Source: Bacteriovorax sp. Seq25_V
Lineage (GTDB): Bacteria > Bdellovibrionota > Bacteriovoracia > Bacteriovoracales > Bacteriovoracaceae
Assembly: GCF_000447795.1 (NCBI RefSeq)
Contig: NZ_AUNI01000011.1
Coordinates: forward strand, 124,001 to 188,000
Length of the DNA stretch: 64,000 nucleotides
Direction: 5' to 3'
The position numbers were made by a program, and so were the translations under genes. Position 1 is the first letter of the stretch. The number at the start of each line of letters is the position of its first letter. The notes beneath the pieces were generated by a model. The model worked only from the letters and a program-made list of their open reading frames with translations. It was not told the origin of the DNA and ran no database searches. Below are positions 1-64,000 of the stretch, piece by piece.

Positions 1-570
1 TTAGCCCGAGAGCTGATTGGAGAAGGACTGAATGTCTATATTTCTAATCATCGAAGCATTGAAGAAATTCTTGATTACCTACTTTTTCTTGGACGTCTGG
101 TTGGTAGAGAAGCTAAAGCAAGTGAGCTGATAGCAAAGGTCGAAGCAAAAATTTTAGAGGCCAAAAAATTTGGAGATTCTTTAAGCTATCGTCCAAAAGT
201 TTATATTGAAGAGTGGGATGAACCTATTATCAGTGGTATTCAATGGTTTTGTGAGATAGTTCAACTATGTGGAGCAGATATTGTCTTTATGGATAAATCG
301 ACAATGAAGCTTGCTAAAGATCGTATCGTAAATATAGACGACTTTAAAGATCAGGAAATTGATATTATTTTTGGTTGCTGGTGCGGTAAACCAGTTGATA
401 TTCACTCAATTCTTAAGCGCCCATATCTGGCCCATACTGAAGCTATTAGAAGGAAACAGATTTATGAACTGGAGCCAGAAATTTTCCTCCAACCTGGCAT
501 TGCGCCTATTTCTACGGGAATTGATATCATCATTGATTATTTAAGAAACTACCAGAAATTAGGTGGTTGA
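1..570 (+). CDS. Cobalamin-type ABC transporter substrate-binding protein (5' partial)
   Basis: The reading frame is open from the first base of the window to the TGA at 568-570, so the N-terminus lies upstream. The visible 189 residues look like the second half of a BtuF/COG0614 periplasmic-binding fold: a long connecting helix near the left edge, then a stretch containing YIEEWDEPIISG and IQWFCEIVQLCGA, the beta strand and helix typical of vitamin B12/iron-chelate binding proteins. Proteins of this branch bind cobalamin or a related chelate, sometimes without a transporter nearby. The missing start means a signal peptide cannot be judged. An iron-siderophore ligand is the main alternative. 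Confidence 0.75.
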   Translation, partial: LARELIGEGLNVYISNHRSIEEILDYLLFLGRLVGREAKASELIAKVEAKILEAKKFGDSLSYRPKVYIEEWDEPIISGIQWFCEIVQLCGADIVFMDKSTMKLAKDRIVNIDDFKDQEIDIIFGCWCGKPVDIHSILKRPYLAHTEAIRRKQIYELEPEIFLQPGIAPISTGIDIIIDYLRNYQKLGG

Positions 571-600
571 GTGGAAGAATCTTCCATTCCTAGGCGTTGG
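571..600. promoter_or_regulatory. Palindromic site between binding protein and lipoprotein genes
   Basis: A perfect 15-base palindrome, TGGAAGA-A-TCTTCCA, lies at 572-586, immediately after the stop of the upstream gene and about 90 bases before the next start. A second short repeat, TTCC...GGAA, follows it. There is no T-run, so an intrinsic terminator is unlikely. An operator or a transcript-end structure are both possible. Function is unproven. Confidence 0.3.
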
Positions 601-676
601 AATATAAAAAGCTAAATTATTTTCATCCATTACCGATTAGTCCTACGAAGAAGTTTAAGGAGCTAGGACTAAGTTC

Positions 677-1414
677 ATGAAAAAACTATTACAAATTACG
701 ACAGGATCACTAATTTTGGCATCACTATCATCATGTGGCTTTATGGAACATGTTGAGCAACGTGCTGCTGTACTTAATTCTCTTGAGGATAAAGTTCTAT
801 CTCTAAACGAGGAGAACCAGTATCTAAGAAATGATATCAGAGAATTAAAATACAAAATTAAGACTCTTGAAAATAAAAACTTCTATCTTGAAACTCAATT
901 GAAAGAAAAGCCTACGATGCCAGCAATGGCCAAAGCGGCGAGTTCTACGAGTCGATCGATTGCAAGCGTTGCTCCAATGAATACAAATGATCTTGTAAAG
1001 TTTGACGTTTACAAGTGGAAGCCTGAACAAATGTTGACCATCGCTCAAAAAGAATTTGATTCGAAGAATTATGAAAAGAGTGCTCAATTCTTTTCCGAGT
1101 TCTCAAATAAGTACCCATCGGATTCTAATCTAAATGATAAGTTTCTTTTTCAGGCGGGTATTGCTTCGTTTGAATCAGGAAAGCACTATGAGTGGAGTGA
1201 GAAGTATCTTTCTCAACTTGTAGAGAGATATCCAACGTCTGAATACTACCTAGGTTCGAAGCTATGGCTAGGACTAACTTATCTTAAGCAAGGTAGAGAG
1301 AAAGAGTTTTTTGCTGTTGTAGAAGAATTTAGAAAGAAATATAGAAACACTCCGGAATGGAATATTTTAAGTGGTCACTATGAAAAGATTGTTCAAAAAT
1401 ATAAGTCAAATTAG
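677..1414 (+). CDS. Lipoprotein with coiled coil and TPR repeats (YbgF/CpoB-like layout)
   Basis: The 245-residue product begins with a lipoprotein signal peptide ending in LSSC, with the lipidated cysteine at residue 20. Residues of about 27-75 form a charged heptad-rich coiled coil. The C-terminal half, about 115-245, holds tetratricopeptide-like repeats (for example AQKEFDSKNYEKSAQFFSEF). The order coiled coil then TPR is that of CpoB/YbgF, the periplasmic partner of Tol-Pal, although no tol or pal gene is visible here and the lipid anchor differs from E. coli CpoB. AAGGAG at 657-662 precedes the ATG. The 3' end overlaps the next gene by 35 bases, so the two are probably translated together. 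Confidence 0.75.
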   Translation: MKKLLQITTGSLILASLSSCGFMEHVEQRAAVLNSLEDKVLSLNEENQYLRNDIRELKYKIKTLENKNFYLETQLKEKPTMPAMAKAASSTSRSIASVAPMNTNDLVKFDVYKWKPEQMLTIAQKEFDSKNYEKSAQFFSEFSNKYPSDSNLNDKFLFQAGIASFESGKHYEWSEKYLSQLVERYPTSEYYLGSKLWLGLTYLKQGREKEFFAVVEEFRKKYRNTPEWNILSGHYEKIVQKYKSN

Positions 1415-2504
1415 TATTGTTCTTTCCCTGTGTGGAACTGTCATGGCGGCATCGCCTAAAGCAGTTATTGAAGCAGTGAAAGGAAATGCATTTGTAACTA
1501 GAGAGGGGAGAACAGAGAAATTATCTGCTGGTGATTACCTATATGATTTTGATGAGGTTTTCTCAGAAGTTGGTTCTCAAGTAACGTTCGCTGATTACTA
1601 TGATCATAAATATCACATGTCTGGATCAGGATATGTATCAATTTTAAATAAGATTATTGAGCTTAAAGGTGGATACCTTTGGGTACAAACACAGCAACCA
1701 TCAGCTTCTCATTTTCATATTCAAACAGTAAATGCGACAGCGGCTTACTCTCGAGGTGAGTTTATTATTTCCTATGATCAGGATTCTGGTAAAACTCAAT
1801 TACTAAGTATTGATGGAACACATCTATTTTCAAATAACGAAAATAACTTTCTTAAAGAAGAAGTTTCTGCTGGAAAATTTTCTTTTGTAAGTGAAAAGTA
1901 TGAAAATGGTGCTCCAAGAGTACCAACTCCAATTGGTGCGTCTACTTATTCGTCTGTCGTTTCTCTGTATGATGGGATTAAACCTCTAGATAAGCAATCT
2001 GATGTAGTTGAGGATATTGCAAGAGTACAACTTGAAAAAACTGCGATTCCTTCTGCTGGAAGAAATATCGCCTCCACTCCAGCTGCTGACTCTTCAAGCG
2101 CAGGGACAGTTATTATCCTCAAAAAAACTCCAATGGAAGATCGAGAGGATAAATTAAAAGCATTTTATAAAAATCAAATTTCTTCAATGGAAAAGAAGTA
2201 TAAGAAAGTTCCAAAGAAGTTTAAGCCTGATTATTCAACAAAGTCTGAAGTGGCCATTAAAGTATATCGTGTGCCTTCGTCATCATCTCGAGTACCAGCT
2301 TCAGTTGATTCAAAGACTCAAAAGAAAGCAGCTAGAATGCCGGCTTCAATGACTGAGTTAAATCCTCAAGTAGAGATTAGTAATGATGCATTTGAAAAAT
2401 CACTTATTGATCAATATAAGAAACAAATGCGCCATAGCAATGAAATCAACAGTCTAATTAAAGATCTTAAGAGTTATGATCAGGATTATAAACAAGCATA
2501 CTAG
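1380..2504 (+). CDS. Exported FecR-domain protein
   Basis: The ATG at 1380 gives a product of 374 residues that opens directly with a signal peptide (MKRLFKNISQ to about VMAA); an in-frame GTG at 1371 is the alternative. The first third matches the FecR domain pattern: a segment on raised baseline values, VEAVKGNAFVTREG-like, then GYLWVQTQQP and NATAAYSRGEF, where FecR proteins usually show a VRGTEF-like motif. The remainder is Ser/Ala/Lys-rich and low in complexity, ending in a charged helical tail. No sigma factor gene is adjacent, so this is not a classic FecIR regulator; such exported FecR proteins are usually envelope proteins. It overlaps the lipoprotein gene and probably works with it. 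Confidence 0.65.
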   Translation: MKRLFKNISQISIVLSLCGTVMAASPKAVIEAVKGNAFVTREGRTEKLSAGDYLYDFDEVFSEVGSQVTFADYYDHKYHMSGSGYVSILNKIIELKGGYLWVQTQQPSASHFHIQTVNATAAYSRGEFIISYDQDSGKTQLLSIDGTHLFSNNENNFLKEEVSAGKFSFVSEKYENGAPRVPTPIGASTYSSVVSLYDGIKPLDKQSDVVEDIARVQLEKTAIPSAGRNIASTPAADSSSAGTVIILKKTPMEDREDKLKAFYKNQISSMEKKYKKVPKKFKPDYSTKSEVAIKVYRVPSSSSRVPASVDSKTQKKAARMPASMTELNPQVEISNDAFEKSLIDQYKKQMRHSNEINSLIKDLKSYDQDYKQAY

Positions 2505-2539
2505 TTTATAGGACATAATTTCTACCTTTAAAATACCGC

Positions 2540-2588
2540 AATCCCAGTTATTATTGATATATAGATCATTAATTTTACTGGGATTTTT
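2540..2588 (+). promoter_or_regulatory. Inverted repeat in the guaB leader
   Basis: A perfect 9-base inverted repeat (AATCCCAGT at 2540-2548, ACTGGGATT at 2577-2585) with a 28-base AT-rich spacer is followed by TTTTT and then by the guaB start at 2592. The 3' arm carries the only purine-rich, SD-like sequence before the start. It may be a weak terminator for the upstream pair or a structure that masks guaB translation initiation. Confidence 0.4.
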
Positions 2589-2591
2589 AAC

Positions 2592-4067
2592 ATGTCTAAG
2601 ATTTTATCTGATAATGCATTAACTTATGATGACGTCCTGATTAGACCAGGATATTCAGAAACATTACCTTCTGAAGTATCTCTCAACACAAGATTCAGTC
2701 GAAACATTGCTTTGAATATTCCAATTGTTTCAGCGGCGATGGATACAGTTACGGAAGCAAAGACCGCAATTGTAATGGCGCAGGAAGGTGGAATCGGTGT
2801 TGTTCACAAGAATATGAGTGCTGATCTTCAAGCTTTTGAAGTTGAAAAGGTAAAGAAATTTGTTTCAGGAATGGTTTCAAACCCAATTACTGTTGGTCCT
2901 GAAACACTTCTAAGTGAAGTGGTGGCAATAACGGCTAAACATAGCATTACAGGTGTTCCGGTTGTCGATAAGGATCAAATTCTCGTTGGGATTCTAACGA
3001 GTCGTGATATGAGATTTGAGAATAATCTTAATCAGAAGGTTAAGGATATTATGACACCTGCTGAAAGATTAATTAAGGCAGAGATTGGAATTGAATTAGA
3101 ACAGGCGAAGGCAATTCTTCATAAGCATCGAATTGAAAAATTACCTGTTGTTGATAAGAGTGGAAAAATCAAAGGTCTTATCACTATCAAAGATATTTTA
3201 AAAAATATTGAATACCCAAATTCAAATAAGGATTCTCTTGGAAGACTTCGTGTAGCTGCAGCAATTGGAGTAGGTCCAAAAGAAGTAGAGAGGGCGAAGG
3301 CTCTTATTGAAGCTCAAGTGGATTGTATTATTATTGATACAGCTCACGGACATTCTAAGGGTGTTATTGAAATGGTGAAGAAAGTCAGAGACCTTACTCC
3401 TACTGGCCAAGTTGTAGATATTATCGCCGGTAACGTAGCGACTCAAAAAGCTTGCGAAGATCTTATTAAAGTTGGTGTTGATGGGGTAAAGGTTGGAATT
3501 GGCCCAGGATCAATTTGTACAACTCGTGTGGTTGCTGGAATTGGTGTTCCTCAGCTTTCGGCCGTTATTGAATGTGCGGCAGCCTGTAAAAAAGCAAATA
3601 TTCCTTTTATCGCTGATGGTGGGATTAAGTATTCAGGCGATATCGTTAAGGCAATCGCAGCAGGTGCGAGTTGTGTCATGTTAGGTTCTCTATTTGCTGG
3701 GTGTGATGAAACGCCAGGTGAGATGATTTTCTATCAAGGACGTACATATAAGGTATATCGTGGAATGGGTTCTTTGGGGGCGATGAAACTAGGATCAAAA
3801 GATCGTTATGGACAAGCAAGTGTTGAAGATAAAAAGCTTGTTCCTGAAGGAATTGAAGGGCAAGTTCCATACCGTGGACCACTTGCAAGTAATATCTATC
3901 AGCTTATCGGTGGCCTAAGATCAGGTATGGGATATGTTGGTGCTAAGACAATTGATGAGCTTCAAGAAAAAGCAGAGTTTATCAAAATTACAGCTGCTTC
4001 ATTGAAAGAGAGTCATCCACATGATGTTATGATTACTAAAGAAGCACCTAATTATTCAATTGATTAA
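2592..4067 (+). CDS. guaB: IMP dehydrogenase
   Basis: This 491-residue enzyme oxidises IMP to XMP with NAD+, the committed step of GMP synthesis in the cytoplasm. The length is normal for the family. The N-terminal barrel opens with [14 protein letters not shown]. Two CBS domains follow at about 95-205 (one containing [10 protein letters not shown]). The catalytic loop GSICTTR carries the nucleophilic cysteine at residue 309. The flap region around [10 protein letters not shown] and the C-terminal [11 protein letters not shown] are both present. guaA begins 12 bases after the stop, giving a guaBA operon as in many bacteria. Confidence 0.97.
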
Positions 4068-4079
4068 AAGAGAGTAGAG

Positions 4080-5633
4080 ATGAGTTTAAGACAAATATGG
4101 ATTGTAGATTTTGGTTCCCAGTATACGCAACTAATTACGAGAAAGTCTCGTGAGCTTGGTTTTTCAAGTGAGATTATTACAGTAAAAAAAGCGCGCGATC
4201 TTTTTAGTGAAGGTAAAAAGCCAAAGGCCCTAGTTCTATCGGGTGGACCTCAATCAGTTTTTGAGGATGAGAACGATTATAGTTTTATTCTTGACCAGGT
4301 AGACCTGCCGATCTTGGGTGTGTGTTATGGAATGCAACTGATGGGGAAATACTTTGGTGGTACGGTAGAAAAGGGAACGATCGGAGAGTACGGCCATGCA
4401 AGTCTTAACTTTCAGAATAATTTTTCAATTGATGGTGTTCCAACTTCAATTAATGTTTGGATGAGTCACTCTGATCATATTACGAAACTTCCAGATGATT
4501 TTGAACTTGTGATGTCATCTCACAATGGGTTAGTTGCTGCCATTAAGCACAACACAAGACCTGTGTTGGGATTGCAGTTTCATCCGGAAGTGGAGCATAG
4601 TACTCACGGTAAAGATATTCTAAATTACTTTTTCAAAGATATTGCAGGTCTTGAAGTTGACTGGAGTGCAACAGAGATGCTTGATGAAGCTAAGCAGCTC
4701 GTTAAAGGTGTCGAGAAATCGAATGTGCTTTGTGCATTTTCTGGTGGAGTAGATTCTCTTGTTGCAGCGACGCTCGCTCATGAAGTTATTGGTGATAATC
4801 TTTACTGCTTCTTTGTTGATCATGGACTACTTCGTCCGCAGGATTATCATCATATTGAAACATTAAAAAATGAAACACAATTAAATATAGAAATCTTAAA
4901 CGTAAAGGATGAGTTCCTTTCAAAACTCGCTGGAAAAAGTGATCCTGAAGAAAAGCGAAAAACGATTGGGAAAACTTTTATTGAAGTTTTTGAAAAGAAA
5001 GTTCATGAATATGAAAGTGAAAGAGGAATTAAATTTGATTACCTATTACAGGGAACTCTTTACCCAGATGTTATCGAGTCTATTTCTCCGCATGAAGAAG
5101 ATGGAAAGTCTGTAACAATTAAGTCTCACCATAATGTTGGAGGGCTTCCTGAGAGAATGAAGCTAAAGCTTCTTGAGCCTCTGAGATATCTTTTTAAAGA
5201 TGAAGTAAGGCAAATGGGTGAGAAGTTAGGACTTGCCTATGAGTGGACACATCGTCATCCATTTCCTGGTCCAGGTATCGGAATTCGTGTGCTTGGGGAA
5301 TTGACAGCAGAAAGAATTTTAAAAGTTCAACATAGTGATCAGATTTTATTTGAAGAGCTTACAAAAGCGAATCTCTATAATTCTACTTGGCAGGCACTGA
5401 CTGTTCTTCTCCCAGTGAAAACAGTCGGAGTTAAAGGAGATGCAAGGGCCTATGAAGAGGTTATTTGTTTAAGAATGGTAAACTCATCAGATGGGATGAC
5501 GGCTACTTGGACAGATATGCCACATGAGTTCTTGTCAAAAGTCTCTGCCCGCATTACAAATGAAGTTAAGGGAGTGACGAGAGTCGTTTACGATATTACC
5601 TCTAAGCCCCCTGGAACAATTGAGTGGGAGTAA
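4080..5633 (+). CDS. guaA: GMP synthase (glutamine-hydrolysing)
   Basis: The 517-residue protein converts XMP to GMP using ATP and glutamine. The class I amidotransferase domain fills residues of about 5-200, with the nucleophile in GVCYGMQ (Cys82) and the catalytic His-Glu in QFHPEVEHS. The ATP-pyrophosphatase domain follows with the P-loop SGGVDSLVAA. The C-terminal dimerisation domain ends in the conserved KPPGTIEWE. All catalytic motifs are intact. It lies directly behind guaB, and a PPC-domain gene starts 3 bases after its stop, so the three are very likely co-transcribed. Confidence 0.97.
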   Translation: MSLRQIWIVDFGSQYTQLITRKSRELGFSSEIITVKKARDLFSEGKKPKALVLSGGPQSVFEDENDYSFILDQVDLPILGVCYGMQLMGKYFGGTVEKGTIGEYGHASLNFQNNFSIDGVPTSINVWMSHSDHITKLPDDFELVMSSHNGLVAAIKHNTRPVLGLQFHPEVEHSTHGKDILNYFFKDIAGLEVDWSATEMLDEAKQLVKGVEKSNVLCAFSGGVDSLVAATLAHEVIGDNLYCFFVDHGLLRPQDYHHIETLKNETQLNIEILNVKDEFLSKLAGKSDPEEKRKTIGKTFIEVFEKKVHEYESERGIKFDYLLQGTLYPDVIESISPHEEDGKSVTIKSHHNVGGLPERMKLKLLEPLRYLFKDEVRQMGEKLGLAYEWTHRHPFPGPGIGIRVLGELTAERILKVQHSDQILFEELTKANLYNSTWQALTVLLPVKTVGVKGDARAYEEVICLRMVNSSDGMTATWTDMPHEFLSKVSARITNEVKGVTRVVYDITSKPPGTIEWE

Positions 5634-5636
5634 AAA

Positions 5637-6059
5637 ATGGACTTTATTAGACTTAAAGAAGATGTTTTCTTTGTACGCCTTGACCGTGGTGACAAGGTAA
5701 ATGAAACTTTGAAGAACTTCTGTATTGAGCATGAGATTAAGTGTGCTCGTCTCCATGGTATCGGTGCTCTTCATAAAGTAGAGCTTGGTTATTATGATTA
5801 TGATGCCGATCTTTATGATAGAAGACCTTTTGAAGGGGAGTATGAACTTCTTTCGATGGAAGGAAATGTCTCTTTAATGGAAGAGGATACTTTTGTTCAC
5901 CTGCATGTTTCTATGAGTAATGAAAAGTTTGAGGCGATTGGTGGGCATCTCTTTGAAGCTGAAGTCGCAGTAACACTTGAATGTTTTATCGAAATTTATG
6001 ATGCAGATTTTGTTCGTCTAAAGGGCCATAAGGAAAAGTTTCGTCCAATTTCATTCTGA
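5637..6059 (+). CDS. PPC/DUF296 domain protein
   Basis: The 140-residue product is a single PPC (plants and prokaryotes conserved, DUF296) domain. The segment CARLHGIGALHKVELGYYD and the later GNVSLMEEDTFVHLHVSMS carry the family's conserved glycine and the histidine pair that binds metal in solved members. Bacterial PPC proteins form trimers; their ligand and role are mostly unknown. The gene follows guaA by 3 bases, which links it by position to guanine nucleotide synthesis. It has no signal peptide and should be cytoplasmic. Confidence 0.85.
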   Translation: MDFIRLKEDVFFVRLDRGDKVNETLKNFCIEHEIKCARLHGIGALHKVELGYYDYDADLYDRRPFEGEYELLSMEGNVSLMEEDTFVHLHVSMSNEKFEAIGGHLFEAEVAVTLECFIEIYDADFVRLKGHKEKFRPISF

Positions 6060-6076
6060 TGTAAGATTGGAGCTAG

Positions 6077-6577
6077 TTACTTCACTTCGGTGATATTTGC
6101 TTTTTCTTCAATTGCGATTACATCGAGAATATCAAGCGGGTGAAATTTTACGTTATAATCACTAGAAATTGCCAGTGCGACTTCGGGATTGAGCTCACGA
6201 TTTGAACCACTGAGGTCGAATTCAATATGTGTGTTATTTTTGATGAGAGCTTGAAGGTTATTAACCACGAACTCAAGGTGCTCAAAGCCTTCTTTGTAAG
6301 GACTTCCTTCTTTAGGAGCAGGTAATTCCAGGCTCTTGATTACAAGTCCTTTATAATTAATAGGTGTGTGAAATTTAAAAATGGAAATTGGACGCCCTCT
6401 TACTATTGTCTCAGTAACAAGGGATGAAATTTTAAGAGCTTCTTCTTTAGCGATATAATACTTCTCTAAGGATGTAACACGATAGCAAATATGATCACAT
6501 ACTAGTGGAGTCGGTATTTTAATTGAGTTTAAAAACTCCAGAGTTGAATCTATAATATGATAATATTGTGAGTACAT
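6077..6577 (-). CDS. YecM-like VOC-superfamily protein
   Basis: The ATG at 6577 gives 166 residues; a TTG at 6595 would add six. The region around CDHICYRVTSLEKY and the spaced histidines and glutamates (FKFHTPI, FEHLEFVV) match the YecM family, a vicinal-oxygen-chelate fold with a metal site seen in the E. coli structure. The substrate is unknown in the family. It lies tail-to-tail with the PPC gene (17-base gap) and head-to-head with the next FecR gene. No signal peptide is visible. Confidence 0.7.
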   Translation of the reverse strand: MYSQYYHIIDSTLEFLNSIKIPTPLVCDHICYRVTSLEKYYIAKEEALKISSLVTETIVRGRPISIFKFHTPINYKGLVIKSLELPAPKEGSPYKEGFEHLEFVVNNLQALIKNNTHIEFDLSGSNRELNPEVALAISSDYNVKFHPLDILDVIAIEEKANITEVK

Positions 6578-6622
6578 AAATGTTTTATATTCCAAATCAA
6601 ATTGAATGACAAGAGAGTGTTT

Positions 6623-7189
6623 ATGAAAGCTGTAGTGTGTGTGGTTGTTTTATTCCTATCTTTAGAAATATGGGCGCAAAGTGCAAAAGTGCTTCGATTA
6701 CATGGAGATGTCTTTTTAAATGATGTACCAGTAACGGCCGGGAAAAAGTTAAGCGCGGGTGATGTATTGAATGCTAAGGGAAAGTCGAGTTTCTTTGTTG
6801 TCGAATATAATAATGGAACAAGGTTTATGCTAAAGCAGGGGATATTAAAAATTGTTTCTTTAGGTGAACTTGAAGATACTGTTGAGCTCAAAGAAGGAAC
6901 AATATTCACGAAGGTGAAAAAGTCTCTGACTGGTAAGACTAATTTTTCTGTAAGAACTTCAAAAGCTTCGATGGGGGTTCGCGGTACGCAATTTTTTATT
7001 CAAGAGTTATCTGATGAGTCTTACTTATGTGTTTGTGAAGGATCTGTAGAAGTCAAAAAGAATCTTGGTTCAAAAGTATTAGTTGAAAAGGGTGAAGATA
7101 TTCACATTAAAGAAGTTGGGGAGTTAATAAAGCTTCCCGCTACAGAGCAGATGATGACAATGGGAGAAGAGGTCTTCTCTACTTTTTAG
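6623..7189 (+). CDS. Exported FecR-domain protein
   Basis: The ATG at 6623 is preferred over the in-frame TTG at 6602 because AGAGAG precedes it and the product then starts at the signal peptide (MKAVVCVVVLFLSLEIWAQ). The 188-residue protein is almost entirely one FecR domain, with the hallmark VRTSKASMGVRGTQFFI near residue 115 and a preceding VELKEGTIFTKVKK strand pair. As with the gene at 1380, no ECF sigma factor sits nearby. A periplasmic structural or ligand-binding role is likelier than sigma-factor control. It ends one base before the convergent HAD-like gene. Confidence 0.75.
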   Translation: MKAVVCVVVLFLSLEIWAQSAKVLRLHGDVFLNDVPVTAGKKLSAGDVLNAKGKSSFFVVEYNNGTRFMLKQGILKIVSLGELEDTVELKEGTIFTKVKKSLTGKTNFSVRTSKASMGVRGTQFFIQELSDESYLCVCEGSVEVKKNLGSKVLVEKGEDIHIKEVGELIKLPATEQMMTMGEEVFSTF

Positions 7190-7190
7190 A

Positions 7191-8099
7191 TTATTGCGCG
7201 AAAAGATTTAGCTGGCTTAATTGAGATTCGTCTTTAGAGAAAACTGTTTTAATTTCATTTTCTAAAACTTCTCTTTTTTCAAAACCATTATCGTAAGTTT
7301 GAATAACATAAAAAGACATTTGTGCGTATTTTTTCTTTAGAAAAACCATGGCATCAGTAATGAGGTCTATATTATTTGCATCGTCATCACTCATTCCAAA
7401 GCGATGGTGATCGTTGTAACCATAAACCTCAATAGCTCTCTCGACTGATTCGATGATAGCTTTGTATTTGAGTTCTGGTACATTATAGTTATCGTTTGTA
7501 GCCCCAAGCTTCTTTCTTGTTTCTGGGTTTGAAACAGCATAAATTGTATGAAAGTTTGGAGTGTTTGGAAGGTGTCCCTCTTTTACGATAAGCTCGATAC
7601 CTTCTTTTATTGTATCTTCTCTATGACCACGTGCTGTGATTATAGAGACTGGTCTATTATTATAAGTAGCGTGATAAAAGTGATTCCAGCTAGGAGCTTT
7701 CCACTGATGATCGTGACAATTTAAAGCATGCTGAATATCGCTGATAAATGATTGTCTCTTACCGGTAAGTCTCTGGGCGATTGAAAAATCTTGGTCTCTA
7801 AAATTTCTAAAAGAGCCCTTGTCATCGCAAAAATCCATATAGAAGTCTTTATAAACTCCTTCTTTTCCAATGATCTTATTGTTTTTTGCAAACTCGTGGC
7901 TTGAAAGAAGTTTTTCAGAACCTGTATCTTTATGAAAAATAACAATTGGCGTAGATAAGAAAACAACATTGTCGTCAAAATCAAAGAAATAAAAGCTCTT
8001 CCCACCGAGGTGGAAGTTACGGTCTTGTTCCTTCGCAAGAGGAAACTCGAACTCGAGCTGGGCCTTATTTTTAGGCAATTTTTTTGATTTAAATACCAT
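7191..8099 (-). CDS. HAD-like hydrolase family protein
   Basis: The ATG at 8099 gives 302 residues; a TTG at 8120 is possible but neither has a clear SD. Residues 38-43 read FFDFDD, a HAD motif I with the nucleophile and acid aspartates. SIITARGHRE near residue 160 fits motif II, and FGMSDDDANN near 235 fits motif IV, with a lysine in between for motif III. The large insertion between motifs I and II is a cap-like region with many His and Asp residues. The substrate cannot be read from the sequence. No export signal is present. Confidence 0.6.
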   Translation of the reverse strand: MVFKSKKLPKNKAQLEFEFPLAKEQDRNFHLGGKSFYFFDFDDNVVFLSTPIVIFHKDTGSEKLLSSHEFAKNNKIIGKEGVYKDFYMDFCDDKGSFRNFRDQDFSIAQRLTGKRQSFISDIQHALNCHDHQWKAPSWNHFYHATYNNRPVSIITARGHREDTIKEGIELIVKEGHLPNTPNFHTIYAVSNPETRKKLGATNDNYNVPELKYKAIIESVERAIEVYGYNDHHRFGMSDDDANNIDLITDAMVFLKKKYAQMSFYVIQTYDNGFEKREVLENEIKTVFSKDESQLSQLNLFAQ

Positions 8100-8211
8100 A
8101 GTGGCAGCATCATAGCCCAATCTGTAAAAAAGGCAAGATAACCCCCTGTAATGCTTGTAAAAAATACATATTTAATAAAGAATTCTTGAGGTTTGACCGA
8201 TTTGGTCAGGT

Positions 8212-8370
8212 ATGAAAAAACTAATTCTTATAACATTTATGTCTCTGCTGGTTGCTTCTTGCGTATCTAGTAGAAAAACTAGAACAACGGCTTCATCGGC
8301 CGAAAAGGTACAGTCTATTCGAATTGAGAGACTTGCTAGGGAGCCTTTACTGGTTAGGCCTGAGAAGTAG
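8212..8370 (+). CDS. Small lipoprotein, 52 residues
   Basis: This short ORF encodes a textbook lipoprotein signal: two lysines, a hydrophobic stretch, then VASC with the cysteine at residue 17. The mature part is 36 residues, basic, and rich in Ser, Thr and Arg, with no recognisable domain. TCAGG just upstream serves as ribosome-binding site and sits in the 3' arm of a small hairpin (TGACC-gattt-GGTCA). The 3' end overlaps the convergent phosphatase gene by 17 bases. Small lipoproteins of this kind are easily missed by gene callers. Function unknown. Confidence 0.65.
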   Translation: MKKLILITFMSLLVASCVSSRKTRTTASSAEKVQSIRIERLAREPLLVRPEK

Positions 8371-9190
8371 CTTTTGATGGATCAGTGCTATTCTCTTTTT
8401 GTGCGCCTAATTTAAAGAGCATGATCGTCGTATCATCTCCTAAAAATTTATTTGGGTCTGAAGTCATTTGTGTGAATAGATTAGCAAGACGCGTTTGAAA
8501 TAGGTCGGCGATCAAAACGTCGCTGATCTCATCTATCTTATGCGTTGTTAGCACACCATCTGTGAAGACTGATAAAAGATCACCGTCAGTGAATGGTATA
8601 ACTTCGCTAAGTTCTAGCCACATCGGAGAGAAGCCAAGAGCATTAGAAATAATATTATCCGCAATATTACTTTGCTCTCGTGTTGTGACTCCGGCCTCTA
8701 TTGCAAAGCCAAGAGGTGAGTGTTCAATTACTTTATGCTTTAGTTTTCCTCGACTTCCGAGGTGGAGTCCCATGGAGTCTCCACTATTAAAGAATCGTGC
8801 GCCACTTTCTGTAATTTGAATTGCGGAGAAAGTACTACCAGCTCCGATTTTTAAATTATTTATTTCAGCATTTGATTTTTCAATTGCATCGATGATGATA
8901 TTTCTAAATTCTCTGTCATCATATTTCTTTAGTGTTGAAATATGCTCGTCAATAACTTTGCAGATGAGTTCACTTGCCTTCGCTCCGCCTTGGTGACCGC
9001 CCATTCCATCAGCGACAAAGAAGAATTTTAATTCACGATCTATTTCTAAGAAGCCATATGAGTCTTCATTTTGGTCGTGGCTTACTGAACGAAGAGAGTA
9101 GAGATGTAGCTCTCCATTAGAAAATGTAAGCTCTGACACTTTGTCGAGATTTTGATTGTTAAAAGTTTGAAGGTTGTATTTTAATCCCAT
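8354..9190 (-). CDS. PP2C-family Ser/Thr phosphatase
   Basis: The 278-residue product shows the PP2C metal-binding motifs in order: QNEDSYG near residue 43, FVADGMGGHQGG at 59-69, VFTDGV near 214 and GDDTTIML near 255. It should remove phosphate from Ser/Thr residues using two Mn or Mg ions. GGAG lies 8 bases before the ATG, inside the end of the kinase gene, and the two genes overlap by 10 bases. The pairing says it probably reverses phosphorylation by that kinase. There is no transmembrane segment, so it acts in the cytoplasm. Confidence 0.88.
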   Translation of the reverse strand: MGLKYNLQTFNNQNLDKVSELTFSNGELHLYSLRSVSHDQNEDSYGFLEIDRELKFFFVADGMGGHQGGAKASELICKVIDEHISTLKKYDDREFRNIIIDAIEKSNAEINNLKIGAGSTFSAIQITESGARFFNSGDSMGLHLGSRGKLKHKVIEHSPLGFAIEAGVTTREQSNIADNIISNALGFSPMWLELSEVIPFTDGDLLSVFTDGVLTTHKIDEISDVLIADLFQTRLANLFTQMTSDPNKFLGDDTTIMLFKLGAQKENSTDPSKATSQA

Positions 9191-9906
9191 TCTAAGTTCT
9201 CCAAGTAAACTTTCAGAGATGTGAGATTTCTAAATTTTTTGAGAATAAGATTCTTCTTTAGGCCAAGACAAATCTCTTTCACCATTGGAGGTTGTTTTGC
9301 ATAATGCTTTCTGCCGCCAAGACACTCATGAAAGATTTTAATCAGATCGCAAAGATCGTCTTTAAAGTCTTTTACCTTTGGTGGACCGTAGTCAAACATA
9401 TCAAGAACTTTAACATCATAGCCCAGGCCATAAGGCTTGATTAGGATATTTTTTGAGTGAAGATCTCCATGGTATTCTTTAGAACCGTGCATATCCATGA
9501 TACCAAGGACTAGTTTATGAAGAAGAACCAGAGCGTTTAGCACATCCATTCTTTTCCCTTTTTGTCTCTTTAGGAACTCATGTAGTGTCTCACCTTCGAT
9601 GAAGTCAGTGATGAGTAGAGTGATTTTCTCTCCATGGAATTGAATTGTCTCTTGATTAATATACTGGATTACGATTGGATAATTTCTAAGTTTATATAAT
9701 TTCTTAGCATACAAACTTGCTGTCTTATTTTTGATATTACGTTGTGGGAGATAAAATTTGGCGGCCCTTAAAACATTGGTGCCGACTTCTTGAACTTTGT
9801 AGACTTCCCCTTCCCATCCAGAACCAATGCATTCAATTATTTCGTACTTGCTTGCGATGACTTTTCCGGCCGGAAAGTTAAATTCTTTAATATGTGTTTT
9901 GGCCAT
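9181..9906 (-). CDS. Ser/Thr protein kinase, compact
   Basis: The 241-residue protein has a protein-kinase fold: glycine loop IGSGWEGEVYK at 28-37, the ATP lysine at about 50 in RAAKFYL, and a catalytic loop HGDLHSKN with Asp148 and Asn153. The metal-binding DFG is replaced by LDMFDYG, keeping the aspartate at 169. It lacks the C-lobe tail and any membrane or sensory domain, so it is shorter than PknB-type kinases. GGAG stands 8 bases before the ATG. It is translationally coupled to the PP2C phosphatase. Kinases of the ABC1/RIO type share the HGDLH loop and remain an alternative classification. Confidence 0.82.
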   Translation of the reverse strand: MAKTHIKEFNFPAGKVIASKYEIIECIGSGWEGEVYKVQEVGTNVLRAAKFYLPQRNIKNKTASLYAKKLYKLRNYPIVIQYINQETIQFHGEKITLLITDFIEGETLHEFLKRQKGKRMDVLNALVLLHKLVLGIMDMHGSKEYHGDLHSKNILIKPYGLGYDVKVLDMFDYGPPKVKDFKDDLCDLIKIFHECLGGRKHYAKQPPMVKEICLGLKKNLILKKFRNLTSLKVYLENLEWD

Positions 9907-10149
9907 TTAATATGCTCCGAGATCTTTTGCTCTATATCGTAATATTAGCTAATTAAATTAGGGAAAGGAAAAGAAAAGCAGAGATTTTGCGACGAGTTAT
10001 TAACTTAAGTAAAAATTGGATATTTTTTATATAAAAAACAAGTGGTTATGAACGAAATGACGCTTTCCGCATGGGATATAGAAACTGACATTTTGATTAA
10101 AATATAGGAAGATGAAATGCACACACACAACGTTTTTTAAGGATTATAA

Positions 10150-13100
10150 ATGTCAGAACAAACTTCTTTTAGAGAAAGCCATCCAAACAGCTTTGTTCAT
10201 CTTCACTTGCACACTCAATACTCTCTTTTAGATGGTGCAATTAGGTTAAAAGATTTAATCCCAAGAGCTCAAGAACTTGGTGTTCCGGCCATCGCACAAA
10301 CAGATCATGGAAATATGTTTGGAGCGATTGATTTTTATAATCGTTGTCACGCAGCTGGAATAAAACCGATATTGGGTTCAGAAGTTTATTTTACTCCTGG
10401 CTCCCGTCACGATAGAAGTGCCGCAAAGAGAGCTAAGACTGTTGGCTCTCAGGATGCTGAGGAGTCTTCACGTCAAATTCACCACCTCATTCTTTTAGCA
10501 AAAAATAATACTGGTTATAAAAATTTATGTAAGCTTCTTTCTCGAGCTTATATGGAAGGGTTTTACTATAAGCCACGTACAGATATTGAACTTCTTCGAG
10601 AGTATTCAGAAGGACTGATTTGTACAACCGCATGTCTCAAAGGTGAGGTTGGTTATAACTTCTTCACTGGGCAAGATGAAAGAGCTGTTAGAGCAATTGA
10701 GAAGCTAAGTGAAATTTTTGGACCTGATGATTTCTATCTCGAGATTCAAGAAAATGGTATCCCTGAACAGAAAATTGTTAACGAAAAAGTAATTGATTTC
10801 GCTAGAAAAAATAATATTAAACTAGTGGCGACAAACGATGCTCACTATATGACTCCTGAAGATGCGACAGCGCAGGAAGTTCTTCTATGTATTCAGACAG
10901 GGAAGACATATGCTGACGAAAATCGAATGAGGATGACGACACAGGAGTTCTATTATAAGTCTCCTGAAGAAATGCGAGCTGCATTCCATTACTGTCCTGA
11001 GGCGTGTGATAATACTTTAGAAATCGCTGATAAATGTAATGTGACTTTGAAATGGACGGATGACACTGGTAAACAAATTTATCACCTTCCTGATTATCCA
11101 ATTGATACAGGAGAGTCTCCTTCAGAATATTTTGCTCGAGTGGCAAAAGAAGGTCTTGAAGAAAGATTTGCTGGTCCACATTTTAGAAAGTTAGTTCAGC
11201 AAGATAATTGGGAAACTGAGCTTAAGCAACAGTACTATGACCGTCTTCAATATGAAGTAGATATGATTAATCAGATGGGCTTCCCTGGGTACTTTCTTAT
11301 CGTTGCTGACTTCATTCAATGGTCTCTTCGAAATGGAATTCCTGTTGGACCTGGACGTGGTTCTGGGGCGGGGTCTTTGGCAGCATACTCGTTGAAAATT
11401 ACGAATATTGATCCGCTTCCATATAATCTTCTCTTTGAAAGATTCATCAACCCTGAACGTATCTCGATGCCTGACTTCGATGTTGACTTCTGTCAAAGTG
11501 GTCGTCAAAGAGTTATCGAATATGTGACTCATAAATATGGTGAAGATAAAGTAGGACAGATCATTACTTTCGGAAAGCTTCAAGCTAAGGCCGTTGTAAA
11601 AGACGTTGCCCGTGTATTTGATCTTTCATTTGCTGAAGCAAATATGATTTCAAAATTAATTCCAGATGAGATAGGAATTAGTTTAGAAAAAGCAATTGAT
11701 ACGGAACCAAAACTTCAAGAGCTCATTGAAACAGATCAAAAAATTAAGCAGATCTTTACGATCGCAAGAAGGCTCGAAGGATTATACCGTCACGCAGGTA
11801 TCCACGCTGCAGGCGTTGTTATTACAAATGAGCCGCTTGTTGAGTACTGTCCACTTTTTAAAGGTGCGAAGGGCGAAAAAGTTATACAGTTTGATAAAGA
11901 CTTTGGAGAGATGATTGGTCTTGTTAAGTTTGACTTCCTCGGTCTTAAAACATTAACAGTTATTGATCACGCTCAAAAATTTGTAAGAAGAGATTGTGAC
12001 GAAGTTTTTGATATTGAAAAGATTGATTACGAAGATAAGAAAGTTTTCGATTTCATTGGAGACGGACACACGACAGGAGTATTCCAGTTAGAATCTTCGG
12101 GGATGATTGACCTTTGTAAGAGAATTCAACCAGACTCTATTGATGATATTACCGCAATTAACGCTCTTTATAGACCAGGTCCGATGGGATCAGGGATGCA
12201 TGATGAGTTTGTTGAAATCAAGCACGGTAGAAAGCCTGAGACTTATTTATTTGAAGAGTTGAGACCTATTTTAAAAGATACTTACGGAATTATTATTTAC
12301 CAAGAGCAGGTAATGAATATTGCCCGTACAATTGCCGGTTACTCACTTGGACAAGCGGATATGCTTAGACGAGCGATGGGGAAAAAGAAAGCAAGTGAAA
12401 TGGAAAAGCACAAGCAGATTTTCTTGGCCGGAGCGAAAGAGAGAAACTACGATCTTGAAAAGGCCGAGTATCTTTATGACCTTATGGCGAAGTTTGCTGA
12501 GTATGGTTTCAATAAGTCTCATGCGGTTGCTTATTCTTATATTTCGTATCAAACTGCATTTTTAAAGCACTACTATCCAGCACAATTCTTTGCAGGCCTA
12601 TTAAGTACGGAACTTTCAAATACTGAAAAGATTACTATTTATATCAATGACGCCAAAAATTATGGCATCAGTGTTCTCGCTCCATGTGTTAACGAATCTC
12701 TTTGGTTATTCAACGTAGTTGAAGGAAATATTCGTTTTGGTATGGGAGCAATCAAAGGTGTTGGTGAAGCAGCTGTTGATGAGATGATACGTGAAAGAGA
12801 AGAAAATGGCCCATATACAGGGTTCGTTGATTTTTGCGAAAGAGTAAATCTTAAAAATATTAACAAGAGAGTTCTTGAAGCACTAATTAAAGTTGGTGCC
12901 TTCAAAGATTGTGAACAAAAGTTAAATCGTAAGACGATGCTTGAGAATATGGAGATGATTGTTTCTTATGCCAATAAGAAGCAAGAAGAAAAACTTCTAG
13001 GGCAAGTAAACCTCTTTGATATGGGTGGTGATGATGTTGCAGCAATGAATGGTGCTGACATGCTTGATATCCACCATGTTGATGACTTCGATGATAGAGA

Positions 13101-13764
13101 AAAACTTCTCTATGAAGCTGAGTTGATGGGTATTTATGTTTCTGGTCATCCTCTTGATCGTTATCAGGGAGTTATTGAGCAGATGGCATCAATGCCAATT
13201 TCACAAATTCAATCTTTCGATGGTCAAGGTAAGAGAGATATGATTCTTGCCGGAATGATCGTTGAGAAGAAAGATATTATGACCAAGAAAGGGGATCGCA
13301 TGTGTTTTGCAACCCTTGAAGATTTAACAGGAAAGATTGAGTGTATTGTTTTCCCTAAGACTTATGCTGAGTTTGCAGAGTTCTTAAGTACAGATGAACC
13401 GATTATCTTGACTGGTCAAGTCAACCTTTCGGAGGAGCCTCGTAAGTTTTTTCCATCAAAAATTCAAAAACTTAAGGAAGAAGCTGAACAAAGGGTTACC
13501 TCAGTTCGAATTAATGTTAAAATGGATGGAGTAAATCTAAGTCGAATCGACAGATTGAAACAGATTTTATTAGGTTACCGTGGAAGTGTACCCCTTCACT
13601 TGGTTTTTGAAAATGAACTGGGTCGAGCGAGAATTCCATTAGGAGATAGCTTTCTTGTTAACCCTACGCCACAGATGGCCGCGAAGGTGAATGAGATTCT
13701 TGATGATAACGCAGTAAGATTTGTTGTCGATGGGAGACTAGAAGAAGTAGTTGTTAACCAATAA
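10150..13764 (+). CDS. dnaE: DNA polymerase III alpha subunit
   Basis: The 1204-residue protein is the replicative polymerase catalytic subunit. The PHP domain begins at about residue 18 with HLHLHTQYSLLDG. The polymerase core includes GPGRGSGAGSL and PDFDVDFC near 440 with the catalytic aspartates. The helix-hairpin-helix region follows (LIKVGAFKD), then an OB fold near 1030-1110 (DLTGKIECIVFPKTY). The length fits DnaE1. AAGGATT precedes the ATG by a normal distance. It heads a run of five closely spaced genes ending with the TPR gene at 17131. Confidence 0.97.
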   Translation: MSEQTSFRESHPNSFVHLHLHTQYSLLDGAIRLKDLIPRAQELGVPAIAQTDHGNMFGAIDFYNRCHAAGIKPILGSEVYFTPGSRHDRSAAKRAKTVGSQDAEESSRQIHHLILLAKNNTGYKNLCKLLSRAYMEGFYYKPRTDIELLREYSEGLICTTACLKGEVGYNFFTGQDERAVRAIEKLSEIFGPDDFYLEIQENGIPEQKIVNEKVIDFARKNNIKLVATNDAHYMTPEDATAQEVLLCIQTGKTYADENRMRMTTQEFYYKSPEEMRAAFHYCPEACDNTLEIADKCNVTLKWTDDTGKQIYHLPDYPIDTGESPSEYFARVAKEGLEERFAGPHFRKLVQQDNWETELKQQYYDRLQYEVDMINQMGFPGYFLIVADFIQWSLRNGIPVGPGRGSGAGSLAAYSLKITNIDPLPYNLLFERFINPERISMPDFDVDFCQSGRQRVIEYVTHKYGEDKVGQIITFGKLQAKAVVKDVARVFDLSFAEANMISKLIPDEIGISLEKAIDTEPKLQELIETDQKIKQIFTIARRLEGLYRHAGIHAAGVVITNEPLVEYCPLFKGAKGEKVIQFDKDFGEMIGLVKFDFLGLKTLTVIDHAQKFVRRDCDEVFDIEKIDYEDKKVFDFIGDGHTTGVFQLESSGMIDLCKRIQPDSIDDITAINALYRPGPMGSGMHDEFVEIKHGRKPETYLFEELRPILKDTYGIIIYQEQVMNIARTIAGYSLGQADMLRRAMGKKKASEMEKHKQIFLAGAKERNYDLEKAEYLYDLMAKFAEYGFNKSHAVAYSYISYQTAFLKHYYPAQFFAGLLSTELSNTEKITIYINDAKNYGISVLAPCVNESLWLFNVVEGNIRFGMGAIKGVGEAAVDEMIREREENGPYTGFVDFCERVNLKNINKRVLEALIKVGAFKDCEQKLNRKTMLENMEMIVSYANKKQEEKLLGQVNLFDMGGDDVAAMNGADMLDIHHVDDFDDREKLLYEAELMGIYVSGHPLDRYQGVIEQMASMPISQIQSFDGQGKRDMILAGMIVEKKDIMTKKGDRMCFATLEDLTGKIECIVFPKTYAEFAEFLSTDEPIILTGQVNLSEEPRKFFPSKIQKLKEEAEQRVTSVRINVKMDGVNLSRIDRLKQILLGYRGSVPLHLVFENELGRARIPLGDSFLVNPTPQMAAKVNEILDDNAVRFVVDGRLEEVVVNQ

Positions 13765-13794
13765 AATTAAATAATTCATCATCTAAGGAAGGAT

Positions 13795-15174
13795 ATGAAA
13801 CGTATAGTTATACTTTTATTACTAGTATTAAATGTCTACGCAGCGAAGTCTCTTGAAGGAGAGGGGAAGTTCATTGCTCATGATAATGACTCTCTTGAAT
13901 TTATCAAGAAGCAGTTACTTTCAGACGCATTCAAGAAAGTTATTGATAACGAACTAAAGGCTATGGGGCTTGATTATGTTACTTTCTGGCAAAACTACGA
14001 GCAAAAATTCAATGAGCATTTTAAAGAAATTGAAGAGACAGTGGAGCAGAAGTATACAGCTCCAGAGGGGCAATCTCTTTCTCGCCAAGAACTAGAAAAA
14101 AAGAGTGAAGAACTAAGAGATAAAAGACTTACTTCGAAAGCAAAGTTTGGTCGTCTTTCACGTGTTATCAAGTCTTATTCAATTACAAAAATGTCTAAGT
14201 CAGTTCGAGTACCGAATTCTCATTATATTAACATTACTGCACAAGTTGATAGAAAAGACTTAACAGATATCTACTACCGCTTTATTGGTGTTTCAAAATT
14301 TAGAGACCTGAAAAAAGTCTACCTCGATATTTCTTATAATCTTATTGATACAAATTGGCTTGAGTTAGGTGTTGAGACAGAGACAGATTTTACCAATGTT
14401 GTAGCAGACCATTGGAAAAAAAATTTAGAAGGTCAACTCAGTTCAGTTGTAACAAATGGAATTGAGATTGCTGATGATAGTCTGAAGGCGACAGTTAAAG
14501 AGAGACTCAAAAAGTCACGTCTTGTGCTCCTTGCAGAAAAGTCTTCTGGAATATCATCTAGTGATGATTTAGAAGATTCTCTCTATATTACAATTGAAGT
14601 TAATATTAGAAAGACAAATCTTGATGCTGAGCTTGGAAAGATTAGCTTAAACTTCCAAGGCGGCTTTGTTATCACAGACCTAAAAGATAATGGAGTTATT
14701 GCTCACTATGACTTTACGCCTGAAAAATCAGTGTTTGATACAACGGAACAACATAAATTAAATTCAAGTATTGCAAGTACTGTATACCGTCTTCCTTCTC
14801 TAAAGTTTTCACAGATTAGAAAGATTGTTGAAGAGAGTGTTAAGAACAATCAAATCATAGAGATCGTTCTTAAAAACACGAACACCATCAATGAGGCAAT
14901 TTCTTTTGCTCAGAAATTAAAAGAGAAGGGCCTACTTCTTTATATGAATACAGATATCGCTGAAGCAGTAGGGAAGGATGTTAAAATTGAAGTAACTTTT
15001 TCTGGTGCACGTGCGAAGGCGATTGAAATTCTTGGAAAAATGGTTTCTGAAAAGTTATCTGATACAAGAATTGTTACTAAAGACAATATGCTTCCATTTG
15101 TTTTTAATATTGTAAGTCTAGACGGTGGTAATGGGTCTGAAGTAAAGGCCGAAAATTCATCTAACGGAAATTAA
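13795..15174 (+). CDS. Exported protein of unknown function, dnaE operon
   Basis: The 459-residue protein has a cleavable signal peptide ending near VYAA. The N-terminal part, about 25-130, is helical and highly charged; the rest alternates short strands and helices with no family I recognise with confidence. Its strict pairing with the downstream CsgG/FlgT-like lipoprotein (2 bases apart) suggests the two form a periplasmic complex. AAGGAAGG is placed well before the ATG. The position directly behind dnaE is probably chromosomal organisation rather than a replication role. Confidence 0.6.
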   Translation: MKRIVILLLLVLNVYAAKSLEGEGKFIAHDNDSLEFIKKQLLSDAFKKVIDNELKAMGLDYVTFWQNYEQKFNEHFKEIEETVEQKYTAPEGQSLSRQELEKKSEELRDKRLTSKAKFGRLSRVIKSYSITKMSKSVRVPNSHYINITAQVDRKDLTDIYYRFIGVSKFRDLKKVYLDISYNLIDTNWLELGVETETDFTNVVADHWKKNLEGQLSSVVTNGIEIADDSLKATVKERLKKSRLVLLAEKSSGISSSDDLEDSLYITIEVNIRKTNLDAELGKISLNFQGGFVITDLKDNGVIAHYDFTPEKSVFDTTEQHKLNSSIASTVYRLPSLKFSQIRKIVEESVKNNQIIEIVLKNTNTINEAISFAQKLKEKGLLLYMNTDIAEAVGKDVKIEVTFSGARAKAIEILGKMVSEKLSDTRIVTKDNMLPFVFNIVSLDGGNGSEVKAENSSNGN

Positions 15175-15176
15175 TT

Positions 15177-16097
15177 ATGCTAAAAAAAATTACATTTGTT
15201 TTATCACTTATCTTTCTTGCCTCATGCGCAACTGATGTTGTTGACAGGACAAACCACGGAAAGAGACCACTTTCAACACCTAAACAGTATTTTAATGGTG
15301 TAAAAAAGCGAATTGCTCTTGTTGGTTTCTTTAATGAATCTCCATATGGGGGAGAGGATTTAGCGATAACTGCAACCGAAGAGCTTAGAAGGGAATTATC
15401 GCGAGTAGGACAATTTATCATTGATAATCAGGCTTCTCGAATCTTTGGTTCTTCGAAAGAAATTTATGCTGGTGGTGGTGTAAAGTTAGTTCAGATGGCA
15501 AGAAGAGCAAAAGACTCTGGTCTTAACTTTGTTGTCTTTGGTCGAGTGATTGAGGCTCGTATTAGAGAGAAAACAGATGAGATTGGAGTCGTGAGACAGA
15601 CGAAGGCATACACGGAGTCTAAAGTAGAAATTAGAATCTTTGATGTGAATGCTAATAAGGAAATTTTTACAGAAACAGTTAGAGGTTATGCTGATGATAG
15701 TAGTTTTAGATTCTTTGTAGCCGATCAAGAATCTAAACTAGAATATCGCCGTGACCTTCTTAGGTATGTTGTAAAGATTGCGGTCAGAAAATCAATTCCA
15801 CAAATTGTTAATCTCGCCCAGAAACTTGAATGGGTCGGGAGAGTTGCAAAAATTATTGGTACAAAAATTTACATTAACGCTGGTCGCTCAGCAGGAGTTA
15901 ATATTGGAGACATTCTTAAAGTTGTGACAGAGGGAGTCGAAATTTATGATCCTGAAACAGGGGCACTTATGGGCGTATCAAAAGGTGAAATCAAAGGAAC
16001 TATAGAAATTATCGATTTTGTTGGTGGAGATGCTTCAATTGCTGTTCTTCATTCGGGAGGCTCAGTCGCGGAAGGTGACTTTGTTCAGTTGTACTAA
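15177..16097 (+). CDS. Lipoprotein with CsgG/TolB-like and FlgT-C-like domains
   Basis: The 306-residue product has a lipobox LASC with the cysteine at residue 17. Residues of about 45-140 (KRIALVGFFNES, FVVFGRVIEARI) look like the CsgG/TolB N-terminal alpha-beta fold. The last 90 residues (GRVAKIIGTKIYINAGRSAG, then GDILKV and IYDPETGALMG) closely resemble the C-terminal domain of FlgT, a Vibrio flagellar H-ring protein. A role at the flagellar base or in an outer-membrane assembly is inferred from this. The stop codon overlaps the pyrD start as TAATG. Confidence 0.65.
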   Translation: MLKKITFVLSLIFLASCATDVVDRTNHGKRPLSTPKQYFNGVKKRIALVGFFNESPYGGEDLAITATEELRRELSRVGQFIIDNQASRIFGSSKEIYAGGGVKLVQMARRAKDSGLNFVVFGRVIEARIREKTDEIGVVRQTKAYTESKVEIRIFDVNANKEIFTETVRGYADDSSFRFFVADQESKLEYRRDLLRYVVKIAVRKSIPQIVNLAQKLEWVGRVAKIIGTKIYINAGRSAGVNIGDILKVVTEGVEIYDPETGALMGVSKGEIKGTIEIIDFVGGDASIAVLHSGGSVAEGDFVQLY

Positions 16098-17128
16098 TGT
16101 ATAAAATCTTAAAAAAGATTCTCTTTTCAATGGATGCAGAGGTTGCTCATGAAGCGATTATAAACCTCTGCCACTATTATCCACACTTTGCCGAATTTCT
16201 TGGGCGTAAGCATAAGGCGACAGATAATTTTAAATTGAGGGTAGGCTCAAATGACTGGACTTTTCCTGTTGGACTAGCTGCTGGTTTAGATAAGAACGGA
16301 TCTTGTTACCCTTTCTTGTCACACCTTGGATTTGGAGCGGTTGAAGTGGGGACAGTTACTCCCTTAGCGCAGGCAGGAAATGAAAGGCCACGACTCTTTC
16401 GTATCGTAGAGGAGGAGTCCCTTAGAAACTCTATGGGGTTTAATAATCATGGCAGTGGCCAAATGATGGCGAGCCTTAAAAGACTTAACTTAAGACATGT
16501 TCCACTTGGGGTAAATATTGGCAAGAATAAGCAGACTCCTGATGATTTAGCATTTGAAGACTATGCTAAGCTTTTTGAATGCTTCAAAGATCTCTGCGAT
16601 TATACTGTTATTAATGTTTCATCTCCCAATACTCCAGGTTTAAGGTCCCATCAAACCACTGAAGGACTAGAGCAAATTATAGGGGGACTCGGAGACTTCA
16701 AGGGCCATGACCTCTTCGTGAAAATTGCTCCAGATATTGATTCAGAGCAATTGAGAGAAATTTGTGAAGTTGCTAAGAAATATCAATTAACTGGAATTAT
16801 CGCTACTAACACAACGGCCATGCCTGAAGTCGGTGCTGGTGGTGTTTCTGGAAAGATGCTTTTTGAAAAGTCGAAGCAAGTGAGGCTTAAATGTCTTGAA
16901 TACCTTCGTGAAACACCTGAGGTTAATCTTATTGGGGTTGGGGGATTTTCAAGCTTTGAGCAAATGAAGGATTATTGGAAAGAAGGTGGACGTGCTATTC
17001 AGATTTATAGTTCCTTTATTTTTAAAGGGCCTCAAATGCTAAGAGAGCTTGAGGGCCAACTTGAAGCTGAGTTTGGCATCTATGATGTAAAAAACTTTGA
17101 AGAATATCTGCTAGCGATTAGGGATTAG
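16097..17128 (+). CDS. pyrD: Dihydroorotate dehydrogenase (quinone), class 2
   Basis: The 343-residue enzyme oxidises dihydroorotate to orotate with quinone as acceptor. The N-terminal 40 residues form the membrane-associated helices that mark class 2. Then come GLAAGLDKNG (FMN and substrate site), NSMGFNNHG, INVSSPNTPGLR with the catalytic serine loop, and IIATNTT. The start overlaps the stop of the lipoprotein gene by one base. Its partner in the same pathway, pyrE, is located at 28511 in another operon. Confidence 0.95.
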   Translation: MYKILKKILFSMDAEVAHEAIINLCHYYPHFAEFLGRKHKATDNFKLRVGSNDWTFPVGLAAGLDKNGSCYPFLSHLGFGAVEVGTVTPLAQAGNERPRLFRIVEEESLRNSMGFNNHGSGQMMASLKRLNLRHVPLGVNIGKNKQTPDDLAFEDYAKLFECFKDLCDYTVINVSSPNTPGLRSHQTTEGLEQIIGGLGDFKGHDLFVKIAPDIDSEQLREICEVAKKYQLTGIIATNTTAMPEVGAGGVSGKMLFEKSKQVRLKCLEYLRETPEVNLIGVGGFSSFEQMKDYWKEGGRAIQIYSSFIFKGPQMLRELEGQLEAEFGIYDVKNFEEYLLAIRD

Positions 17129-17130
17129 AA

Positions 17131-17646
17131 ATGGAAAATACTTTTTTTGATGAGTCCTTTTTAGAGAGACCTGTAAATCTTGATGAAGCGAAAAAAGAAT
17201 TAATCAATCTAAAACAACGACTTGAAAAAGAAAAAGACTCTTTACGAATAATAGAAATAAATTTAGATATTGGTCGGGTTTCTCGAGTATTAAACCTTTT
17301 AGAAGATGCTGAAAATAGTCTTCTTTGTGCTCATGAAGAAGCGAAAAAGTATAAGTATGCAGATATTTTCTTTAGCTCTGCTAAAGAACTTGGCATTCTA
17401 TATTGTATTCAAAAGCGTTATACTAAGAGTGATGATTATCTATCAAAGTGTGTGAAAATTTCTTCTAAAGCAAAACAGTATAAGGATCAATTGGCCAAGG
17501 TTTTTTTATATTTGGCCATCAGCAAGAAAGATCAAAGGCAGTCAAGCTACGCAACAGAATATACTCAAAACGCCATCGAACTCTCTATCGAAATGGGGAA
17601 GCTCGATTTACTCGAAGTATGTAAGAGGTTTCTTCACTCTATTTAA
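17131..17646 (+). CDS. TPR-like helical protein
   Basis: The 171-residue cytoplasmic protein consists of helix pairs in the tetratricopeptide style, for example GRVSRVLNLLEDAENSLLCA and IQKRYTKSDDYLSKCV. No signal peptide is present. It follows pyrD by 2 bases and closes the dnaE operon. TPR proteins are adaptors, so no specific role can be given. Its stop shares the palindrome TTAA with the stop of the convergent gene. Confidence 0.6.
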   Translation: MENTFFDESFLERPVNLDEAKKELINLKQRLEKEKDSLRIIEINLDIGRVSRVLNLLEDAENSLLCAHEEAKKYKYADIFFSSAKELGILYCIQKRYTKSDDYLSKCVKISSKAKQYKDQLAKVFLYLAISKKDQRQSSYATEYTQNAIELSIEMGKLDLLEVCKRFLHSI

Positions 17647-18548
17647 TTACAGATCGTTTTGTATGTTATGGAAGCACCTTTGTTTTTTTTAAGGTTAACA
17701 TTGAAAGCATTGATGATTTTATCGCTTTTTTCTGAGCAAATACTATCAAAAGCTTTTTTAGCTTCTTCTTTATCTATATCTAGATATTCGATTTTTTCGA
17801 TAATTTCAATCTTGGTATATCCACTTGCATTCTTTAATTCACTATTTAGACTCGATAGAAAAGTATCCCGAAGGTACGGGTCTTGCTTTGTGACCTCATC
17901 AAGCATGGCATAGAAAGTTCCTTTAACCTCTTCTTGAATATTATTAGAAAAATTAAAAAGTTTTACGATATCAGCTTGCTCTTGATATCTATTGAGATAA
18001 AGCTTAAGTGCATTCTCTTGTACAAAATTATTTTGGCTTTTGAATATTGTTTCAAAATCAAGGTCATCAATATTATAGTCAAAAATATTGGACTCTGTAG
18101 AAACTAAGTAGAGAAGTTTTAAATTTCTAGCTAAAACCTTATCGGCAACAGTATTTTTAGGATCAAAATAGCCGTCTTTATCAGCGGACATAGAGCAAAA
18201 GTCTGTAAGGCAGTCAGTGATTTGTTTAATCAACTCTTTGGCGTTTGAATAGATTGAAGTGGGAGCTTGTTTTGCAAAGAATTCTTCTTCTGATTTAGAA
18301 AAATCGATTACTTCGTCAAAATATACTGATTCGGACATTTCTTTCTTTATTGAAGCCTTGAGACTTGTAATATCACTTTTATTCGGAGCTGGAGTGAGGT
18401 CGGGTTCTGCTAATTTTTTCGTTGTTTCAATTTTTTCTTCTTTAGAAGGTTGTTCAACAATCTCCTTATTATCTTTATTTTTTTGTAAGTAAATAATTGA
18501 ACCAATTATTAAAATGATTACCAGAACTGATGTGATTTTCTTGTTCAT
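17643..18548 (-). CDS. Membrane-anchored helical protein with D-C-x4-C motif
   Basis: The start at 18548 gives 301 residues with an N-terminal transmembrane anchor (about 5-20), a Lys/Glu/Pro-rich linker to about 60, and an all-helical periplasmic domain. That domain contains DCLTDFC (Cys113, Cys118) and two later cysteines near the C-terminus. The protein at 21893 has the same layout and the motif DCYTSDC, so I regard them as paralogs. The gene lies 70 bases downstream of the lysozyme-like gene at 18619 and likely works with it. An ATG at 18560 is the alternative start. Function unknown. Confidence 0.6.
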   Translation of the reverse strand: MNKKITSVLVIILIIGSIIYLQKNKDNKEIVEQPSKEEKIETTKKLAEPDLTPAPNKSDITSLKASIKKEMSESVYFDEVIDFSKSEEEFFAKQAPTSIYSNAKELIKQITDCLTDFCSMSADKDGYFDPKNTVADKVLARNLKLLYLVSTESNIFDYNIDDLDFETIFKSQNNFVQENALKLYLNRYQEQADIVKLFNFSNNIQEEVKGTFYAMLDEVTKQDPYLRDTFLSSLNSELKNASGYTKIEIIEKIEYLDIDKEEAKKAFDSICSEKSDKIINAFNVNLKKNKGASITYKTICN

Positions 18549-18560
18549 ATTACCGTCCAT

Positions 18561-18583
18561 AATGGAAGTTTGTAACCTCCATT
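18561..18583 (-). promoter_or_regulatory. Hairpin covering a ribosome-binding site
   Basis: Two 10-base arms, differing at one position that still forms a G-U pair in RNA, flank a 3-base loop just upstream of the anchored-protein gene. On the coding strand the 5' arm contains GGAGG, the strongest SD in the gap. Folding would hide it. A DNA operator is the alternative reading. Confidence 0.4.
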
Positions 18584-18618
18584 ATGATCGGAATATTATT
18601 GCTTTTCAAGTGAAAGAC

Positions 18619-19932
18619 TTAAGATTTTAATATAGCCTGTACTTTTGAGTGCGTTTTGCCATCAGCATTACCTTCGTTGAAATTATTGATAATTTCATCG
18701 ATTGCATCTTTAACTTCTTTTGAAGTCTCAAATGAAATACTATCTGTGTATCCAACACTCTTCTTGTCTAGGAATCCGTTAACTTTTTCAAGATTGTTTT
18801 TGAAGTGAAAGTCTGGATGTCTTTTAATCATTTTGATTTCATTTTCAAGTTGTGTCACTTTCTCTTGATACTTTTGTTTCTTACTGCGACTTGAGACGAA
18901 CCTAATTTTTCTCGTTAGTTTAGAAGATTCCTTCTCCAGCTCTGCCAGCTTATTAATATCATCGATACGACATGATTTTGATACCTGGCCTTGGTTGTAC
19001 TTTCCTGACCATGTCGCGCGAATAAGCTTGTTTAGGTCTACTTTTCCGCCAGTCATAACACATGACATCGCCTTTTTAGAGTTTGTACTATCGTAATAGA
19101 GCTTTTTAAATCCAGCATGAATAAAATTTAATCCGTAATCAAATGTTTTATCAATTGATTCGTAGTACTTTTTACCAATGAAATTATCAAAGTGCCATCT
19201 CAGTGATAGTTGAACTGGACCTATATCTGTCCCATCTCCACCTCGGATAATTTGTCTAATAATTTGATCTTCTTTTACGTCGCTACATTCAACAATAAAC
19301 GGATTTTCTCCGCCTTTAAGATATTTTTTGAAGTGCCTGTAGTTCGATGGACTTTCTGTATTGGCTATAGACTCTTTCTTTTCTTGCAACTTAATATGTG
19401 TATAGTCATCAACAAGAATATTTCTAAGCTTTTCGAAATTTTCAATGTCACTTTCTTTTAAGATTTCAAGCTGTCTTTTTTCTTCTTCACTAGCAAATTC
19501 AGACTCTAGATTTACCTGAACATTCTCAAAGATTTTCTTCTTTGTTTGTTGGAACATGATATCACCAGAATTGGCAGGTTCATAACAAAGTCCTTTCTCA
19601 TCTTTTGTTTCACGGAAACTCATATAGAGACCTTCATGGAGAGGGAAGGTTAGAGAGAGCATCATAAAAGCATTATAAGCTTCATGATCACCATACTCGA
19701 GATACTTCTTTGCAATTTTATGGGCCGAAGTAATCAGTGACTTCATATATTCAGTTCCATAACTATTTCGTTCAGCTTCTGTATTTACCCAAATAGGAGC
19801 CTGTAGGTCGACATTTCTGTTAACCGTATAAAACATCTTATCCATCCACTTCACACGCGCAGGTGCTTCGCTTGCTTGCGCCATGTTTACAAGTAAAATT
19901 GTGGAAAGTATTGCCGATCTTAATGGTCTCAT
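18619..19932 (-). CDS. Secreted lysozyme-like protein, divergent cassette A
   Basis: The ATG at 19932 follows GGAG by 6 bases and opens a signal peptide ending near MAQA; the mature protein is about 417 residues. It shares ordered motifs with the protein encoded at 20088: a His-Glu site (HEGLYMS, Glu100), DIGPVQ-x4-RWHF at 236-248, MSCV at 289-292, KYNQG at 311-315 and a CR pair at 321-322. In lytic transglycosylases the corresponding elements are the catalytic Glu, the GxxQ motif and the AYN-G motif. Activity on peptidoglycan is therefore likely but the glutamate is shifted by one residue relative to its paralog. A coiled coil fills about 325-375. Confidence 0.55.
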   Translation of the reverse strand: MRPLRSAILSTILLVNMAQASEAPARVKWMDKMFYTVNRNVDLQAPIWVNTEAERNSYGTEYMKSLITSAHKIAKKYLEYGDHEAYNAFMMLSLTFPLHEGLYMSFRETKDEKGLCYEPANSGDIMFQQTKKKIFENVQVNLESEFASEEEKRQLEILKESDIENFEKLRNILVDDYTHIKLQEKKESIANTESPSNYRHFKKYLKGGENPFIVECSDVKEDQIIRQIIRGGDGTDIGPVQLSLRWHFDNFIGKKYYESIDKTFDYGLNFIHAGFKKLYYDSTNSKKAMSCVMTGGKVDLNKLIRATWSGKYNQGQVSKSCRIDDINKLAELEKESSKLTRKIRFVSSRSKKQKYQEKVTQLENEIKMIKRHPDFHFKNNLEKVNGFLDKKSVGYTDSISFETSKEVKDAIDEIINNFNEGNADGKTHSKVQAILKS

Positions 19933-20087
19933 TTTCTTCTCCAAATAAAATGAATTTTTAGCAAAATACCTTAGTTTTTAACGCTTTGCATTAAAAACAG
20001 GGCTTCGTGTAATAAATACCTGACCTAAGTGCTCGTTTTTACTTTTATTTTTCTAAGATAGGTCGCTTAAATGTCGATATAGTGGGC

Positions 20088-21884
20088 ATGAAGAAAATAC
20101 TACTACCACTATTTGTAATGTTTATTTGTAATCAATCTTTTGCTCAGAATAAGACTCCTGACTATTGGAAATGTAATAACAAATCCGGTGGATCGTGGAA
20201 TTTTGGTAGAGCACCTAGTGTCTGTGATGTTGATCAATTTATAGATCCCGGATATGTCAGTGCGGAGTACGGCCCTGCTATCTTTGATGATGCTAAAGAA
20301 GTTACAGAAGAGCGTGCTCGTTATATGTCAGAGGTTTACGGTCTTATCAAAGATACTGCCCGCTACTATATTGAATCTCGTAAACCAGATGTTAGTGAAG
20401 AAGAGGTTCAACAATTCATTCATGCTGCTTATGCGATTGGACATCAAGAAAGTTACTGGAGTCACTATAGAATACCGTCTAATAGAAGATACCAGTATAT
20501 GAGAGGTGATTATGGGCATGGACATGGAATGTTTCAGGTCGATGATCGCTGGCACTTTACGGCAATCAATCAAGGCCGTGGTGCAAATTTAATTCTCAAC
20601 ATGATTTACTCTCTTGAGGAATACTACGATGCTTGGCAAAGAGCACCTTCTATGAGCTGTGTTAATGGTGAAGCAGATTGGAGGGCCAGAGCGAGAGCTG
20701 CTTATAGTGCTTACAATGGCGGAGCTTCAAGAATTTGTCGTTTCACGAATCCAAAAGATAAGTGGGCACGAAACGACGAGGGATTTAGATTAAAATACGA
20801 TGATCGATCATGGGAGAGGTATGTTGATGACCTCGATCGTGAAGGTTATTTAAATATTGAGTGTGCTTTTAATGAAGGTGAAAACTGTAAAAAAGGTGAA
20901 AATAGTGTTCTTCCGCGTGAACATATTATTTATCGTTCTTCAAAATATGGGTCATGTGTTTATAAGAAAGATTCTGAAGAATTCTTTTGTTCGACAGCTA
21001 ATGAATCTTGCTTGTTTACGAAGGTAAATGGAGCCGATTCAACATCATATGCTGTTGGTGTTTTTAAAGATATCTGGGATGAGTTTCAAGTTTCTGAAGT
21101 TAGTAAAGAGGGGATCTGTTCTGAGATTGATGGTCTTTATTCGAGAGGTGCAAAAGTTGAAGTTCTAAAGAATATTAATGTGAGAAAAACTCCTGCAGGT
21201 GAAAAAATTGGTGTTATTAATAGTGGCTCGGTTACTCAAGTCATTGGTCTTGATATCTCTCATCCAATTACCCAGGATCGCTACTATAAAATTGTGTTTG
21301 GAAAGAGTGTTGGTTACATCTTTGCTGGAAGTAAAAGCGATTATGCTGCCTGGGCCAAGATTTCTCAAAAAGCATTTTCTTATCAATTGTTTGCAACTGC
21401 TGGGCAATACGTTAAGGCAAGTGATGGACATAAGTCAGTTGATGATCAACAAGTTGAACTCGAAGAGGGGAAATCATATCTAGTACTAGATGTTCACATT
21501 GATGGAGAAGCGTTAGTTTATAAACTTGAAGCTGATGGGATTGAGGCAACATTCTATGCGGGGAATTTAGAAGCAGAAAATACGTCTGACTTCTTTACTC
21601 TATCTGAAAAGCCAAGTGACAGTAATGGGGATGATGATGAAGTTAAAGATCCTGTTCCTCCTGCTCAACCAAAAGTGAGATATGGACGTTTAAGTAAAAG
21701 TATTTGGTGGAAGAAGACTTACTCTTGTCCTGCAACGTCATGTTCGAAAGGACCAACATTTAAAGGTCCAAAACTAACAAGTAGTAAGCTTGAGATCAAA
21801 GAAGAGAAGTACGGTTGGTATAAAGCAACTCAAAAGGGTAAGACGGGTTGGATTCAATCGAAGTATGTTTATCTATTTAACTAG
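20088..21884 (+). CDS. Secreted lysozyme-like protein with SH3 domains, divergent cassette B
   Basis: The ATG at 20088 (a GTG at 20082 is less likely) opens a signal peptide ending at about SFAQ; the protein has 598 residues. The catalytic-type domain, about 75-270, has GHQES with Glu121, GHGMFQ with Gln150, RWHF at 154-157, MSCV at 189-192 and AYSAYNGG at 205-212, all in lytic-transglycosylase order. A bacterial SH3 domain lies near 350-415 (KNINVRKTPAGEKIG) and a second SH3-like segment ends the protein (GWYKATQKGKTGWIQ). Such domains bind cell wall. Remodelling of own or prey peptidoglycan is the inferred role. Confidence 0.68.
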   Translation: MKKILLPLFVMFICNQSFAQNKTPDYWKCNNKSGGSWNFGRAPSVCDVDQFIDPGYVSAEYGPAIFDDAKEVTEERARYMSEVYGLIKDTARYYIESRKPDVSEEEVQQFIHAAYAIGHQESYWSHYRIPSNRRYQYMRGDYGHGHGMFQVDDRWHFTAINQGRGANLILNMIYSLEEYYDAWQRAPSMSCVNGEADWRARARAAYSAYNGGASRICRFTNPKDKWARNDEGFRLKYDDRSWERYVDDLDREGYLNIECAFNEGENCKKGENSVLPREHIIYRSSKYGSCVYKKDSEEFFCSTANESCLFTKVNGADSTSYAVGVFKDIWDEFQVSEVSKEGICSEIDGLYSRGAKVEVLKNINVRKTPAGEKIGVINSGSVTQVIGLDISHPITQDRYYKIVFGKSVGYIFAGSKSDYAAWAKISQKAFSYQLFATAGQYVKASDGHKSVDDQQVELEEGKSYLVLDVHIDGEALVYKLEADGIEATFYAGNLEAENTSDFFTLSEKPSDSNGDDDEVKDPVPPAQPKVRYGRLSKSIWWKKTYSCPATSCSKGPTFKGPKLTSSKLEIKEEKYGWYKATQKGKTGWIQSKYVYLFN

Positions 21885-21892
21885 GGATATGA

Positions 21893-22651
21893 ATGAATAA
21901 AGTAACGTATGGATTAGTTTTATTTTCCGCTGTTGTTGGATATATGTTTTTCTTTCCTGGTTCGAAGGAGTCAGTTGGTAGTCTTTTAGACTACAGAAAT
22001 CCTTACTCTCGAAAACCAGCAAGTTTATCAGCTCCACAAGAAGTTGTCGAAACTGAAAGTGTCGATAAGACAAAACTTCAGATTAAACTCTCAAAGCTTT
22101 ATACACTGAAGGACTGTTATACAAGTGATTGTGATATTGCAAGTAATGATGCCAGAGAGTATGAATTAACAATTGGTTCAAAACTCAAAAAAGAGCTTCT
22201 ATCTTTTTATGAAGAAGTGCTAAAAAGTGGTAAAGTTTCGTCTGAAATTGAAGATGTTGCTTTAGAGTTTCTTGCAATAAATGATGGTCACGTTAAAGAA
22301 GCAGCCCTTCTTCTCCTAAGTACACAACCACCAACTCAAGTCGCACTAAATGGCATCATTGATAATGTTCTTGATTATCATGATCCAAATCTTATTGGTC
22401 TTGCTCTGATTGAGTTAGAAAAATACAAGAGTGAAGAATACAATCTGCAAATAAAAGAAAGCTTTGTGAGAAATTTCAGAGAGGGAAGCTTACTTGTAAA
22501 AGAAGCTCTCGCAAAAGGAATCTATAAGTTTGTTAACCATGAAAGTAGATCTCAATATGAGAATATTCTCAACAATCTTCCAAAAAATTCGAGAGTAAGG
22601 AAAAATCTAAAGGCTTCCTTGGAAAGATATGATTATCGCTCAAAACTATAA
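21893..22651 (+). CDS. Membrane-anchored helical protein with D-C-x4-C motif
   Basis: The 252-residue protein starts with a transmembrane anchor (about 5-21), then a Ser/Pro-rich linker, then DCYTSDC (Cys75, Cys80) and an all-helical, HEAT-like region. The layout repeats that of the protein at 17643. It begins 8 bases after the SH3/lysozyme-like gene, so the two are an operon. The two cysteines could form a disulfide in the periplasm. The 3' end overlaps sfsA by 6 bases. Confidence 0.6.
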   Translation: MNKVTYGLVLFSAVVGYMFFFPGSKESVGSLLDYRNPYSRKPASLSAPQEVVETESVDKTKLQIKLSKLYTLKDCYTSDCDIASNDAREYELTIGSKLKKELLSFYEEVLKSGKVSSEIEDVALEFLAINDGHVKEAALLLLSTQPPTQVALNGIIDNVLDYHDPNLIGLALIELEKYKSEEYNLQIKESFVRNFREGSLLVKEALAKGIYKFVNHESRSQYENILNNLPKNSRVRKNLKASLERYDYRSKL

Positions 22652-23380
22652 TTCATAAGGTATAGCAGTGTCGACCTTAACTTCTTTGGGAGTCACACTG
22701 CATCGATATACCAGTATCTCAACACCAATCTCTTTTGCTTCTTTTAATAGTCTTGCATACTCTGGATCAATTTCCTTGGCAGGTTTAAACCTTGAAACAT
22801 CCTCGCGTTGGATAATATAAAGCATGCAGGCTCGTTCTCCACCTTTAACAATTTCCATCAGTTCGTTTAGATGCTTTTGTCCACGTTCAGTTACTGCATC
22901 TGGAAATGTTGCAAGATCCGATTCACTCTTCATTGAAACATTCTTAACTTCAACGAAGCATCTATTAGTCATTTCTTCATTATCAGCTTGATCATAGAGC
23001 AGGATATCGATTCGACTTTTTCCAATTTTATATTCAGGTTTAAGCTTATCAAATCCCTGAAGCTCTTTTATTTTTCCATTCTCGATGGCTTCAATGGCCA
23101 GAGAATTTGTGACACTTGTATTTACTCCAATTAGAGATGAACCATTATTTGTGAGTTCAAGGCTGTATTTTAATTTTCTCTTAGGATTATCGTGAAAGCT
23201 AATAAGAGCGTTCCAGCCAGGTTCAAGACACGTCTTCATACTACCCGTGTTCGCAGTGTGAATAGTGATAACATCATCCTTCTTGTGTTCTAAATGATCC
23301 TGTTCGAGTATCGCATCAACTAAGAAACGTTTATACCTTTTTATCACTTTTACTTTAATCAGTTCATTTTCAAATTTCAT
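22646..23380 (-). CDS. sfsA: SfsA-family protein
   Basis: The ATG at 23380 gives 244 residues (a TTG at 23386 adds two). The protein matches SfsA across its length: an OB-like N-terminus, the conserved HTANTGSMKTCLEPG near 45-60, and a restriction-endonuclease-like core with KIGKSRIDILLYD and VEVKNVSMK. SfsA is named for a sugar fermentation phenotype in E. coli; structure suggests a DNA-binding nuclease-like fold, and its true role is unsettled. It stands alone with no operon partner. Confidence 0.92.
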   Translation of the reverse strand: MKFENELIKVKVIKRYKRFLVDAILEQDHLEHKKDDVITIHTANTGSMKTCLEPGWNALISFHDNPKRKLKYSLELTNNGSSLIGVNTSVTNSLAIEAIENGKIKELQGFDKLKPEYKIGKSRIDILLYDQADNEEMTNRCFVEVKNVSMKSESDLATFPDAVTERGQKHLNELMEIVKGGERACMLYIIQREDVSRFKPAKEIDPEYARLLKEAKEIGVEILVYRCSVTPKEVKVDTAIPYEL

Positions 23381-23475
23381 ATTCAAAGATTACTAAAAAA
23401 CTCGGTGAATTTCTAGTAATCATCCTTAAAAATCAACCGATTAGTGTTAATATATAGGTTGTGGAGAATTAATTA

Positions 23476-24831
23476 ATGTCAAAGATTTTGCTTATTTCAG
23501 ATAATGAAGTTTTAAATTCACTCTATAGTGTGAATCTAAAAATCTATGCTGGGCTTGAGTGTGAGGTAAAAAATTCACTTGAGGAGATTGTAGATATCAT
23601 TGAATCAGAAAGCTTTGACTACAAGATGGTTATATCTCTATGTATGATTGGGGATCAGGACACAGCATTGCTCGTGTATCACTATCTTGTTGAAAATGAT
23701 CGTGAATCCATTCCATTAATTGTTATGGGAAAACAAAGTGAAGTTCCAACAGAGGTACAACAACTTGGGAACCTCTTTGATGTGAAGTCCCTGATTGGTG
23801 AGGTTGCGAGTAGTTTGAATATTACTGCCCAAGATATGGCAAGAAGGGAAGTTCCCGATTTCTATCCAATGCCAATACGCCTTTTCTTTCCTTTGAGAAA
23901 TGCTCCCTGTAATACTTTTTATTCCGTAAGATCAGCTAATGGTGAAAATGAGTATCTCACAATCTTTCAGGAGAATGAGGGTATTTGGCCAAAGATTAGA
24001 AGTTATCTCGATGAAGGAGTCCATGTCCTCTATGTCGAAGCTAAGAATCGTTTTACTCTAGCAAAAATTGTTACGACTCAACTTATTGACGACATGAATG
24101 GACTTAGTGAGAGAAGTGAAACTAGTGAGAAACTTGATAAAGTAGAACTTGGAATTGAAACTGTTGCAGAACAGATATTCGATGGCGAGATGACAAAAGA
24201 GATCGTCAAACTTTCAACTCAATGTATGGAAACACTTTCAGAAGTCATGAATGAGCTTCCTGATTTAAAGGGACTTCTTCGTGATCTAACAAGTAATAAA
24301 TCTGGATTCTTGTATAGTCATTCTGTTATTGCTGGTTTTGTGGCAACTCATATCCTTGATAATATCGAATGGGGTGGAGAGTCCCATAAAGAAAAATTAA
24401 AATTCGTTTTATTTTTCCACGATATGCACTTAGTAAGTGTTTATAAAAAATATCCTGATTTAATGTATGAGGAGAACTTGATATTTGATGCTCGACTTTC
24501 TGAGGAAGAAAAAGAAATTGTTATCTCTCATGCAAATGAAGCCGCAGATGCCATTAAGAGATTTCCAAAATGTCCAATGGGCGTTGATACAATTATCAGA
24601 CAGCACCATGGTACAGCTAATGGACTAGGTTTTGCTACGACATACAAAGATGATATTTCACCTCTTGCTAAGGTTCTTATTATCGCGGAGGCATTTACTG
24701 AGGAGCTTCTTAAAAACCTACACAGTGGGAACAAAGTCGACATTCCTGTGATTGTGGATGAACTCTGTGAAAAATTTCCAAAGCATACCTATGTAAAGAT
24801 TGCAAAAGAACTACTTAATCTTAAATTATAG
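23476..24831 (+). CDS. Receiver-like plus degenerate HD-GYP protein
   Basis: The 451-residue protein has three parts. Residues 1-115 resemble a response-regulator receiver, but the phospho-acceptor region reads SLCMIGDQD and is atypical. Residues of about 130-205 form a middle domain shared with the proteins at 24821 and 32943. The C-terminal domain is HD-GYP-like: FFHDMHL with His315-Asp316, then RQHHGTANGLGF at about 375-386. The HD pair and the HH pair are kept, but the GYP signature is altered. Canonical members hydrolyse cyclic di-GMP; activity here is uncertain. Confidence 0.7.
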   Translation: MSKILLISDNEVLNSLYSVNLKIYAGLECEVKNSLEEIVDIIESESFDYKMVISLCMIGDQDTALLVYHYLVENDRESIPLIVMGKQSEVPTEVQQLGNLFDVKSLIGEVASSLNITAQDMARREVPDFYPMPIRLFFPLRNAPCNTFYSVRSANGENEYLTIFQENEGIWPKIRSYLDEGVHVLYVEAKNRFTLAKIVTTQLIDDMNGLSERSETSEKLDKVELGIETVAEQIFDGEMTKEIVKLSTQCMETLSEVMNELPDLKGLLRDLTSNKSGFLYSHSVIAGFVATHILDNIEWGGESHKEKLKFVLFFHDMHLVSVYKKYPDLMYEENLIFDARLSEEEKEIVISHANEAADAIKRFPKCPMGVDTIIRQHHGTANGLGFATTYKDDISPLAKVLIIAEAFTEELLKNLHSGNKVDIPVIVDELCEKFPKHTYVKIAKELLNLKL

Positions 24832-26185
24832 TTCTTTGTAATGCTTGGATTGGTTCTTTGAAGTTTCCTTGATTATAAATAATCTTCACTTCTCTAAAAA
24901 TATTTAGTAGGGCACCTTGCTCTTTTCCTGAATTACAAAGTTTCGTAATGAAATTATTGGCCAGGATAAAAGTACAAGAGTGAGCTGTCAGTTTATTTGT
25001 ACTGAGCTTACTTGGAAAACCATCTCCCTTGGGTCTTTCATGATGTTGAGCGATAATAAAGTCAGCATCTGGGTAAGTGCTAAATTGCCTTGCTATCTCC
25101 GCTGCTTTTAACGGGTGATCCCTAAATTCTTGTTGCTCTGTCTCTGTGAACATTGGAAGACTTGGGTCTTCTAGACTTGTAATCTTTGATAGATCATCAT
25201 TTTTTAACATCGAATCATAGAGTAGGGATGCTAGTCCTAGTTTCTTTCTGGAAGTTTCACTGGCCCATCCAAGTGCAGTTAGAATTGATTCAGAAAGATA
25301 AAGAGTCATAATCGCTTGCTCTGCTAAGTCTGCGTGAGCAGTAGGAAAGAATTGAATAATATTTTTGAACTTCTTATGCTCCAGGATAACGTCGCGAGTT
25401 GCCGCGATAACAGCATCACATAATTTTGTTAGAGTATCTGAGACACCAACAGTCTGAACGTACTGATGAATAATCAGGATAGAACGAATTTGATTCGAAA
25501 TCGTTTTCTTTGCACCTAGTCTCTGACTTGATTCGAAAATAGTGAGAAGCTTTTCGATCCCGTCTTCGAGAAATTTAAGATATTCATTCTTTCTAAGATA
25601 GAGATATTTAATATTTTTTTTGGCGTAAGAGTTTATCTCACTGTGAACATATCGCTTATTTGCTGAAATTATCTTTATGTATTTTGTTGAAGTTAGCTCG
25701 AGGAAAACATCATATGGAACAGAGTCAAAAAGGTAGAAATTTCTAAGCTTCATCGGAAGTAGTTCTTCTTTATCAATCTCCTCGATAGACTTCTCAAACT
25801 CCTCGTTCTTGGCCCAGTCGATGGCCTTCTTGATTTTCTCTTTAAAGAGTGGAACTTCTATTGGTTTTAGAATGATGTGATTCATTTCACTTGTTTCATA
25901 GAGCTCTGGAGCAATTCGGTCATTGACGTGAACCTTGTCACCAATAAATACAACAGGTCTCTCTCCTGCTACAGAGAGGAGACTTTTTGTAATTTTTGAT
26001 GGGTCTTCTTCTTTGAGGCCGGCCTCCATTAGAATTAGAGCGAAAGGTCCCTCGTAGCTAATATATTCCATCGCGTCAGCACCATCGATGACGCAAACTA
26101 GTTCTACTTTAGGAAAATGAGACGCAAAAAGATTACGAATAAAATTCCATTCTTCTTTATCATCACATACATATAAGGCTTTCAT
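24821..26185 (-). CDS. Receiver-like plus HD-GYP-like protein lacking the HD pair
   Basis: GGAG lies 5 bases before the ATG at 26185, preferred over a GTG at 26191; the product has 454 residues. It has the same three-part layout as its convergent neighbour. The receiver-like part ends near residue 115. In the C-terminal domain the expected HD dipeptide is replaced by SLLYDSML, whereas AQHHERPKGDGFP keeps the later histidines and a GFP in place of GYP. Without the HD metal ligands, catalysis is doubtful and a binding or regulatory role is likelier. The tail overlaps the neighbour by 11 bases. Confidence 0.68.
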   Translation of the reverse strand: MKALYVCDDKEEWNFIRNLFASHFPKVELVCVIDGADAMEYISYEGPFALILMEAGLKEEDPSKITKSLLSVAGERPVVFIGDKVHVNDRIAPELYETSEMNHIILKPIEVPLFKEKIKKAIDWAKNEEFEKSIEEIDKEELLPMKLRNFYLFDSVPYDVFLELTSTKYIKIISANKRYVHSEINSYAKKNIKYLYLRKNEYLKFLEDGIEKLLTIFESSQRLGAKKTISNQIRSILIIHQYVQTVGVSDTLTKLCDAVIAATRDVILEHKKFKNIIQFFPTAHADLAEQAIMTLYLSESILTALGWASETSRKKLGLASLLYDSMLKNDDLSKITSLEDPSLPMFTETEQQEFRDHPLKAAEIARQFSTYPDADFIIAQHHERPKGDGFPSKLSTNKLTAHSCTFILANNFITKLCNSGKEQGALLNIFREVKIIYNQGNFKEPIQALQRTII

Positions 26186-26287
26186 TGGCACTCCCGAGGG
26201 AATATTATCTATTCTAACTTGACCGAGGGCTAGAATTTAAGTTAAGTATCTGAAATATTATACATTCGAAATAGGATAATTGACCAG

Positions 26288-27220
26288 ATGCCAACAAACT
26301 CTGCCTCATTCTCAACTAAAGATTTAATAAATAAAATCGTTGTAGCTACAAGAAATTGCAATGGTATTGAACGAGTTTTTCATGGAAGGGGTAATGTTTA
26401 TAAGGGGTTTGAGCACCTGACAATCGATTTATACCCCCCTGTTTTGTATATCCGTTCATTTAAGCATGATATAAATTTAGAAGAAGTCTTTATTTCCTCC
26501 TTACTTTTGGAGCTTGAAGGACAAAAGATTGTTTATCACGACCGTGAGAAGCAACAGTTTGGTTTTCATAATATAGGTGTGGATGAAGCGTCTCACTTTA
26601 CGTCCGAAGAGTTGGGTTTGAAGTATTTGATTAAGCTTGGAGAGAATCAGAATTTAGGATTTTTTCCTGACATGACTTTGATGAGAAAGTGGCTCTTTAA
26701 AAACAAAGATGTACTTAAGGGCAAAAAAGTTTTGAATCTGTTTAGTTACACATGCTCAATTTCGGTAGTAGCAAAAGCATGTGAGGCCTCTCAGGTTCAC
26801 AATGTTGATTTGAGTAGCAGTTTTTTGAATTGGGGAAGAGAAAATCACCGTCTTAATTTTGAAAATATTGATGGGATATTTTTTCACAAGAAGGATATTT
26901 TGAAGTCACTTACATGGCTTTCAAAGAAAGGACCTTATTCTTTAGTTTTCTTCGATCCTCCTTCATTTCAAAAAGGTAGTTTTGATTATAAGAAAGATTA
27001 TGTGAAGGTTTTAAGAAGAGCTGAGGACCTTGTCGAAGTGGGAGGGTACTTTGTCTCATGCTTAAATACACCTTTTGAAAGACACGATTTTATTTTAGAT
27101 ACTTTTAAAACCGTTAGTGAGTCATTTGAATTAGAAGAAGTTCTCTACTCACCAAATGAATTTGAAGAAGTTGATAAAGAAAATGGCGTTAAGATTTGTA
27201 TTTTTAAACGAACCAAGTAG
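26288..27220 (+). CDS. Class I SAM-dependent methyltransferase, RlmI/RlmK-like
   Basis: The 310-residue protein carries a methyltransferase domain of the PF10672 type. GFFPDMTLMRKWL precedes the SAM-binding motif KKVLNLFSYTCSISV; the acidic motif VHNVDLS and the catalytic-type FFDPPSF follow. These mark the rRNA large-subunit methyltransferase I/K family. The N-terminal PUA domain typical of RlmI is absent or reduced, so the exact RNA target is open. It starts an operon with a histidine kinase and pyrE. Confidence 0.82.
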   Translation: MPTNSASFSTKDLINKIVVATRNCNGIERVFHGRGNVYKGFEHLTIDLYPPVLYIRSFKHDINLEEVFISSLLLELEGQKIVYHDREKQQFGFHNIGVDEASHFTSEELGLKYLIKLGENQNLGFFPDMTLMRKWLFKNKDVLKGKKVLNLFSYTCSISVVAKACEASQVHNVDLSSSFLNWGRENHRLNFENIDGIFFHKKDILKSLTWLSKKGPYSLVFFDPPSFQKGSFDYKKDYVKVLRRAEDLVEVGGYFVSCLNTPFERHDFILDTFKTVSESFELEEVLYSPNEFEEVDKENGVKICIFKRTK

Positions 27221-27226
27221 AGAAAT

Positions 27227-28498
27227 ATGTTAAATGCGCTTCTTGAAATTCAAAATTGCTTTAAGTCTTATAAGAATATTCATTCTGCCTTTGAGTCTTC
27301 TTGTAAGCATATGGGAGAATTTCTCGATGCACATCGGATTGTAATTTTTGATCGTCGATTCGATGAAGAACGTGATGAAGCTTATATTTCTTTCTATCAT
27401 GAGTGGGCTGATGTTGGGCGACCTCTGCGATACTCAACAAATCAAGTACCGAGACGCTTATATCTCGATGACATTTACAAGGCATATAATCAAATTGCTG
27501 TAGAATCGTTCTTTGTTTTGTATCCAGACCGTCTTAATAAAAAAGTAGATCCTACATTAAGAGAATTTTATCGTGATTCAGATATTAAATCTGTCTTAAT
27601 TCTACCAATTATTGTTCACAACGAAATTTGGGGAAGCTTTACTGTTCACGATTTAGATATTGAAAGAGACTTTGAAGCTGATGGAACAGTTCAAAGAGCA
27701 GTTTATTTAGCCGGAGAGATTAGCTCATTCATTGAAAGAGTACGTCAATATAACAAAAGGGTGCTTACTCAGCTCGATGATCACTCTTATAGAATGGAGT
27801 CACTGGGACGAATGGCCGCAAGTATTGCTCACGAAATTAATAATCCTATTTTCTTGATTGGTGGCTTTGCTACACGTATTGAACAAATTTTTGAAGAAGG
27901 TGATGTTGAGAAAAAAAGTGAAGAAGTTCTACGCTGTCTTGATCTCATCCAAAAAAGTTGTAAGAAGACTTCGAATATCATCGAAGGTCTAAGACTGATG
28001 TCGAGACCAACAAAGCGAGATGAGTTAGAGGTTTGTGATCTAAAAGATATTATCAATAGAACAGTTGATATCTCAAAAGAGCGATTACAATTTGATAAAA
28101 TTGAAATAATTAAAGAGTTTAATGATGATCAAGAGTTCTTGGTTGAATGTAAGCCTGGCCAGCTGTCACAAGTACTTACTAACTTAGTTAACAATAGTTT
28201 CGATTCATTAATTGAAAAAGATATTAAACGTTGGATAAAGATTGAATGCACAAAAACAGACTCTTGTGTGAAGCTCTCCTTTACTGACGCAGGACAAAGA
28301 CCAAGTGATGATATTATAAAAAATATGATCGAACCCTTTTATACAACTAAACCTCCAGGGAAGGGAACTGGCCTAGGTCTGAGCCTCTGTAAAGAGATCA
28401 TAAAAAGATTTAATGGGAATTTTGATGTTGATAGGACTTCAGAGTTCATGAAGTTTGATATAGAATTACCACTAATAAGTTTTGATGAAGACGAATAA
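27227..28498 (+). CDS. GAF-domain sensor histidine kinase
   Basis: The 423-residue protein has a GAF domain at about 15-170 (FYRDSDIKSVLILPIIV), then a HisKA domain with the phospho-acceptor His202 in SIAHEINNP, then an ATPase domain with the N-box LVNNSFDSL and the G-box PPGKGTGLGLSLCKEI. No transmembrane segment is visible, so it is a cytoplasmic sensor. A response regulator gene is not adjacent; the receiver-like proteins at 23476 and 24821 lie nearby but both have atypical acceptor sites. It begins 6 bases after the methyltransferase stop. Confidence 0.88.
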   Translation: MLNALLEIQNCFKSYKNIHSAFESSCKHMGEFLDAHRIVIFDRRFDEERDEAYISFYHEWADVGRPLRYSTNQVPRRLYLDDIYKAYNQIAVESFFVLYPDRLNKKVDPTLREFYRDSDIKSVLILPIIVHNEIWGSFTVHDLDIERDFEADGTVQRAVYLAGEISSFIERVRQYNKRVLTQLDDHSYRMESLGRMAASIAHEINNPIFLIGGFATRIEQIFEEGDVEKKSEEVLRCLDLIQKSCKKTSNIIEGLRLMSRPTKRDELEVCDLKDIINRTVDISKERLQFDKIEIIKEFNDDQEFLVECKPGQLSQVLTNLVNNSFDSLIEKDIKRWIKIECTKTDSCVKLSFTDAGQRPSDDIIKNMIEPFYTTKPPGKGTGLGLSLCKEIIKRFNGNFDVDRTSEFMKFDIELPLISFDEDE

Positions 28499-28510
28499 AA
28501 GAGGTTGGGC

Positions 28511-29131
28511 TTGAAAGATTTATTAGTTGGCATGCTTGATGTTGGATGTTTAAAAATATCTCCAAAAAAGCCATTCACCTATACTTCTGGACTCAAAGGG
28601 CCATTATATTGTGACAATCGTCTCATTCCATCCCACCCACATCTTAGAAAACTAGTCGCCAAAGGTTTCTCTGATTTAATAGATAAAAACCATTTAGAAT
28701 ATGACCATATTTCCGGTGTAGCAACCGCGGGAATTACTCATGCAGCTTTCTTAGCCGAATATAGAAATGAACCAATGTGTTACATTCGCAGCAAGCCTAA
28801 GGGACATGGCCTGTCAAAAATAGTTGAGGGTGATGTTAAAGAGAGTGCAAATCTACTTTTAGTTGAAGATCTTGTGAATCAGGGAGCTAGTCTTGAGGCT
28901 GTAATTCTCCAACTAAGGGAACATGGCTACAAAGTAAGCTCGGCGCTTAGCATTGTTGACTATCAAACTCCTAAAGCGCAGAAATTACTCAGGAATTTAA
29001 AAGTTGACCTTTTTTCTCTAATTAATTTTTCCGAGCTTGCCGAAATGGCATTAAGTGAAAAAATTGTTGATGAAGAGGGATATGATCTTTTGAAAAGCTG
29101 GCATGCAGACCCTGAGAATTGGGCCCTGTAA
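28511..29131 (+). CDS. pyrE: Orotate phosphoribosyltransferase
   Basis: The TTG at 28511 is chosen because GAGG at 28501-28504 lies 6 bases before it; an upstream TTG at 28505 leaves no spacer. The 206-residue enzyme joins orotate to PRPP, making OMP. FTYTSGLKGPLYCDNR is the family's N-terminal signature, and LLLVEDLVNQGAS is the PRPP-binding motif. The flexible loop RSKPKGHGLSK carries the catalytic lysine region. It belongs to the same pathway as pyrD at 16097. Confidence 0.92.
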   Translation: MKDLLVGMLDVGCLKISPKKPFTYTSGLKGPLYCDNRLIPSHPHLRKLVAKGFSDLIDKNHLEYDHISGVATAGITHAAFLAEYRNEPMCYIRSKPKGHGLSKIVEGDVKESANLLLVEDLVNQGASLEAVILQLREHGYKVSSALSIVDYQTPKAQKLLRNLKVDLFSLINFSELAEMALSEKIVDEEGYDLLKSWHADPENWAL

Positions 29132-29195
29132 AATGCTGGTTAGACGCATCTCGCTCGACATTCTAACTATTTAGGTATAGATAATAGATGTCACT

Positions 29196-29211
29196 TAACA
29201 ATCTATTGTTA
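29196..29211. promoter_or_regulatory. Palindrome upstream of gltA
   Basis: TAACAA-tcta-TTGTTA is a perfect 6-base inverted repeat 52 bases before the citrate synthase start. No T-run follows. It could be an operator for a dimeric regulator of gltA; no protein can be assigned. Confidence 0.35.
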
Positions 29212-29263
29212 CTTTAACTCAAAAACATTGAGATAATTATATTATTTTGTATACGGAGGTTAT

Positions 29264-30538
29264 ATGTCTGATAACGCGAAACTCGAAATCAAAGGTAACA
29301 CTTATGAGCTTCCAGTAATTACTGGTACAGAAGGTGAAACTGCGATCGATATTACAACACTGAGAGCGAAATCTGGTGTTATTACAATTGATAATGGGTT
29401 TATGAATACTGGTTCTTGTAAATCAGCGATTACTTTTCTTGATGGAGAAAAAGGAATCCTAAGATACCGTGGTTACCCAATTGAGCAACTTGCTGAGAGT
29501 TCTAACTTTGTTGAAACTTCATACTTACTATTTAATGGTGAGCTTCCAACTAAAGCTGAGCATGATGCATTCTACTCAAAGATCTCTAGTTTTTCTTCAC
29601 TACCAAGTGGAGTAAAAAATATTCTTAATCAATTCCCTGCAACTGCTCACCCAATGGGTGTTCTTTCTGCAACGATCTCTGCACTAAGTGGATTCTACCC
29701 AGAATATTTAACAGCAGAAGCGACAGAAGAAATTAAGAATAAGTCGATTGCACAACTTATGGCACAAGTTAAAATCATCATGGCTAACTTCTATAGAAAA
29801 ACTATTGGAAAGGATCCTGTTGATTCTAATCCAGCTCTAGGTTACTCAAAAGATTTCCTAAATATGATGTTTGATAAAGAAATTGATGATGAAGTTGCTC
29901 ACGCACTTGATACTCTTCTAATCCTACACGCAGACCACGAGCAAAACTGTTCTACATCTACTGTAAGAGTTGTTGGTTCAAGTCATGCAAACGTATTCGC
30001 ATCTATTTCTGGTGGTGTTGATGCTCTTTGGGGTCAATTACACGGTGGTGCTAATCAGGCCGTTCTTGAAATGCTTGACGAGATTAAGAATGATGGTGGT
30101 GACTATAAGAAATTTATCAACAAAGCAAAAGATAAAGATGATAGCTTCAGACTTATGGGATTTGGACATAGAGTTTATAAGAACTTTGATCCAAGAGCTA
30201 AGATCATTAAGAAAGCTTGTGATGTTGTTCTTGAAAAACTTAATGTTCAAGATCCACTTCTTGCAATTGCGAGAGGACTTGAAGAGGAAGCTCTTAAAGA
30301 TGAGTACTTTGTACAAAGAAATCTATATCCAAACGTAGACTTCTATTCAGGGATTATCTATAAGGCGCTTGGAATTCCAACAAACATGTTTACAGCAATG
30401 TTCGTTCTTGGAAGACTTCCTGGTTGGTTATCTCAGTGGAAAGAACTAAGAGAAGATACAACTGGTAAAATTGCAAGACCTCGTCAAATTTACGTTGGTG
30501 AGAACGAAAGAAACTACAAAAAAATCTCAGACAGATAA
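29264..30538 (+). CDS. gltA: Citrate synthase (type II)
   Basis: The 424-residue enzyme condenses oxaloacetate and acetyl-CoA. The length and N-terminal beta domain (YELPVITGTEGETAIDITTL) fit the hexameric type II of Gram-negative bacteria. The catalytic histidines are in LHADHEQNCSTSTVR and GFGHRVYKNFDPRA, with the catalytic aspartate later in YPNVDFYSG. GGAGG sits 4 bases before the ATG. A strong hairpin follows the gene. Together with acnB at 59045 it covers the first steps of the TCA cycle. Confidence 0.97.
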   Translation: MSDNAKLEIKGNTYELPVITGTEGETAIDITTLRAKSGVITIDNGFMNTGSCKSAITFLDGEKGILRYRGYPIEQLAESSNFVETSYLLFNGELPTKAEHDAFYSKISSFSSLPSGVKNILNQFPATAHPMGVLSATISALSGFYPEYLTAEATEEIKNKSIAQLMAQVKIIMANFYRKTIGKDPVDSNPALGYSKDFLNMMFDKEIDDEVAHALDTLLILHADHEQNCSTSTVRVVGSSHANVFASISGGVDALWGQLHGGANQAVLEMLDEIKNDGGDYKKFINKAKDKDDSFRLMGFGHRVYKNFDPRAKIIKKACDVVLEKLNVQDPLLAIARGLEEEALKDEYFVQRNLYPNVDFYSGIIYKALGIPTNMFTAMFVLGRLPGWLSQWKELREDTTGKIARPRQIYVGENERNYKKISDR

Positions 30539-30546
30539 TTAAAACT

Positions 30547-30568
30547 AAGGGCCTCATTTGAGGCCCTT
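30547..30568 (+). terminator. Hairpin after gltA
   Basis: AAGGGCCTCA and TGAGGCCCTT form a perfect 10-base stem starting 9 bases after the gltA stop, extended outward by ACTA/TTAGT with a bulge. The following sequence is GTTCTTAG rather than a clean T-run, so termination may be partial. Confidence 0.6.
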
Positions 30569-30596
30569 GTTCTTAGTGGTGACATGAAGGGCTTGT

Positions 30597-31634
30597 ATGC
30601 TTAGTTATGATGTAATTAAAGATCACCTCATTGAAAAAATTTCAGAAAATGAGATTGTAAAAAATCTTAAGAAAATCTCTTTTACCTTCACTCAGGGGCG
30701 AGACAAAATCCAAAAGATTTATGAATCCCGTGCAATGGTTGCAAGTTATGCTTGCTTCTATCTGCCAACAAATGCTCAGAAAATGAATTTCTTCTTAGAA
30801 CGTGTTTCTGAAAATATTCTCGCTGAAATTAAAGAAAGTATTGTCGTTGAGCTTGGAACAGGGCCTGGAACATATCTACTTGCCTTGATGGATACACTTG
30901 GTCCTGAACTCACTACTTTTTTTGGAATTGATCACAATCCTTTAATGTTGGAACAGGCCCAAAAGCTGCAACAGGAGCTATTTCCTACAGCTGATGCTTA
31001 TTGGAGAGAGGATATTCCAAGTCTACCTAAAGATAAGAAGGTTACTCTTATTTTTGGAAACTCATTAAATGAGATGGGATCAGCTTTAGCTTTTAGGTTG
31101 ATAGATAGAATTAATCCTACAAGCATTATATTTATTGAGCCTGGAACCAAGCAATCATTCCATGAGACATCAAAACTTAGAACGATACTGATCAAGGAAA
31201 AATTCAATATCATTTATCCATGTCAAAGTAGTGATGAGTGTCCAATAATAAAGAATAAGCTTGATGATTGGTGTCACCAGGTAGTTAGGACATCGCTTGA
31301 CCCATCAACTCTTCGTCTATCACAGCTTGTCAGTCTTGATCGCACTGTGATGCCTGCAATTATTCATTTCTATAGCAGGGAAGTTGTACGAGAGGATCAG
31401 TCAGGATTGATAATGCGTCTTTTAAAAAGTGTTAAACATGCATTCTTCTGGGAAGTTTGTACTCTTGTTGATGGAGAGTTGAGACTACAGGAAATAGAAG
31501 TTCCTAAGAAACTTTTTACTAAGAGTGAACTGAAGGCACTTTCTAAAATGAGTACAGGGTTTAATATAGAATTTAGTGTTGATAAAGTTTTAGGTGATGG
31601 AACAATTAGGGCCGGTAAAGTTGTTTTAAAATAA
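30597..31634 (+). CDS. Rsm22-family methyltransferase-like protein
   Basis: The 345-residue product matches the small-ribosomal-subunit Rsm22 family. YESRAMVASYACFYLP and the N-terminal helices are characteristic, the SAM motif VVELGTGPGTYL follows, and the family's cysteine cluster appears as IYPCQSSDECPI and DDWCHQ. Mitochondrial Rsm22 (METTL17) binds an Fe-S cluster and assists small-subunit assembly. A rRNA modification or assembly role is inferred. GAAGGG is placed just before the ATG. Confidence 0.8.
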   Translation: MLSYDVIKDHLIEKISENEIVKNLKKISFTFTQGRDKIQKIYESRAMVASYACFYLPTNAQKMNFFLERVSENILAEIKESIVVELGTGPGTYLLALMDTLGPELTTFFGIDHNPLMLEQAQKLQQELFPTADAYWREDIPSLPKDKKVTLIFGNSLNEMGSALAFRLIDRINPTSIIFIEPGTKQSFHETSKLRTILIKEKFNIIYPCQSSDECPIIKNKLDDWCHQVVRTSLDPSTLRLSQLVSLDRTVMPAIIHFYSREVVREDQSGLIMRLLKSVKHAFFWEVCTLVDGELRLQEIEVPKKLFTKSELKALSKMSTGFNIEFSVDKVLGDGTIRAGKVVLK

Positions 31635-31662
31635 TTCTCCTCATATGTCTTTCGACTATTCG

Positions 31663-31782
31663 ACCCTCTCAAGCTCGCATCCGCTTCGCTTGTCAGGGTT
31701 GCTCGGTATCAATTAGCTTCCTGCTGAGACTCAACGTCGGCTTCGGCTCCTGCCTCCCGCCGACATACCGTCCATCCTGGAC
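31663..31782. repeat. GC-rich structured intergenic element with three inverted repeats
   Basis: This stretch is clearly richer in G and C than its surroundings and contains three successive inverted repeats: 31663-31674 with 31688-31699 (10 of 12 positions pair), GTCGGC at 31736-31741 with GCCGAC at 31759-31764, and GTCCA-tcc-TGGAC at 31770-31782. It sits between convergent genes and has no credible ORF. It resembles palindromic intergenic repeats or a structured RNA. I saw no second copy in this window. Confidence 0.5.
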
Positions 31783-31783
31783 A

Positions 31784-31811
31784 TAAAAAAAGGGACTGAA
31801 ATCAGTCCCTT
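31784..31811 (-). terminator. Terminator of the L31 gene
   Basis: On the minus strand an 11-base stem (AAGGGACTGAT paired with its complement) is followed by seven T residues, about 36 bases after the rpmE stop. This is a clear intrinsic terminator. Confidence 0.88.
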
Positions 31812-31846
31812 CATTATAAGATATTGATTGAAATAACTTAAATAAA

Positions 31847-32110
31847 TTATTTCTTCCCAAGACTTGCGTAGCTTGTACCAAATTTCTTTCTAAATTTATC
31901 AATTCTTCCTTCTGTATCAAGGATTTTAGTTTTCCCTGTGAAGAATGGGTGAGAAGCACTAGAAATATCAAGTTTTACTAGTGGATACTCTTTACCTTGG
32001 TAAGTTGCAGTTAAATCTGTAGCGATTGTTGATCTTGTTACAATTTCAAAGTCAGAAGAAACGTCTTGGAAAAGAACTTCTCTGTACTCTGGGTGGATAC
32101 CTTTTTTCAT
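31847..32110 (-). CDS. rpmE2: Ribosomal protein L31, type B
   Basis: The 87-residue protein matches type B L31: [16 protein letters not shown] at the start and [14 protein letters not shown] in the middle. The zinc-binding cysteines of type A L31 are absent. In many bacteria the zinc-free form is a Zur-controlled backup; no type A copy is visible here, so this may be the only one. GAGG lies close before the ATG. A minus-strand terminator follows. Confidence 0.95.
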
Positions 32111-32177
32111 TTTTATACCTCTTGTCTTGGCATTGACAGTTACAATGCTTCATTATTTAAAATTTAAGTCCATGCAA

Positions 32178-32198
32178 TTTCGCTGATTTTGAGCGAAA
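32178..32198. promoter_or_regulatory. Inverted repeat upstream of the L31 gene
   Basis: TTTCGCT-gattttg-AGCGAAA has perfect 7-base arms. It lies just after the small minus-strand gene at 32208 and about 70 bases before the rpmE2 start. It may end the upstream transcript, though without a T-run, or serve as an operator. It does not match the usual Zur box. Confidence 0.35.
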
Positions 32199-32207
32199 AG
32201 TCAAGGA

Positions 32208-32489
32208 TTAATGGGCCTCACAGCTTGAACAGCCACCCTCTTTCTGGGTTGGATCCATGAAAGTCCAGTGCCCATAAGTCGTATTCATAAATAAAATTGC
32301 TTCATCAAGGGCCTTGAAGTCTTTTTGGAAAACTTCCTTTTCTTCAAGATCGAGAACCGTGGCACTGTAAACAAACTCAATGTCGTCCCCTTTAGGTACC
32401 CCTGTGAAGGAGATAAGGGCCTTGAAAAACTCGCTGTTGTAGTAGCTAAAGTTCCAATTGGTTAATGACATGTTATTTGTGCTGTTCAT
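32208..32489 (-). CDS. Small conserved-looking protein with CxxC tail
   Basis: The 93-residue cytoplasmic protein has an alpha-beta pattern and ends in GGCSSCEAH, a possible metal-binding or redox tail with His. No family is recognised. Neither the ATG at 32489 nor the in-frame ATG at 32471 has an obvious SD. It lies upstream of rpmE2 on the same strand with a 97-base gap. Confidence 0.55.
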   Translation of the reverse strand: MNSTNNMSLTNWNFSYYNSEFFKALISFTGVPKGDDIEFVYSATVLDLEEKEVFQKDFKALDEAILFMNTTYGHWTFMDPTQKEGGCSSCEAH

Positions 32490-32606
32490 AGTGAAATTTT
32501 TATCAGTTTAGGCTTGCCATGGCAAATGAATTCAGTTAGATTTGTTAATCTCAAACAGAGTAAGAATTTTAGTTAGCAAATATAATATTTTAAATTGGAG
32601 GATGTT

Positions 32607-32783
32607 GTGGCTAAAGGACCAAGAGTTGTAATCACGTTAGAGTGTACAGAAGCTAGAAAAATTGGGAAAACACCATCTCGTTACACTACGACTAAGAACA
32701 AAAAAACAAACCCTGAAAGACTTGAAATTAAGAAGTACAACCCATTCTTAAGAAAACATACAATTCACAAAGAAATTAAGTAA
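32607..32783 (+). CDS. rpmG: Ribosomal protein L33
   Basis: GGAGG at 32597-32601 lies 5 bases before the GTG at 32607, which gives a 58-residue L33 beginning [14 protein letters not shown] after the initiator. The conserved [20 protein letters not shown] is 20 residues long and intact. The zinc-binding cysteines of the C+ form are missing, so this is the C- form, as with the L31 here. A strong terminator follows. Confidence 0.95.
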
Positions 32784-32817
32784 TTTAGTTTTTTTCTGAA
32801 TATTTCAGATTTGAGTG

Positions 32818-32845
32818 ACCTCTCTTTCTAGGAGAGGTTTTTTTT
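32818..32845 (+). terminator. Terminator after rpmG
   Basis: ACCTCTC at 32818-32824 pairs with GAGAGGT at 32832-32838 and runs straight into eight T residues. This is a canonical intrinsic terminator 35 bases after the L33 stop. Confidence 0.92.
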
Positions 32846-32942
32846 CGTCTTTTCAGTAAGTTATCCACATAATATTACTCAACAATTTCTTTCGTTTGCC
32901 GATGCGTATTAGGTAATATAAATCCGTTCTCGAGGATTAGAC

Positions 32943-34361
32943 TTGGCTTTAAATATACTAATTGTTGACCCTGATGATGAATGGCTACAATCAGCCTCAT
33001 CATTCTTTAAAGAGCAGTTTTATACTGTTAAGGTCGTCAATAATGGTAAGGATGCCCAGTTGGCATTGTACAATGAGAAGTACTTTGCTGTTCTCCTAAA
33101 TTATTCTGTAAAGAATCATGCTGGTGGGCAAGTTTTAAAGTTTATTCGAACAAATCATCCTTCACAGAAAGTCATACTTATTTTTGAAAATGAAGACCTC
33201 TGCGGTGGCCAAGAGGGGATTGATAAATTTAAAAAGATGGGGGCAAGTGAAATTGCCATTAAGCCATTTGAAATGAGTCATCTTTCAGTTTTGCTTGAGG
33301 GGCATCAGTCTCTTGGAGATATGATGACATCACTTCCTAAGAAGGAAGGTGTTTCAGCTGAAGTTGAAGTGACAACTCAGGATGAGGAATTCACCTCTAT
33401 TAGAATCGATGAGTTCTATTCTTCGCAAGCAGTTCTTTTTGATGTTTATGTAAAACTTGCAAGTGGACGTTATGTTAAAATTCTTCATGCTGGCGATACA
33501 TTTTCAAAAGAAAGAATTGATAAGTATAAAAATGAAAAGGGCGTAGAGTTTCTATATTTCCACAAGAAAGATAGAAGAAAGTATATTCAGTTTAATAATT
33601 TTATCGCGAAAAAGTTGATTAATACAAAGAATGTAGGTGGTAATACTAGATTTAATCAGCTTAAGAATGTTGCAGATAAGTATATTGAAGAAGTTCATAC
33701 GCAAGGGATGAAGCCACAGGTCATCGATCAAGGTAAAGAGATTGTAAGTAATATCTATTCTTTTGTTGAAAAACAAGCCGATCTCCATAAGATCTTAAAA
33801 GACTTTGAAGCATTTGATCCTAAAGCATACGAGCATAGTTTTATGGTTTCGGTATTTGCTACTGCGATCATTAAGCAGTTTGAGTGGCAATCTCAGATAA
33901 CGATCGAATCAACAGCTTTAGCATGCCTATTTCACGATATTGGTAAGATGAAACTTCCAAAAGAAATTTATGACCTAAGGCCAGTTGAAATGGATGATGC
34001 TCAAATGGAGATCTATAAGAAGCATCCAGAATATGGCGTTGAGATGGTTGATAATAATCGAATGATTACCAATTCGGTAAAGCAGATAATATTGCAACAT
34101 CACGAAGCTTATAATGGAACAGGTTTTCCGTATGGAATTAAATCGAGTAAGATTCTAACTCTTGCGAATATTGTATGTTGCGCAGATGACTTTGTTCACA
34201 TTATGATCGATGAGGATTTACCTCCACCGCAAGCGCTCAAAAAGATGCTAATGGATCGAGAGCAAGTTGCCCGTTACAATTCAATGATTGTAGAAAATTT
34301 TATTAAAGTTTTTGTAGATCCCGCAAAAATTCTAAATAGTGATACAAAAAAAGTGTCTTAA
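32943..34361 (+). CDS. Receiver plus HD-GYP domain protein
   Basis: A TTG start at 32943, 7 bases after GAGG, gives 472 residues. The receiver domain occupies about 1-125, with NYSVKNHAG where the acceptor aspartate is expected, so phosphorylation is doubtful. The shared middle domain follows (about 140-220). The HD-GYP domain is canonical: FHDIGKMKLPKE with His331-Asp332, then LQHHEAYNGTGFP at 384-396. It should degrade cyclic di-GMP. It is the intact relative of the two altered proteins at 23476 and 24821. The stop shares TTAA with the convergent gene. Confidence 0.85.
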   Translation: MALNILIVDPDDEWLQSASSFFKEQFYTVKVVNNGKDAQLALYNEKYFAVLLNYSVKNHAGGQVLKFIRTNHPSQKVILIFENEDLCGGQEGIDKFKKMGASEIAIKPFEMSHLSVLLEGHQSLGDMMTSLPKKEGVSAEVEVTTQDEEFTSIRIDEFYSSQAVLFDVYVKLASGRYVKILHAGDTFSKERIDKYKNEKGVEFLYFHKKDRRKYIQFNNFIAKKLINTKNVGGNTRFNQLKNVADKYIEEVHTQGMKPQVIDQGKEIVSNIYSFVEKQADLHKILKDFEAFDPKAYEHSFMVSVFATAIIKQFEWQSQITIESTALACLFHDIGKMKLPKEIYDLRPVEMDDAQMEIYKKHPEYGVEMVDNNRMITNSVKQIILQHHEAYNGTGFPYGIKSSKILTLANIVCCADDFVHIMIDEDLPPPQALKKMLMDREQVARYNSMIVENFIKVFVDPAKILNSDTKKVS

Positions 34362-35377
34362 TAGATTAGTTTCTTAATGGAAGTCCCCTTGTATTGATTT
34401 GACCTCTTGTAAAATAACTTCATAAAGTCTTTATTCACAAGGAAAGGGTGTTTTCTATTTGATGCTCTAATAATGAAATTTTGCTTCTTTTCAATTTTTA
34501 CGTTCGGAAGAGTATTCACAAAGTATGAAATTTCATAAGTATTAGTTTCATTTTTTGTGGTTTCAATTACAATTTTGAAAAACGGAACAGATAGGATCTT
34601 GTCAAGTTCTGCTGTTAGTTCATCATCTGTTTTATCTAAAATTATATGTGACTTCATTGAGATAAGTTCATTAAGGTATTCGCCAACTTTCTCCTCGTCT
34701 AGTGCCATTGAACCCGAAACCCAGTTTGTGCCGTCTGCAGATCTCTCCATGGCTAATGCAGCACTTGTTTGGCGCTGAGGATAGATCTTTATGCTCTTAA
34801 CTTGATTCCAGTTAAAATTAAAGATCTGTGAGTCAATGATTGAAGAGAGCTCTATCTTTTCAAATGACATCTTTAGAACATTGATATGATAAATCGCATT
34901 GTCGCCAGAGACACTTAAATAAGTTGAATTATCAATAGGGTTAACAAGACCAAACGAGAGGGTTTTAAGTTCATCATTTTTATCTTTGATTGTTAGGGTT
35001 GAGATTGGATTATCTAAAGAGAAGTTTGCTAAGTTGATCTGGTCCTTTGGGTAGATTCTTTTTATCTTGATATCTTCGAGAGTCTCAAGAATTTTATTAA
35101 CGATTTCAAGATTTGCATCAATAACCCTAGGCTTACTTAGTATCCAGTTATTGCCTTCTGCTTTATTTAAAGAGAATTCATCTATCGTTGTTTTAATTTT
35201 GATTTGCGTGATGCTTTCAACATCACTTTTAGAGAAAAGAAATTGTAACTTATTTAGCTCCTTACTTGAAAGGATAGGAGCTTGAAAGAATTCGCTGATA
35301 AGAGCACCAATTACAATGAAGGTTGCAAAAATTGAAATCAGTAGGGTAGATGTACTTTTCTTCGTTAATGTTGTCAT
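34358..35377 (-). CDS. DUF4340-domain membrane-anchored protein
   Basis: The 339-residue protein has one N-terminal transmembrane segment (about 12-32) and a periplasmic region with the DUF4340 pattern: short beta motifs such as NNWILSKPRVIDAN and LSFGLVNPIDNSTYLSVSGD. DUF4340 proteins often accompany Gld-type ABC transporters of gliding motility, but none is near. It follows the PilZ-like gene by 16 bases and is probably co-transcribed with it. Confidence 0.75.
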   Translation of the reverse strand: MTTLTKKSTSTLLISIFATFIVIGALISEFFQAPILSSKELNKLQFLFSKSDVESITQIKIKTTIDEFSLNKAEGNNWILSKPRVIDANLEIVNKILETLEDIKIKRIYPKDQINLANFSLDNPISTLTIKDKNDELKTLSFGLVNPIDNSTYLSVSGDNAIYHINVLKMSFEKIELSSIIDSQIFNFNWNQVKSIKIYPQRQTSAALAMERSADGTNWVSGSMALDEEKVGEYLNELISMKSHIILDKTDDELTAELDKILSVPFFKIVIETTKNETNTYEISYFVNTLPNVKIEKKQNFIIRASNRKHPFLVNKDFMKLFYKRSNQYKGTSIKKLIY

Positions 35378-35393
35378 GAGAAGATTTTACTTC

Positions 35394-36263
35394 TTAATCA
35401 TCGAGATCGTCAAAGATATCGAAGTCATCTCCACCTGAAGATTTTTCTTCTTTGGTTTCTTCTTTGGCCGCAACAACGGTCTCAACGTCAGGCTCAATAG
35501 ATCTTGTGAACTCACGGAGGATTGTTCGTTCACCTTCTTTTAAATAGGTAAACTTTATTCCGACGCGGTAAGATAATCTATTCTTAGAGATAATACGACT
35601 CTTCATATTGTAAGTACGACAAAATGTAACATCGGCGTTCATAACAAAACGTCTCGGTACTAAAAAGTCGAGGACTATGGATTGGCCAGTTAAGAATGGT
35701 TTACTGGAAAAAAAGTACATCTGATCCATATAGATCTCAGAAAGAATTGCCTTTCCAACAGAAATTTTTTCTTCTGGTATTGAAGGAATACGTTGCTTAA
35801 CAACATTTCGTCCTTCATTACTCTCAAGACCAACTTCAAGGGCCACGACATTGTCTGGTAAAGCTTCTGCTTCTTGAGTTGCTGCTTGGTCACCAAGCAT
35901 TTCTCTTGCCATTGCATCTGCGTCACTCTCTTCTTGATTAGCCTCTTCAGAGGGTGTTTCTTCTTCGCTTGTTTCGGCTTCACCTTTTTCTGCTGCTTCG
36001 GCCTCTGCAATAGCTCTTGCCATTTCATCTTCACCAAAATCATCGAGTTCTGAAGCGTCTTTAACTCCTGCACTGTCATCCTGGTGAAGAGAAGAGATGC
36101 TTCCTTTGGACTTGTATTCTTTCATCAAGTCTTCTAGTGGTGGGCGTTCTTGACCTTCTGATATACGTTCCTTAATAACGGCTTCAAGCTCGTCTCTAAG
36201 GGTCCATATTCGAAGTGAGATTTTTTTTATCAGAACTGGGTCTGAACTATTTCCGTATATCAT
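35394..36263 (-). CDS. PilZ-like protein with long acidic linker
   Basis: The 289-residue protein has a short helical start, a very acidic Glu/Ala-rich stretch at about 65-135, then a beta-barrel-like domain around 165-260 (GKAILSEIYMDQMYFFSSKP, then NRLSYRVGIKFTYL). The barrel resembles PilZ, but I cannot find a clear RxxxR motif, so cyclic di-GMP binding is uncertain. The tail is again acidic (DDFDIFDDLDD). It lies in a two-gene operon with the DUF4340 protein. Confidence 0.6.
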   Translation of the reverse strand: MIYGNSSDPVLIKKISLRIWTLRDELEAVIKERISEGQERPPLEDLMKEYKSKGSISSLHQDDSAGVKDASELDDFGEDEMARAIAEAEAAEKGEAETSEEETPSEEANQEESDADAMAREMLGDQAATQEAEALPDNVVALEVGLESNEGRNVVKQRIPSIPEEKISVGKAILSEIYMDQMYFFSSKPFLTGQSIVLDFLVPRRFVMNADVTFCRTYNMKSRIISKNRLSYRVGIKFTYLKEGERTILREFTRSIEPDVETVVAAKEETKEEKSSGGDDFDIFDDLDD

Positions 36264-36432
36264 TCTAACATTTTCTCACAAATACCTTCAAATGGGGCTT
36301 TGGAAAATATTACCTATGACGCTTTGTCTAAATGAAAGTTAGACTTAATTATAATCTTACATGAATGTCTATCTTTTTTATTTTCCATACTAAAGAGAGA
36401 AGTATCACATCACACAATGATTAGGAGGATCT

Positions 36433-38127
36433 ATGATGTTAAGAAAAGCTCTGGGACTTGGTCTCGCTGTAGCAAGTACAATGGCAGTAGCAGGAAGTGC
36501 TGAACATGTACCAGGTGAGTTAATTGTAAAGTTAAAATCAAATGCTAACAAAAGTGCTTTCAATGCACTGGCATCAAATGGAGTGAATGTTCAAAGAACA
36601 ATCGAGACATCTGGTGGAGAGTTATTCGTTGTAAAGTTTGATGAGTCTCAAAAAGGTGGAATTGAGTCAGTTCAAAATATGGTACAAGCAATGGAAGAAG
36701 TTGAGTATGCAGAGCCAAACTTCATTTATAGAATCGTTAAGCCAATCAAAGAAAAAGATCTAATTTCTGAAATTTTAGATATCGAGCCACAAGGTGTTTA
36801 TTATACGCCAGCTGATCCAAAGTTTTCTCAACTATGGGGTCTTAATAACACAGGTTCAAATGCTCCGGCAGGTGACCGTGGTGTAGCAGGTGCTGACGTT
36901 GGTGCAATGAAGGCATGGGAAATTACTCAAGGTTCTAGAGCTGTAAGAGTTGCAGTTATTGATACGGGTATTGATTATAATCACCCAGACTTAGCTGACC
37001 AAATGTGGACAAACGAAGCGGAGTTAAATGGTCAACCAGGTGTTGATGATGATGGCAACGGATATATCGATGATATTCACGGTTATGACTTTGCAAATAA
37101 TGATGGAGACCCAAAAGATGGTCACTCTCACGGTACACACTGTGCGGGAACAATCGGAGCATCTCATAACGCAATTGGTGTTGCTGGTGTAATGAGTGAA
37201 GTTGAATTTGTTGCTGTTAAATTCTTAACTGATGCTGGTTCAGGGACAACTGAAGGCGCGATTAAGTCTATTGATTACGCAACAAAAATGGGTGTTGATA
37301 TTATGTCAAACTCTTGGGGTGGAGGCGGAAGGTCTGAAGCTCTTAAGGAAGCAATCGAAAGAGCAAACGCTGCAGGTATCGTATTTACTGCTGCTGCAGG
37401 TAACTCTTCAACTGATAATGATGCAAGACCACACTACCCATCAAACTATGAAGTTGATAACGTAATTTCTGTTGCGGCAACAACTGCAGCTGATGAGCTA
37501 GCTTCATTTTCTTGTTTTGGTAGAAGAACAGTTCATATTGGAGCTCCAGGACACAAGATCCTTTCTACTGTAAAAAATGGTGGATATGAGTCTTACTCAG
37601 GAACTTCAATGGCCACTCCACACGTAACAGGTGTTGTTGGTCTTTTAATTGCTAATGAAGGTAGATTAAATCCACTAGAAGTTAGGGAGAGAGTAATGAG
37701 AACATCTGATCCAGTTGCAGCTCTTAGAGGTAAAACAATCAACGGTGGTAGAATTAACGCTTTCAATCTTCTTACGAATACAATTCCAGACAGACAAGAA
37801 CCAGATCCATCAAAATGGGAATCAGTATCTGTAGACGTTTGGGAAACTAGTCACCCATATGCAGACAATGCAAACGAAGTTAGAACTTTCAAGGTAGAGG
37901 GTGCAAAATTCATCAGATTAAACGTATCTAAATTTGAACTTGAAGATAGATATGATTACCTAGAAGTAAGAGACGCTCAAGGTAACCTTGTTGAAAAAAT
38001 TAGTGGAAAAGGTGAAAACCACGAAGGTTTCTATGCAGCAGGTGATTCAATCACTGTTACATTTATTTCTGACAGATCAGTTAATAAGTGGGGATTTGAG
38101 ATCTCTGATGTTAGCGTTCAGTACTAA
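36433..38127 (+). CDS. Secreted subtilisin-family serine protease with CUB-like tail
   Basis: The 564-residue preproprotein has a signal peptide ending near VAGSA, an inhibitor-I9-type propeptide (about 25-105), and an S8 catalytic domain. The triad is Asp177 in VIDTGIDYNHPDL, His233 in SHGTHCAG and Ser392 in SGTSMATPHV. Residues of about 455-564 form a CUB-like beta domain with EDRYDYLEVRDAQG. Such enzymes are secreted hydrolases; digestion of prey or environmental protein is inferred. AGGAGG precedes the tandem ATG codons at 36433 and 36436; the second has the better spacing. Confidence 0.93.
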   Translation: MMLRKALGLGLAVASTMAVAGSAEHVPGELIVKLKSNANKSAFNALASNGVNVQRTIETSGGELFVVKFDESQKGGIESVQNMVQAMEEVEYAEPNFIYRIVKPIKEKDLISEILDIEPQGVYYTPADPKFSQLWGLNNTGSNAPAGDRGVAGADVGAMKAWEITQGSRAVRVAVIDTGIDYNHPDLADQMWTNEAELNGQPGVDDDGNGYIDDIHGYDFANNDGDPKDGHSHGTHCAGTIGASHNAIGVAGVMSEVEFVAVKFLTDAGSGTTEGAIKSIDYATKMGVDIMSNSWGGGGRSEALKEAIERANAAGIVFTAAAGNSSTDNDARPHYPSNYEVDNVISVAATTAADELASFSCFGRRTVHIGAPGHKILSTVKNGGYESYSGTSMATPHVTGVVGLLIANEGRLNPLEVRERVMRTSDPVAALRGKTINGGRINAFNLLTNTIPDRQEPDPSKWESVSVDVWETSHPYADNANEVRTFKVEGAKFIRLNVSKFELEDRYDYLEVRDAQGNLVEKISGKGENHEGFYAAGDSITVTFISDRSVNKWGFEISDVSVQY

Positions 38128-38150
38128 TTACAAAGACATGCTTAAATAGG

Positions 38151-38179
38151 AAAAGCCCACTTTATAGTGGGCTTTTTTT
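38151..38179. terminator. Bidirectional terminator between protease and L28 genes
   Basis: AGCCCACT at 38154-38161 and AGTGGGCT at 38166-38173 form a perfect 8-base stem with a 4-base loop. Seven T follow on the plus strand and a shorter T-run on the minus strand, so it can serve both convergent genes. Confidence 0.9.
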
Positions 38180-38212
38180 ATATCTTAATTTCTTTTTAAA
38201 CTTGAGTTTAAA

Positions 38213-38446
38213 TTAGTTCCAAAGGTGCTTATATTTTCTTAAGAACTTTGAAAGAGATCCAACTTTATCAAGTGTTCTAATTGCACTTGTAGAAAGTCTT
38301 AGCTTAATTGTTTGTCCAGTTTCTGGATCAAAAACTCTCTTCGTTTGAAGATTTGGTTTTTGAGTCATTTTAGTTTTATTGTTTGCGTGAGAAACTTTAT
38401 TCCCAACAAGTCTTCTTTTTCCAGTCAAGTCACATACACGGCTCAT
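38213..38446 (-). CDS. rpmB: Ribosomal protein L28
   Basis: The 77-residue product is a standard-length L28, opening MSRVCDLTGKRRLVGNKVSH and containing KPNLQTKRVFDPETG and RLSTSAIRTLDK. The cysteine pair of zinc-binding L28 is not complete (one cysteine only), in line with the zinc-free L31 and L33 in this window. It is transcribed alone toward a shared terminator. Confidence 0.96.
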   Translation of the reverse strand: MSRVCDLTGKRRLVGNKVSHANNKTKMTQKPNLQTKRVFDPETGQTIKLRLSTSAIRTLDKVGSLSKFLRKYKHLWN

Positions 38447-38594
38447 AACTACTTCCTTATATTAATCAATTTATTAGATTTTTTATCTATATAGGTTGAA
38501 GAATATATACAATTGTTAGCAAAAGGGCAAGAGATTTCTTCAATCTTCTGAATTCAGATAGTTACCTTAAATTTCAATAATTTGCATTCTTTTT

Positions 38595-38624
38595 TTGACA
38601 GTATTTTAAAATCAATGCTCTAAT
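38595..38624 (+). promoter_or_regulatory. Sigma70-type promoter
   Basis: A perfect -35 TTGACA at 38595-38600 and a -10 TCTAAT at 38619-38624 are 18 bases apart. The start of the exported-protein gene lies 46 bases downstream. This is the best consensus promoter I found in the window. Confidence 0.7.
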
Positions 38625-38670
38625 AACCAAACTTTTTAGTCAGACAAAATAACTATTTTAAAGGAAGAGC

Positions 38671-41094
38671 ATGAAATTTCTTTTTTCTTTGTTTATCTCA
38701 TTAAATATTTTTGCCGCAGTCGATCCTGCAGAGCTACTACTTTCTTCGTTTAGGTCACAATGCCCAAACGTTGTCTCGTTTTCTTCTTCAGCTACTTTAT
38801 TACTGAATAATTATAAGAGTGTGTTACTTGAGCTCAAAGAGAGAGAGAAGTGTTATGGTTCAACAACTTCACTAACGAGTTTGGCTAATTTTGAAAAATC
38901 ATATACACAGTTTGAATTGTATCGTCAGGCAAAGCTTGAGAAACAAACAAAAGAAAGACTAGTTGCGGATTATACTTTTTATTTAGCTCAGAACCAAATT
39001 AACCTGAGTGCTGAAGATATTGCTTTCTTGAAGGAAGAAATTTTCTCTAACCAGGCCGCAATTGTTGCAATGGATTCTGAAATCGTACGTTTTGAGTCAA
39101 TGGGCCAGGGCTTTGAACAAGGAAGCCAGGCATTTTTAAATTCTTTTAATGAACTTCTCTCGTCTGTTGACGGTTCTAACCAGTGTTTATCTAAGACAGA
39201 TAGCCTTTATGGAACACTACTTGGAAATGGTTTATCAATCGCGAGTCTTTTTACTTCTCCGGCAAGTTCATTATATCTATCGATGTCAGGCTCTGTTGTA
39301 AAATCTGTTTCTAACTATATTAATGATGCAAAATATACCTCTCTTCTAAATGAAGCAGATAGTATTCTTTGGCCAGAGGCTATTCGTTGTGTTTCTGAAG
39401 CAATGACTAAAAATTATTGTGGTGCCCTTCAAACACAGAATCTATTCAATGATTATGTTTCAGATGAAAATGATGAAGACAGAGTTATTTTTGAAGGTGT
39501 GGATCTTTTAAACTACTATATTAAAGGTCTTGATGAATGGCTTATTCAAGTTTTTGCGGGGTCTCCAATCACTTCGCAAGGCGATCTTACAGACAGGGAA
39601 AAGCCGATTCTCCAAGCAGAGCTTCTTGGTCGTATAGTTCGTTATATGCAAGGATATAAGACAATTAAGGATGGTGAGCTAGATACCCTTAATGAGCCAA
39701 ATTTAACATCAAACGCTGTCTATGGATCAATTGTTGGTCTTTCATATATAATGAAGAACCCATCGACTTTAAATCCAACAACCTCTGAAGGTGGTTGTTA
39801 TTCATCAGATTGTCACAGTGATGTACAAAATCCAATTTTTACAGCTCGAACGCAGACCGATTTACTTTTCCAGCTTTATGGATTTAATGAAATTCCAAGT
39901 GAATGTACAGTTGATGGTGTGCAAACAGCATGTCCAAGTCTTAAAACTTATCTGGATCAGAAGGGAATAAAACTTAATCGTCAAAATTGGCAAACAGCAT
40001 ATGCTAATGCTCAAACAATTGTTGCTGCAACACTTGATCAGGTAAATGTTCTTAGAGCAAGAACTGTATCATTTGATCCTGTTGGTTTATTTGTTTTGGC
40101 CAATAGAAACTTCAGCAATAAGCCAAACGCGCTTCAAGGTCTTGACGCTATTTATGATAATGGGCAAAGGGTTATTTCATATCTTAAAGAAATTGCGTGT
40201 GAGGATGAACCAGAGTTTTGTGAGGATAACGCTCCGACATGGATGAATTCATACTCTCTTCAGATTGAAGATGTTCAAGAGACAATCAAACTCACTGAAA
40301 TGGTGATCGGATTGGTTAAAGAGGCTTCAAATCCAAGACCGATTTCTTCAGTGGATCTTCCTGAGAAATGTAATAAATCCCGTGATCAGGATATTTTTAT
40401 TGTTATTGATTCAGCAAGAAAAGAGAAGGCCTTCGTTTTATCGACTTGTATCACTGATATCCTAGAGCTTGCAGAACGTGGCAATGACATTTATTTCTCA
40501 AAAATTCGCAGCATGGTTTCAATGGAACTCGAGGCGAAGCTTAAAAGAGGAGAACTTTCTTCTCGAGTAGAAGATGTTCTGCGGGCGACTCGTGATGACC
40601 TGATTGAAAGATTAACCACAGGTCTTTCGCAGTCTTCAAATGTTTCGATTGGACAGGTTTTAACTGGTCTTGATTCAAGTAAAGATATTACAAGAAAGAC
40701 GATGAGCTCACTTCGTGATGTTTTTGAAAAACAAATTATTAAGTCAGTTAATGATAAGAATAATTCTAGCCGTGTAAAAACTGAACTTTGTTTTAGAGTT
40801 CTTCCACTTGTTGATAGATCAAAGGAGTCGAATAAATTTCTTCATGAAATCTATGACACATGTAAGTCAGAAGTCCTGACAGAAGTGAAGGGAACAAATA
40901 AACTCGTTTGGTCTGATTTTGTAAAGAGAGGGAAGAAATTCTTAAAAGCTTATGAGTATAAGCTTACTAAATCACAAGATGAGATGATTTGTGCTTTAGA
41001 TTACTTCTTTATTGAAAATAAGTTATCTCGAGAAAGAAAGAAGCAGCAACGTCGCCATAGAAAAGAGTTAATTGAAAATGCAAAAATCTATTAG
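38671..41094 (+). CDS. Large exported protein of unknown function
   Basis: The 807-residue protein has a short signal peptide (about 1-16, ending FAA) and no known domain that I recognise. It is mostly helical, with a predicted coiled coil near 70-130 and a Gly/Ser-rich hydrophobic stretch near 185-215 (LLGNGLSIASLFTS). About fifteen cysteines, several close together (CYSSDC, CEDEPEFC), suggest disulfides in the periplasm or outside. The C-terminus is strongly basic. AAGGAAGAG precedes the ATG. A consensus promoter lies upstream, and a membrane-anchored partner gene overlaps its 3' end. Confidence 0.7.
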   Translation: MKFLFSLFISLNIFAAVDPAELLLSSFRSQCPNVVSFSSSATLLLNNYKSVLLELKEREKCYGSTTSLTSLANFEKSYTQFELYRQAKLEKQTKERLVADYTFYLAQNQINLSAEDIAFLKEEIFSNQAAIVAMDSEIVRFESMGQGFEQGSQAFLNSFNELLSSVDGSNQCLSKTDSLYGTLLGNGLSIASLFTSPASSLYLSMSGSVVKSVSNYINDAKYTSLLNEADSILWPEAIRCVSEAMTKNYCGALQTQNLFNDYVSDENDEDRVIFEGVDLLNYYIKGLDEWLIQVFAGSPITSQGDLTDREKPILQAELLGRIVRYMQGYKTIKDGELDTLNEPNLTSNAVYGSIVGLSYIMKNPSTLNPTTSEGGCYSSDCHSDVQNPIFTARTQTDLLFQLYGFNEIPSECTVDGVQTACPSLKTYLDQKGIKLNRQNWQTAYANAQTIVAATLDQVNVLRARTVSFDPVGLFVLANRNFSNKPNALQGLDAIYDNGQRVISYLKEIACEDEPEFCEDNAPTWMNSYSLQIEDVQETIKLTEMVIGLVKEASNPRPISSVDLPEKCNKSRDQDIFIVIDSARKEKAFVLSTCITDILELAERGNDIYFSKIRSMVSMELEAKLKRGELSSRVEDVLRATRDDLIERLTTGLSQSSNVSIGQVLTGLDSSKDITRKTMSSLRDVFEKQIIKSVNDKNNSSRVKTELCFRVLPLVDRSKESNKFLHEIYDTCKSEVLTEVKGTNKLVWSDFVKRGKKFLKAYEYKLTKSQDEMICALDYFFIENKLSRERKKQQRRHRKELIENAKIY

Positions 41095-42001
41095 AAATAT
41101 TGCACTTCTTATTCTTCTCGTCGCGGTAGGGTATTCATTTTATGCTTACTTTCACCGCGAGGTTCGGCCAAACTCACTTCGAAAGTTTTATAAGCAACAA
41201 GATGTTAGCAAGATTATAAAAGTTGAAGTTAATACTGGTGTTGAAGAAAAAAAGACCGATGAAGTGCAGAGGGCCCAGATCAATAATGATAAAGGAATGA
41301 CTGAAGAAAAGGTTGCGGATATTTTAAAGGGGTCATTTGAGTCTTTGAAAAATGCAGATCGTGAATGTAAGAACACTACGGAAAAACTTTTAAAAGATCA
41401 GGACATAATTGATCCACGAGCGGGTCTTTTTAAATCGAACGAAGAAGTTATTTCGGTGCTGTCTGATGTATTAGGCAAAATTACTGGTAGGGCCTCTGTT
41501 TCGAGTGTTATGGCCATGATGATTGATGTTTATTCTGAAGTTGATTCAATTTCTACTGAAACATTTTTTAATAACCTTAATGGACTGATGATTTGTCGTA
41601 AGAATAGACTTCCAATTTTTTTAGATACTGTTGTTGAAGCTTTTGATGAAAAGAGATTTAATGAATCTGAAGTTGAAATTATTAGATCGACTTTAATTAA
41701 AACAAGTGAGCTTGCTTTGCAAACTGATCGCCTCAGCGACAATTTATTATATAGCTTGAATCTTATTCGCGTAGCAGCTTCATTATCAAAAGATTCGAAA
41801 CTTAGGGATGCGTTGTTGTCTGAACTTGATGGTGTTTATGGGAGAATAGCACAGTTTGAAGATAATTTTTATGACTTTGGAAATGATAAGAGTATTCGAA
41901 ACCCAGTCAGCAAGCTTGATGAGTACACTAAAGAGCTAGACTATATTGCTGAAGAGGTAAGCGGAATTACGAAAAAGTACTTTCCTGAATATCAAAATTA
42001 A
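41078..42001 (+). CDS. Membrane-anchored helical protein, partner of upstream exported protein
   Basis: The ATG at 41078 gives 307 residues; a TTG at 41072 is also possible. A single N-terminal transmembrane segment (about 7-25) is followed by a charged linker and helical domain with two separated cysteines (DRECKN, LMICRKN). It overlaps the upstream gene by 17 bases, so translation is probably coupled. The arrangement, exported protein followed by an anchored helical protein, recalls the pairs at 17643-22651. Function unknown. Confidence 0.65.
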   Translation: MQKSIRNIALLILLVAVGYSFYAYFHREVRPNSLRKFYKQQDVSKIIKVEVNTGVEEKKTDEVQRAQINNDKGMTEEKVADILKGSFESLKNADRECKNTTEKLLKDQDIIDPRAGLFKSNEEVISVLSDVLGKITGRASVSSVMAMMIDVYSEVDSISTETFFNNLNGLMICRKNRLPIFLDTVVEAFDEKRFNESEVEIIRSTLIKTSELALQTDRLSDNLLYSLNLIRVAASLSKDSKLRDALLSELDGVYGRIAQFEDNFYDFGNDKSIRNPVSKLDEYTKELDYIAEEVSGITKKYFPEYQN

Positions 42002-42003
42002 AC

Positions 42004-43014
42004 TCAATCTTCCATACACAGATATGTTGTTTTATCAATAGATCCTTGTTTAAGACAGAGGTCTCTTATTTTATACATTATCCACATTCGAATAGGACGA
42101 GGGTATTTAATCTTTCCATCTTGTCCCTTTGTGAGCTCAGAATAAAAGTACTCACTGTTTGGATAATTCATCTTAACTTGATTGAAGACATCCTTCGTAA
42201 ACCGAACAACCCCAATTGAGATATACTCTAACTGGTTAAGAGGGATAACTTCGCTAATGCTTTTGATAAGCACTTCATACTCTTCAATAATTCCCTCTGT
42301 GTAAATAATCGGATCAAGATGAATACCAATTGGATGTCCTAAATTATAGAGTCTTTTTATCGCCAGAAGTCGAGCTTTAAGCCTTGGTGTTTTTAGGTCG
42401 TGATCCTTTATTCGAGAATCAGGCGATAAGGAGAAAGAGGTAATCATATTTGGTATTGGAGTGAGTTTTTCGATTTCCTTCGTGTTTACTGATTTTGTAC
42501 GTAGCTCAACAAAGGCATTGGGGTATTTCACAAAGAGATCATAGTAGTCGCTAAGTTCCTTTGTCACATGGGAAAGCGCAAGTGTGTCAGAGAACTCGCC
42601 AGCATGGAACCAGATTTCTTTGGTCGATTTTTTTTGATGAGCGAGGATTGTCGCTTCGATTTCTGCAACTATGTCTTGATGATTGACGAAGAAAACAAGA
42701 TCTGGCGAATCGAAGTAGCCTTGAAGATAGCAGTAAGTACATTCATAGATACAGTTATAGGCATGAATATAGTAGTAATGTGGGGCACCACTGACTCCAT
42801 AGGCATCAGGGGCCTCTTTTACAAGACTTCCTTTCTTCTTTGCGATAAAAAGATTGAGATTCTCTCTCTTCTCAAGATATGGCTTTTTGTATTTCCCAAA
42901 GTAGTCGGTGTAGTTATCAATTTCGATAACCTCAGCTTTCTTGAAGTAATCTGTAATTCTTCTCGCATAATCATCTTGAATAAGTTCTTTCTCAATGAAT
43001 ATTTTTCCTATCAT
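42004..43014 (-). CDS. SPL-family radical SAM protein
   Basis: The 336-residue protein has the radical-SAM cluster motif C-x3-C-x2-C as CIYECTYCYLQGYF, the layout of spore-photoproduct-lyase-like enzymes. Other matching features are EIWFHAGEFSDTLAL, LRTKSVN and HLDPIIYTEG. True SPL repairs a thymine photoproduct in spores; the homologs in non-sporing bacteria have unknown substrates. It follows the nucleoside-phosphorylase-like gene by 3 bases on the same strand, and the two are an operon. Confidence 0.85.
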   Translation of the reverse strand: MIGKIFIEKELIQDDYARRITDYFKKAEVIEIDNYTDYFGKYKKPYLEKRENLNLFIAKKKGSLVKEAPDAYGVSGAPHYYYIHAYNCIYECTYCYLQGYFDSPDLVFFVNHQDIVAEIEATILAHQKKSTKEIWFHAGEFSDTLALSHVTKELSDYYDLFVKYPNAFVELRTKSVNTKEIEKLTPIPNMITSFSLSPDSRIKDHDLKTPRLKARLLAIKRLYNLGHPIGIHLDPIIYTEGIIEEYEVLIKSISEVIPLNQLEYISIGVVRFTKDVFNQVKMNYPNSEYFYSELTKGQDGKIKYPRPIRMWIMYKIRDLCLKQGSIDKTTYLCMED

Positions 43015-43017
43015 AAG

Positions 43018-44040
43018 CTAAAATTTTCCTTCAAAGATCTCGTTGAGTTTAGCCCAGTTAAATTTTTCGAGGCGATTCATTTTGATTTGAAAGTCTTCTT
43101 TGGAGCTTATTTGTGCTGAAAGGTTAAGGCCTGGTCTCTCAAGGGATTCATCAAACTTGATAACCATATCTTGAGTGTTAATTTCTCTTTTAAGATCTTC
43201 TAATGCTTTATTAATTTTATACTTTAGAGGATAAAGTTTTCTTTTTAGGGAGTCCTCGAGTTCTTTTGCTCGCATCTTAGGGAGTAAGTCCTGGGACTTT
43301 ATCTCTTCGACTTTTATATCTTGAAGTAGAGTATCTTCTGTTAAGTTTGGATACTTGTTTAGAAGTGAATCTATAAGATTTGTGATTGATCTTTTCAAGG
43401 AGACTGTGAAGTAGAAGTTTTTATCTTCAAATACTTTATAATTTGAAGAGAGTAGTTCTTCACTGCTGTCTTTGAAGTGTGTCAGGTAATGATGAAAAAG
43501 CTTATCGCTATAGTCTTCAGCATTCTCTTTGATATATTCACAGATTGCAGCTTCTTTAATATGATCTGAGACAAGTTTGATTGACCTAATCGATCTCCCA
43601 AAATCTTTTGCTACCTTGCAAAGGGCCCATAGCTCACGGTCAACAAGTGGTGCAATATTGTTTAGCTCTCCTGCTTTCGAAGTTGTGAGAACTCTTTCTT
43701 TCGCAGTAATACAATTTGTTGAGCTTTTACTTAGAGATGAGCAGGGAAAGGACTTAAACTCATCCTCACAGTATACATGTGCTACTTCGTGAATCGAACC
43801 TAGCTCTATTGATGGTGTCAGAGCTCCACATATCCCAATATTTATAATTTCTTCCACGCTGGTTAAGAGACCAAGGGCAAAAGATAGTTTGCTCATTGAA
43901 TCGAAAATTCCTTCCCCGACAATCAGTAGAGACTCATTTTCGCCAATATATAGCTCATTCAACCTCGGATGAGATTTTAGTGGTATATTTTTCAGGAAAA
44001 TTTGCGCTTCACCACGATGGGCAAAAACTAGAAGCTTCAT
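43018..44040 (-). CDS. Nucleoside-phosphorylase-like protein with helical C-terminal extension
   Basis: AAGG lies 8 bases before the ATG at 44040, which gives 340 residues starting KLLVFAHRGEAQIFL; an ATG at 44079 lacks an SD. Residues 1-195 match the PNP/MTA-SAH nucleosidase fold: GEGIFDSMSKLSFAL, NIGICGALTP and, later, KLVSDHIKEAA with the conserved Ser-Asp. The last 145 residues are charged and helical and not part of the usual fold. Position links it to the SPL-type radical SAM enzyme, so a damaged or modified nucleoside is a plausible shared substrate (inference). Confidence 0.68.
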   Translation of the reverse strand: MKLLVFAHRGEAQIFLKNIPLKSHPRLNELYIGENESLLIVGEGIFDSMSKLSFALGLLTSVEEIINIGICGALTPSIELGSIHEVAHVYCEDEFKSFPCSSLSKSSTNCITAKERVLTTSKAGELNNIAPLVDRELWALCKVAKDFGRSIRSIKLVSDHIKEAAICEYIKENAEDYSDKLFHHYLTHFKDSSEELLSSNYKVFEDKNFYFTVSLKRSITNLIDSLLNKYPNLTEDTLLQDIKVEEIKSQDLLPKMRAKELEDSLKRKLYPLKYKINKALEDLKREINTQDMVIKFDESLERPGLNLSAQISSKEDFQIKMNRLEKFNWAKLNEIFEGKF

Positions 44041-44122
44041 GGGCGATACCTTAACGATTGCTAATAACTTTGTTATCATCTATATAATTTAATTGATTTT
44101 AAGTCCACTTTTGGAGGTCCCT

Positions 44123-45049
44123 TTGGAAACCCTTTTATCAAAATTCTCAAAAATACCAATAAGTTTTGGCGGAGCGAGTATCTCAGGTGAAGGTGCTGGG
44201 TACGGATTTGGGGATATTTCTGAAAGTGAAGCGATTAAGCTTCTTCACTACGCTCAAGAACGCGGAATTCAAATCTATGATACTGCTCCAATTTATGGCT
44301 TTGGTGAGTCTGAAAAACGAATAGGAAAGGCCTTTAAAAAGAGAAGGGATGAAGTCTTTATTGTGTCAAAATCTGGTGTGACGTGGGCCAAGAATAAGCG
44401 TGTGGATATGAGCAATGACCCGAAGGTGACAGAGTCGATGCTCATTCAATCTCTAAGAGATCTCGATAGTGACTATATTGATCTTTATATGGTTCACTGG
44501 CCAGATGCGAGAGTCGATATTAGAAGACCTATGGAGGTTCTGGCAAAAGCACAGGCTCAAGGAAAGATTAAACATATTGGCCTATGCAATACAAATAAAG
44601 AAGACTTCATATTGGCCAGTGAGGTTGCTAAGATTGAGACTATACAGTCTCAATTAAACTTCTTTGAAAGGGAGAGTGTTGATTCAATACTTCCTATTTG
44701 CAAAGAATTTAGTGCAAGTTTTATGAGTTGGGGGACTCTGGATAAGGGAATTCTTACCGGGCGTGTGACCAGGGATCGTAAGTTTGATCGCGATGATTGT
44801 CGTTCTTGGGCACCTTGGTGGAAGCAGATGGATAAGGAGTCTAAGTTTAAGAAGATGGATATAATCACTCCGATTCTTAGGGAAAAAGAGCATACACCTC
44901 TTGAACTTGCGATAAGTTACAATCTTTCTCTAAAGGAAGTAACGACTGTGCTTTGCGGGGCAAGAAATGCCAATCAGCTTGATGGTCTTCTTGATGCTCT
45001 TGAAAAACGTGTTGATCCAGTGCTGATTGAAGAATTATCAAAAATTTAG
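44123..45049 (+). CDS. Aldo/keto reductase
   Basis: GGAGG at 44113-44117 lies 5 bases before the TTG at 44123, which gives 308 residues. The TIM-barrel family signature is complete: YDTAPIYGFGESE with catalytic Asp and Tyr, VSKSG with the Lys, and MVHWPDAR with the His. It should reduce carbonyl compounds with NADPH; the substrate is not clear. It stands alone, divergent from the nucleoside-phosphorylase-like gene. Confidence 0.9.
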   Translation: METLLSKFSKIPISFGGASISGEGAGYGFGDISESEAIKLLHYAQERGIQIYDTAPIYGFGESEKRIGKAFKKRRDEVFIVSKSGVTWAKNKRVDMSNDPKVTESMLIQSLRDLDSDYIDLYMVHWPDARVDIRRPMEVLAKAQAQGKIKHIGLCNTNKEDFILASEVAKIETIQSQLNFFERESVDSILPICKEFSASFMSWGTLDKGILTGRVTRDRKFDRDDCRSWAPWWKQMDKESKFKKMDIITPILREKEHTPLELAISYNLSLKEVTTVLCGARNANQLDGLLDALEKRVDPVLIEELSKI

Positions 45050-45147
45050 GAATAATTTACTTGGTGATAATTTTATTATTGTTAGAATGTTTACAAGCTT
45101 AAAGCGTGGGTGTATCTAGCCCTCGTCTTTAAATTAAGAGGTAAGAC

Positions 45148-45444
45148 ATGAAGACTATACTTTTATCAATGCTAGTAACACCAATGATCTTTGCAGCTCC
45201 TGCTGTTATACCTGAAGTAAAGAAGATTCAGGTTAGTGGAAAGACTTTTGTAAGTATCAAGAACCCAACATCAAACCTAATTTTTTGTCATGTTAAGACT
45301 AAGTCAGAATCACCGGTTGAAAGAGAAATTGCGAGTGCAAAATATCTTGAACTCTCGGGGTATGAAGTAACGACGGTTGCCTATGAGTCTAATGATGGGC
45401 ACACATTTGTAAGTGATGTGAAGGTTTCTTGTCAAAATAGATAA
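45148..45444 (+). CDS. Small exported protein
   Basis: The 98-residue protein has a signal peptide ending near IFAA and a beta-rich mature part of about 80 residues with two cysteines (IFCHVK, VSCQNR) that could form a disulfide. AAGAGG precedes the ATG. No family recognised. Its stop is directly next to the stop of the convergent gene. Confidence 0.6.
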   Translation: MKTILLSMLVTPMIFAAPAVIPEVKKIQVSGKTFVSIKNPTSNLIFCHVKTKSESPVEREIASAKYLELSGYEVTTVAYESNDGHTFVSDVKVSCQNR

Positions 45445-46254
45445 TTAGTCGAGAAGGTTTAGGTGGCCCATTTTAATTGGGCGCCTATCTCCCAAGAAAT
45501 ATAATTCCCCTGATTTTAAATTTAGAGAATGTTTTTCTCTGCGATCAAAATCTTTACTTAATTGAAAAGTGATTAGATATTTTTCTATCTGTATTGCTAC
45601 ATTATTTTCTCCTACTAGGAGAAGGTCCTTGTTGACTCCTTTTTGTGTCTTCGTGTGGAGTACTTTCTGGCCATCAGTTAATTCAATTTTGATATTTCCT
45701 TTAAAGTAGTGACCGGTATGAGTAAGATCCATTTCCATCTTTACTGCATAAACAGGGTAGCGATCGGAATAGACATTCTTATCGACAATAAAATTGTATT
45801 GTCCATTGTCGATATATATAGGCCTAACTAGCGTGTAGCTCTTTTTAAGCTCTGAAAATAGAGTATTTAAATTTAAAGAAAATGGAGGAGGGGGAGTTTC
45901 TACTTCGGGCATTGCTGGAACTGCAAGTTCAACTTGTTTCATCGATGCCTTCATCGCTTCTTGTTTAGATGCCTCTAGTTTTTGAGTGAGATTTACTATT
46001 TGTTTTCCTAGGTCCTCATATTCTGATTTCTCAAGAATAACGATAGCGTTTCTTTCTTGAAGGCTTAGTCCCATATTAGCAAGTAAGAGTAAGAACACTT
46101 TCGAGAGATCAGCATCTGGTGCTTGAAGTTTTTGGCGTATAGATTCAGTAAACTCTGAATTCGTATCTACCATTGGTGTTTTTGAAAATAAGTTCTTTCC
46201 TAGGATTAGACCGAGTGCGAAGACAATAACTGTAATTGAAGCTTTCTTTAACAT
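45445..46254 (-). CDS. Membrane-anchored protein of unknown function
   Basis: The 269-residue protein has an N-terminal transmembrane helix (about 5-23), a helical stretch with a short coiled coil near 80-105, a Pro-rich linker (PEVETPPPPFS) and a C-terminal beta-rich domain of about 145 residues. It follows the saccharopine dehydrogenase gene by 7 bases. No family recognised. Confidence 0.6.
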   Translation of the reverse strand: MLKKASITVIVFALGLILGKNLFSKTPMVDTNSEFTESIRQKLQAPDADLSKVFLLLLANMGLSLQERNAIVILEKSEYEDLGKQIVNLTQKLEASKQEAMKASMKQVELAVPAMPEVETPPPPFSLNLNTLFSELKKSYTLVRPIYIDNGQYNFIVDKNVYSDRYPVYAVKMEMDLTHTGHYFKGNIKIELTDGQKVLHTKTQKGVNKDLLLVGENNVAIQIEKYLITFQLSKDFDRREKHSLNLKSGELYFLGDRRPIKMGHLNLLD

Positions 46255-46261
46255 TTGTGGT

Positions 46262-47383
46262 TTACATTAACTTGTTTGAGTCAGGATCAATGATAACTTC
46301 ATCCTTAATACCAAGCTCCATTGTTTTTTGATAGAAAATCTCAAGGGATCTTTCCCATGGAGAATTCTCTATTTTATTATCAAGGAAATCAATGAGGTGC
46401 GGAAGGAGTTGCTCACAGTAATCTTCTGAACTTTCTCTTGGAAGAAGGGATGGAAGGTGATCAATCGCCGTGATTAGAAGTTCACCGTTGTAATCCATAT
46501 TAAGGATTGGCATATCCATTGTTGTAATCTGATTATAAATTGGAAGTGGATTACAAGGACCTGTTGGGTCACAAGCAACATCACTTATAACTTTTAAATT
46601 TCTTTCACCCTTTAAAATTTCTGCATTTAAAAATGGGGGTCTCGGTTTCTTTGCAAGAGCACAGTTGATAAGAATATCAAAATCTATAATCTCTGGAATT
46701 GGGCCAATTCCTTTAGTGTCTTTCGTACTCCAACAAACAGGCTCAATGCCAATTGAGCGCAGAAGCTTAACTGCTCCTGTACCACAGCGACCTTTTGCTC
46801 CAATAATGAGAACTCGAGGCTTCATATTCAGTTCATCAAAATGTGAGAGAACTTCTGTGATTAATGCCTGGCTATTTGGCCATTCTTCTAATGGCGCTTT
46901 GTCATTATAGTGAAGTCCTTTCTGATTAAAACTCCATGTGTTTACAGCAAGCGCCGCTCCAACAAATCCGGCCCAAACACCAAAAGCAGAAATACGCTTT
47001 CCGTCTTCATAAGTTAGGTACTCAAGATCGTATAATTTTCCCTCGCCTTGGATAAAACGAGTAAGCATTTTTGTTGATCCCTCTTGGCCTTTGTAAACGT
47101 GAGCAAAGTGGATATGGCGATGAATAAGAGGAAAATCTTGATCTTCTAGTTCTTTCAGACCCACAATGATGGCGCCCTTTGGCGCGTCAGTGATCCAAGA
47201 ATTAGGCTTAACGATTTTGAGTCCGAGACGCTTAAACTCTTCGTCTGTATAGATTCTATTTGGAGATGATTCGACAATAACCTCGTGACCAAGCATTGCG
47301 AGAGTACGACAGGCCTCTGGTGTGAGAGCTGATCTTCTCTCAAATGGTTTCGTTTCGTGTCTTAGCCAAACAGTTTTTCCCAA
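46262..47383 (-). CDS. Saccharopine dehydrogenase (LYS1-like)
   Basis: GAGGAG lies 6 bases before a TTG at 47383, which places the start at MGKTVWLRHETKPFERR, matching the usual N-terminus of the family; the 373-residue length also fits. The NAD-binding loop reads GAKGRCGTGAVKLL, and ISDVACDPTGPCNPLPIY is the typical C-terminal motif. LYS1 enzymes interconvert saccharopine with lysine and 2-oxoglutarate. In bacteria this is uncommon and may serve lysine breakdown rather than synthesis. Confidence 0.85.
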   Translation of the reverse strand: MGKTVWLRHETKPFERRSALTPEACRTLAMLGHEVIVESSPNRIYTDEEFKRLGLKIVKPNSWITDAPKGAIIVGLKELEDQDFPLIHRHIHFAHVYKGQEGSTKMLTRFIQGEGKLYDLEYLTYEDGKRISAFGVWAGFVGAALAVNTWSFNQKGLHYNDKAPLEEWPNSQALITEVLSHFDELNMKPRVLIIGAKGRCGTGAVKLLRSIGIEPVCWSTKDTKGIGPIPEIIDFDILINCALAKKPRPPFLNAEILKGERNLKVISDVACDPTGPCNPLPIYNQITTMDMPILNMDYNGELLITAIDHLPSLLPRESSEDYCEQLLPHLIDFLDNKIENSPWERSLEIFYQKTMELGIKDEVIIDPDSNKLM

Positions 47384-47503
47384 AATAGACTCCTCATCGT
47401 ATTTAAAATTAAATACCAAATATTTATATAGCCCAATTCATGGGGTTGTACATCATTTTTTGAAATATTTTCAAGAAATTAACAATATAATTACCTGAAA
47501 TTA

Positions 47504-48553
47504 TTAAAAAGGTACAGAAAGATAAATTTGGTGAATGGCCGATACCCACATATCATCTTGTGGATTGTTGTAGGGAGTCTTCAAGCCGTAGAAGAATTTG
47601 AAGTGCTTGAAGGTCGCACCGAAGCGATAGCTTAGAAAGTCTGTATCAATTTTAAAGAGCATGCGCAGTGGAGATTCTTTAGTGAATTTCATCTTAAAGC
47701 CTGCATAGAGACCATCAAAAACAGAGTACTTTTGGCGATGGAAGATTCCATAGATTGCTTCTAGTTTGACGAGATTAAGTTCATAAGTCTTTGAGTAATT
47801 AAAGTGAAAGAGAGGAGCATTACCGATCTTATTATCGACTTCACTTCCTGCATCTAGTACTCGTAGGTCTTTTACCTCAAAATGAAACTTTTCTGTCTGT
47901 GTTTGCTTTGTGACTCCGAAATCGAGGACATAATCTTTTTGAACTTTTTTAATATCATCAAGAGAGATGAGATCATTATCTGTCGCAACGGCTGTGGCAT
48001 TCTTTGTCACATCAAGGTCTGAACGTTCACTCATATAGATTGATGTCTTAAAAATATATTCAGGATTATGTCTCGATCTAATCAAAGAGCTTAGTCCATA
48101 ATTCATTTCTTTCTGTAGATAGACTTTGGCTTCCGGTGCAAGGGCATTGAGTTGGTTGTTGATGGAGATCGATGTTCCAACGGAGAAGTTTCCAAAGAGG
48201 CTTGGTAAAATATCGTAATTCGACAGCCGGATATAAGGGAGTGGAACTCCTAGTTCGATATATGCCTGGAGAAATTTCTCTGTATTAACATTCTTTCCTA
48301 AGATTTTATTTGTTTCTGTTATTTGATCAGACTCAGAGCTCTGATCAGTAGAAGTAGAAATATCTCCAATTAAGTCTTTTAGTCCTGAAGAAACGTTGAG
48401 GTCAAGTTCAAAGAAGGATTGGTGAGATGGTGAAAGAAGTTCTCTGTCGATGATTGAGCGGTCTTTTAGCAAACGAAAGCGATTGAGCTCACTTCTAATA
48501 TTCTTGATGGCAAAGCAATTTAGTGATAACACTAATAAGATAAAGTATTTCAT
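47504..48553 (-). CDS. Outer-membrane beta-barrel-like protein
   Basis: The 349-residue protein has a signal peptide ending near NCFA. The mature part alternates aromatic beta strands with turns (FGNFSVGTSISINNQ, YGLKTPYNNPQDD) and ends in LSVPF, a C-terminal phenylalanine as used by BAM for outer-membrane insertion. The ligand or function is unknown. It lies upstream of the saccharopine dehydrogenase gene on the same strand with a 120-base gap. Confidence 0.6.
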   Translation of the reverse strand: MKYFILLVLSLNCFAIKNIRSELNRFRLLKDRSIIDRELLSPSHQSFFELDLNVSSGLKDLIGDISTSTDQSSESDQITETNKILGKNVNTEKFLQAYIELGVPLPYIRLSNYDILPSLFGNFSVGTSISINNQLNALAPEAKVYLQKEMNYGLSSLIRSRHNPEYIFKTSIYMSERSDLDVTKNATAVATDNDLISLDDIKKVQKDYVLDFGVTKQTQTEKFHFEVKDLRVLDAGSEVDNKIGNAPLFHFNYSKTYELNLVKLEAIYGIFHRQKYSVFDGLYAGFKMKFTKESPLRMLFKIDTDFLSYRFGATFKHFKFFYGLKTPYNNPQDDMWVSAIHQIYLSVPF

Positions 48554-48583
48554 CTAAGTATTATAAATTTAATCGGAATCCCT

Positions 48584-49561
48584 GTGAAGAAAAAATTTGT
48601 TGTTTACACAAGCCTAAGCTTACAGTCATATGAAGAGTATGGAATCGGCATTCCAATGCGCAATGACCGAGTGACAATTCCTTTTGAGAATGCGAAGGCA
48701 AAATATCAAATTGAAGAAACGGCAAAGGATAGTTATCAGCACTTGACGCTTGATGATTTGTCGCTTTGTCATACTCCTGAATATCTTGATCTCGTCAGAA
48801 ATAATCCTGATCAGGTTGTGTTAAAAACTTATGAATTGATTAAAGCGGATGGAAGTTATAATCGCTACGATCCAAATAGCGCCAAAAAACCTCTCTCTGA
48901 GTTTATCGATAAGGCCATGCTCCATGTAAATGGAACCTATGAAGCTTGTCAGAGAGCTTTAACAAATAAGTTCTGTTATCATTTGGGCGGTGGAATGCAC
49001 CATGCGATGAGTTTTACTCCTGGTGGTTTTTGTATGTTCAACGACATGGTTTTAACAATCAGAAAGATGCAAAAAGAAGGAATCATCAAGAAGGCGATGA
49101 TTATTGATATGGATGCTCACAAAGGTGATGGCACTGCTGAAGTGAGTTTTGGTGATGATTCTATTAAGACTTTCTCAATCCATATGAAAAATGGCTGGCC
49201 ACTTGATGGGGACAAAGACTCAAAGAGTTTTACACCAAGTGATTTGGACGTAGGTGTTCTTCTAGAAGATGACTACCTGTCAATTTTCAAAGAAAAGGTT
49301 GTTGAATTTCAAAATATAACTGGGGACGTTGATCTTTGTATTGTTGTTCATGGGGCAGATGTTTACGAGCATGATGAACTTGAAAGTGCTAATCAGATCA
49401 AATTAACTTTAGAAGAAGTGAAGGAGAGAGATTCTTTTATCTTTAATTTTCTTCGTGAAAAAAATATCCCTCAGGCCTGGGTGATGGCCGGAGGGTATGG
49501 AAAAAGAACTCACGAGGTCTTTTGGCAATTCCTCGATTATTCTTTAAGTGAGCTCGATTAG
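48584..49561 (+). CDS. Histone deacetylase-family hydrolase
   Basis: A GTG start at 48584 gives 325 residues. The HDAC-superfamily motifs are present: HLGGGMHHAMSFTPGGFCMF with the catalytic His pair, and IDMDAHKGDGT with the zinc-binding Asp and His, plus GADVYEHDE for the second Asp. Bacterial members deacetylate small amides or polyamines or lysine side chains. The substrate is unknown. It converges with the 5'-nucleotidase gene, overlapping by 4 bases. Confidence 0.9.
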   Translation: MKKKFVVYTSLSLQSYEEYGIGIPMRNDRVTIPFENAKAKYQIEETAKDSYQHLTLDDLSLCHTPEYLDLVRNNPDQVVLKTYELIKADGSYNRYDPNSAKKPLSEFIDKAMLHVNGTYEACQRALTNKFCYHLGGGMHHAMSFTPGGFCMFNDMVLTIRKMQKEGIIKKAMIIDMDAHKGDGTAEVSFGDDSIKTFSIHMKNGWPLDGDKDSKSFTPSDLDVGVLLEDDYLSIFKEKVVEFQNITGDVDLCIVVHGADVYEHDELESANQIKLTLEEVKERDSFIFNFLREKNIPQAWVMAGGYGKRTHEVFWQFLDYSLSELD

Positions 49562-50922
49562 AGCTCTTCGTGGGCCATGATTCTCTTCATTGGCCTAAAG
49601 TAAGTTCTTGGTGTGTAGTCAAGAAGATCAGATACTCTTGTCATATAAATACAAGCATACTTTTCTACTTGGTCCGCAAAACGAGATTCTTCCTGTCCTG
49701 CACGCATCATCTCTCCCCAGTACGGATTGTAGAATTCACGGTATTTATCGAGTAGATCAGAAATCTGAGTATTCACACGGTCAATTTCTGCGTAAACCTT
49801 ATTGATATCATCCTTATTATAATTTTCTGGATCTTCGTGTTTTAAAATTTCAATCATATTAAGATTTCTTTCTAATTCTTCTTTTGAAACCATAAGCTTA
49901 TCAATTTCTTGTTGAACTGATTTTGATTTCTTATTGGCCTCAAGCTCTTCTTCAAGTGGTTCAAGAACAAGCGCTGTTCTCCAGTTAAATGTTTTCTTGA
50001 GTGATAGAACGTCACCAAAAATATGGTCACCAACGTAGAGAATCTCTTCTCCATCAAGCCCTAAGTCATCTTGCAGTTTTCCGGCCCAACCACCTTGGAA
50101 GATACCTTCAGTGATTTTGCCTTCAGCGTTGCTCATTAATCCTGTTTCTGGATCGATATTTAAGAACATATTCTTTGAAGTAAAGAAGCGAGGTTTTCCC
50201 GCAAGGCAAACTACGATTTCAAAAAGATCTTTCCAATCTTCACCTTCTTCTAGAAAAGGATTAATTGTGTATTCCATTAGCTTCTTCGTCCACCACCATT
50301 CAGAGTTCGTGATAACCATTAGTTTTTTTCCAAAACGCTTAAACCTTTCAAGAAGTTTTACGATATTTGGGTCTTGAACGATGAAGTCTTCAATATGAGC
50401 AACAGCGTATTCTTTGAGAGAACCATCAGAGTGAGCAACGTCAATAGCTTCTTTGATATCATCTGCAAGTTTTGCGTAGTCTGGAAGATCCATTCCCTTG
50501 TCTTTGAGGTCAACAAGTTGAGCGTACATAATCCCGTTAGAAACTGAGAAATTTGTATCCATTGACTGAAAGTTTGGAGAACGAAGATCGATAACTTTAT
50601 TCTTATACAGCTCGTGCTGCTCTTTAAATGGGATTGGCTCAAGACCATGATGAGCAATTTTCACTTTCCCAAAACGCGATACTTGAAGAAGATTACCCTT
50701 AGGCTTGTCGATAACAAGACCTTGAATAACAAGTTGGAAATCAAATTTAAGATCTGTAATTTCTTGTGGGTAGTTTTTAAGTTCCACAAGTTTTTGTAGT
50801 ACAAGGCCATGAACAAACTTTTCAAATGCTTCTGACTTGTAACGAACAAGTGTGTAATCCATATCGAAACCAATGGCCTTAATTTTTTTCATATTTAATG
50901 TTCTATTCACATAGACTGGCAT
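49558..50922 (-). CDS. HAD-IG family 5'-nucleotidase
   Basis: GAGG lies 5 bases before the ATG at 50922; the protein has 454 residues, normal for the family. Motif I is GFDMDYTLVRY (Asp20, Asp22), motif II LMVITNSEWWWT and motif IV YVGDHIFGDVL. This is the HAD-IG branch related to eukaryotic cytosolic purine 5'-nucleotidase (cN-II), which dephosphorylates IMP and GMP. No signal peptide is present. Confidence 0.92.
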   Translation of the reverse strand: MPVYVNRTLNMKKIKAIGFDMDYTLVRYKSEAFEKFVHGLVLQKLVELKNYPQEITDLKFDFQLVIQGLVIDKPKGNLLQVSRFGKVKIAHHGLEPIPFKEQHELYKNKVIDLRSPNFQSMDTNFSVSNGIMYAQLVDLKDKGMDLPDYAKLADDIKEAIDVAHSDGSLKEYAVAHIEDFIVQDPNIVKLLERFKRFGKKLMVITNSEWWWTKKLMEYTINPFLEEGEDWKDLFEIVVCLAGKPRFFTSKNMFLNIDPETGLMSNAEGKITEGIFQGGWAGKLQDDLGLDGEEILYVGDHIFGDVLSLKKTFNWRTALVLEPLEEELEANKKSKSVQQEIDKLMVSKEELERNLNMIEILKHEDPENYNKDDINKVYAEIDRVNTQISDLLDKYREFYNPYWGEMMRAGQEESRFADQVEKYACIYMTRVSDLLDYTPRTYFRPMKRIMAHEEL

Positions 50923-51100
50923 ATTTCCTCACTTTTTTATTTTTTTCTCCCCGGTAATCAATAATAGGGGGGACCTACTAGTATATATAGAATGATTTTA
51001 AAGTGTAAAGTCTTATAATTGCGTTAGAGTTCGATTAAATCTAGATATTCGGTCATTTTTAAGTTATGAACAGGTCATCAACTTATTAGGGGTGTCATAT

Positions 51101-51547
51101 ATGAGAAAGATCGTTCTACTTACTACTTTATTTGTTTGTCAGTTTGTCTCTGCTCTTGATTTCAAGGTCTTTGGCCCGTGTCAAGATGAGCCGTTACTTC
51201 ATGAGAAAGTCGAATATGTACTACCTGTCAGTGTAGGCCAGTTAACTGTGGATATTTTTGACAAAAATGAAGTGCCTTATATTGGTGCAACTGCATATAT
51301 GCAATCAATCTTCAATACACCATTTGGACTTGATGCGATGGAAGTTATATCTGATACGTATATGAGAAGTCATGGTTGGGTTTTTTCAGTCAATGGTAAT
51401 GTACCAGATGTTTACCCACATGAAGTAATAGTATCAAATAGTGATAGTGTTATTTGGTACTACGGTTATGTTGTTTACGATACGGGTGTTTGGGCAACAG
51501 AATATCTTTATACGAATACTCTTAAGCCAGAGCAATTTTGCCAATAA
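51101..51547 (+). CDS. Exported DUF4430-domain protein
   Basis: The ATG at 51101 (a GTG at 51092 has no room for an SD) gives 148 residues with a signal peptide ending near VSA. The region HGWVFSVNGNVPDVYPHEVI and SVIWYYGYV matches DUF4430, a small beta domain found also at the C-terminus of transcobalamin-like proteins. Cobalamin or ligand binding is possible. Note the BtuF-like gene at the left edge of the window, though the two are 50 kb apart. Confidence 0.7.
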   Translation: MRKIVLLTTLFVCQFVSALDFKVFGPCQDEPLLHEKVEYVLPVSVGQLTVDIFDKNEVPYIGATAYMQSIFNTPFGLDAMEVISDTYMRSHGWVFSVNGNVPDVYPHEVIVSNSDSVIWYYGYVVYDTGVWATEYLYTNTLKPEQFCQ

Positions 51548-51551
51548 TATC

Positions 51552-51580
51552 TTGTCATTGAAGAAATAACTGAGTATCTT
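51552..51580 (+). promoter_or_regulatory. Promoter of the tRNA gene
   Basis: TTGTCA at 51552-51557 and TATCTT at 51575-51580 are 17 bases apart and 28 bases before the tRNA start. Good -35/-10 match to sigma70. Confidence 0.6.
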
Positions 51581-51608
51581 TTTACTAGTCTTTAATGACA
51601 AATTCTCA

Positions 51609-51684
51609 GGGCCTTTAGCTCAGCTGGGAGAGCGCTTCGCTGGCAGCGAAGAGGTCAGCGGTTCGATCCCGCTAAGGTCCACCA
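51609..51684 (+). tRNA. tRNA-Ala (GGC)
   Basis: The 76-base sequence folds into a full cloverleaf. The acceptor stem GGGCCTT pairs with AAGGTCC (one G-U pair), the D loop reads AGCTCAGCTGGGAGAGC, the anticodon loop CTGGCAG contains GGC, and the T arm has GGTTCGATCCC. CCA is encoded. It reads GCC and GCU alanine codons. Confidence 0.98.
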
Positions 51685-51688
51685 AAAT

Positions 51689-51721
51689 AAAAAAGGAAAC
51701 TAAGTGTTTCCTTTTTTATTT
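51689..51721 (+). terminator. Terminator after tRNA-Ala
   Basis: AAAAAAGGAAAC at 51689-51700 and GTTTCCTTTTTT at 51706-51717 form a 12-base stem with a 5-base loop, followed by more T/A. It starts 4 bases after the tRNA. Confidence 0.92.
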
Positions 51722-51790
51722 TAGATCGATCTTTAATGATGTGAGAATTGCTTCAGGTGGTTAACGAGCACTAACTCAGTCACTATCCGA

Positions 51791-52201
51791 TTAGTTGGAC
51801 ATACAGTTTTTTAATTCTACGGTAGAAAAAATTTCTTTGAATTCAGCAATGCCCTCAGTGAATTTGCCTGACTGATCCTTGCTTAATACGATGGTTGTTA
51901 AAGAATCTGCTCCCTGTTTTGGACAATATATCGATACTTGCTTAAAACCTGCACTTATTCCTTTTGCTTCACATTCTGAAAAGGAGAGGTTCACGTTGAC
52001 TGGATTTTTAGAGTCATCTACTAATATCTCTACAAGTTTTGTGGTAATTTCAGCTGATTCTTGGTTGGGAAATTTAATCATGATTGTGCCAATAAGTTTA
52101 TTGTCATTCCAGAAGTAGCCTTCTGCATCGCATGTGATTCTCTCAAGCGCAAAAATTGAAAATGAGCTCATCATCAGTAACCCAAAAATTAATATCTTCA
52201 T
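51791..52201 (-). CDS. Small exported protein
   Basis: The 136-residue protein has a signal peptide ending near SIFA and a beta-rich mature part with four cysteines (ITCDAEG, FSECEAKG, IYCPKQG, KNCMSN), probably two disulfides. No family recognised. GAGG precedes the ATG. It is a single gene downstream of the tRNA, on the opposite strand. Confidence 0.6.
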   Translation of the reverse strand: MKILIFGLLMMSSFSIFALERITCDAEGYFWNDNKLIGTIMIKFPNQESAEITTKLVEILVDDSKNPVNVNLSFSECEAKGISAGFKQVSIYCPKQGADSLTTIVLSKDQSGKFTEGIAEFKEIFSTVELKNCMSN

Positions 52202-52399
52202 AAATACCTCGACCTAAAATTCAATATTCAACCCCTAAATGGGTCAGAATTGTTTGCCTTCTTATACAATGATTTGGGGCCATAGTTCATTTTTTTGAAA
52301 TTCTTACAGAGCATGTAAACTTTTCGATGACCTAACAATCCTACACCTTAGCGAAGTATCCAAGGCAATAATCTTATGCATATCTTTTTTGTCGTTATT

Positions 52400-52963
52400 T
52401 TATGAGAAATATTCGGCCATAATCATTTTAAAGAATGTTTTAGTTGTTTTTTTGTATGCATAACAGTCTTCGATCAGAATGCGATGAACAACAAGGCCAC
52501 AAAAATGCATGTCAATCATTCGACAGACCTCATCGAGTCGAGATTTTGATATCTTGATGTTAAATTTTTTGGCATATACGTTTGCCCATTCTTCAATTGA
52601 ATTATTGAGCCATTCTTGTAGTAGCCCTTTGTATTTGTCATCACATGAGGTATTGCTAATAAAGTAGAGGAGGGAGCTATAAAGTACTTTTTGCTCTTGA
52701 AAGTCATCAAAAGCAAAATCAATAAGTACTGAGTGAAAGTGGTTGATGTCTTTGAACTCTAGCTCTGAAAAGGCCATCGTCAGTTCGCTCGTGATATTCT
52801 TAGCTACTGTGAAAAAAATTTCATCAATACTTTCAAAATGGTGATAAATTCCACCTTTAGAAATACCCGTCTCTTCAACGAGCCTTGCTGTGGTCAGAGA
52901 CTTGTGTCCTTCATTTGTGAGAATTTTTGTCGCTATTGTAATAATCTTTTCTTTTGTATCCAT
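52400..52963 (-). CDS. TetR-family transcriptional regulator
   Basis: The 187-residue protein has an N-terminal TetR helix-turn-helix: TARLVEETGISKGGIYHHFE at about 23-42. The rest is helical and binds the inducer. A palindrome sits between its own -35 and -10 elements, so it very likely represses itself. The three-gene secreted cassette at 53227-56871 is divergent and is the nearest candidate target. Confidence 0.9.
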   Translation of the reverse strand: MDTKEKIITIATKILTNEGHKSLTTARLVEETGISKGGIYHHFESIDEIFFTVAKNITSELTMAFSELEFKDINHFHSVLIDFAFDDFQEQKVLYSSLLYFISNTSCDDKYKGLLQEWLNNSIEEWANVYAKKFNIKISKSRLDEVCRMIDMHFCGLVVHRILIEDCYAYKKTTKTFFKMIMAEYFS

Positions 52964-52971
52964 TTTTAAAC

Positions 52972-52999
52972 TTTATAACCGACCATTCGGTCTGTAAAG
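52972..52999 (-). promoter_or_regulatory. tetR promoter with operator palindrome
   Basis: On the minus strand TTTACA and TATAAA are 16 bases apart. The spacer holds ACCGA-n4-TCGGT (plus-strand 52978-52991), a dyad of the type bound by TetR regulators. Binding there would block RNA polymerase. Confidence 0.65.
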
Positions 53000-53226
53000 G
53001 GGTAGGTTAAAACAATGTTAAAAGCTAATCTGATCAAATCTAGTACGGGAGGTTATTGTTGTTTTTATCTAGATAATTTCGCTATTCAAATATTATGTTG
53101 GTTGTTACTTTTATCATGAATTGACTAAATAATTTACACTTCAATTATTTAACTTCTTGAAATCTCGACCTCTTTTTTGGTTCTGTTTTTGCAAAGAATT
53201 GAGAAATATCTTGGAGGAAAATACTC

Positions 53227-53667
53227 ATGAAACCTATAATTGTCATTTTTATGTTTTTTATGGCGATCAACACATATGCTCTTGTTGGTGATGAGACATG
53301 TGTAGAATGGTCCCTAATAAATAAAGTCACGAGGTTTCCTGAGCACACTCCAGATAAATCTTTTACAAATGTATGGAACTGTTCAACACCAAGCGGTACA
53401 GGTCATAGAAGATTTTATGAATGTAACCGTATAGAAAAAAAGTGTATTTCCTGGTCGCCAAGTCCTTCAGAGCATCAAGCAGAAATTATTGCTAAATCTA
53501 TCTCAGATAGAATTATATCTCAATTAAAAGAAACGAATCTTGAAGCACAAAATAACTATGCGAAAGATACATATTCACTGATTGAAACGTATACGAATAC
53601 TATGTCTGAATTTCTATCAAACGTGTTATCTACATTAAAAGATAAACAAAAAAATGAGGAAAGATAA
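53227..53667 (+). CDS. Small exported protein, first of a paralogous pair
   Basis: The 146-residue protein has a signal peptide ending near TYA, then LVGDETCVEW, several cysteines, and a helical tail of about 65 residues with heptad character. The next gene product shares LVGDE-x-C-x-E and the motif C-I-x-W-x2-SPS, so the two arose by tandem duplication. GGAGG stands 9 bases before the ATG. Function unknown. Confidence 0.65.
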   Translation: MKPIIVIFMFFMAINTYALVGDETCVEWSLINKVTRFPEHTPDKSFTNVWNCSTPSGTGHRRFYECNRIEKKCISWSPSPSEHQAEIIAKSISDRIISQLKETNLEAQNNYAKDTYSLIETYTNTMSEFLSNVLSTLKDKQKNEER

Positions 53668-53668
53668 T

Positions 53669-54022
53669 ATGAAGTCGATAGTTTTTTTGTTCTTATTATC
53701 TTTTAATTGTTTTGCACTTGTTGGTGATGAAGTTTGTCATGAATATGCAATATTAAAGACTCAAGCTCTATGCTTTAATAATTGTGCTGAAGTTCCATAC
53801 CAAAAAGAGATCTGTATAAAGTGGGGGGGGAGTCCTAGTCAGGTAAAGTCCCAACTCATTGCAAATAAAATTAATCAAAAACTTGAAAGCTCTTTGAAAG
53901 AAGTTAACACTAAGTCTCATAGAGAAATTATGAAAAAAGTCAATCAGGCTCTAACCAAATTAGATTCGACGAACTCAGATTTTGTAAATGGATTTAATGC
54001 AATACTGGAATCAAAGGAATAA
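53669..54022 (+). CDS. Small exported protein, second of a paralogous pair
   Basis: The ATG at 53669 starts one base after the upstream stop; an in-frame ATG at 53654 would overlap. The 117-residue protein has a signal peptide ending near NCFA, then LVGDEVCHEY, a cysteine cluster (ALCFNNCAE, EICIKW) and a helical tail. It is shorter than its paralog. The next gene starts 2 bases after its stop, so the three are one operon. Confidence 0.65.
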   Translation: MKSIVFLFLLSFNCFALVGDEVCHEYAILKTQALCFNNCAEVPYQKEICIKWGGSPSQVKSQLIANKINQKLESSLKEVNTKSHREIMKKVNQALTKLDSTNSDFVNGFNAILESKE

Positions 54023-54024
54023 AG

Positions 54025-56871
54025 ATGAAATTTTATCCTTACTTGCTATCTCTAACTTTAACACTCAATTCATTCGCATCTTTAGAGAAGTCCAGCCTGT
54101 TTATTGATGGAAAGGGACATAGTGATCAAGTAAAGATTATTATTGGTGAAGAATTAAAGTATAGCTATCCGCTGAATGTTGTGAATCAACTACTTAGTGA
54201 AGGGGAGAAAGAAGCATTCGATAAGATTGCAACAGATAGTGATGTATTCGATTTTTATGGCCTAAATTCTTTAGAGGCAGAAAAACCTGTAGAGAAAAAT
54301 TATCATAATTTTTTAAAAACCTATAGCTCATATGATCAACAATTAGAAAATTATTCTAACGCAAATATCTCTCAAGGTCTTAATCGTGCTTTTAAAGGTG
54401 GTGTTGTTGTTTTAACTACTGTTGCTGCTGCCGGAGCAACTGTTGGCTCGATGGGGGTGTTGACTCCTGTCGCGGTAGCTGCTGCTGGTTATGTCGCAAC
54501 AGAGATGTCTGATCAGTTTTATGAAAATGCGCAAAAGGCTACTAAGGAAGAAATGATTAACCAGCTTGGTGCTGTTTTAAAAACAGTTGTAGATGAAGAA
54601 GCTCTGTATTTGTTGGCCGATCTTACCCCTGATAGCTTAAGAGAAATAGATGAAAGATTTCAATTACAAGATTATCTTAATACTTTGAAGGTGTGTGATA
54701 ATTGTGATCCTCAAAAAGAGGCGCATCTTAGAAATGCTATGGTTACTAATTTGTCCAATATCGTAAAAGGTAACACAAAAGACTTAATGCAATTAAAGCA
54801 ATCGATTAATAACCTAAGTGATAATGTTGAGGAAAATAAAGAGAATATCGTCGCAATTGGTAATCGTCTTAATAGCTTTGGGAAAGGATTAGAGAGTTTT
54901 GGTCGAAATCTAGTAAATCTTCAGGAAGAGATGGGTGTTGGTCAGCGAGAAATTAATAATAAACTGAGTAAAATGACTGGCGCCATAGAAGAGAATACGA
55001 AATCAATTGGTCAAAACAAAAAGCTTATTTTAGAAAATCAAAAAGATCTAAAATTTGTTAAAGACTTTATGTTCAGCCAAATGTCTCCGGCACAAAAATT
55101 AATGGCCTTAAAAAGTGGGGCCTATGGTAATAATATGCTGGAGGATAAGAAGGAGCTACTACTTAAGCAATTAAAGTTTCAAACAGATGTAGGAGACTTT
55201 TTGAACGGTGCTCGTCAAATTAGTCAAATAGCATCAAATCTAGGGATCAATCTTGGTAAATTTGATAATGCAATAAATATTGGAACTTCAGCTTTTAATG
55301 CAGCGACAAAATTACTGTCACCAAGTCCTGACTTCTTAGGAGCCGCGGTGGCTATTACTGGAATTTTCGGGCAAAGAAGAGATGTTAACGGAATAAGGCA
55401 TGAACAAATAATGAGGTCATTGGGCATTATTAATAAAAAACTTGATGTAGTTTTGGAAAATCAAATAAAAATTTTAAAAGGGCAGGAAGAAATTCTTAAG
55501 AGTTTAGAATTAATTAGTCGTCAGATTCATGAATCGACTAATATTTTATACGATAAAGTAGAATTAGTCAGACTAGATGTAAAAGATAATAAAGCTGGAA
55601 TCAAAGAGGGGCTTAGAACACCTCTGGTCGCTTGTAATGCTTTTATTTCAAATCTTAATAATGTATTGAACGAACCTTTGAGTGTCAGCCCTATAATGGC
55701 AAGGCATCAGCAATTTAAAACTCGTAGAACACAATTTGACAAATGTAGAGCTATTTCTGAGATACTTAGTAAATATAAACAGGATAGTTTATTTTCTGTT
55801 TTGCTAAGTAAAACATATGAAAATCTTGATGAAGATGATGTAAAAAATAAATATGTTAAAGAGTTATATCAGCCACTTGTAAAGTATTTTCAGGAGCTCG
55901 CAGATAGTGAGGAGATGTTCGAAAGATTCTTTACTTTAGGATTAGTTTCAATTGATGATCCCATAACACTGTCTAGATATTCTAAGCTTATAACAGAAAA
56001 TAACCATTATCAGAGAGTTCTTTCAGGTAAAGAGTGGCAGGGCTATGATAGACGATTGGAGTTGGGAAAACTATTAAATAACCCTTTGTCTCAAAAAGCT
56101 GTGGTTGAAGTTTCAAAAATTACTAACCAAATATTCACTTACTTTGATCTTACTTATAATGGTGACTTTCCTAAGAATTTAGAGGAGCTTTTAAGTATCT
56201 CAGGAAGTGGTAAAAACTCTTTGGGGTATGAATCGTTACAGCATATAAATGTTTTGTTACAAACTGTTAGCGTACAAATGAATCTTCTGACAGGTCAAAT
56301 ATTATTACCTCTCATGTATAAACATCTTAATGCAGGAACGAAGCTCGATACTATACAGAAAATTTTAGACAAATCTGAAGTAATTAAGGACAATTTTTTA
56401 GCTTATTTTGTAACTAATAAGATGTATGAAAAATCAGGGATTTCATATTATTCAGAGCTAAGAGGATCTTCACCTTTTGAAAGAGCTATTGAAATAAGGA
56501 AAGATTTTCTTGTAGAGGAAAGCTTGAATATTTCTGAGAGTAATCATCTAAAAGTTATCTGTGGAGATAGTTGTGTTTTAAAGGTCGGAGACGATACTAG
56601 TAGTTTTAATATTGAGCTAAAAAGTTTAAAAGATCGAAATAATTTAACTAAACTACAGCAACATCCGAGTTCTAAAGAGATTTTAGGTTGGTTACAAATT
56701 ACCAAGGAAAACATGTTCGGTTATACTTATGAAAAGTCAATTGAGGCTGAAGAGGGGATGCCCGCTTCAAGTATGTATCGATATATGATTTATAATTCTG
56801 CTCGGTCATTACCTCGAGTTAATTCAAGAGCTTTTGAACGAAATTATATTCATTCTTTATCAAACTTTTAG
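54025..56871 (+). CDS. Large exported protein with hydrophobic segment and coiled coils
   Basis: The 948-residue protein has a signal peptide ending near SFA. A long Ala/Gly/Val-rich hydrophobic segment lies at about 125-158 (VVVLTTVAAAGATVGSMG), a shorter one near 433-447 (FLGAAVAITGIFG). Two coiled-coil regions follow at about 250-360 and 465-540. The rest is helical. The combination of secretion, a hydrophobic hairpin and coiled coils resembles alpha-pore-forming toxins in outline only; I recognise no family. It is the last gene of the cassette next to TetR. Confidence 0.65.
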   Translation: MKFYPYLLSLTLTLNSFASLEKSSLFIDGKGHSDQVKIIIGEELKYSYPLNVVNQLLSEGEKEAFDKIATDSDVFDFYGLNSLEAEKPVEKNYHNFLKTYSSYDQQLENYSNANISQGLNRAFKGGVVVLTTVAAAGATVGSMGVLTPVAVAAAGYVATEMSDQFYENAQKATKEEMINQLGAVLKTVVDEEALYLLADLTPDSLREIDERFQLQDYLNTLKVCDNCDPQKEAHLRNAMVTNLSNIVKGNTKDLMQLKQSINNLSDNVEENKENIVAIGNRLNSFGKGLESFGRNLVNLQEEMGVGQREINNKLSKMTGAIEENTKSIGQNKKLILENQKDLKFVKDFMFSQMSPAQKLMALKSGAYGNNMLEDKKELLLKQLKFQTDVGDFLNGARQISQIASNLGINLGKFDNAINIGTSAFNAATKLLSPSPDFLGAAVAITGIFGQRRDVNGIRHEQIMRSLGIINKKLDVVLENQIKILKGQEEILKSLELISRQIHESTNILYDKVELVRLDVKDNKAGIKEGLRTPLVACNAFISNLNNVLNEPLSVSPIMARHQQFKTRRTQFDKCRAISEILSKYKQDSLFSVLLSKTYENLDEDDVKNKYVKELYQPLVKYFQELADSEEMFERFFTLGLVSIDDPITLSRYSKLITENNHYQRVLSGKEWQGYDRRLELGKLLNNPLSQKAVVEVSKITNQIFTYFDLTYNGDFPKNLEELLSISGSGKNSLGYESLQHINVLLQTVSVQMNLLTGQILLPLMYKHLNAGTKLDTIQKILDKSEVIKDNFLAYFVTNKMYEKSGISYYSELRGSSPFERAIEIRKDFLVEESLNISESNHLKVICGDSCVLKVGDDTSSFNIELKSLKDRNNLTKLQQHPSSKEILGWLQITKENMFGYTYEKSIEAEEGMPASSMYRYMIYNSARSLPRVNSRAFERNYIHSLSNF

Positions 56872-57089
56872 TACTGAATTTTAAAATATTTGTGCTTTAT
56901 GTATGATGAGAATCTCCAGAGAGAAGATTGGTCAGTAAGAGAACAATAGAGTATCTCCTCGATGGGCGGTATTTTATCTAATCCTCTATTTTTGTTATTT
57001 CTTTCTTTATCGTTTATTAGATGTCAACAGTGGGGGATGTGTTTAAATCTTCTTGATTCTCTTTAATCGTGGCTGTATAGAATTATTCA

Positions 57090-57284
57090 GTGAAAAGCAA
57101 AAAGAAAAATCTTAAACTACAATATCAACAACTGCATGCCGAGGCCATTAAGAATGGTGAAGACTACTATCGTGATCCGGTGACTGGTGGGATTGTCTCT
57201 ACAGAAGTCCGTCTTAAGCGAATGAGAAAGTGTTGTAAGGATGGTTGCCGACATTGTCCATGGGGCTTTAAAAAAAGAAGTTAA
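57090..57284 (+). CDS. DUF5522-family small protein
   Basis: A GTG start gives 64 residues. The basic N-terminus is followed by NGEDYYRDPVTGGIVSTE and the cysteine motif RKCCKDGCRHCPWG, typical of DUF5522, a small family with a likely metal site. The family often occurs as an extension of or near oxidoreductases; no partner is adjacent here. Confidence 0.8.
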   Translation: MKSKKKNLKLQYQQLHAEAIKNGEDYYRDPVTGGIVSTEVRLKRMRKCCKDGCRHCPWGFKKRS

Positions 57285-57409
57285 TAATCCATTATCTTTT
57301 GAAACTATCTCGATTTTGCAATTCGTTTTGTCGAATTAGGGTATTGAAAAATGTGAAGTGACGGAGACAATGGTTGGAATTCTATTTATTGTTTTAAGGT
57401 CACCTGTAT

Positions 57410-57880
57410 ATGTCGTCTGATTTTGTAAAAAACAAATCATTGTCTATTTTACTTTGCTTATTATTTTTTAGTTCAATGCTTGGTGCTACGGTTTTGATTT
57501 TTAGACCAGCAGATTTAACTGTCCACAAAAAATTGAAAGAGATCAATCAACAAGCCTACTCAAGTGCTAAGCTTCGAAACTTGGCAAGATTCTTTAATGA
57601 TGAAGACGTTTGTAGAAATACTTTAAATACAATTGGACCACTTTCTGCTACGCATGTAATAAAAGAAATTAGAGGTGTTAAAAATGAAATAATTCCTGTT
57701 GAAGAATTAGGAGAGATCGTGTTGACTAACATTAACCTTTCTCCTTCAAATAAGACGACTCATTTATACGGTCATGCTGCCTTGAGAATTTCTCTAAAGA
57801 ACTCCATCCAGCGAGTATATCAAGTTTATATCGAAACAACTTATTTAAGAAAAGTTGTAAAATGTTTCACTGAGGAGTAG
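57410..57880 (+). CDS. Membrane-anchored small protein
   Basis: The 156-residue protein has one hydrophobic N-terminal segment (about 11-30) that may be an anchor or uncleaved signal, and a mixed alpha-beta domain with two cysteines (EDVCRN, VVKCFT). AAGG lies 10 bases before the ATG. No family recognised. It overlaps the convergent regulator gene by 14 bases. Confidence 0.55.
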   Translation: MSSDFVKNKSLSILLCLLFFSSMLGATVLIFRPADLTVHKKLKEINQQAYSSAKLRNLARFFNDEDVCRNTLNTIGPLSATHVIKEIRGVKNEIIPVEELGEIVLTNINLSPSNKTTHLYGHAALRISLKNSIQRVYQVYIETTYLRKVVKCFTEE

Positions 57881-58847
57881 ACGAAATCTGGTGTAAGGTG
57901 ATTGTCGAGATATAGACATGGTTTTCATCTCCATTTTCAATTTCTTCTTGTTTAGGGCTGTATAATATTTCCTTTACTTTGTTCCAGTGTAACTTTGTAA
58001 GCTCTTCAAGATCGTTTTTTTGTGATGTTGTTAGGTTTGCAATAGTCATTTTTACAATATTTTGATTAGAGTCAAAGAAACAATTATCAATATTCTTATG
58101 TTCATTTATATAATCAAATACATAGTGATGGATTGAGTTCTGTTCATCGTTACTAGGATGACGTTGTACCGATTTTTTTGTTATATATTTATTACCTTCA
58201 ATATCAAGCAGTGAAAATTGTAGTGCTTTTGTAAGCAGGAAGTTTATCTCTTCTCTGCTGACTCTCAGGGCCTTCATCATAAGTTCATCATTGTGCACTT
58301 CTAGGTCCTTATATGCTTTAGTGCATACAAGGGGCGGGAGTAGTAGGCTTTGTGGATATTGCTCTGTAAAGTTTTGAATATCTATCTCTGATGAGGACAA
58401 TTCCTTAAATTCTTCAGGGATCTTTTTACCATCTAAGATATCTAAGACAAAATTAGATAGTAGAAAAAGTAGATTTTGGACTATGTCCAAAACATGCTCA
58501 AGTAGTACAACCGTTCGCCCCGATCTTAAGTTTAAAAGTTGTGCCGCTGATAGGTTTAAGCTTCCTTGAATAAATTCATTTGAAAAGTTTTTAGTGAGTT
58601 CATTAAAAAGAAAAGTTCCGTTGGAAATGTCTCCCTTAACTTTTAGATATTTATTGTTCAATGTGGAAGTATCTACTTTTAGGAGGCTAATTAGCTTATA
58701 GAAATCCTCCCATGAGATTTTTGTTTTTCCTGACTCCCAGCGGTAGGCTTGATTAAAGGTATAGCCGAAGTATTCGTTTATCTGGCCTTGAGTTACATCG
58801 GCCCTTAAAGTTTTTAAAATTAGTTTTGCGATTTCTGATGTTGTCAT
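57867..58847 (-). CDS. HTH regulator of the TIGR02147/DUF4423 type
   Basis: The 326-residue protein starts with a Cro/C1-like helix-turn-helix at about 15-55 (TQGQINEYFGYTFNQAYRWE), has a helical middle, and a C-terminal winged region where HVYISTITLHQI resembles the DUF4423 end seen in TIGR02147 proteins. Those regulators are common in Fibrobacter and Bdellovibrio-like bacteria and their targets are unknown. It is divergent from acnB, which it might control (inference). Confidence 0.65.
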   Translation of the reverse strand: MTTSEIAKLILKTLRADVTQGQINEYFGYTFNQAYRWESGKTKISWEDFYKLISLLKVDTSTLNNKYLKVKGDISNGTFLFNELTKNFSNEFIQGSLNLSAAQLLNLRSGRTVVLLEHVLDIVQNLLFLLSNFVLDILDGKKIPEEFKELSSSEIDIQNFTEQYPQSLLLPPLVCTKAYKDLEVHNDELMMKALRVSREEINFLLTKALQFSLLDIEGNKYITKKSVQRHPSNDEQNSIHHYVFDYINEHKNIDNCFFDSNQNIVKMTIANLTTSQKNDLEELTKLHWNKVKEILYSPKQEEIENGDENHVYISTITLHQISSTPQ

Positions 58848-59044
58848 GCTGGTTACATACCATAGTGGACTAAATAAATAAATTAATAGAGTGAAAATAG
58901 TTTTTGTGTTGCATTATCTTAAAGAGAGTCACGATGTTAGAGAAATAATCATTTATGACATGTGCACCTTATGATAGAGTATTTGCATATTAGAATTATT
59001 ATTAATGAGTGCGTCATAAACGACGTAATAGGTTTGGGTAAGTT

Positions 59045-61801
59045 ATGAGTTTATACACAGATTATTTAAAAGAAATTGAAGAAAGAAAAAAACAAGATCT
59101 AAGACCAAAGCCAATTGATGGGGCTGAATTAACAAAAGAGATTATTGCTCAAATTAAAGATGCAAATCACGAGCACAGAAAAGATTCTCTAAACTTTTTT
59201 ATCTATAACATTATTCCAGGTACAACTAGTGCGGCTGAAGAGAAAGCTGAGTTCTTGAAAGAAATTATTCTTGGAAAAGCAGCTGTTGCTGAAATTTCAA
59301 CTGAGTTTGCATTTGAATTACTTTCTCATATGAAAGGTGGACGTTCTATTGGTGTACTTCTCGATCTTGCTCTTGGTGAAAATGCAGAGATTGCTAAGGC
59401 GGCAGGTGATGTTTTAAAAACTCAGGTCTTCTTATATGACGCTGATACAGCAAGATTAAAAAAGGCATTTGATGCTGGAAACGCAGTCGCTAAAGATGTA
59501 ATCGAAAGCTACGCGAAAGCAGAATTTTTTACAAATCTTCCAGCTGTTGAAGAAGAGATTAAAGTTGTAACTTTTGTTGCTGGTGAAGGTGATATTTCGA
59601 CTGACTTACTTTCTCCAGGTAATCAAGCTCACTCTCGTTCAGATAGAGAGCTCCATGGAAAATGTATGATTTCTGAAGAAGCACAAAAGGAGATCGTTGC
59701 TCTTCAAAAACAACACCCAGACAAGAGAGTGATGCTTGTTGCTGAAAAAGGTACAATGGGTGTGGGTTCTTCGAGAATGTCTGGTGTTAACAACGTTGCA
59801 CTTTGGACAGGAAAGCAAGCAAGTCCATACGTTCCGTTTATTAATATTGCACCAATCGTTGGTGGGACAAATGGAATTTCGCCTATCTTCTTAACTACAG
59901 TTGACGTTACTGGTGGGATTGGAATCGATCTTAAAAACTGGAAGAAGAAAGTTGATGCTGATGGCAAGCCAGTTCTAAATGAAGCAGGTGAGCCGGTTCT
60001 TGAGCAGGTTTATTCTGTAGAGACAGGTACAGTTTTCACAATTAATACAAAAACTAAGAAGCTTTATAATGGGGATAAAGAATTAATCGATATTTCTAAA
60101 GCTCTTACTCCACAAAAGCTTGAGTCAATTAAAGCTGGTGGATCATATGCAGTAGTATTTGGTAAAAAGCTTCAAACATTTGCAGCAATGGCTCTTGGAC
60201 AAGAGCTGAAATCTGCATTTGCTCCTTCAAAAGAAATTTCTCATGAAGGTCAAGGTCTTACTGCTGTTGAAAAAATCTTCAACAGAAATGCGGTAGGAGT
60301 TAAAGAAGGTAAAGTTCTTCATGCTGGAAGTGACGTTAGAGTAAAAGTTAATATCGTAGGTTCTCAAGATACAACGGGTCTTATGACTTGCCAGGAACTT
60401 GAGTCAATGGCCGCTACAACAATTGCTTCTAATATCGATGGTGCATACCAATCAGGATGTCACACAGCTTCTGTATGGGATGCAAAAGCTCAAGCGAATA
60501 TTCCTAAGCTTATGTCTTTTATGCACAAGTTTGGTTTGATTACAGGAAGATCTCCTGAGAAGAAATACCCTGCGATGACTGACGTTATTCACAAGGTATT
60601 AAATGACATTACAATTGATGACTGGGCCATCATTATCGGTGGAGACTCTCACACAAGAATGTCAAAAGGTGTAGCCTTTGGTGCTGACTCTGGGACAGTA
60701 GCTCTTGCTCTTGCAACAGGTGAAGCTGAAATGCCAATTCCTGAATCTGTAAAAGTTACTTTCAAAGGAACTCTTAAAGATCATATGGACTTTAGAGATG
60801 TTGTACACGCGACTCAAGCTCAAATGCTTAAGAAATTTGGTGATAACGTATTCCAAGGACGTATTATTGAAGTACATATTGGAACTCTTCTTTCTGACCA
60901 GGCATTCGTATTTACTGACTGGACAGCAGAAATGAAAGCAAAAGCTTCAATCTGTATCTCAAATGAAGAAACTCTAATTAAGTCTCTTGAGATTGCTAGA
61001 GATAGAATTCAAATCATGATTGATAAGGGTATGGATAACGAAGCTAAAGTTCTTCAAGGGCTTGTTGATAAGGCAAATGCTAGAATCAATGAAATCAACA
61101 CTGGTTCTAGACCTCCACTTAAGCCAGATGCAAATGCGAAGTACTTTGCAGAGTTTACGGTAGATCTTGATCAAATCGTTGAGCCAATGATTGCTGACCC
61201 AGATGTTAACAACGAAGATGTATCGAAGAGATATACTCACGATACGATCAGACCAATTTCTTACTACGGTGGAGAGAAGAAAGTTGACCTTGGATTCATT
61301 GGATCATGTATGGTTCACAAAGGTGATATGAAAGTTCTTTCTCAGATGTTGAAGAATATCGAAAAAGACCAAGGTAAGGTTGAGTTCAAAGCACCACTTG
61401 TTGTTGCTCCTCCAACTTACAATATCATTGATGAGTTAAAGAAAGAAGGTGATTGGGAAATCCTACAAAAGTATGCAGGATTTGAATTTGACGATGCAAA
61501 CCCAAAGTCTGACGCGAGAAAGAAATACGACAATATGATGTATCTTGAAAGACCAGGTTGTAACCTTTGTATGGGGAACCAAGAAAAAGCTGAAAAAGGT
61601 GACACGGTAATGGCCACTTCAACTCGTCTTTTCCAAGGAAGAGTTGTTGAGGATACTGATGAGAAAAAAGGGGAGTCACTTCTTGCTTCTACTCCAGTTG
61701 TTATTCTTTCGACAATCTTAGGAAGAACACCAAATATGGATGAGTATTTAAAAGCAGTAGATGGAATTGTTCTTACTTCTTATGCGCCACCATTAAAGTA
61801 A
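59045..61801 (+). CDS. acnB: Aconitate hydratase B
   Basis: The 918-residue enzyme isomerises citrate to isocitrate and may also act on 2-methylisocitrate. The AcnB-specific HEAT-like N-terminus is present, followed by the swivelling domain. The [4Fe-4S] cysteines lie in LGFIGSCMVH and PGCNLCMGNQ. Other catalytic motifs are VGSQDTTGLMT and IGGDSHTRMSKG. At 918 residues it is about 50 longer than the E. coli enzyme; the extra residues seem to lie near 300-370 and 640-680. It supplies the step after citrate synthase (29264). Confidence 0.96.
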   Translation: MSLYTDYLKEIEERKKQDLRPKPIDGAELTKEIIAQIKDANHEHRKDSLNFFIYNIIPGTTSAAEEKAEFLKEIILGKAAVAEISTEFAFELLSHMKGGRSIGVLLDLALGENAEIAKAAGDVLKTQVFLYDADTARLKKAFDAGNAVAKDVIESYAKAEFFTNLPAVEEEIKVVTFVAGEGDISTDLLSPGNQAHSRSDRELHGKCMISEEAQKEIVALQKQHPDKRVMLVAEKGTMGVGSSRMSGVNNVALWTGKQASPYVPFINIAPIVGGTNGISPIFLTTVDVTGGIGIDLKNWKKKVDADGKPVLNEAGEPVLEQVYSVETGTVFTINTKTKKLYNGDKELIDISKALTPQKLESIKAGGSYAVVFGKKLQTFAAMALGQELKSAFAPSKEISHEGQGLTAVEKIFNRNAVGVKEGKVLHAGSDVRVKVNIVGSQDTTGLMTCQELESMAATTIASNIDGAYQSGCHTASVWDAKAQANIPKLMSFMHKFGLITGRSPEKKYPAMTDVIHKVLNDITIDDWAIIIGGDSHTRMSKGVAFGADSGTVALALATGEAEMPIPESVKVTFKGTLKDHMDFRDVVHATQAQMLKKFGDNVFQGRIIEVHIGTLLSDQAFVFTDWTAEMKAKASICISNEETLIKSLEIARDRIQIMIDKGMDNEAKVLQGLVDKANARINEINTGSRPPLKPDANAKYFAEFTVDLDQIVEPMIADPDVNNEDVSKRYTHDTIRPISYYGGEKKVDLGFIGSCMVHKGDMKVLSQMLKNIEKDQGKVEFKAPLVVAPPTYNIIDELKKEGDWEILQKYAGFEFDDANPKSDARKKYDNMMYLERPGCNLCMGNQEKAEKGDTVMATSTRLFQGRVVEDTDEKKGESLLASTPVVILSTILGRTPNMDEYLKAVDGIVLTSYAPPLK

Positions 61802-61823
61802 CGTAAAAAAAATTGAATATCAT

Positions 61824-61849
61824 AAAGCCGGCCCTTGTGCCGGTTTTTT
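61824..61849 (+). terminator. Terminator after acnB
   Basis: AGCCGGC and GCCGGTT pair over 7 bases (one G-U) with a loop of about 6 bases, and run into six T residues. It lies about 25 bases after the acnB stop. Confidence 0.88.
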
Positions 61850-61897
61850 AGTTCCAGGGCTAGACTAGAGCGCGCCCAGAGTGTTAAATTATAGACT

Positions 61898-63838
61898 ATG
61901 ACTGAAAACAAAAACGAAAAAAACATGCGTCCAAAACAGGACATTCCATCAATCCTTGATCGCGTATCTCGCCCAAAGAAGGCCGTGATTACTGCGGGTA
62001 TGCCTTATGCAAACGGACCTGTTCACTTAGGTCACCTTGCGGGAGCTCACGTTCCTGCGGATATTTATGCGAGATGGGTAAAACTTCTTATTGGGCAAGA
62101 AAATGTTCTTTTTGTCTGTGGGACAGATGACCATGGCTCAACAAGTGAAGTTGCCGCTAAGAAATTGGGGAAGACGACTCAGGAATTCATCGAAGAAGTT
62201 CATGCAAAGCAATCTCAAACAATGCAGAGATATTCAATTGGACTTGATACTTACACAGGAACATCTCGTGAAGAGAATTTTGAGGCCCACAAGGAGCTGT
62301 GCCAGGATTTCCTACGTAAGATGCATGCAAATGATATGCTTGAGAGAAAAACAAGTAAGCAGTGGTTTGATCCATCTCTAAGTATGTTCCTACCTGATCG
62401 TTATGTTCAAGGTCAGTGTCCAAATCAGAATTGTACCAATATGGCAGCTTACAGTGATGACTGTGATGTGTGTGGAATGCAGTATGATCCAAGTGAACTT
62501 ATTAATCCAAAGAGTACGCTAAGTGATGCAACACCTGTGTTAAAAGATACTGATCATTGGTATTTAAATATGTGGAAGGTAACTGATCAATTGATTGAAT
62601 GGTTATCGACAAAAGAGAAAACATGGAGAAAATCTATCCTTCAAGAAGTTTTTGGGACAGTTTATCCTTCTGTTGTTTTCTCAAATAAGTCTGAGCCGCT
62701 TTATAAAGAAATTAAAGATAGTCTTCCGGCCCATAAGAGTCGTTATGCTCCAGGAAAGCAAGTTCTCGTACAATTAAATTCTCTTAAAGATCTTGAAGTG
62801 ACGATGAAGCTTCTAACTGAAAAGGGTATTGAGTGCACTTTAAATAACGGTTGGGCAAAACGCTCGATCACAAGAGATGTATCTTGGGGAATTCCTGTTC
62901 CAACAGATATTGAGCCGGGAATGGAAGGTAAAACTCTTTACGTATGGCCAGAATCTTTAATTGCTCCAATTTCTTTTTCTAAAGTCGCTCTTAAAAAGAA
63001 AGGTTTATCAGAAGATAAGTACAAAGACTTTTGGTGCGACCCAGAAGCAAAGGTTTTTCAATTTCTTGGAACAGATAACGTATTTTTCTATGTTCTTATG
63101 CAAGGAAGTATGTGGTTTGGAGTTCAGGCCGACCCAATGAGACAGCCAATAGCTGGAGAGTTACAACAGACAGATATCTTCAGTAACTTTCACCTGCAGA
63201 TAAATGGTGAAAAGATGAGTAAGTCCAAAGGGAACTTCTACACAGGAGATCAGCTAGTTGATGAGATGGGATACACTCCAGATCAACTTAGATACTTCTT
63301 ATCGACACTCAGTTTATCAGAAAAAGCTTCTAACTTTGACTTTGAGGTCTTTAAAAATAAGAACCAGTTCTTAGCTGGTCCACTAAATGCCTCGTTTGAA
63401 AAACCAATTTCTGCATGTCATTCGAAATTTGGCTCAATTGTAAAAAAAGGAAAGCTAATTGGTAAAACAGAAGCTGAAACTTTAAAAGTTGTTCAGTCTT
63501 ATGTACGCTTTATGGAAAGAGCTGAATATCCAAAGGCCCTAGGAGCAGTTGAAAACTATGCTCGTATTGTAAATGGATTATTCAATCAGTATAAGCCACA
63601 TGATGATAGGTTCCCTGAAGAAGAGAGAGTGGATGCTCTTTATTCAAGTTTTTATATCTTAAAGAATCTTGTCGTAATGCTTTCTCCATTTGTTCCAGAG
63701 ACAATGGAGAAGCTAAGAAAATCTCTAAACCTTCCTGAGTCGATTTACTCAATCGATTCATTAAAGGATGAATTTCCTGCAGACCATAAAATTGGTGAGC
63801 AGGTTGAATTTTTTCCTGGAGCAAGTTCAGAAGAATAA
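61898..63838 (+). CDS. metG: Methionyl-tRNA synthetase
   Basis: The 646-residue enzyme charges tRNA with methionine. The HIGH motif reads PVHLGHLAG near residue 44, the zinc knuckle CPNQNC...DCDVCG lies at about 174-196, and KMSKSKG is near 439. The C-terminal EMAP-like tRNA-binding domain is absent, which is common. Compared with E. coli MetG an extra segment of about 60-70 residues appears before SITRDVSWG (about 250-315). The conserved FYVWLDAP is replaced by LYVWPESLIAP. No strong SD precedes the ATG; a second ATG at 61925 is possible. Confidence 0.95.
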   Translation: MTENKNEKNMRPKQDIPSILDRVSRPKKAVITAGMPYANGPVHLGHLAGAHVPADIYARWVKLLIGQENVLFVCGTDDHGSTSEVAAKKLGKTTQEFIEEVHAKQSQTMQRYSIGLDTYTGTSREENFEAHKELCQDFLRKMHANDMLERKTSKQWFDPSLSMFLPDRYVQGQCPNQNCTNMAAYSDDCDVCGMQYDPSELINPKSTLSDATPVLKDTDHWYLNMWKVTDQLIEWLSTKEKTWRKSILQEVFGTVYPSVVFSNKSEPLYKEIKDSLPAHKSRYAPGKQVLVQLNSLKDLEVTMKLLTEKGIECTLNNGWAKRSITRDVSWGIPVPTDIEPGMEGKTLYVWPESLIAPISFSKVALKKKGLSEDKYKDFWCDPEAKVFQFLGTDNVFFYVLMQGSMWFGVQADPMRQPIAGELQQTDIFSNFHLQINGEKMSKSKGNFYTGDQLVDEMGYTPDQLRYFLSTLSLSEKASNFDFEVFKNKNQFLAGPLNASFEKPISACHSKFGSIVKKGKLIGKTEAETLKVVQSYVRFMERAEYPKALGAVENYARIVNGLFNQYKPHDDRFPEEERVDALYSSFYILKNLVVMLSPFVPETMEKLRKSLNLPESIYSIDSLKDEFPADHKIGEQVEFFPGASSEE

Positions 63839-63868
63839 TAAAAAAGGAGCTTCGAGCTCCTTTTTTAT
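63839..63868 (+). terminator. Terminator after metG
   Basis: AAAAAGGAGCT and AGCTCCTTTTT form an 11-base stem with a 3-base loop, followed by a further T. It begins directly after the metG stop. The last 130 bases of the window beyond it hold nothing I can support. Confidence 0.92.
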
Positions 63869-64000
63869 TTTATATAGACGTAAAATAGTTTTTGAAAATA
63901 TAATCAATTGAGTGGTTTTCTTAAAATTATTTTCTTAATTATTTACTACCATACTCCGCTAAAAATTCTGTCGTGATTTTATGAGTTTAGCTCTGTTACT

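Follow-up and report, generated by a model that had tools for sequence, protein, structure and literature searches.

Two paralogous cassettes, each consisting of an exported lysozyme-like enzyme (E1 or E2) and a dedicated partner protein (P1 or P2), are found in the window (the whole stretch of 64,000 nucleotides that was analysed), and sequence comparison gives good support to the view that such cassettes duplicate and move as units. The source genome belongs to the Bacteriovoracaceae (its kin being Bacteriovorax and Halobacteriovorax), and the pairing most likely serves the restraint or handling, by the partner, of a wall-cutting enzyme within the predator itself. The four open reading frames form two divergent two-gene units, E1 being followed by P1 and E2 by P2 (Table 1). 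The two mirror-image units of the preliminary description are thus present where it placed them, the starts of the two enzymes being 137 bp apart in the ORF list, and the pattern is confirmed as real, its scope extending beyond what that description could take in. The divergent layout recurs in the genomes G001, G004, G118 and G120. The promoter region between the units shows weak conservation in the three genomes compared.

Table 1. Features of the two cassettes (positions in the window; strand as + or −).
Feature	Positions	Strand	Basis
P1, partner of E1, 305 aa; TM helix, linker and helical domain	17643..18560	−	ORF; AlphaFold2
P1 C-x4-C (C117-LTDF-C122)	18195..18212	−	23-sequence alignment
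P1 predicted transmembrane helix, residues 6-29	18474..18545	−	Model; strongly hydrophobic sequence
E1, predicted exported lysozyme-like enzyme, 441 aa	18619..19944	−	ORF; homology to E2; AlphaFold2 model
E1 beta-hairpin D237-G-T-D240-I-G-P-V-Q245-L-S247	19204..19236	−	Conservation; E2 alignment
E1 predicted catalytic Glu104 (HEG)	19633..19635	−	Invariant in 22 sequences; C-terminal end of helix 87-105 in model
Divergent intergenic region, E1 start to E2 start, 137 bp	19945..20081	.	ORF list
E2, 600 aa; goose-type-lysozyme-like, predicted to be exported, SH3 domains at the C-terminus	20082..21884	+	ORF; Pfam; profile
E2 catalytic core	20304..20843	+	Alignments of E2 relatives
E2 invariant core residue E123	20448-20450	+	Alignments of E2 relatives
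E2 invariant core residue D143	20508-20510	+	Alignments of E2 relatives
E2 invariant core residue D154	20541-20543	+	Alignments of E2 relatives
P2, partner of E2, 252 aa; predicted N-terminal TM helix, helical domain	21893..22651	+	ORF; homology to P1
P2 C-x4-C (C75-YTSD-C80)	22115..22132	+	20-sequence alignment

E1 and E2 are homologous and predicted to be exported. They are related by BLASTP (6e-5) across the RWHF...SCV...YN-x-G...CR stretch and by profile-profile comparison (98%, 2.3e-13), in which the Glu of HEG in E1 is aligned to the Glu of HQES in E2; this rules out a likeness by chance and bears out the earlier observation that the secreted proteins have ordered motifs in common. The motif order had been read as that of lytic transglycosylases, which can be refined, for E2, to the goose-type lysozymes within GH23: goose-type lysozymes are the six best PDB matches of the E2 catalytic-core profile (with modest E-values of 8.3e-4 to 0.019), the full-length E2 profile matches goose lysozyme in the PDB at 0.0041, and both enzymes score under the Pfam SLT cut-offs. 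The catalytic positions of goose lysozyme, which we take to be Glu 73, Asp 86 and Asp 97, follow the same order as E123, D143 and D154 of E2, the two Asp standing 11 apart in either case in the alignment, and the Y-N-x-G motif is likewise in common. Both enzymes differ from the goose-type lysozymes in being bacterial and cysteine-rich, with SH3 or helical additions, and judging from their sequences both are putative muramidases.

For E1, the link to the goose-type lysozymes runs only via its homology to E2. Its start is TTG in the ORF list, with a signal-peptide-like sequence from the next Met. The order of elements in its AlphaFold2 model (pLDDT 90.4, pTM 0.85), i.e. the Glu at a helix end, the hairpin and then helices, agrees with a lysozyme fold, and D237, D240 and Q245 of the hairpin are each at least 90% conserved in the E1-family alignment. 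The family retains the Glu and the hairpin Asp, but in contrast to goose-type lysozymes has Ser or Asn at the last Asp position (S247 of E1, by the alignment with E2, stands where goose lysozyme has Asp97). Foldseek and VIA-align searches of the PDB and a viral library listed no lysozyme among the matches of the E1 model, an absence that carries no weight: extended helical inserts of this E1, at roughly residues 122-209 and 333-374, apparently dominated the lists. SH3 domains (SH3_3, 5.9e-8, two stretches in Pfam) are confined to E2 within the window, as had been noted earlier, but 5 of the 22 E1-family members carry them too. Since their presence varies within the E1 family, the suggestion that the two enzymes differ in target is weakened.

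The partners, too, are homologous, predicted to be N-terminally anchored and helical. BLASTP detects no likeness between P1 and P2 (0.8, and this in the TM part alone), but profiles relate them, with the C-x4-C cysteines aligned, both by profile-profile comparison (95%, 3.5e-8) and by HHalign with 20 P2 sequences (97%, 2.6e-10); a control comparison of P1 and E1 gave 0.4%, and a chance likeness is rejected. Profile comparison, which the preliminary description had proposed as a check, thus relates the members of both pairs. Structure prediction, by which that description would have refuted the duplication, covered P1 and E1, one member of each pair. The P1 model (AlphaFold2, pLDDT 87.9, pTM 0.78) consists of an N-terminal TM helix, a disordered, low-confidence linker (residues 30-60) and an all-helical HEAT/ARM-like domain, for which VIA-align ranks HEAT/ARM solenoids highest (Z about 9-11.5). 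In the P1 family (23 sequences) C117, C275 and C304 are invariant and C122 is more than 90% conserved, and in the P2 family C75 and C80 are present in 19 and 18 of 20 sequences. Of the D-C-x4-C pattern described earlier in the anchored proteins, the C-x4/5-C part is therefore near invariant, while the D ahead of the first Cys is unconserved. Because of these conserved cysteines and the exported enzyme (E1 and E2 also have several invariant Cys), the C-terminal domain of P1 and P2 is probably periplasmic.

E1 or E2 is directly followed by the gene of its cognate partner in 59 of 59 cases (51 from the Bacteriovoracaceae and one f11 genome taken together, and 8 from families f6, f11, f17 and f21), always as E1 with P1 and E2 with P2 and never crossed (E1-P2 or E2-P1), so that the pairing of enzyme with partner across related genomes, which was to be mapped, is invariant, spanning at least five families of Bdellovibrionota. 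The gap between enzyme and partner genes has a median of 8 bp and is 0 or less in 14 of 51 loci. The E1 and P1 trees are concordant (Mantel r 0.73, 0 of 5000 permutations), and the second cassettes of G015 and G097 cluster together in both. The proposal that the pairs were duplicated as a unit is thus well supported, the enzymes and the partners being homologous and the gene order the same, and the cassettes also move together. An E1 profile match is found in about 37 of 100 family genomes and an E2 match in about 9, and among the members of one genus the cassette site can be full, partial or empty.

The function favoured here for P1 and P2, which is given about an even chance, is that of a periplasmic self-protection (immunity-type) partner. 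The preliminary description had raised an inhibitor or a docking protein, and both roles remain putative. The enzyme, presumed to be a secreted glycosidase that acts on peptidoglycan and belongs with the goose-type lysozymes, would be exported by Sec via its signal peptide to the predator periplasm, where the partner would be tethered in the inner membrane with its solenoid domain hanging on the flexible linker. By binding and inhibiting the cognate enzyme, this domain would protect the wall of the predator up to the departure of the enzyme for its presumed target, the prey, while the partner would remain in the predator as an immunity factor, and may additionally neutralise the same enzyme coming from sister cells. 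The adjacency to the cognate enzyme is invariant, the fold class of P1 (from VIA-align of the model) is that of binding scaffolds, and partners may stand alone whereas E1 and E2 do not: four partners lack an enzyme (G003, G031, G041 and G106) and no E1 or E2 lacks a partner, which is the asymmetry predicted by immunity. Bd3460 of Bdellovibrio and the Tse3-Tsi3 pair, both described below, provide precedents. The orphan P2 of G003 sits alone between DHODH and SfsA, the four-gene site of its genus relatives, and close to the orphan P1 of G031 is the L25-like gene that in G042 borders the E1-P1 cassette. The orphans of G003, G031 and G041 have retained the pattern of TM helix and cysteines; no enzyme remnant was found at the orphan loci by tblastn, nor any E1 or E2 match by profile search of the whole genomes of G003 and G031. 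Against immunity, the G003 orphan is only 25% identical to the P2 of the window, versus 52% for the neighbouring SfsA, and may therefore be decaying rather than retained. In addition, more distant lysozyme-like lipoproteins within the phylum (L104-L106 and L168) have no partner, so the lysozyme-like fold alone does not require one, and for E1 no lysozyme is among the fold matches listed.

The anchored, enzyme-adjacent layout with linker and helical domain equally matches the foldases of type II secretion (PMC4713064). The partner could be a foldase or secretion chaperone comparable to Lif/LipB or CpaB, anchored in the membrane and specific for its substrate, that would fold the disulphide-rich enzyme in the periplasm and pass it to the T2SS; this is a real possibility although one that is rated below self-protection. 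The several invariant Cys of the enzymes and P1 would suit this role, as would the type II secretin GspD in the genome (476.6 bits, over the family cut-off), and the absolute pairing also suits an enzyme unable to fold alone. However, the four orphan partners would be foldases without a client at their locus (two of them at sites of relatives' cassettes), in G003 and G031 without a client genome-wide, and the related lipoproteins do without a partner. The P1 model moreover appears to resemble a compact HEAT/ARM solenoid, and Lif and CpaB are absent from the Pfam matches and the fold matches listed, which is weak evidence and no proof of absence. Quite unlikely is a role as membrane dock or activator, keeping the enzyme at the predator envelope for remodelling of its own wall (growth, septation, exit) instead of for prey attack. 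The anchor, linker and binding-type solenoid of the P1 model would fit, and a lipobox in some E1 homologues (LTSC in L076 and L077, LVSC in L079), by which these would remain membrane-bound, suits an enzyme retained at the predator surface; the patchy spread of the cassettes, down to full, partial and empty sites within one genus, is unlike that of a core wall-growth factor, and orphan partners would be without a role.

Neither the enzyme core nor the partner is represented in Pfam or NCBIfam, and the cassette was not found in PADLOC (which speaks against anti-phage defence) or in the literature searched. A phage or mobile origin was dismissed, E1 having no relatives in viral contigs and P1 none in phage records, with weak PHROGs matches alone, of unknown function; the Pfam matches 'Enkurin', 'Colicin_immun' and 'DUF6366' were far under cut-off in one member only and were discarded. 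To our knowledge, the means by which invasive predators spare their own wall from the enzymes aimed at prey have been worked out for few systems (Bd3460; marking by deacetylation). The cassette, intact in at least five Bdellovibrionota families, offers a ready set of enzyme-partner pairs for such tests. Should the partner prove to be a foldase, it would define a previously undescribed class of chaperones dedicated to lysozymes. Self-protection might, as a rather doubtful extension, go as far as a phylum-wide, previously unnamed family of HEAT-like, inner-membrane-tethered lysozyme immunity factors in predatory bacteria, whose orphan copies would shield their bearer from wall enzymes released by other predators in competition for the same prey cell; the orphan partners make such predator-versus-predator protection directly testable.

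Among known systems, the T2SS chaperones Lif/LipB and CpaB have an N-terminal TM helix, a periplasmic domain and a gene beside that of one secreted enzyme (PMC4713064), their clients being a lipase and a protease, unlike the lysozyme-like E1 and E2. Tse3-Tsi3 of Pseudomonas aeruginosa is a gene pair of an SLT-fold muramidase effector and a periplasmic immunity protein that blocks it (PMC3792639), but Tse3 is type VI delivered and Tsi3 is a beta-sandwich, unlike the predicted helical solenoid of P1. DslA (Bd0314) of Bdellovibrio bacteriovorus, which has relatives there, is, like E1 and E2, a predator lysozyme-type enzyme, with a GH23-like fold and its second acid at the goose-type position; unlike them it has no partner, its gene being transcribed alone, without flanking genes, and its discrimination of self and prey resting on deacetylation of the prey wall (PMC7511926). 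DslA was not among the listed profile matches of E1 and E2. The closest functional analogue is Bd3460 of Bdellovibrio, a periplasmic ankyrin solenoid that inhibits the adjacent secreted wall endopeptidases and is essential for self-protection (PMC4686830). P1 and P2 do not belong to its ankyrin family, having no ankyrin match in Pfam (nor do the 23 and 9 members scanned), and they are predicted to be anchored, HEAT/ARM-like and paired with glycosidase-like enzymes, whereas Bd3460 is exported to the periplasm and blocks the DD-endopeptidases Bd3459 and Bd0816. In both cases, the gene for a solenoid repeat protein (predicted for P1 and P2) of the predator periplasm directly follows that for a secreted wall enzyme.

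The four genes form a block flanked at one end by a DHODH-like gene and a small TPR-like ORF and at the other end by sfsA, in which the exported lysozyme-like enzymes E1 and E2 are divergently transcribed, 137 bp apart, and each is followed by the gene of its N-terminally anchored helical partner (P1 and P2, respectively) after gaps of 58 and 8 bp. The genome is of complete grade (3.45 Mb, 99.97% complete) and the host is kin of cultured bacterial predators and may be a predator itself; the same genes occur in Bacteriovorax sp. DB6_IX, MedPE-SWde, Halobacteriovorax marinus and other Bacteriovoracaceae.

When ORFs were called at 50 loci and scored with profiles of all four proteins, the cognate partner was the next downstream gene on the same strand in all 51 cases (40 E1, 11 E2), with a median gap of 8 bp and 14 gaps at zero or negative. 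A wider search of the phylum placed E2 in four families (f6, f11, f17 and f21), with P2 next in 8 of 8 added genes, and E1 followed by P2, or E2 by P1, was never seen among the 59 pairs examined, which are not independent events. The E1 and P1 trees agree (Mantel r 0.73, 0 of 5000 permutations as high), but shared species history contributes to this value, so that a stronger sign is the clustering, in both trees, of the second cassettes (enzyme plus cognate partner) of genomes G015 and G097 with each other and away from the first cassettes that these two genomes carry. The two pairs are divergent in the window and in G001, G004, G118 and G120, and convergent in G033 (E1 P1 facing P2 E2). Given the invariant pairing, the agreeing trees and the recurrence in another layout, sequence comparison indicates that the cassette is an evolutionary unit, duplicated before these families spread. 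The enzyme-partner pairs proposed in the preliminary description are thus borne out, the cognate partner adjoining its enzyme in 59 of 59.

E1 and E2 are homologous (BLASTP 6e-5; profile-profile comparison 98%, 2.3e-13). No Pfam enzyme family reached its cut-off for either; SLT was touched by 3 of 8 E2 relatives at 0.03 or worse and by a stand-alone relative at 0.0012, all below cut-off. Against solved structures, the best six matches of the E2-type catalytic-core profile were goose-type lysozymes (8.3e-4 to 0.019), with c-type lysozymes next, and goose lysozyme also ranked first for full-length E2 (0.0041). Alignments of E2 show no variation at E123, D143 or D154, and the D143-D154 spacing of 11 matches that of aligned goose lysozyme, order and spacing both being read from alignments. 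In E1, E104 is invariant and the hairpin Asp at least 90% conserved, while the position of the last Asp holds Ser or Asn. These profile matches and the Glu/Asp pattern predict a goose-type hydrolase for E2, and E1 may be a glycosidase with a changed second acid or a lytic transglycosylase. In the E1 model (pLDDT 90, pTM 0.85) Glu104 closes a helix that is followed by a hairpin and then helices, as in lysozymes; fold searches with it gave no usable match, apparently because of long helical insertions, which are present in the window's genus and absent from compact E1 homologues. In some E1 homologues a lipobox takes the place of the plain cleavable signal peptide, and the enzyme would therefore remain membrane-bound in such species.

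The partners are likewise related to each other (profile comparison 95%, 3.5e-8; with 20 P2 sequences 97%, 2.6e-10). Of the D-C-x4-C motif described earlier, C-x4-C is nearly invariant and aligned between P1 and P2, but the preceding D is not conserved; the conserved cysteines agree with a domain that would be periplasmic. The P1 model resembles HEAT/ARM solenoids and similar structures (Z about 9 to 11.5, rmsd mostly 4-6 Å), scores that helical repeats can reach without kinship according to the tool's own warning, so the likeness is one of fold class rather than ancestry. One P1 relative reached Pfam HEAT_2 at 0.011.

Features of the window and of the loci compared
Feature	Coordinates	Strand	Length (aa)	Remarks
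P1	window 17643-18560	-	305	TM helix 6-29, low-confidence linker about 30-60, all-helical domain (high-confidence predicted structure)
E1	window 18619-19944	-	441	signal-peptide-like N-terminus (from sequence); helical insertions at about residues 122-209 and 333-374
E2	window 20082-21884	+	600	signal-peptide-like N-terminus (from sequence)
P2	window 21893-22651	+	252	
DHODH-sfsA site	window 17131-23386; L124 (G002); L103 (G003)			presence/absence hot spot, flanks unchanged
E1 homologues with lipobox	L076:7888-9345; L077:8528-9943; L079:5489-6832			LTSC, LVSC
Second E1-P1 cassettes, divergent in sequence	L080:5465-8829 (G015); L136 (G097)		836; 713 (enzymes)	enzymes much longer; two genomes, one genus
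Orphan P1	L102:5881-6990 (G031)			near L25-like gene that flanks full cassette in G042
Orphan P1	L083:5279-6190 (G041)			between lexA-like and acyl-CoA-ligase-like genes
Partnerless lipoprotein-like core relatives	L104:4187-6034; L105:759-1376; L106:8793-9404; L168:4248-5228			other Bdellovibrionota families

The E1 profile matched in about 37 of 100 family genomes (a few of the matches being E2 cores), with P1 matches in step, and about 9 of 100 have E2 with P2; each species is represented by a single genome, in part a MAG, so that absence of a gene may mean missing sequence. Within the window's genus, the DHODH-sfsA site holds all four genes in three species, none in G002 and P2 alone in G003; the sfsA-side site of Halobacteriovorax-like genomes holds both pairs or just E1-P1. 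Besides the P2 of G003, orphan partners occur in G031, G041 and G106 (all P1), the last with a full E1-P1 pair elsewhere in the genome. No enzyme remnants were found near orphan partners by tblastn, and the loci examined contain zero E1 or E2 without a partner. The G003 orphan may be decaying, since it shares 25% identity with the window P2, versus 52% for the adjoining sfsA. The pairing rule covers the E1 and E2 families and not the whole fold, because distant lysozyme-like lipoproteins stand without a partner (L104-L106 with a core of about 200 aa, and L168 with 326 aa); these are possibly housekeeping ancestors. The L104-L106 genes adjoin an RND efflux operon.

A secreted wall-cutting enzyme would have to cross the predator's own periplasm, and a binding domain tethered to the membrane and encoded alongside the enzyme could act as a self-protection factor. 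Because the partner is never missing beside the enzyme, yet is able to persist without it, we favour an immunity or self-protection role, at roughly even chances. The strongest rival, which we consider less likely than not, is a membrane-anchored foldase of the T2SS chaperone type; the defining features of such chaperones are adjacency, a TM at the N-terminus, a C-terminal domain in the periplasm and a requirement in secretion (PMC4713064). The partners fit the first three, and a type II secretin is present in the genome; the orphan partners, however, argue against a foldase, with the caveat that the one in G003 is perhaps decaying. That the partner is a docking protein seems distinctly unlikely.

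SH3 aside, no named family in Pfam or NCBIfam covers any of the four proteins, PHROGs gave no informative match for E1 or E2, and PADLOC gave no hit for any of the four; predator-specific wall enzymes are listed in a pangenome study (PMC11656739). The Bdellovibrio lysozyme DslA, also from a predator, falls into the same broad fold group but is transcribed alone, deacetylation distinguishing prey from self (PMC7511926). Self-protection by a partner is proven in Bdellovibrio for Bd3460, to which P1 and P2 may be likened: an ankyrin solenoid whose gene directly follows that of a secreted endopeptidase, and which is kept in the periplasm and essential against self-rounding (PMC4686830). The principle is the same in Tse3-Tsi3, where the enzyme is an SLT-fold muramidase (PMC3792639). 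An enzyme with a self-protection or chaperone partner is, judging from these comparisons, a kind already known, and what appears new is the enzyme branch and the partner family, both previously unlisted.
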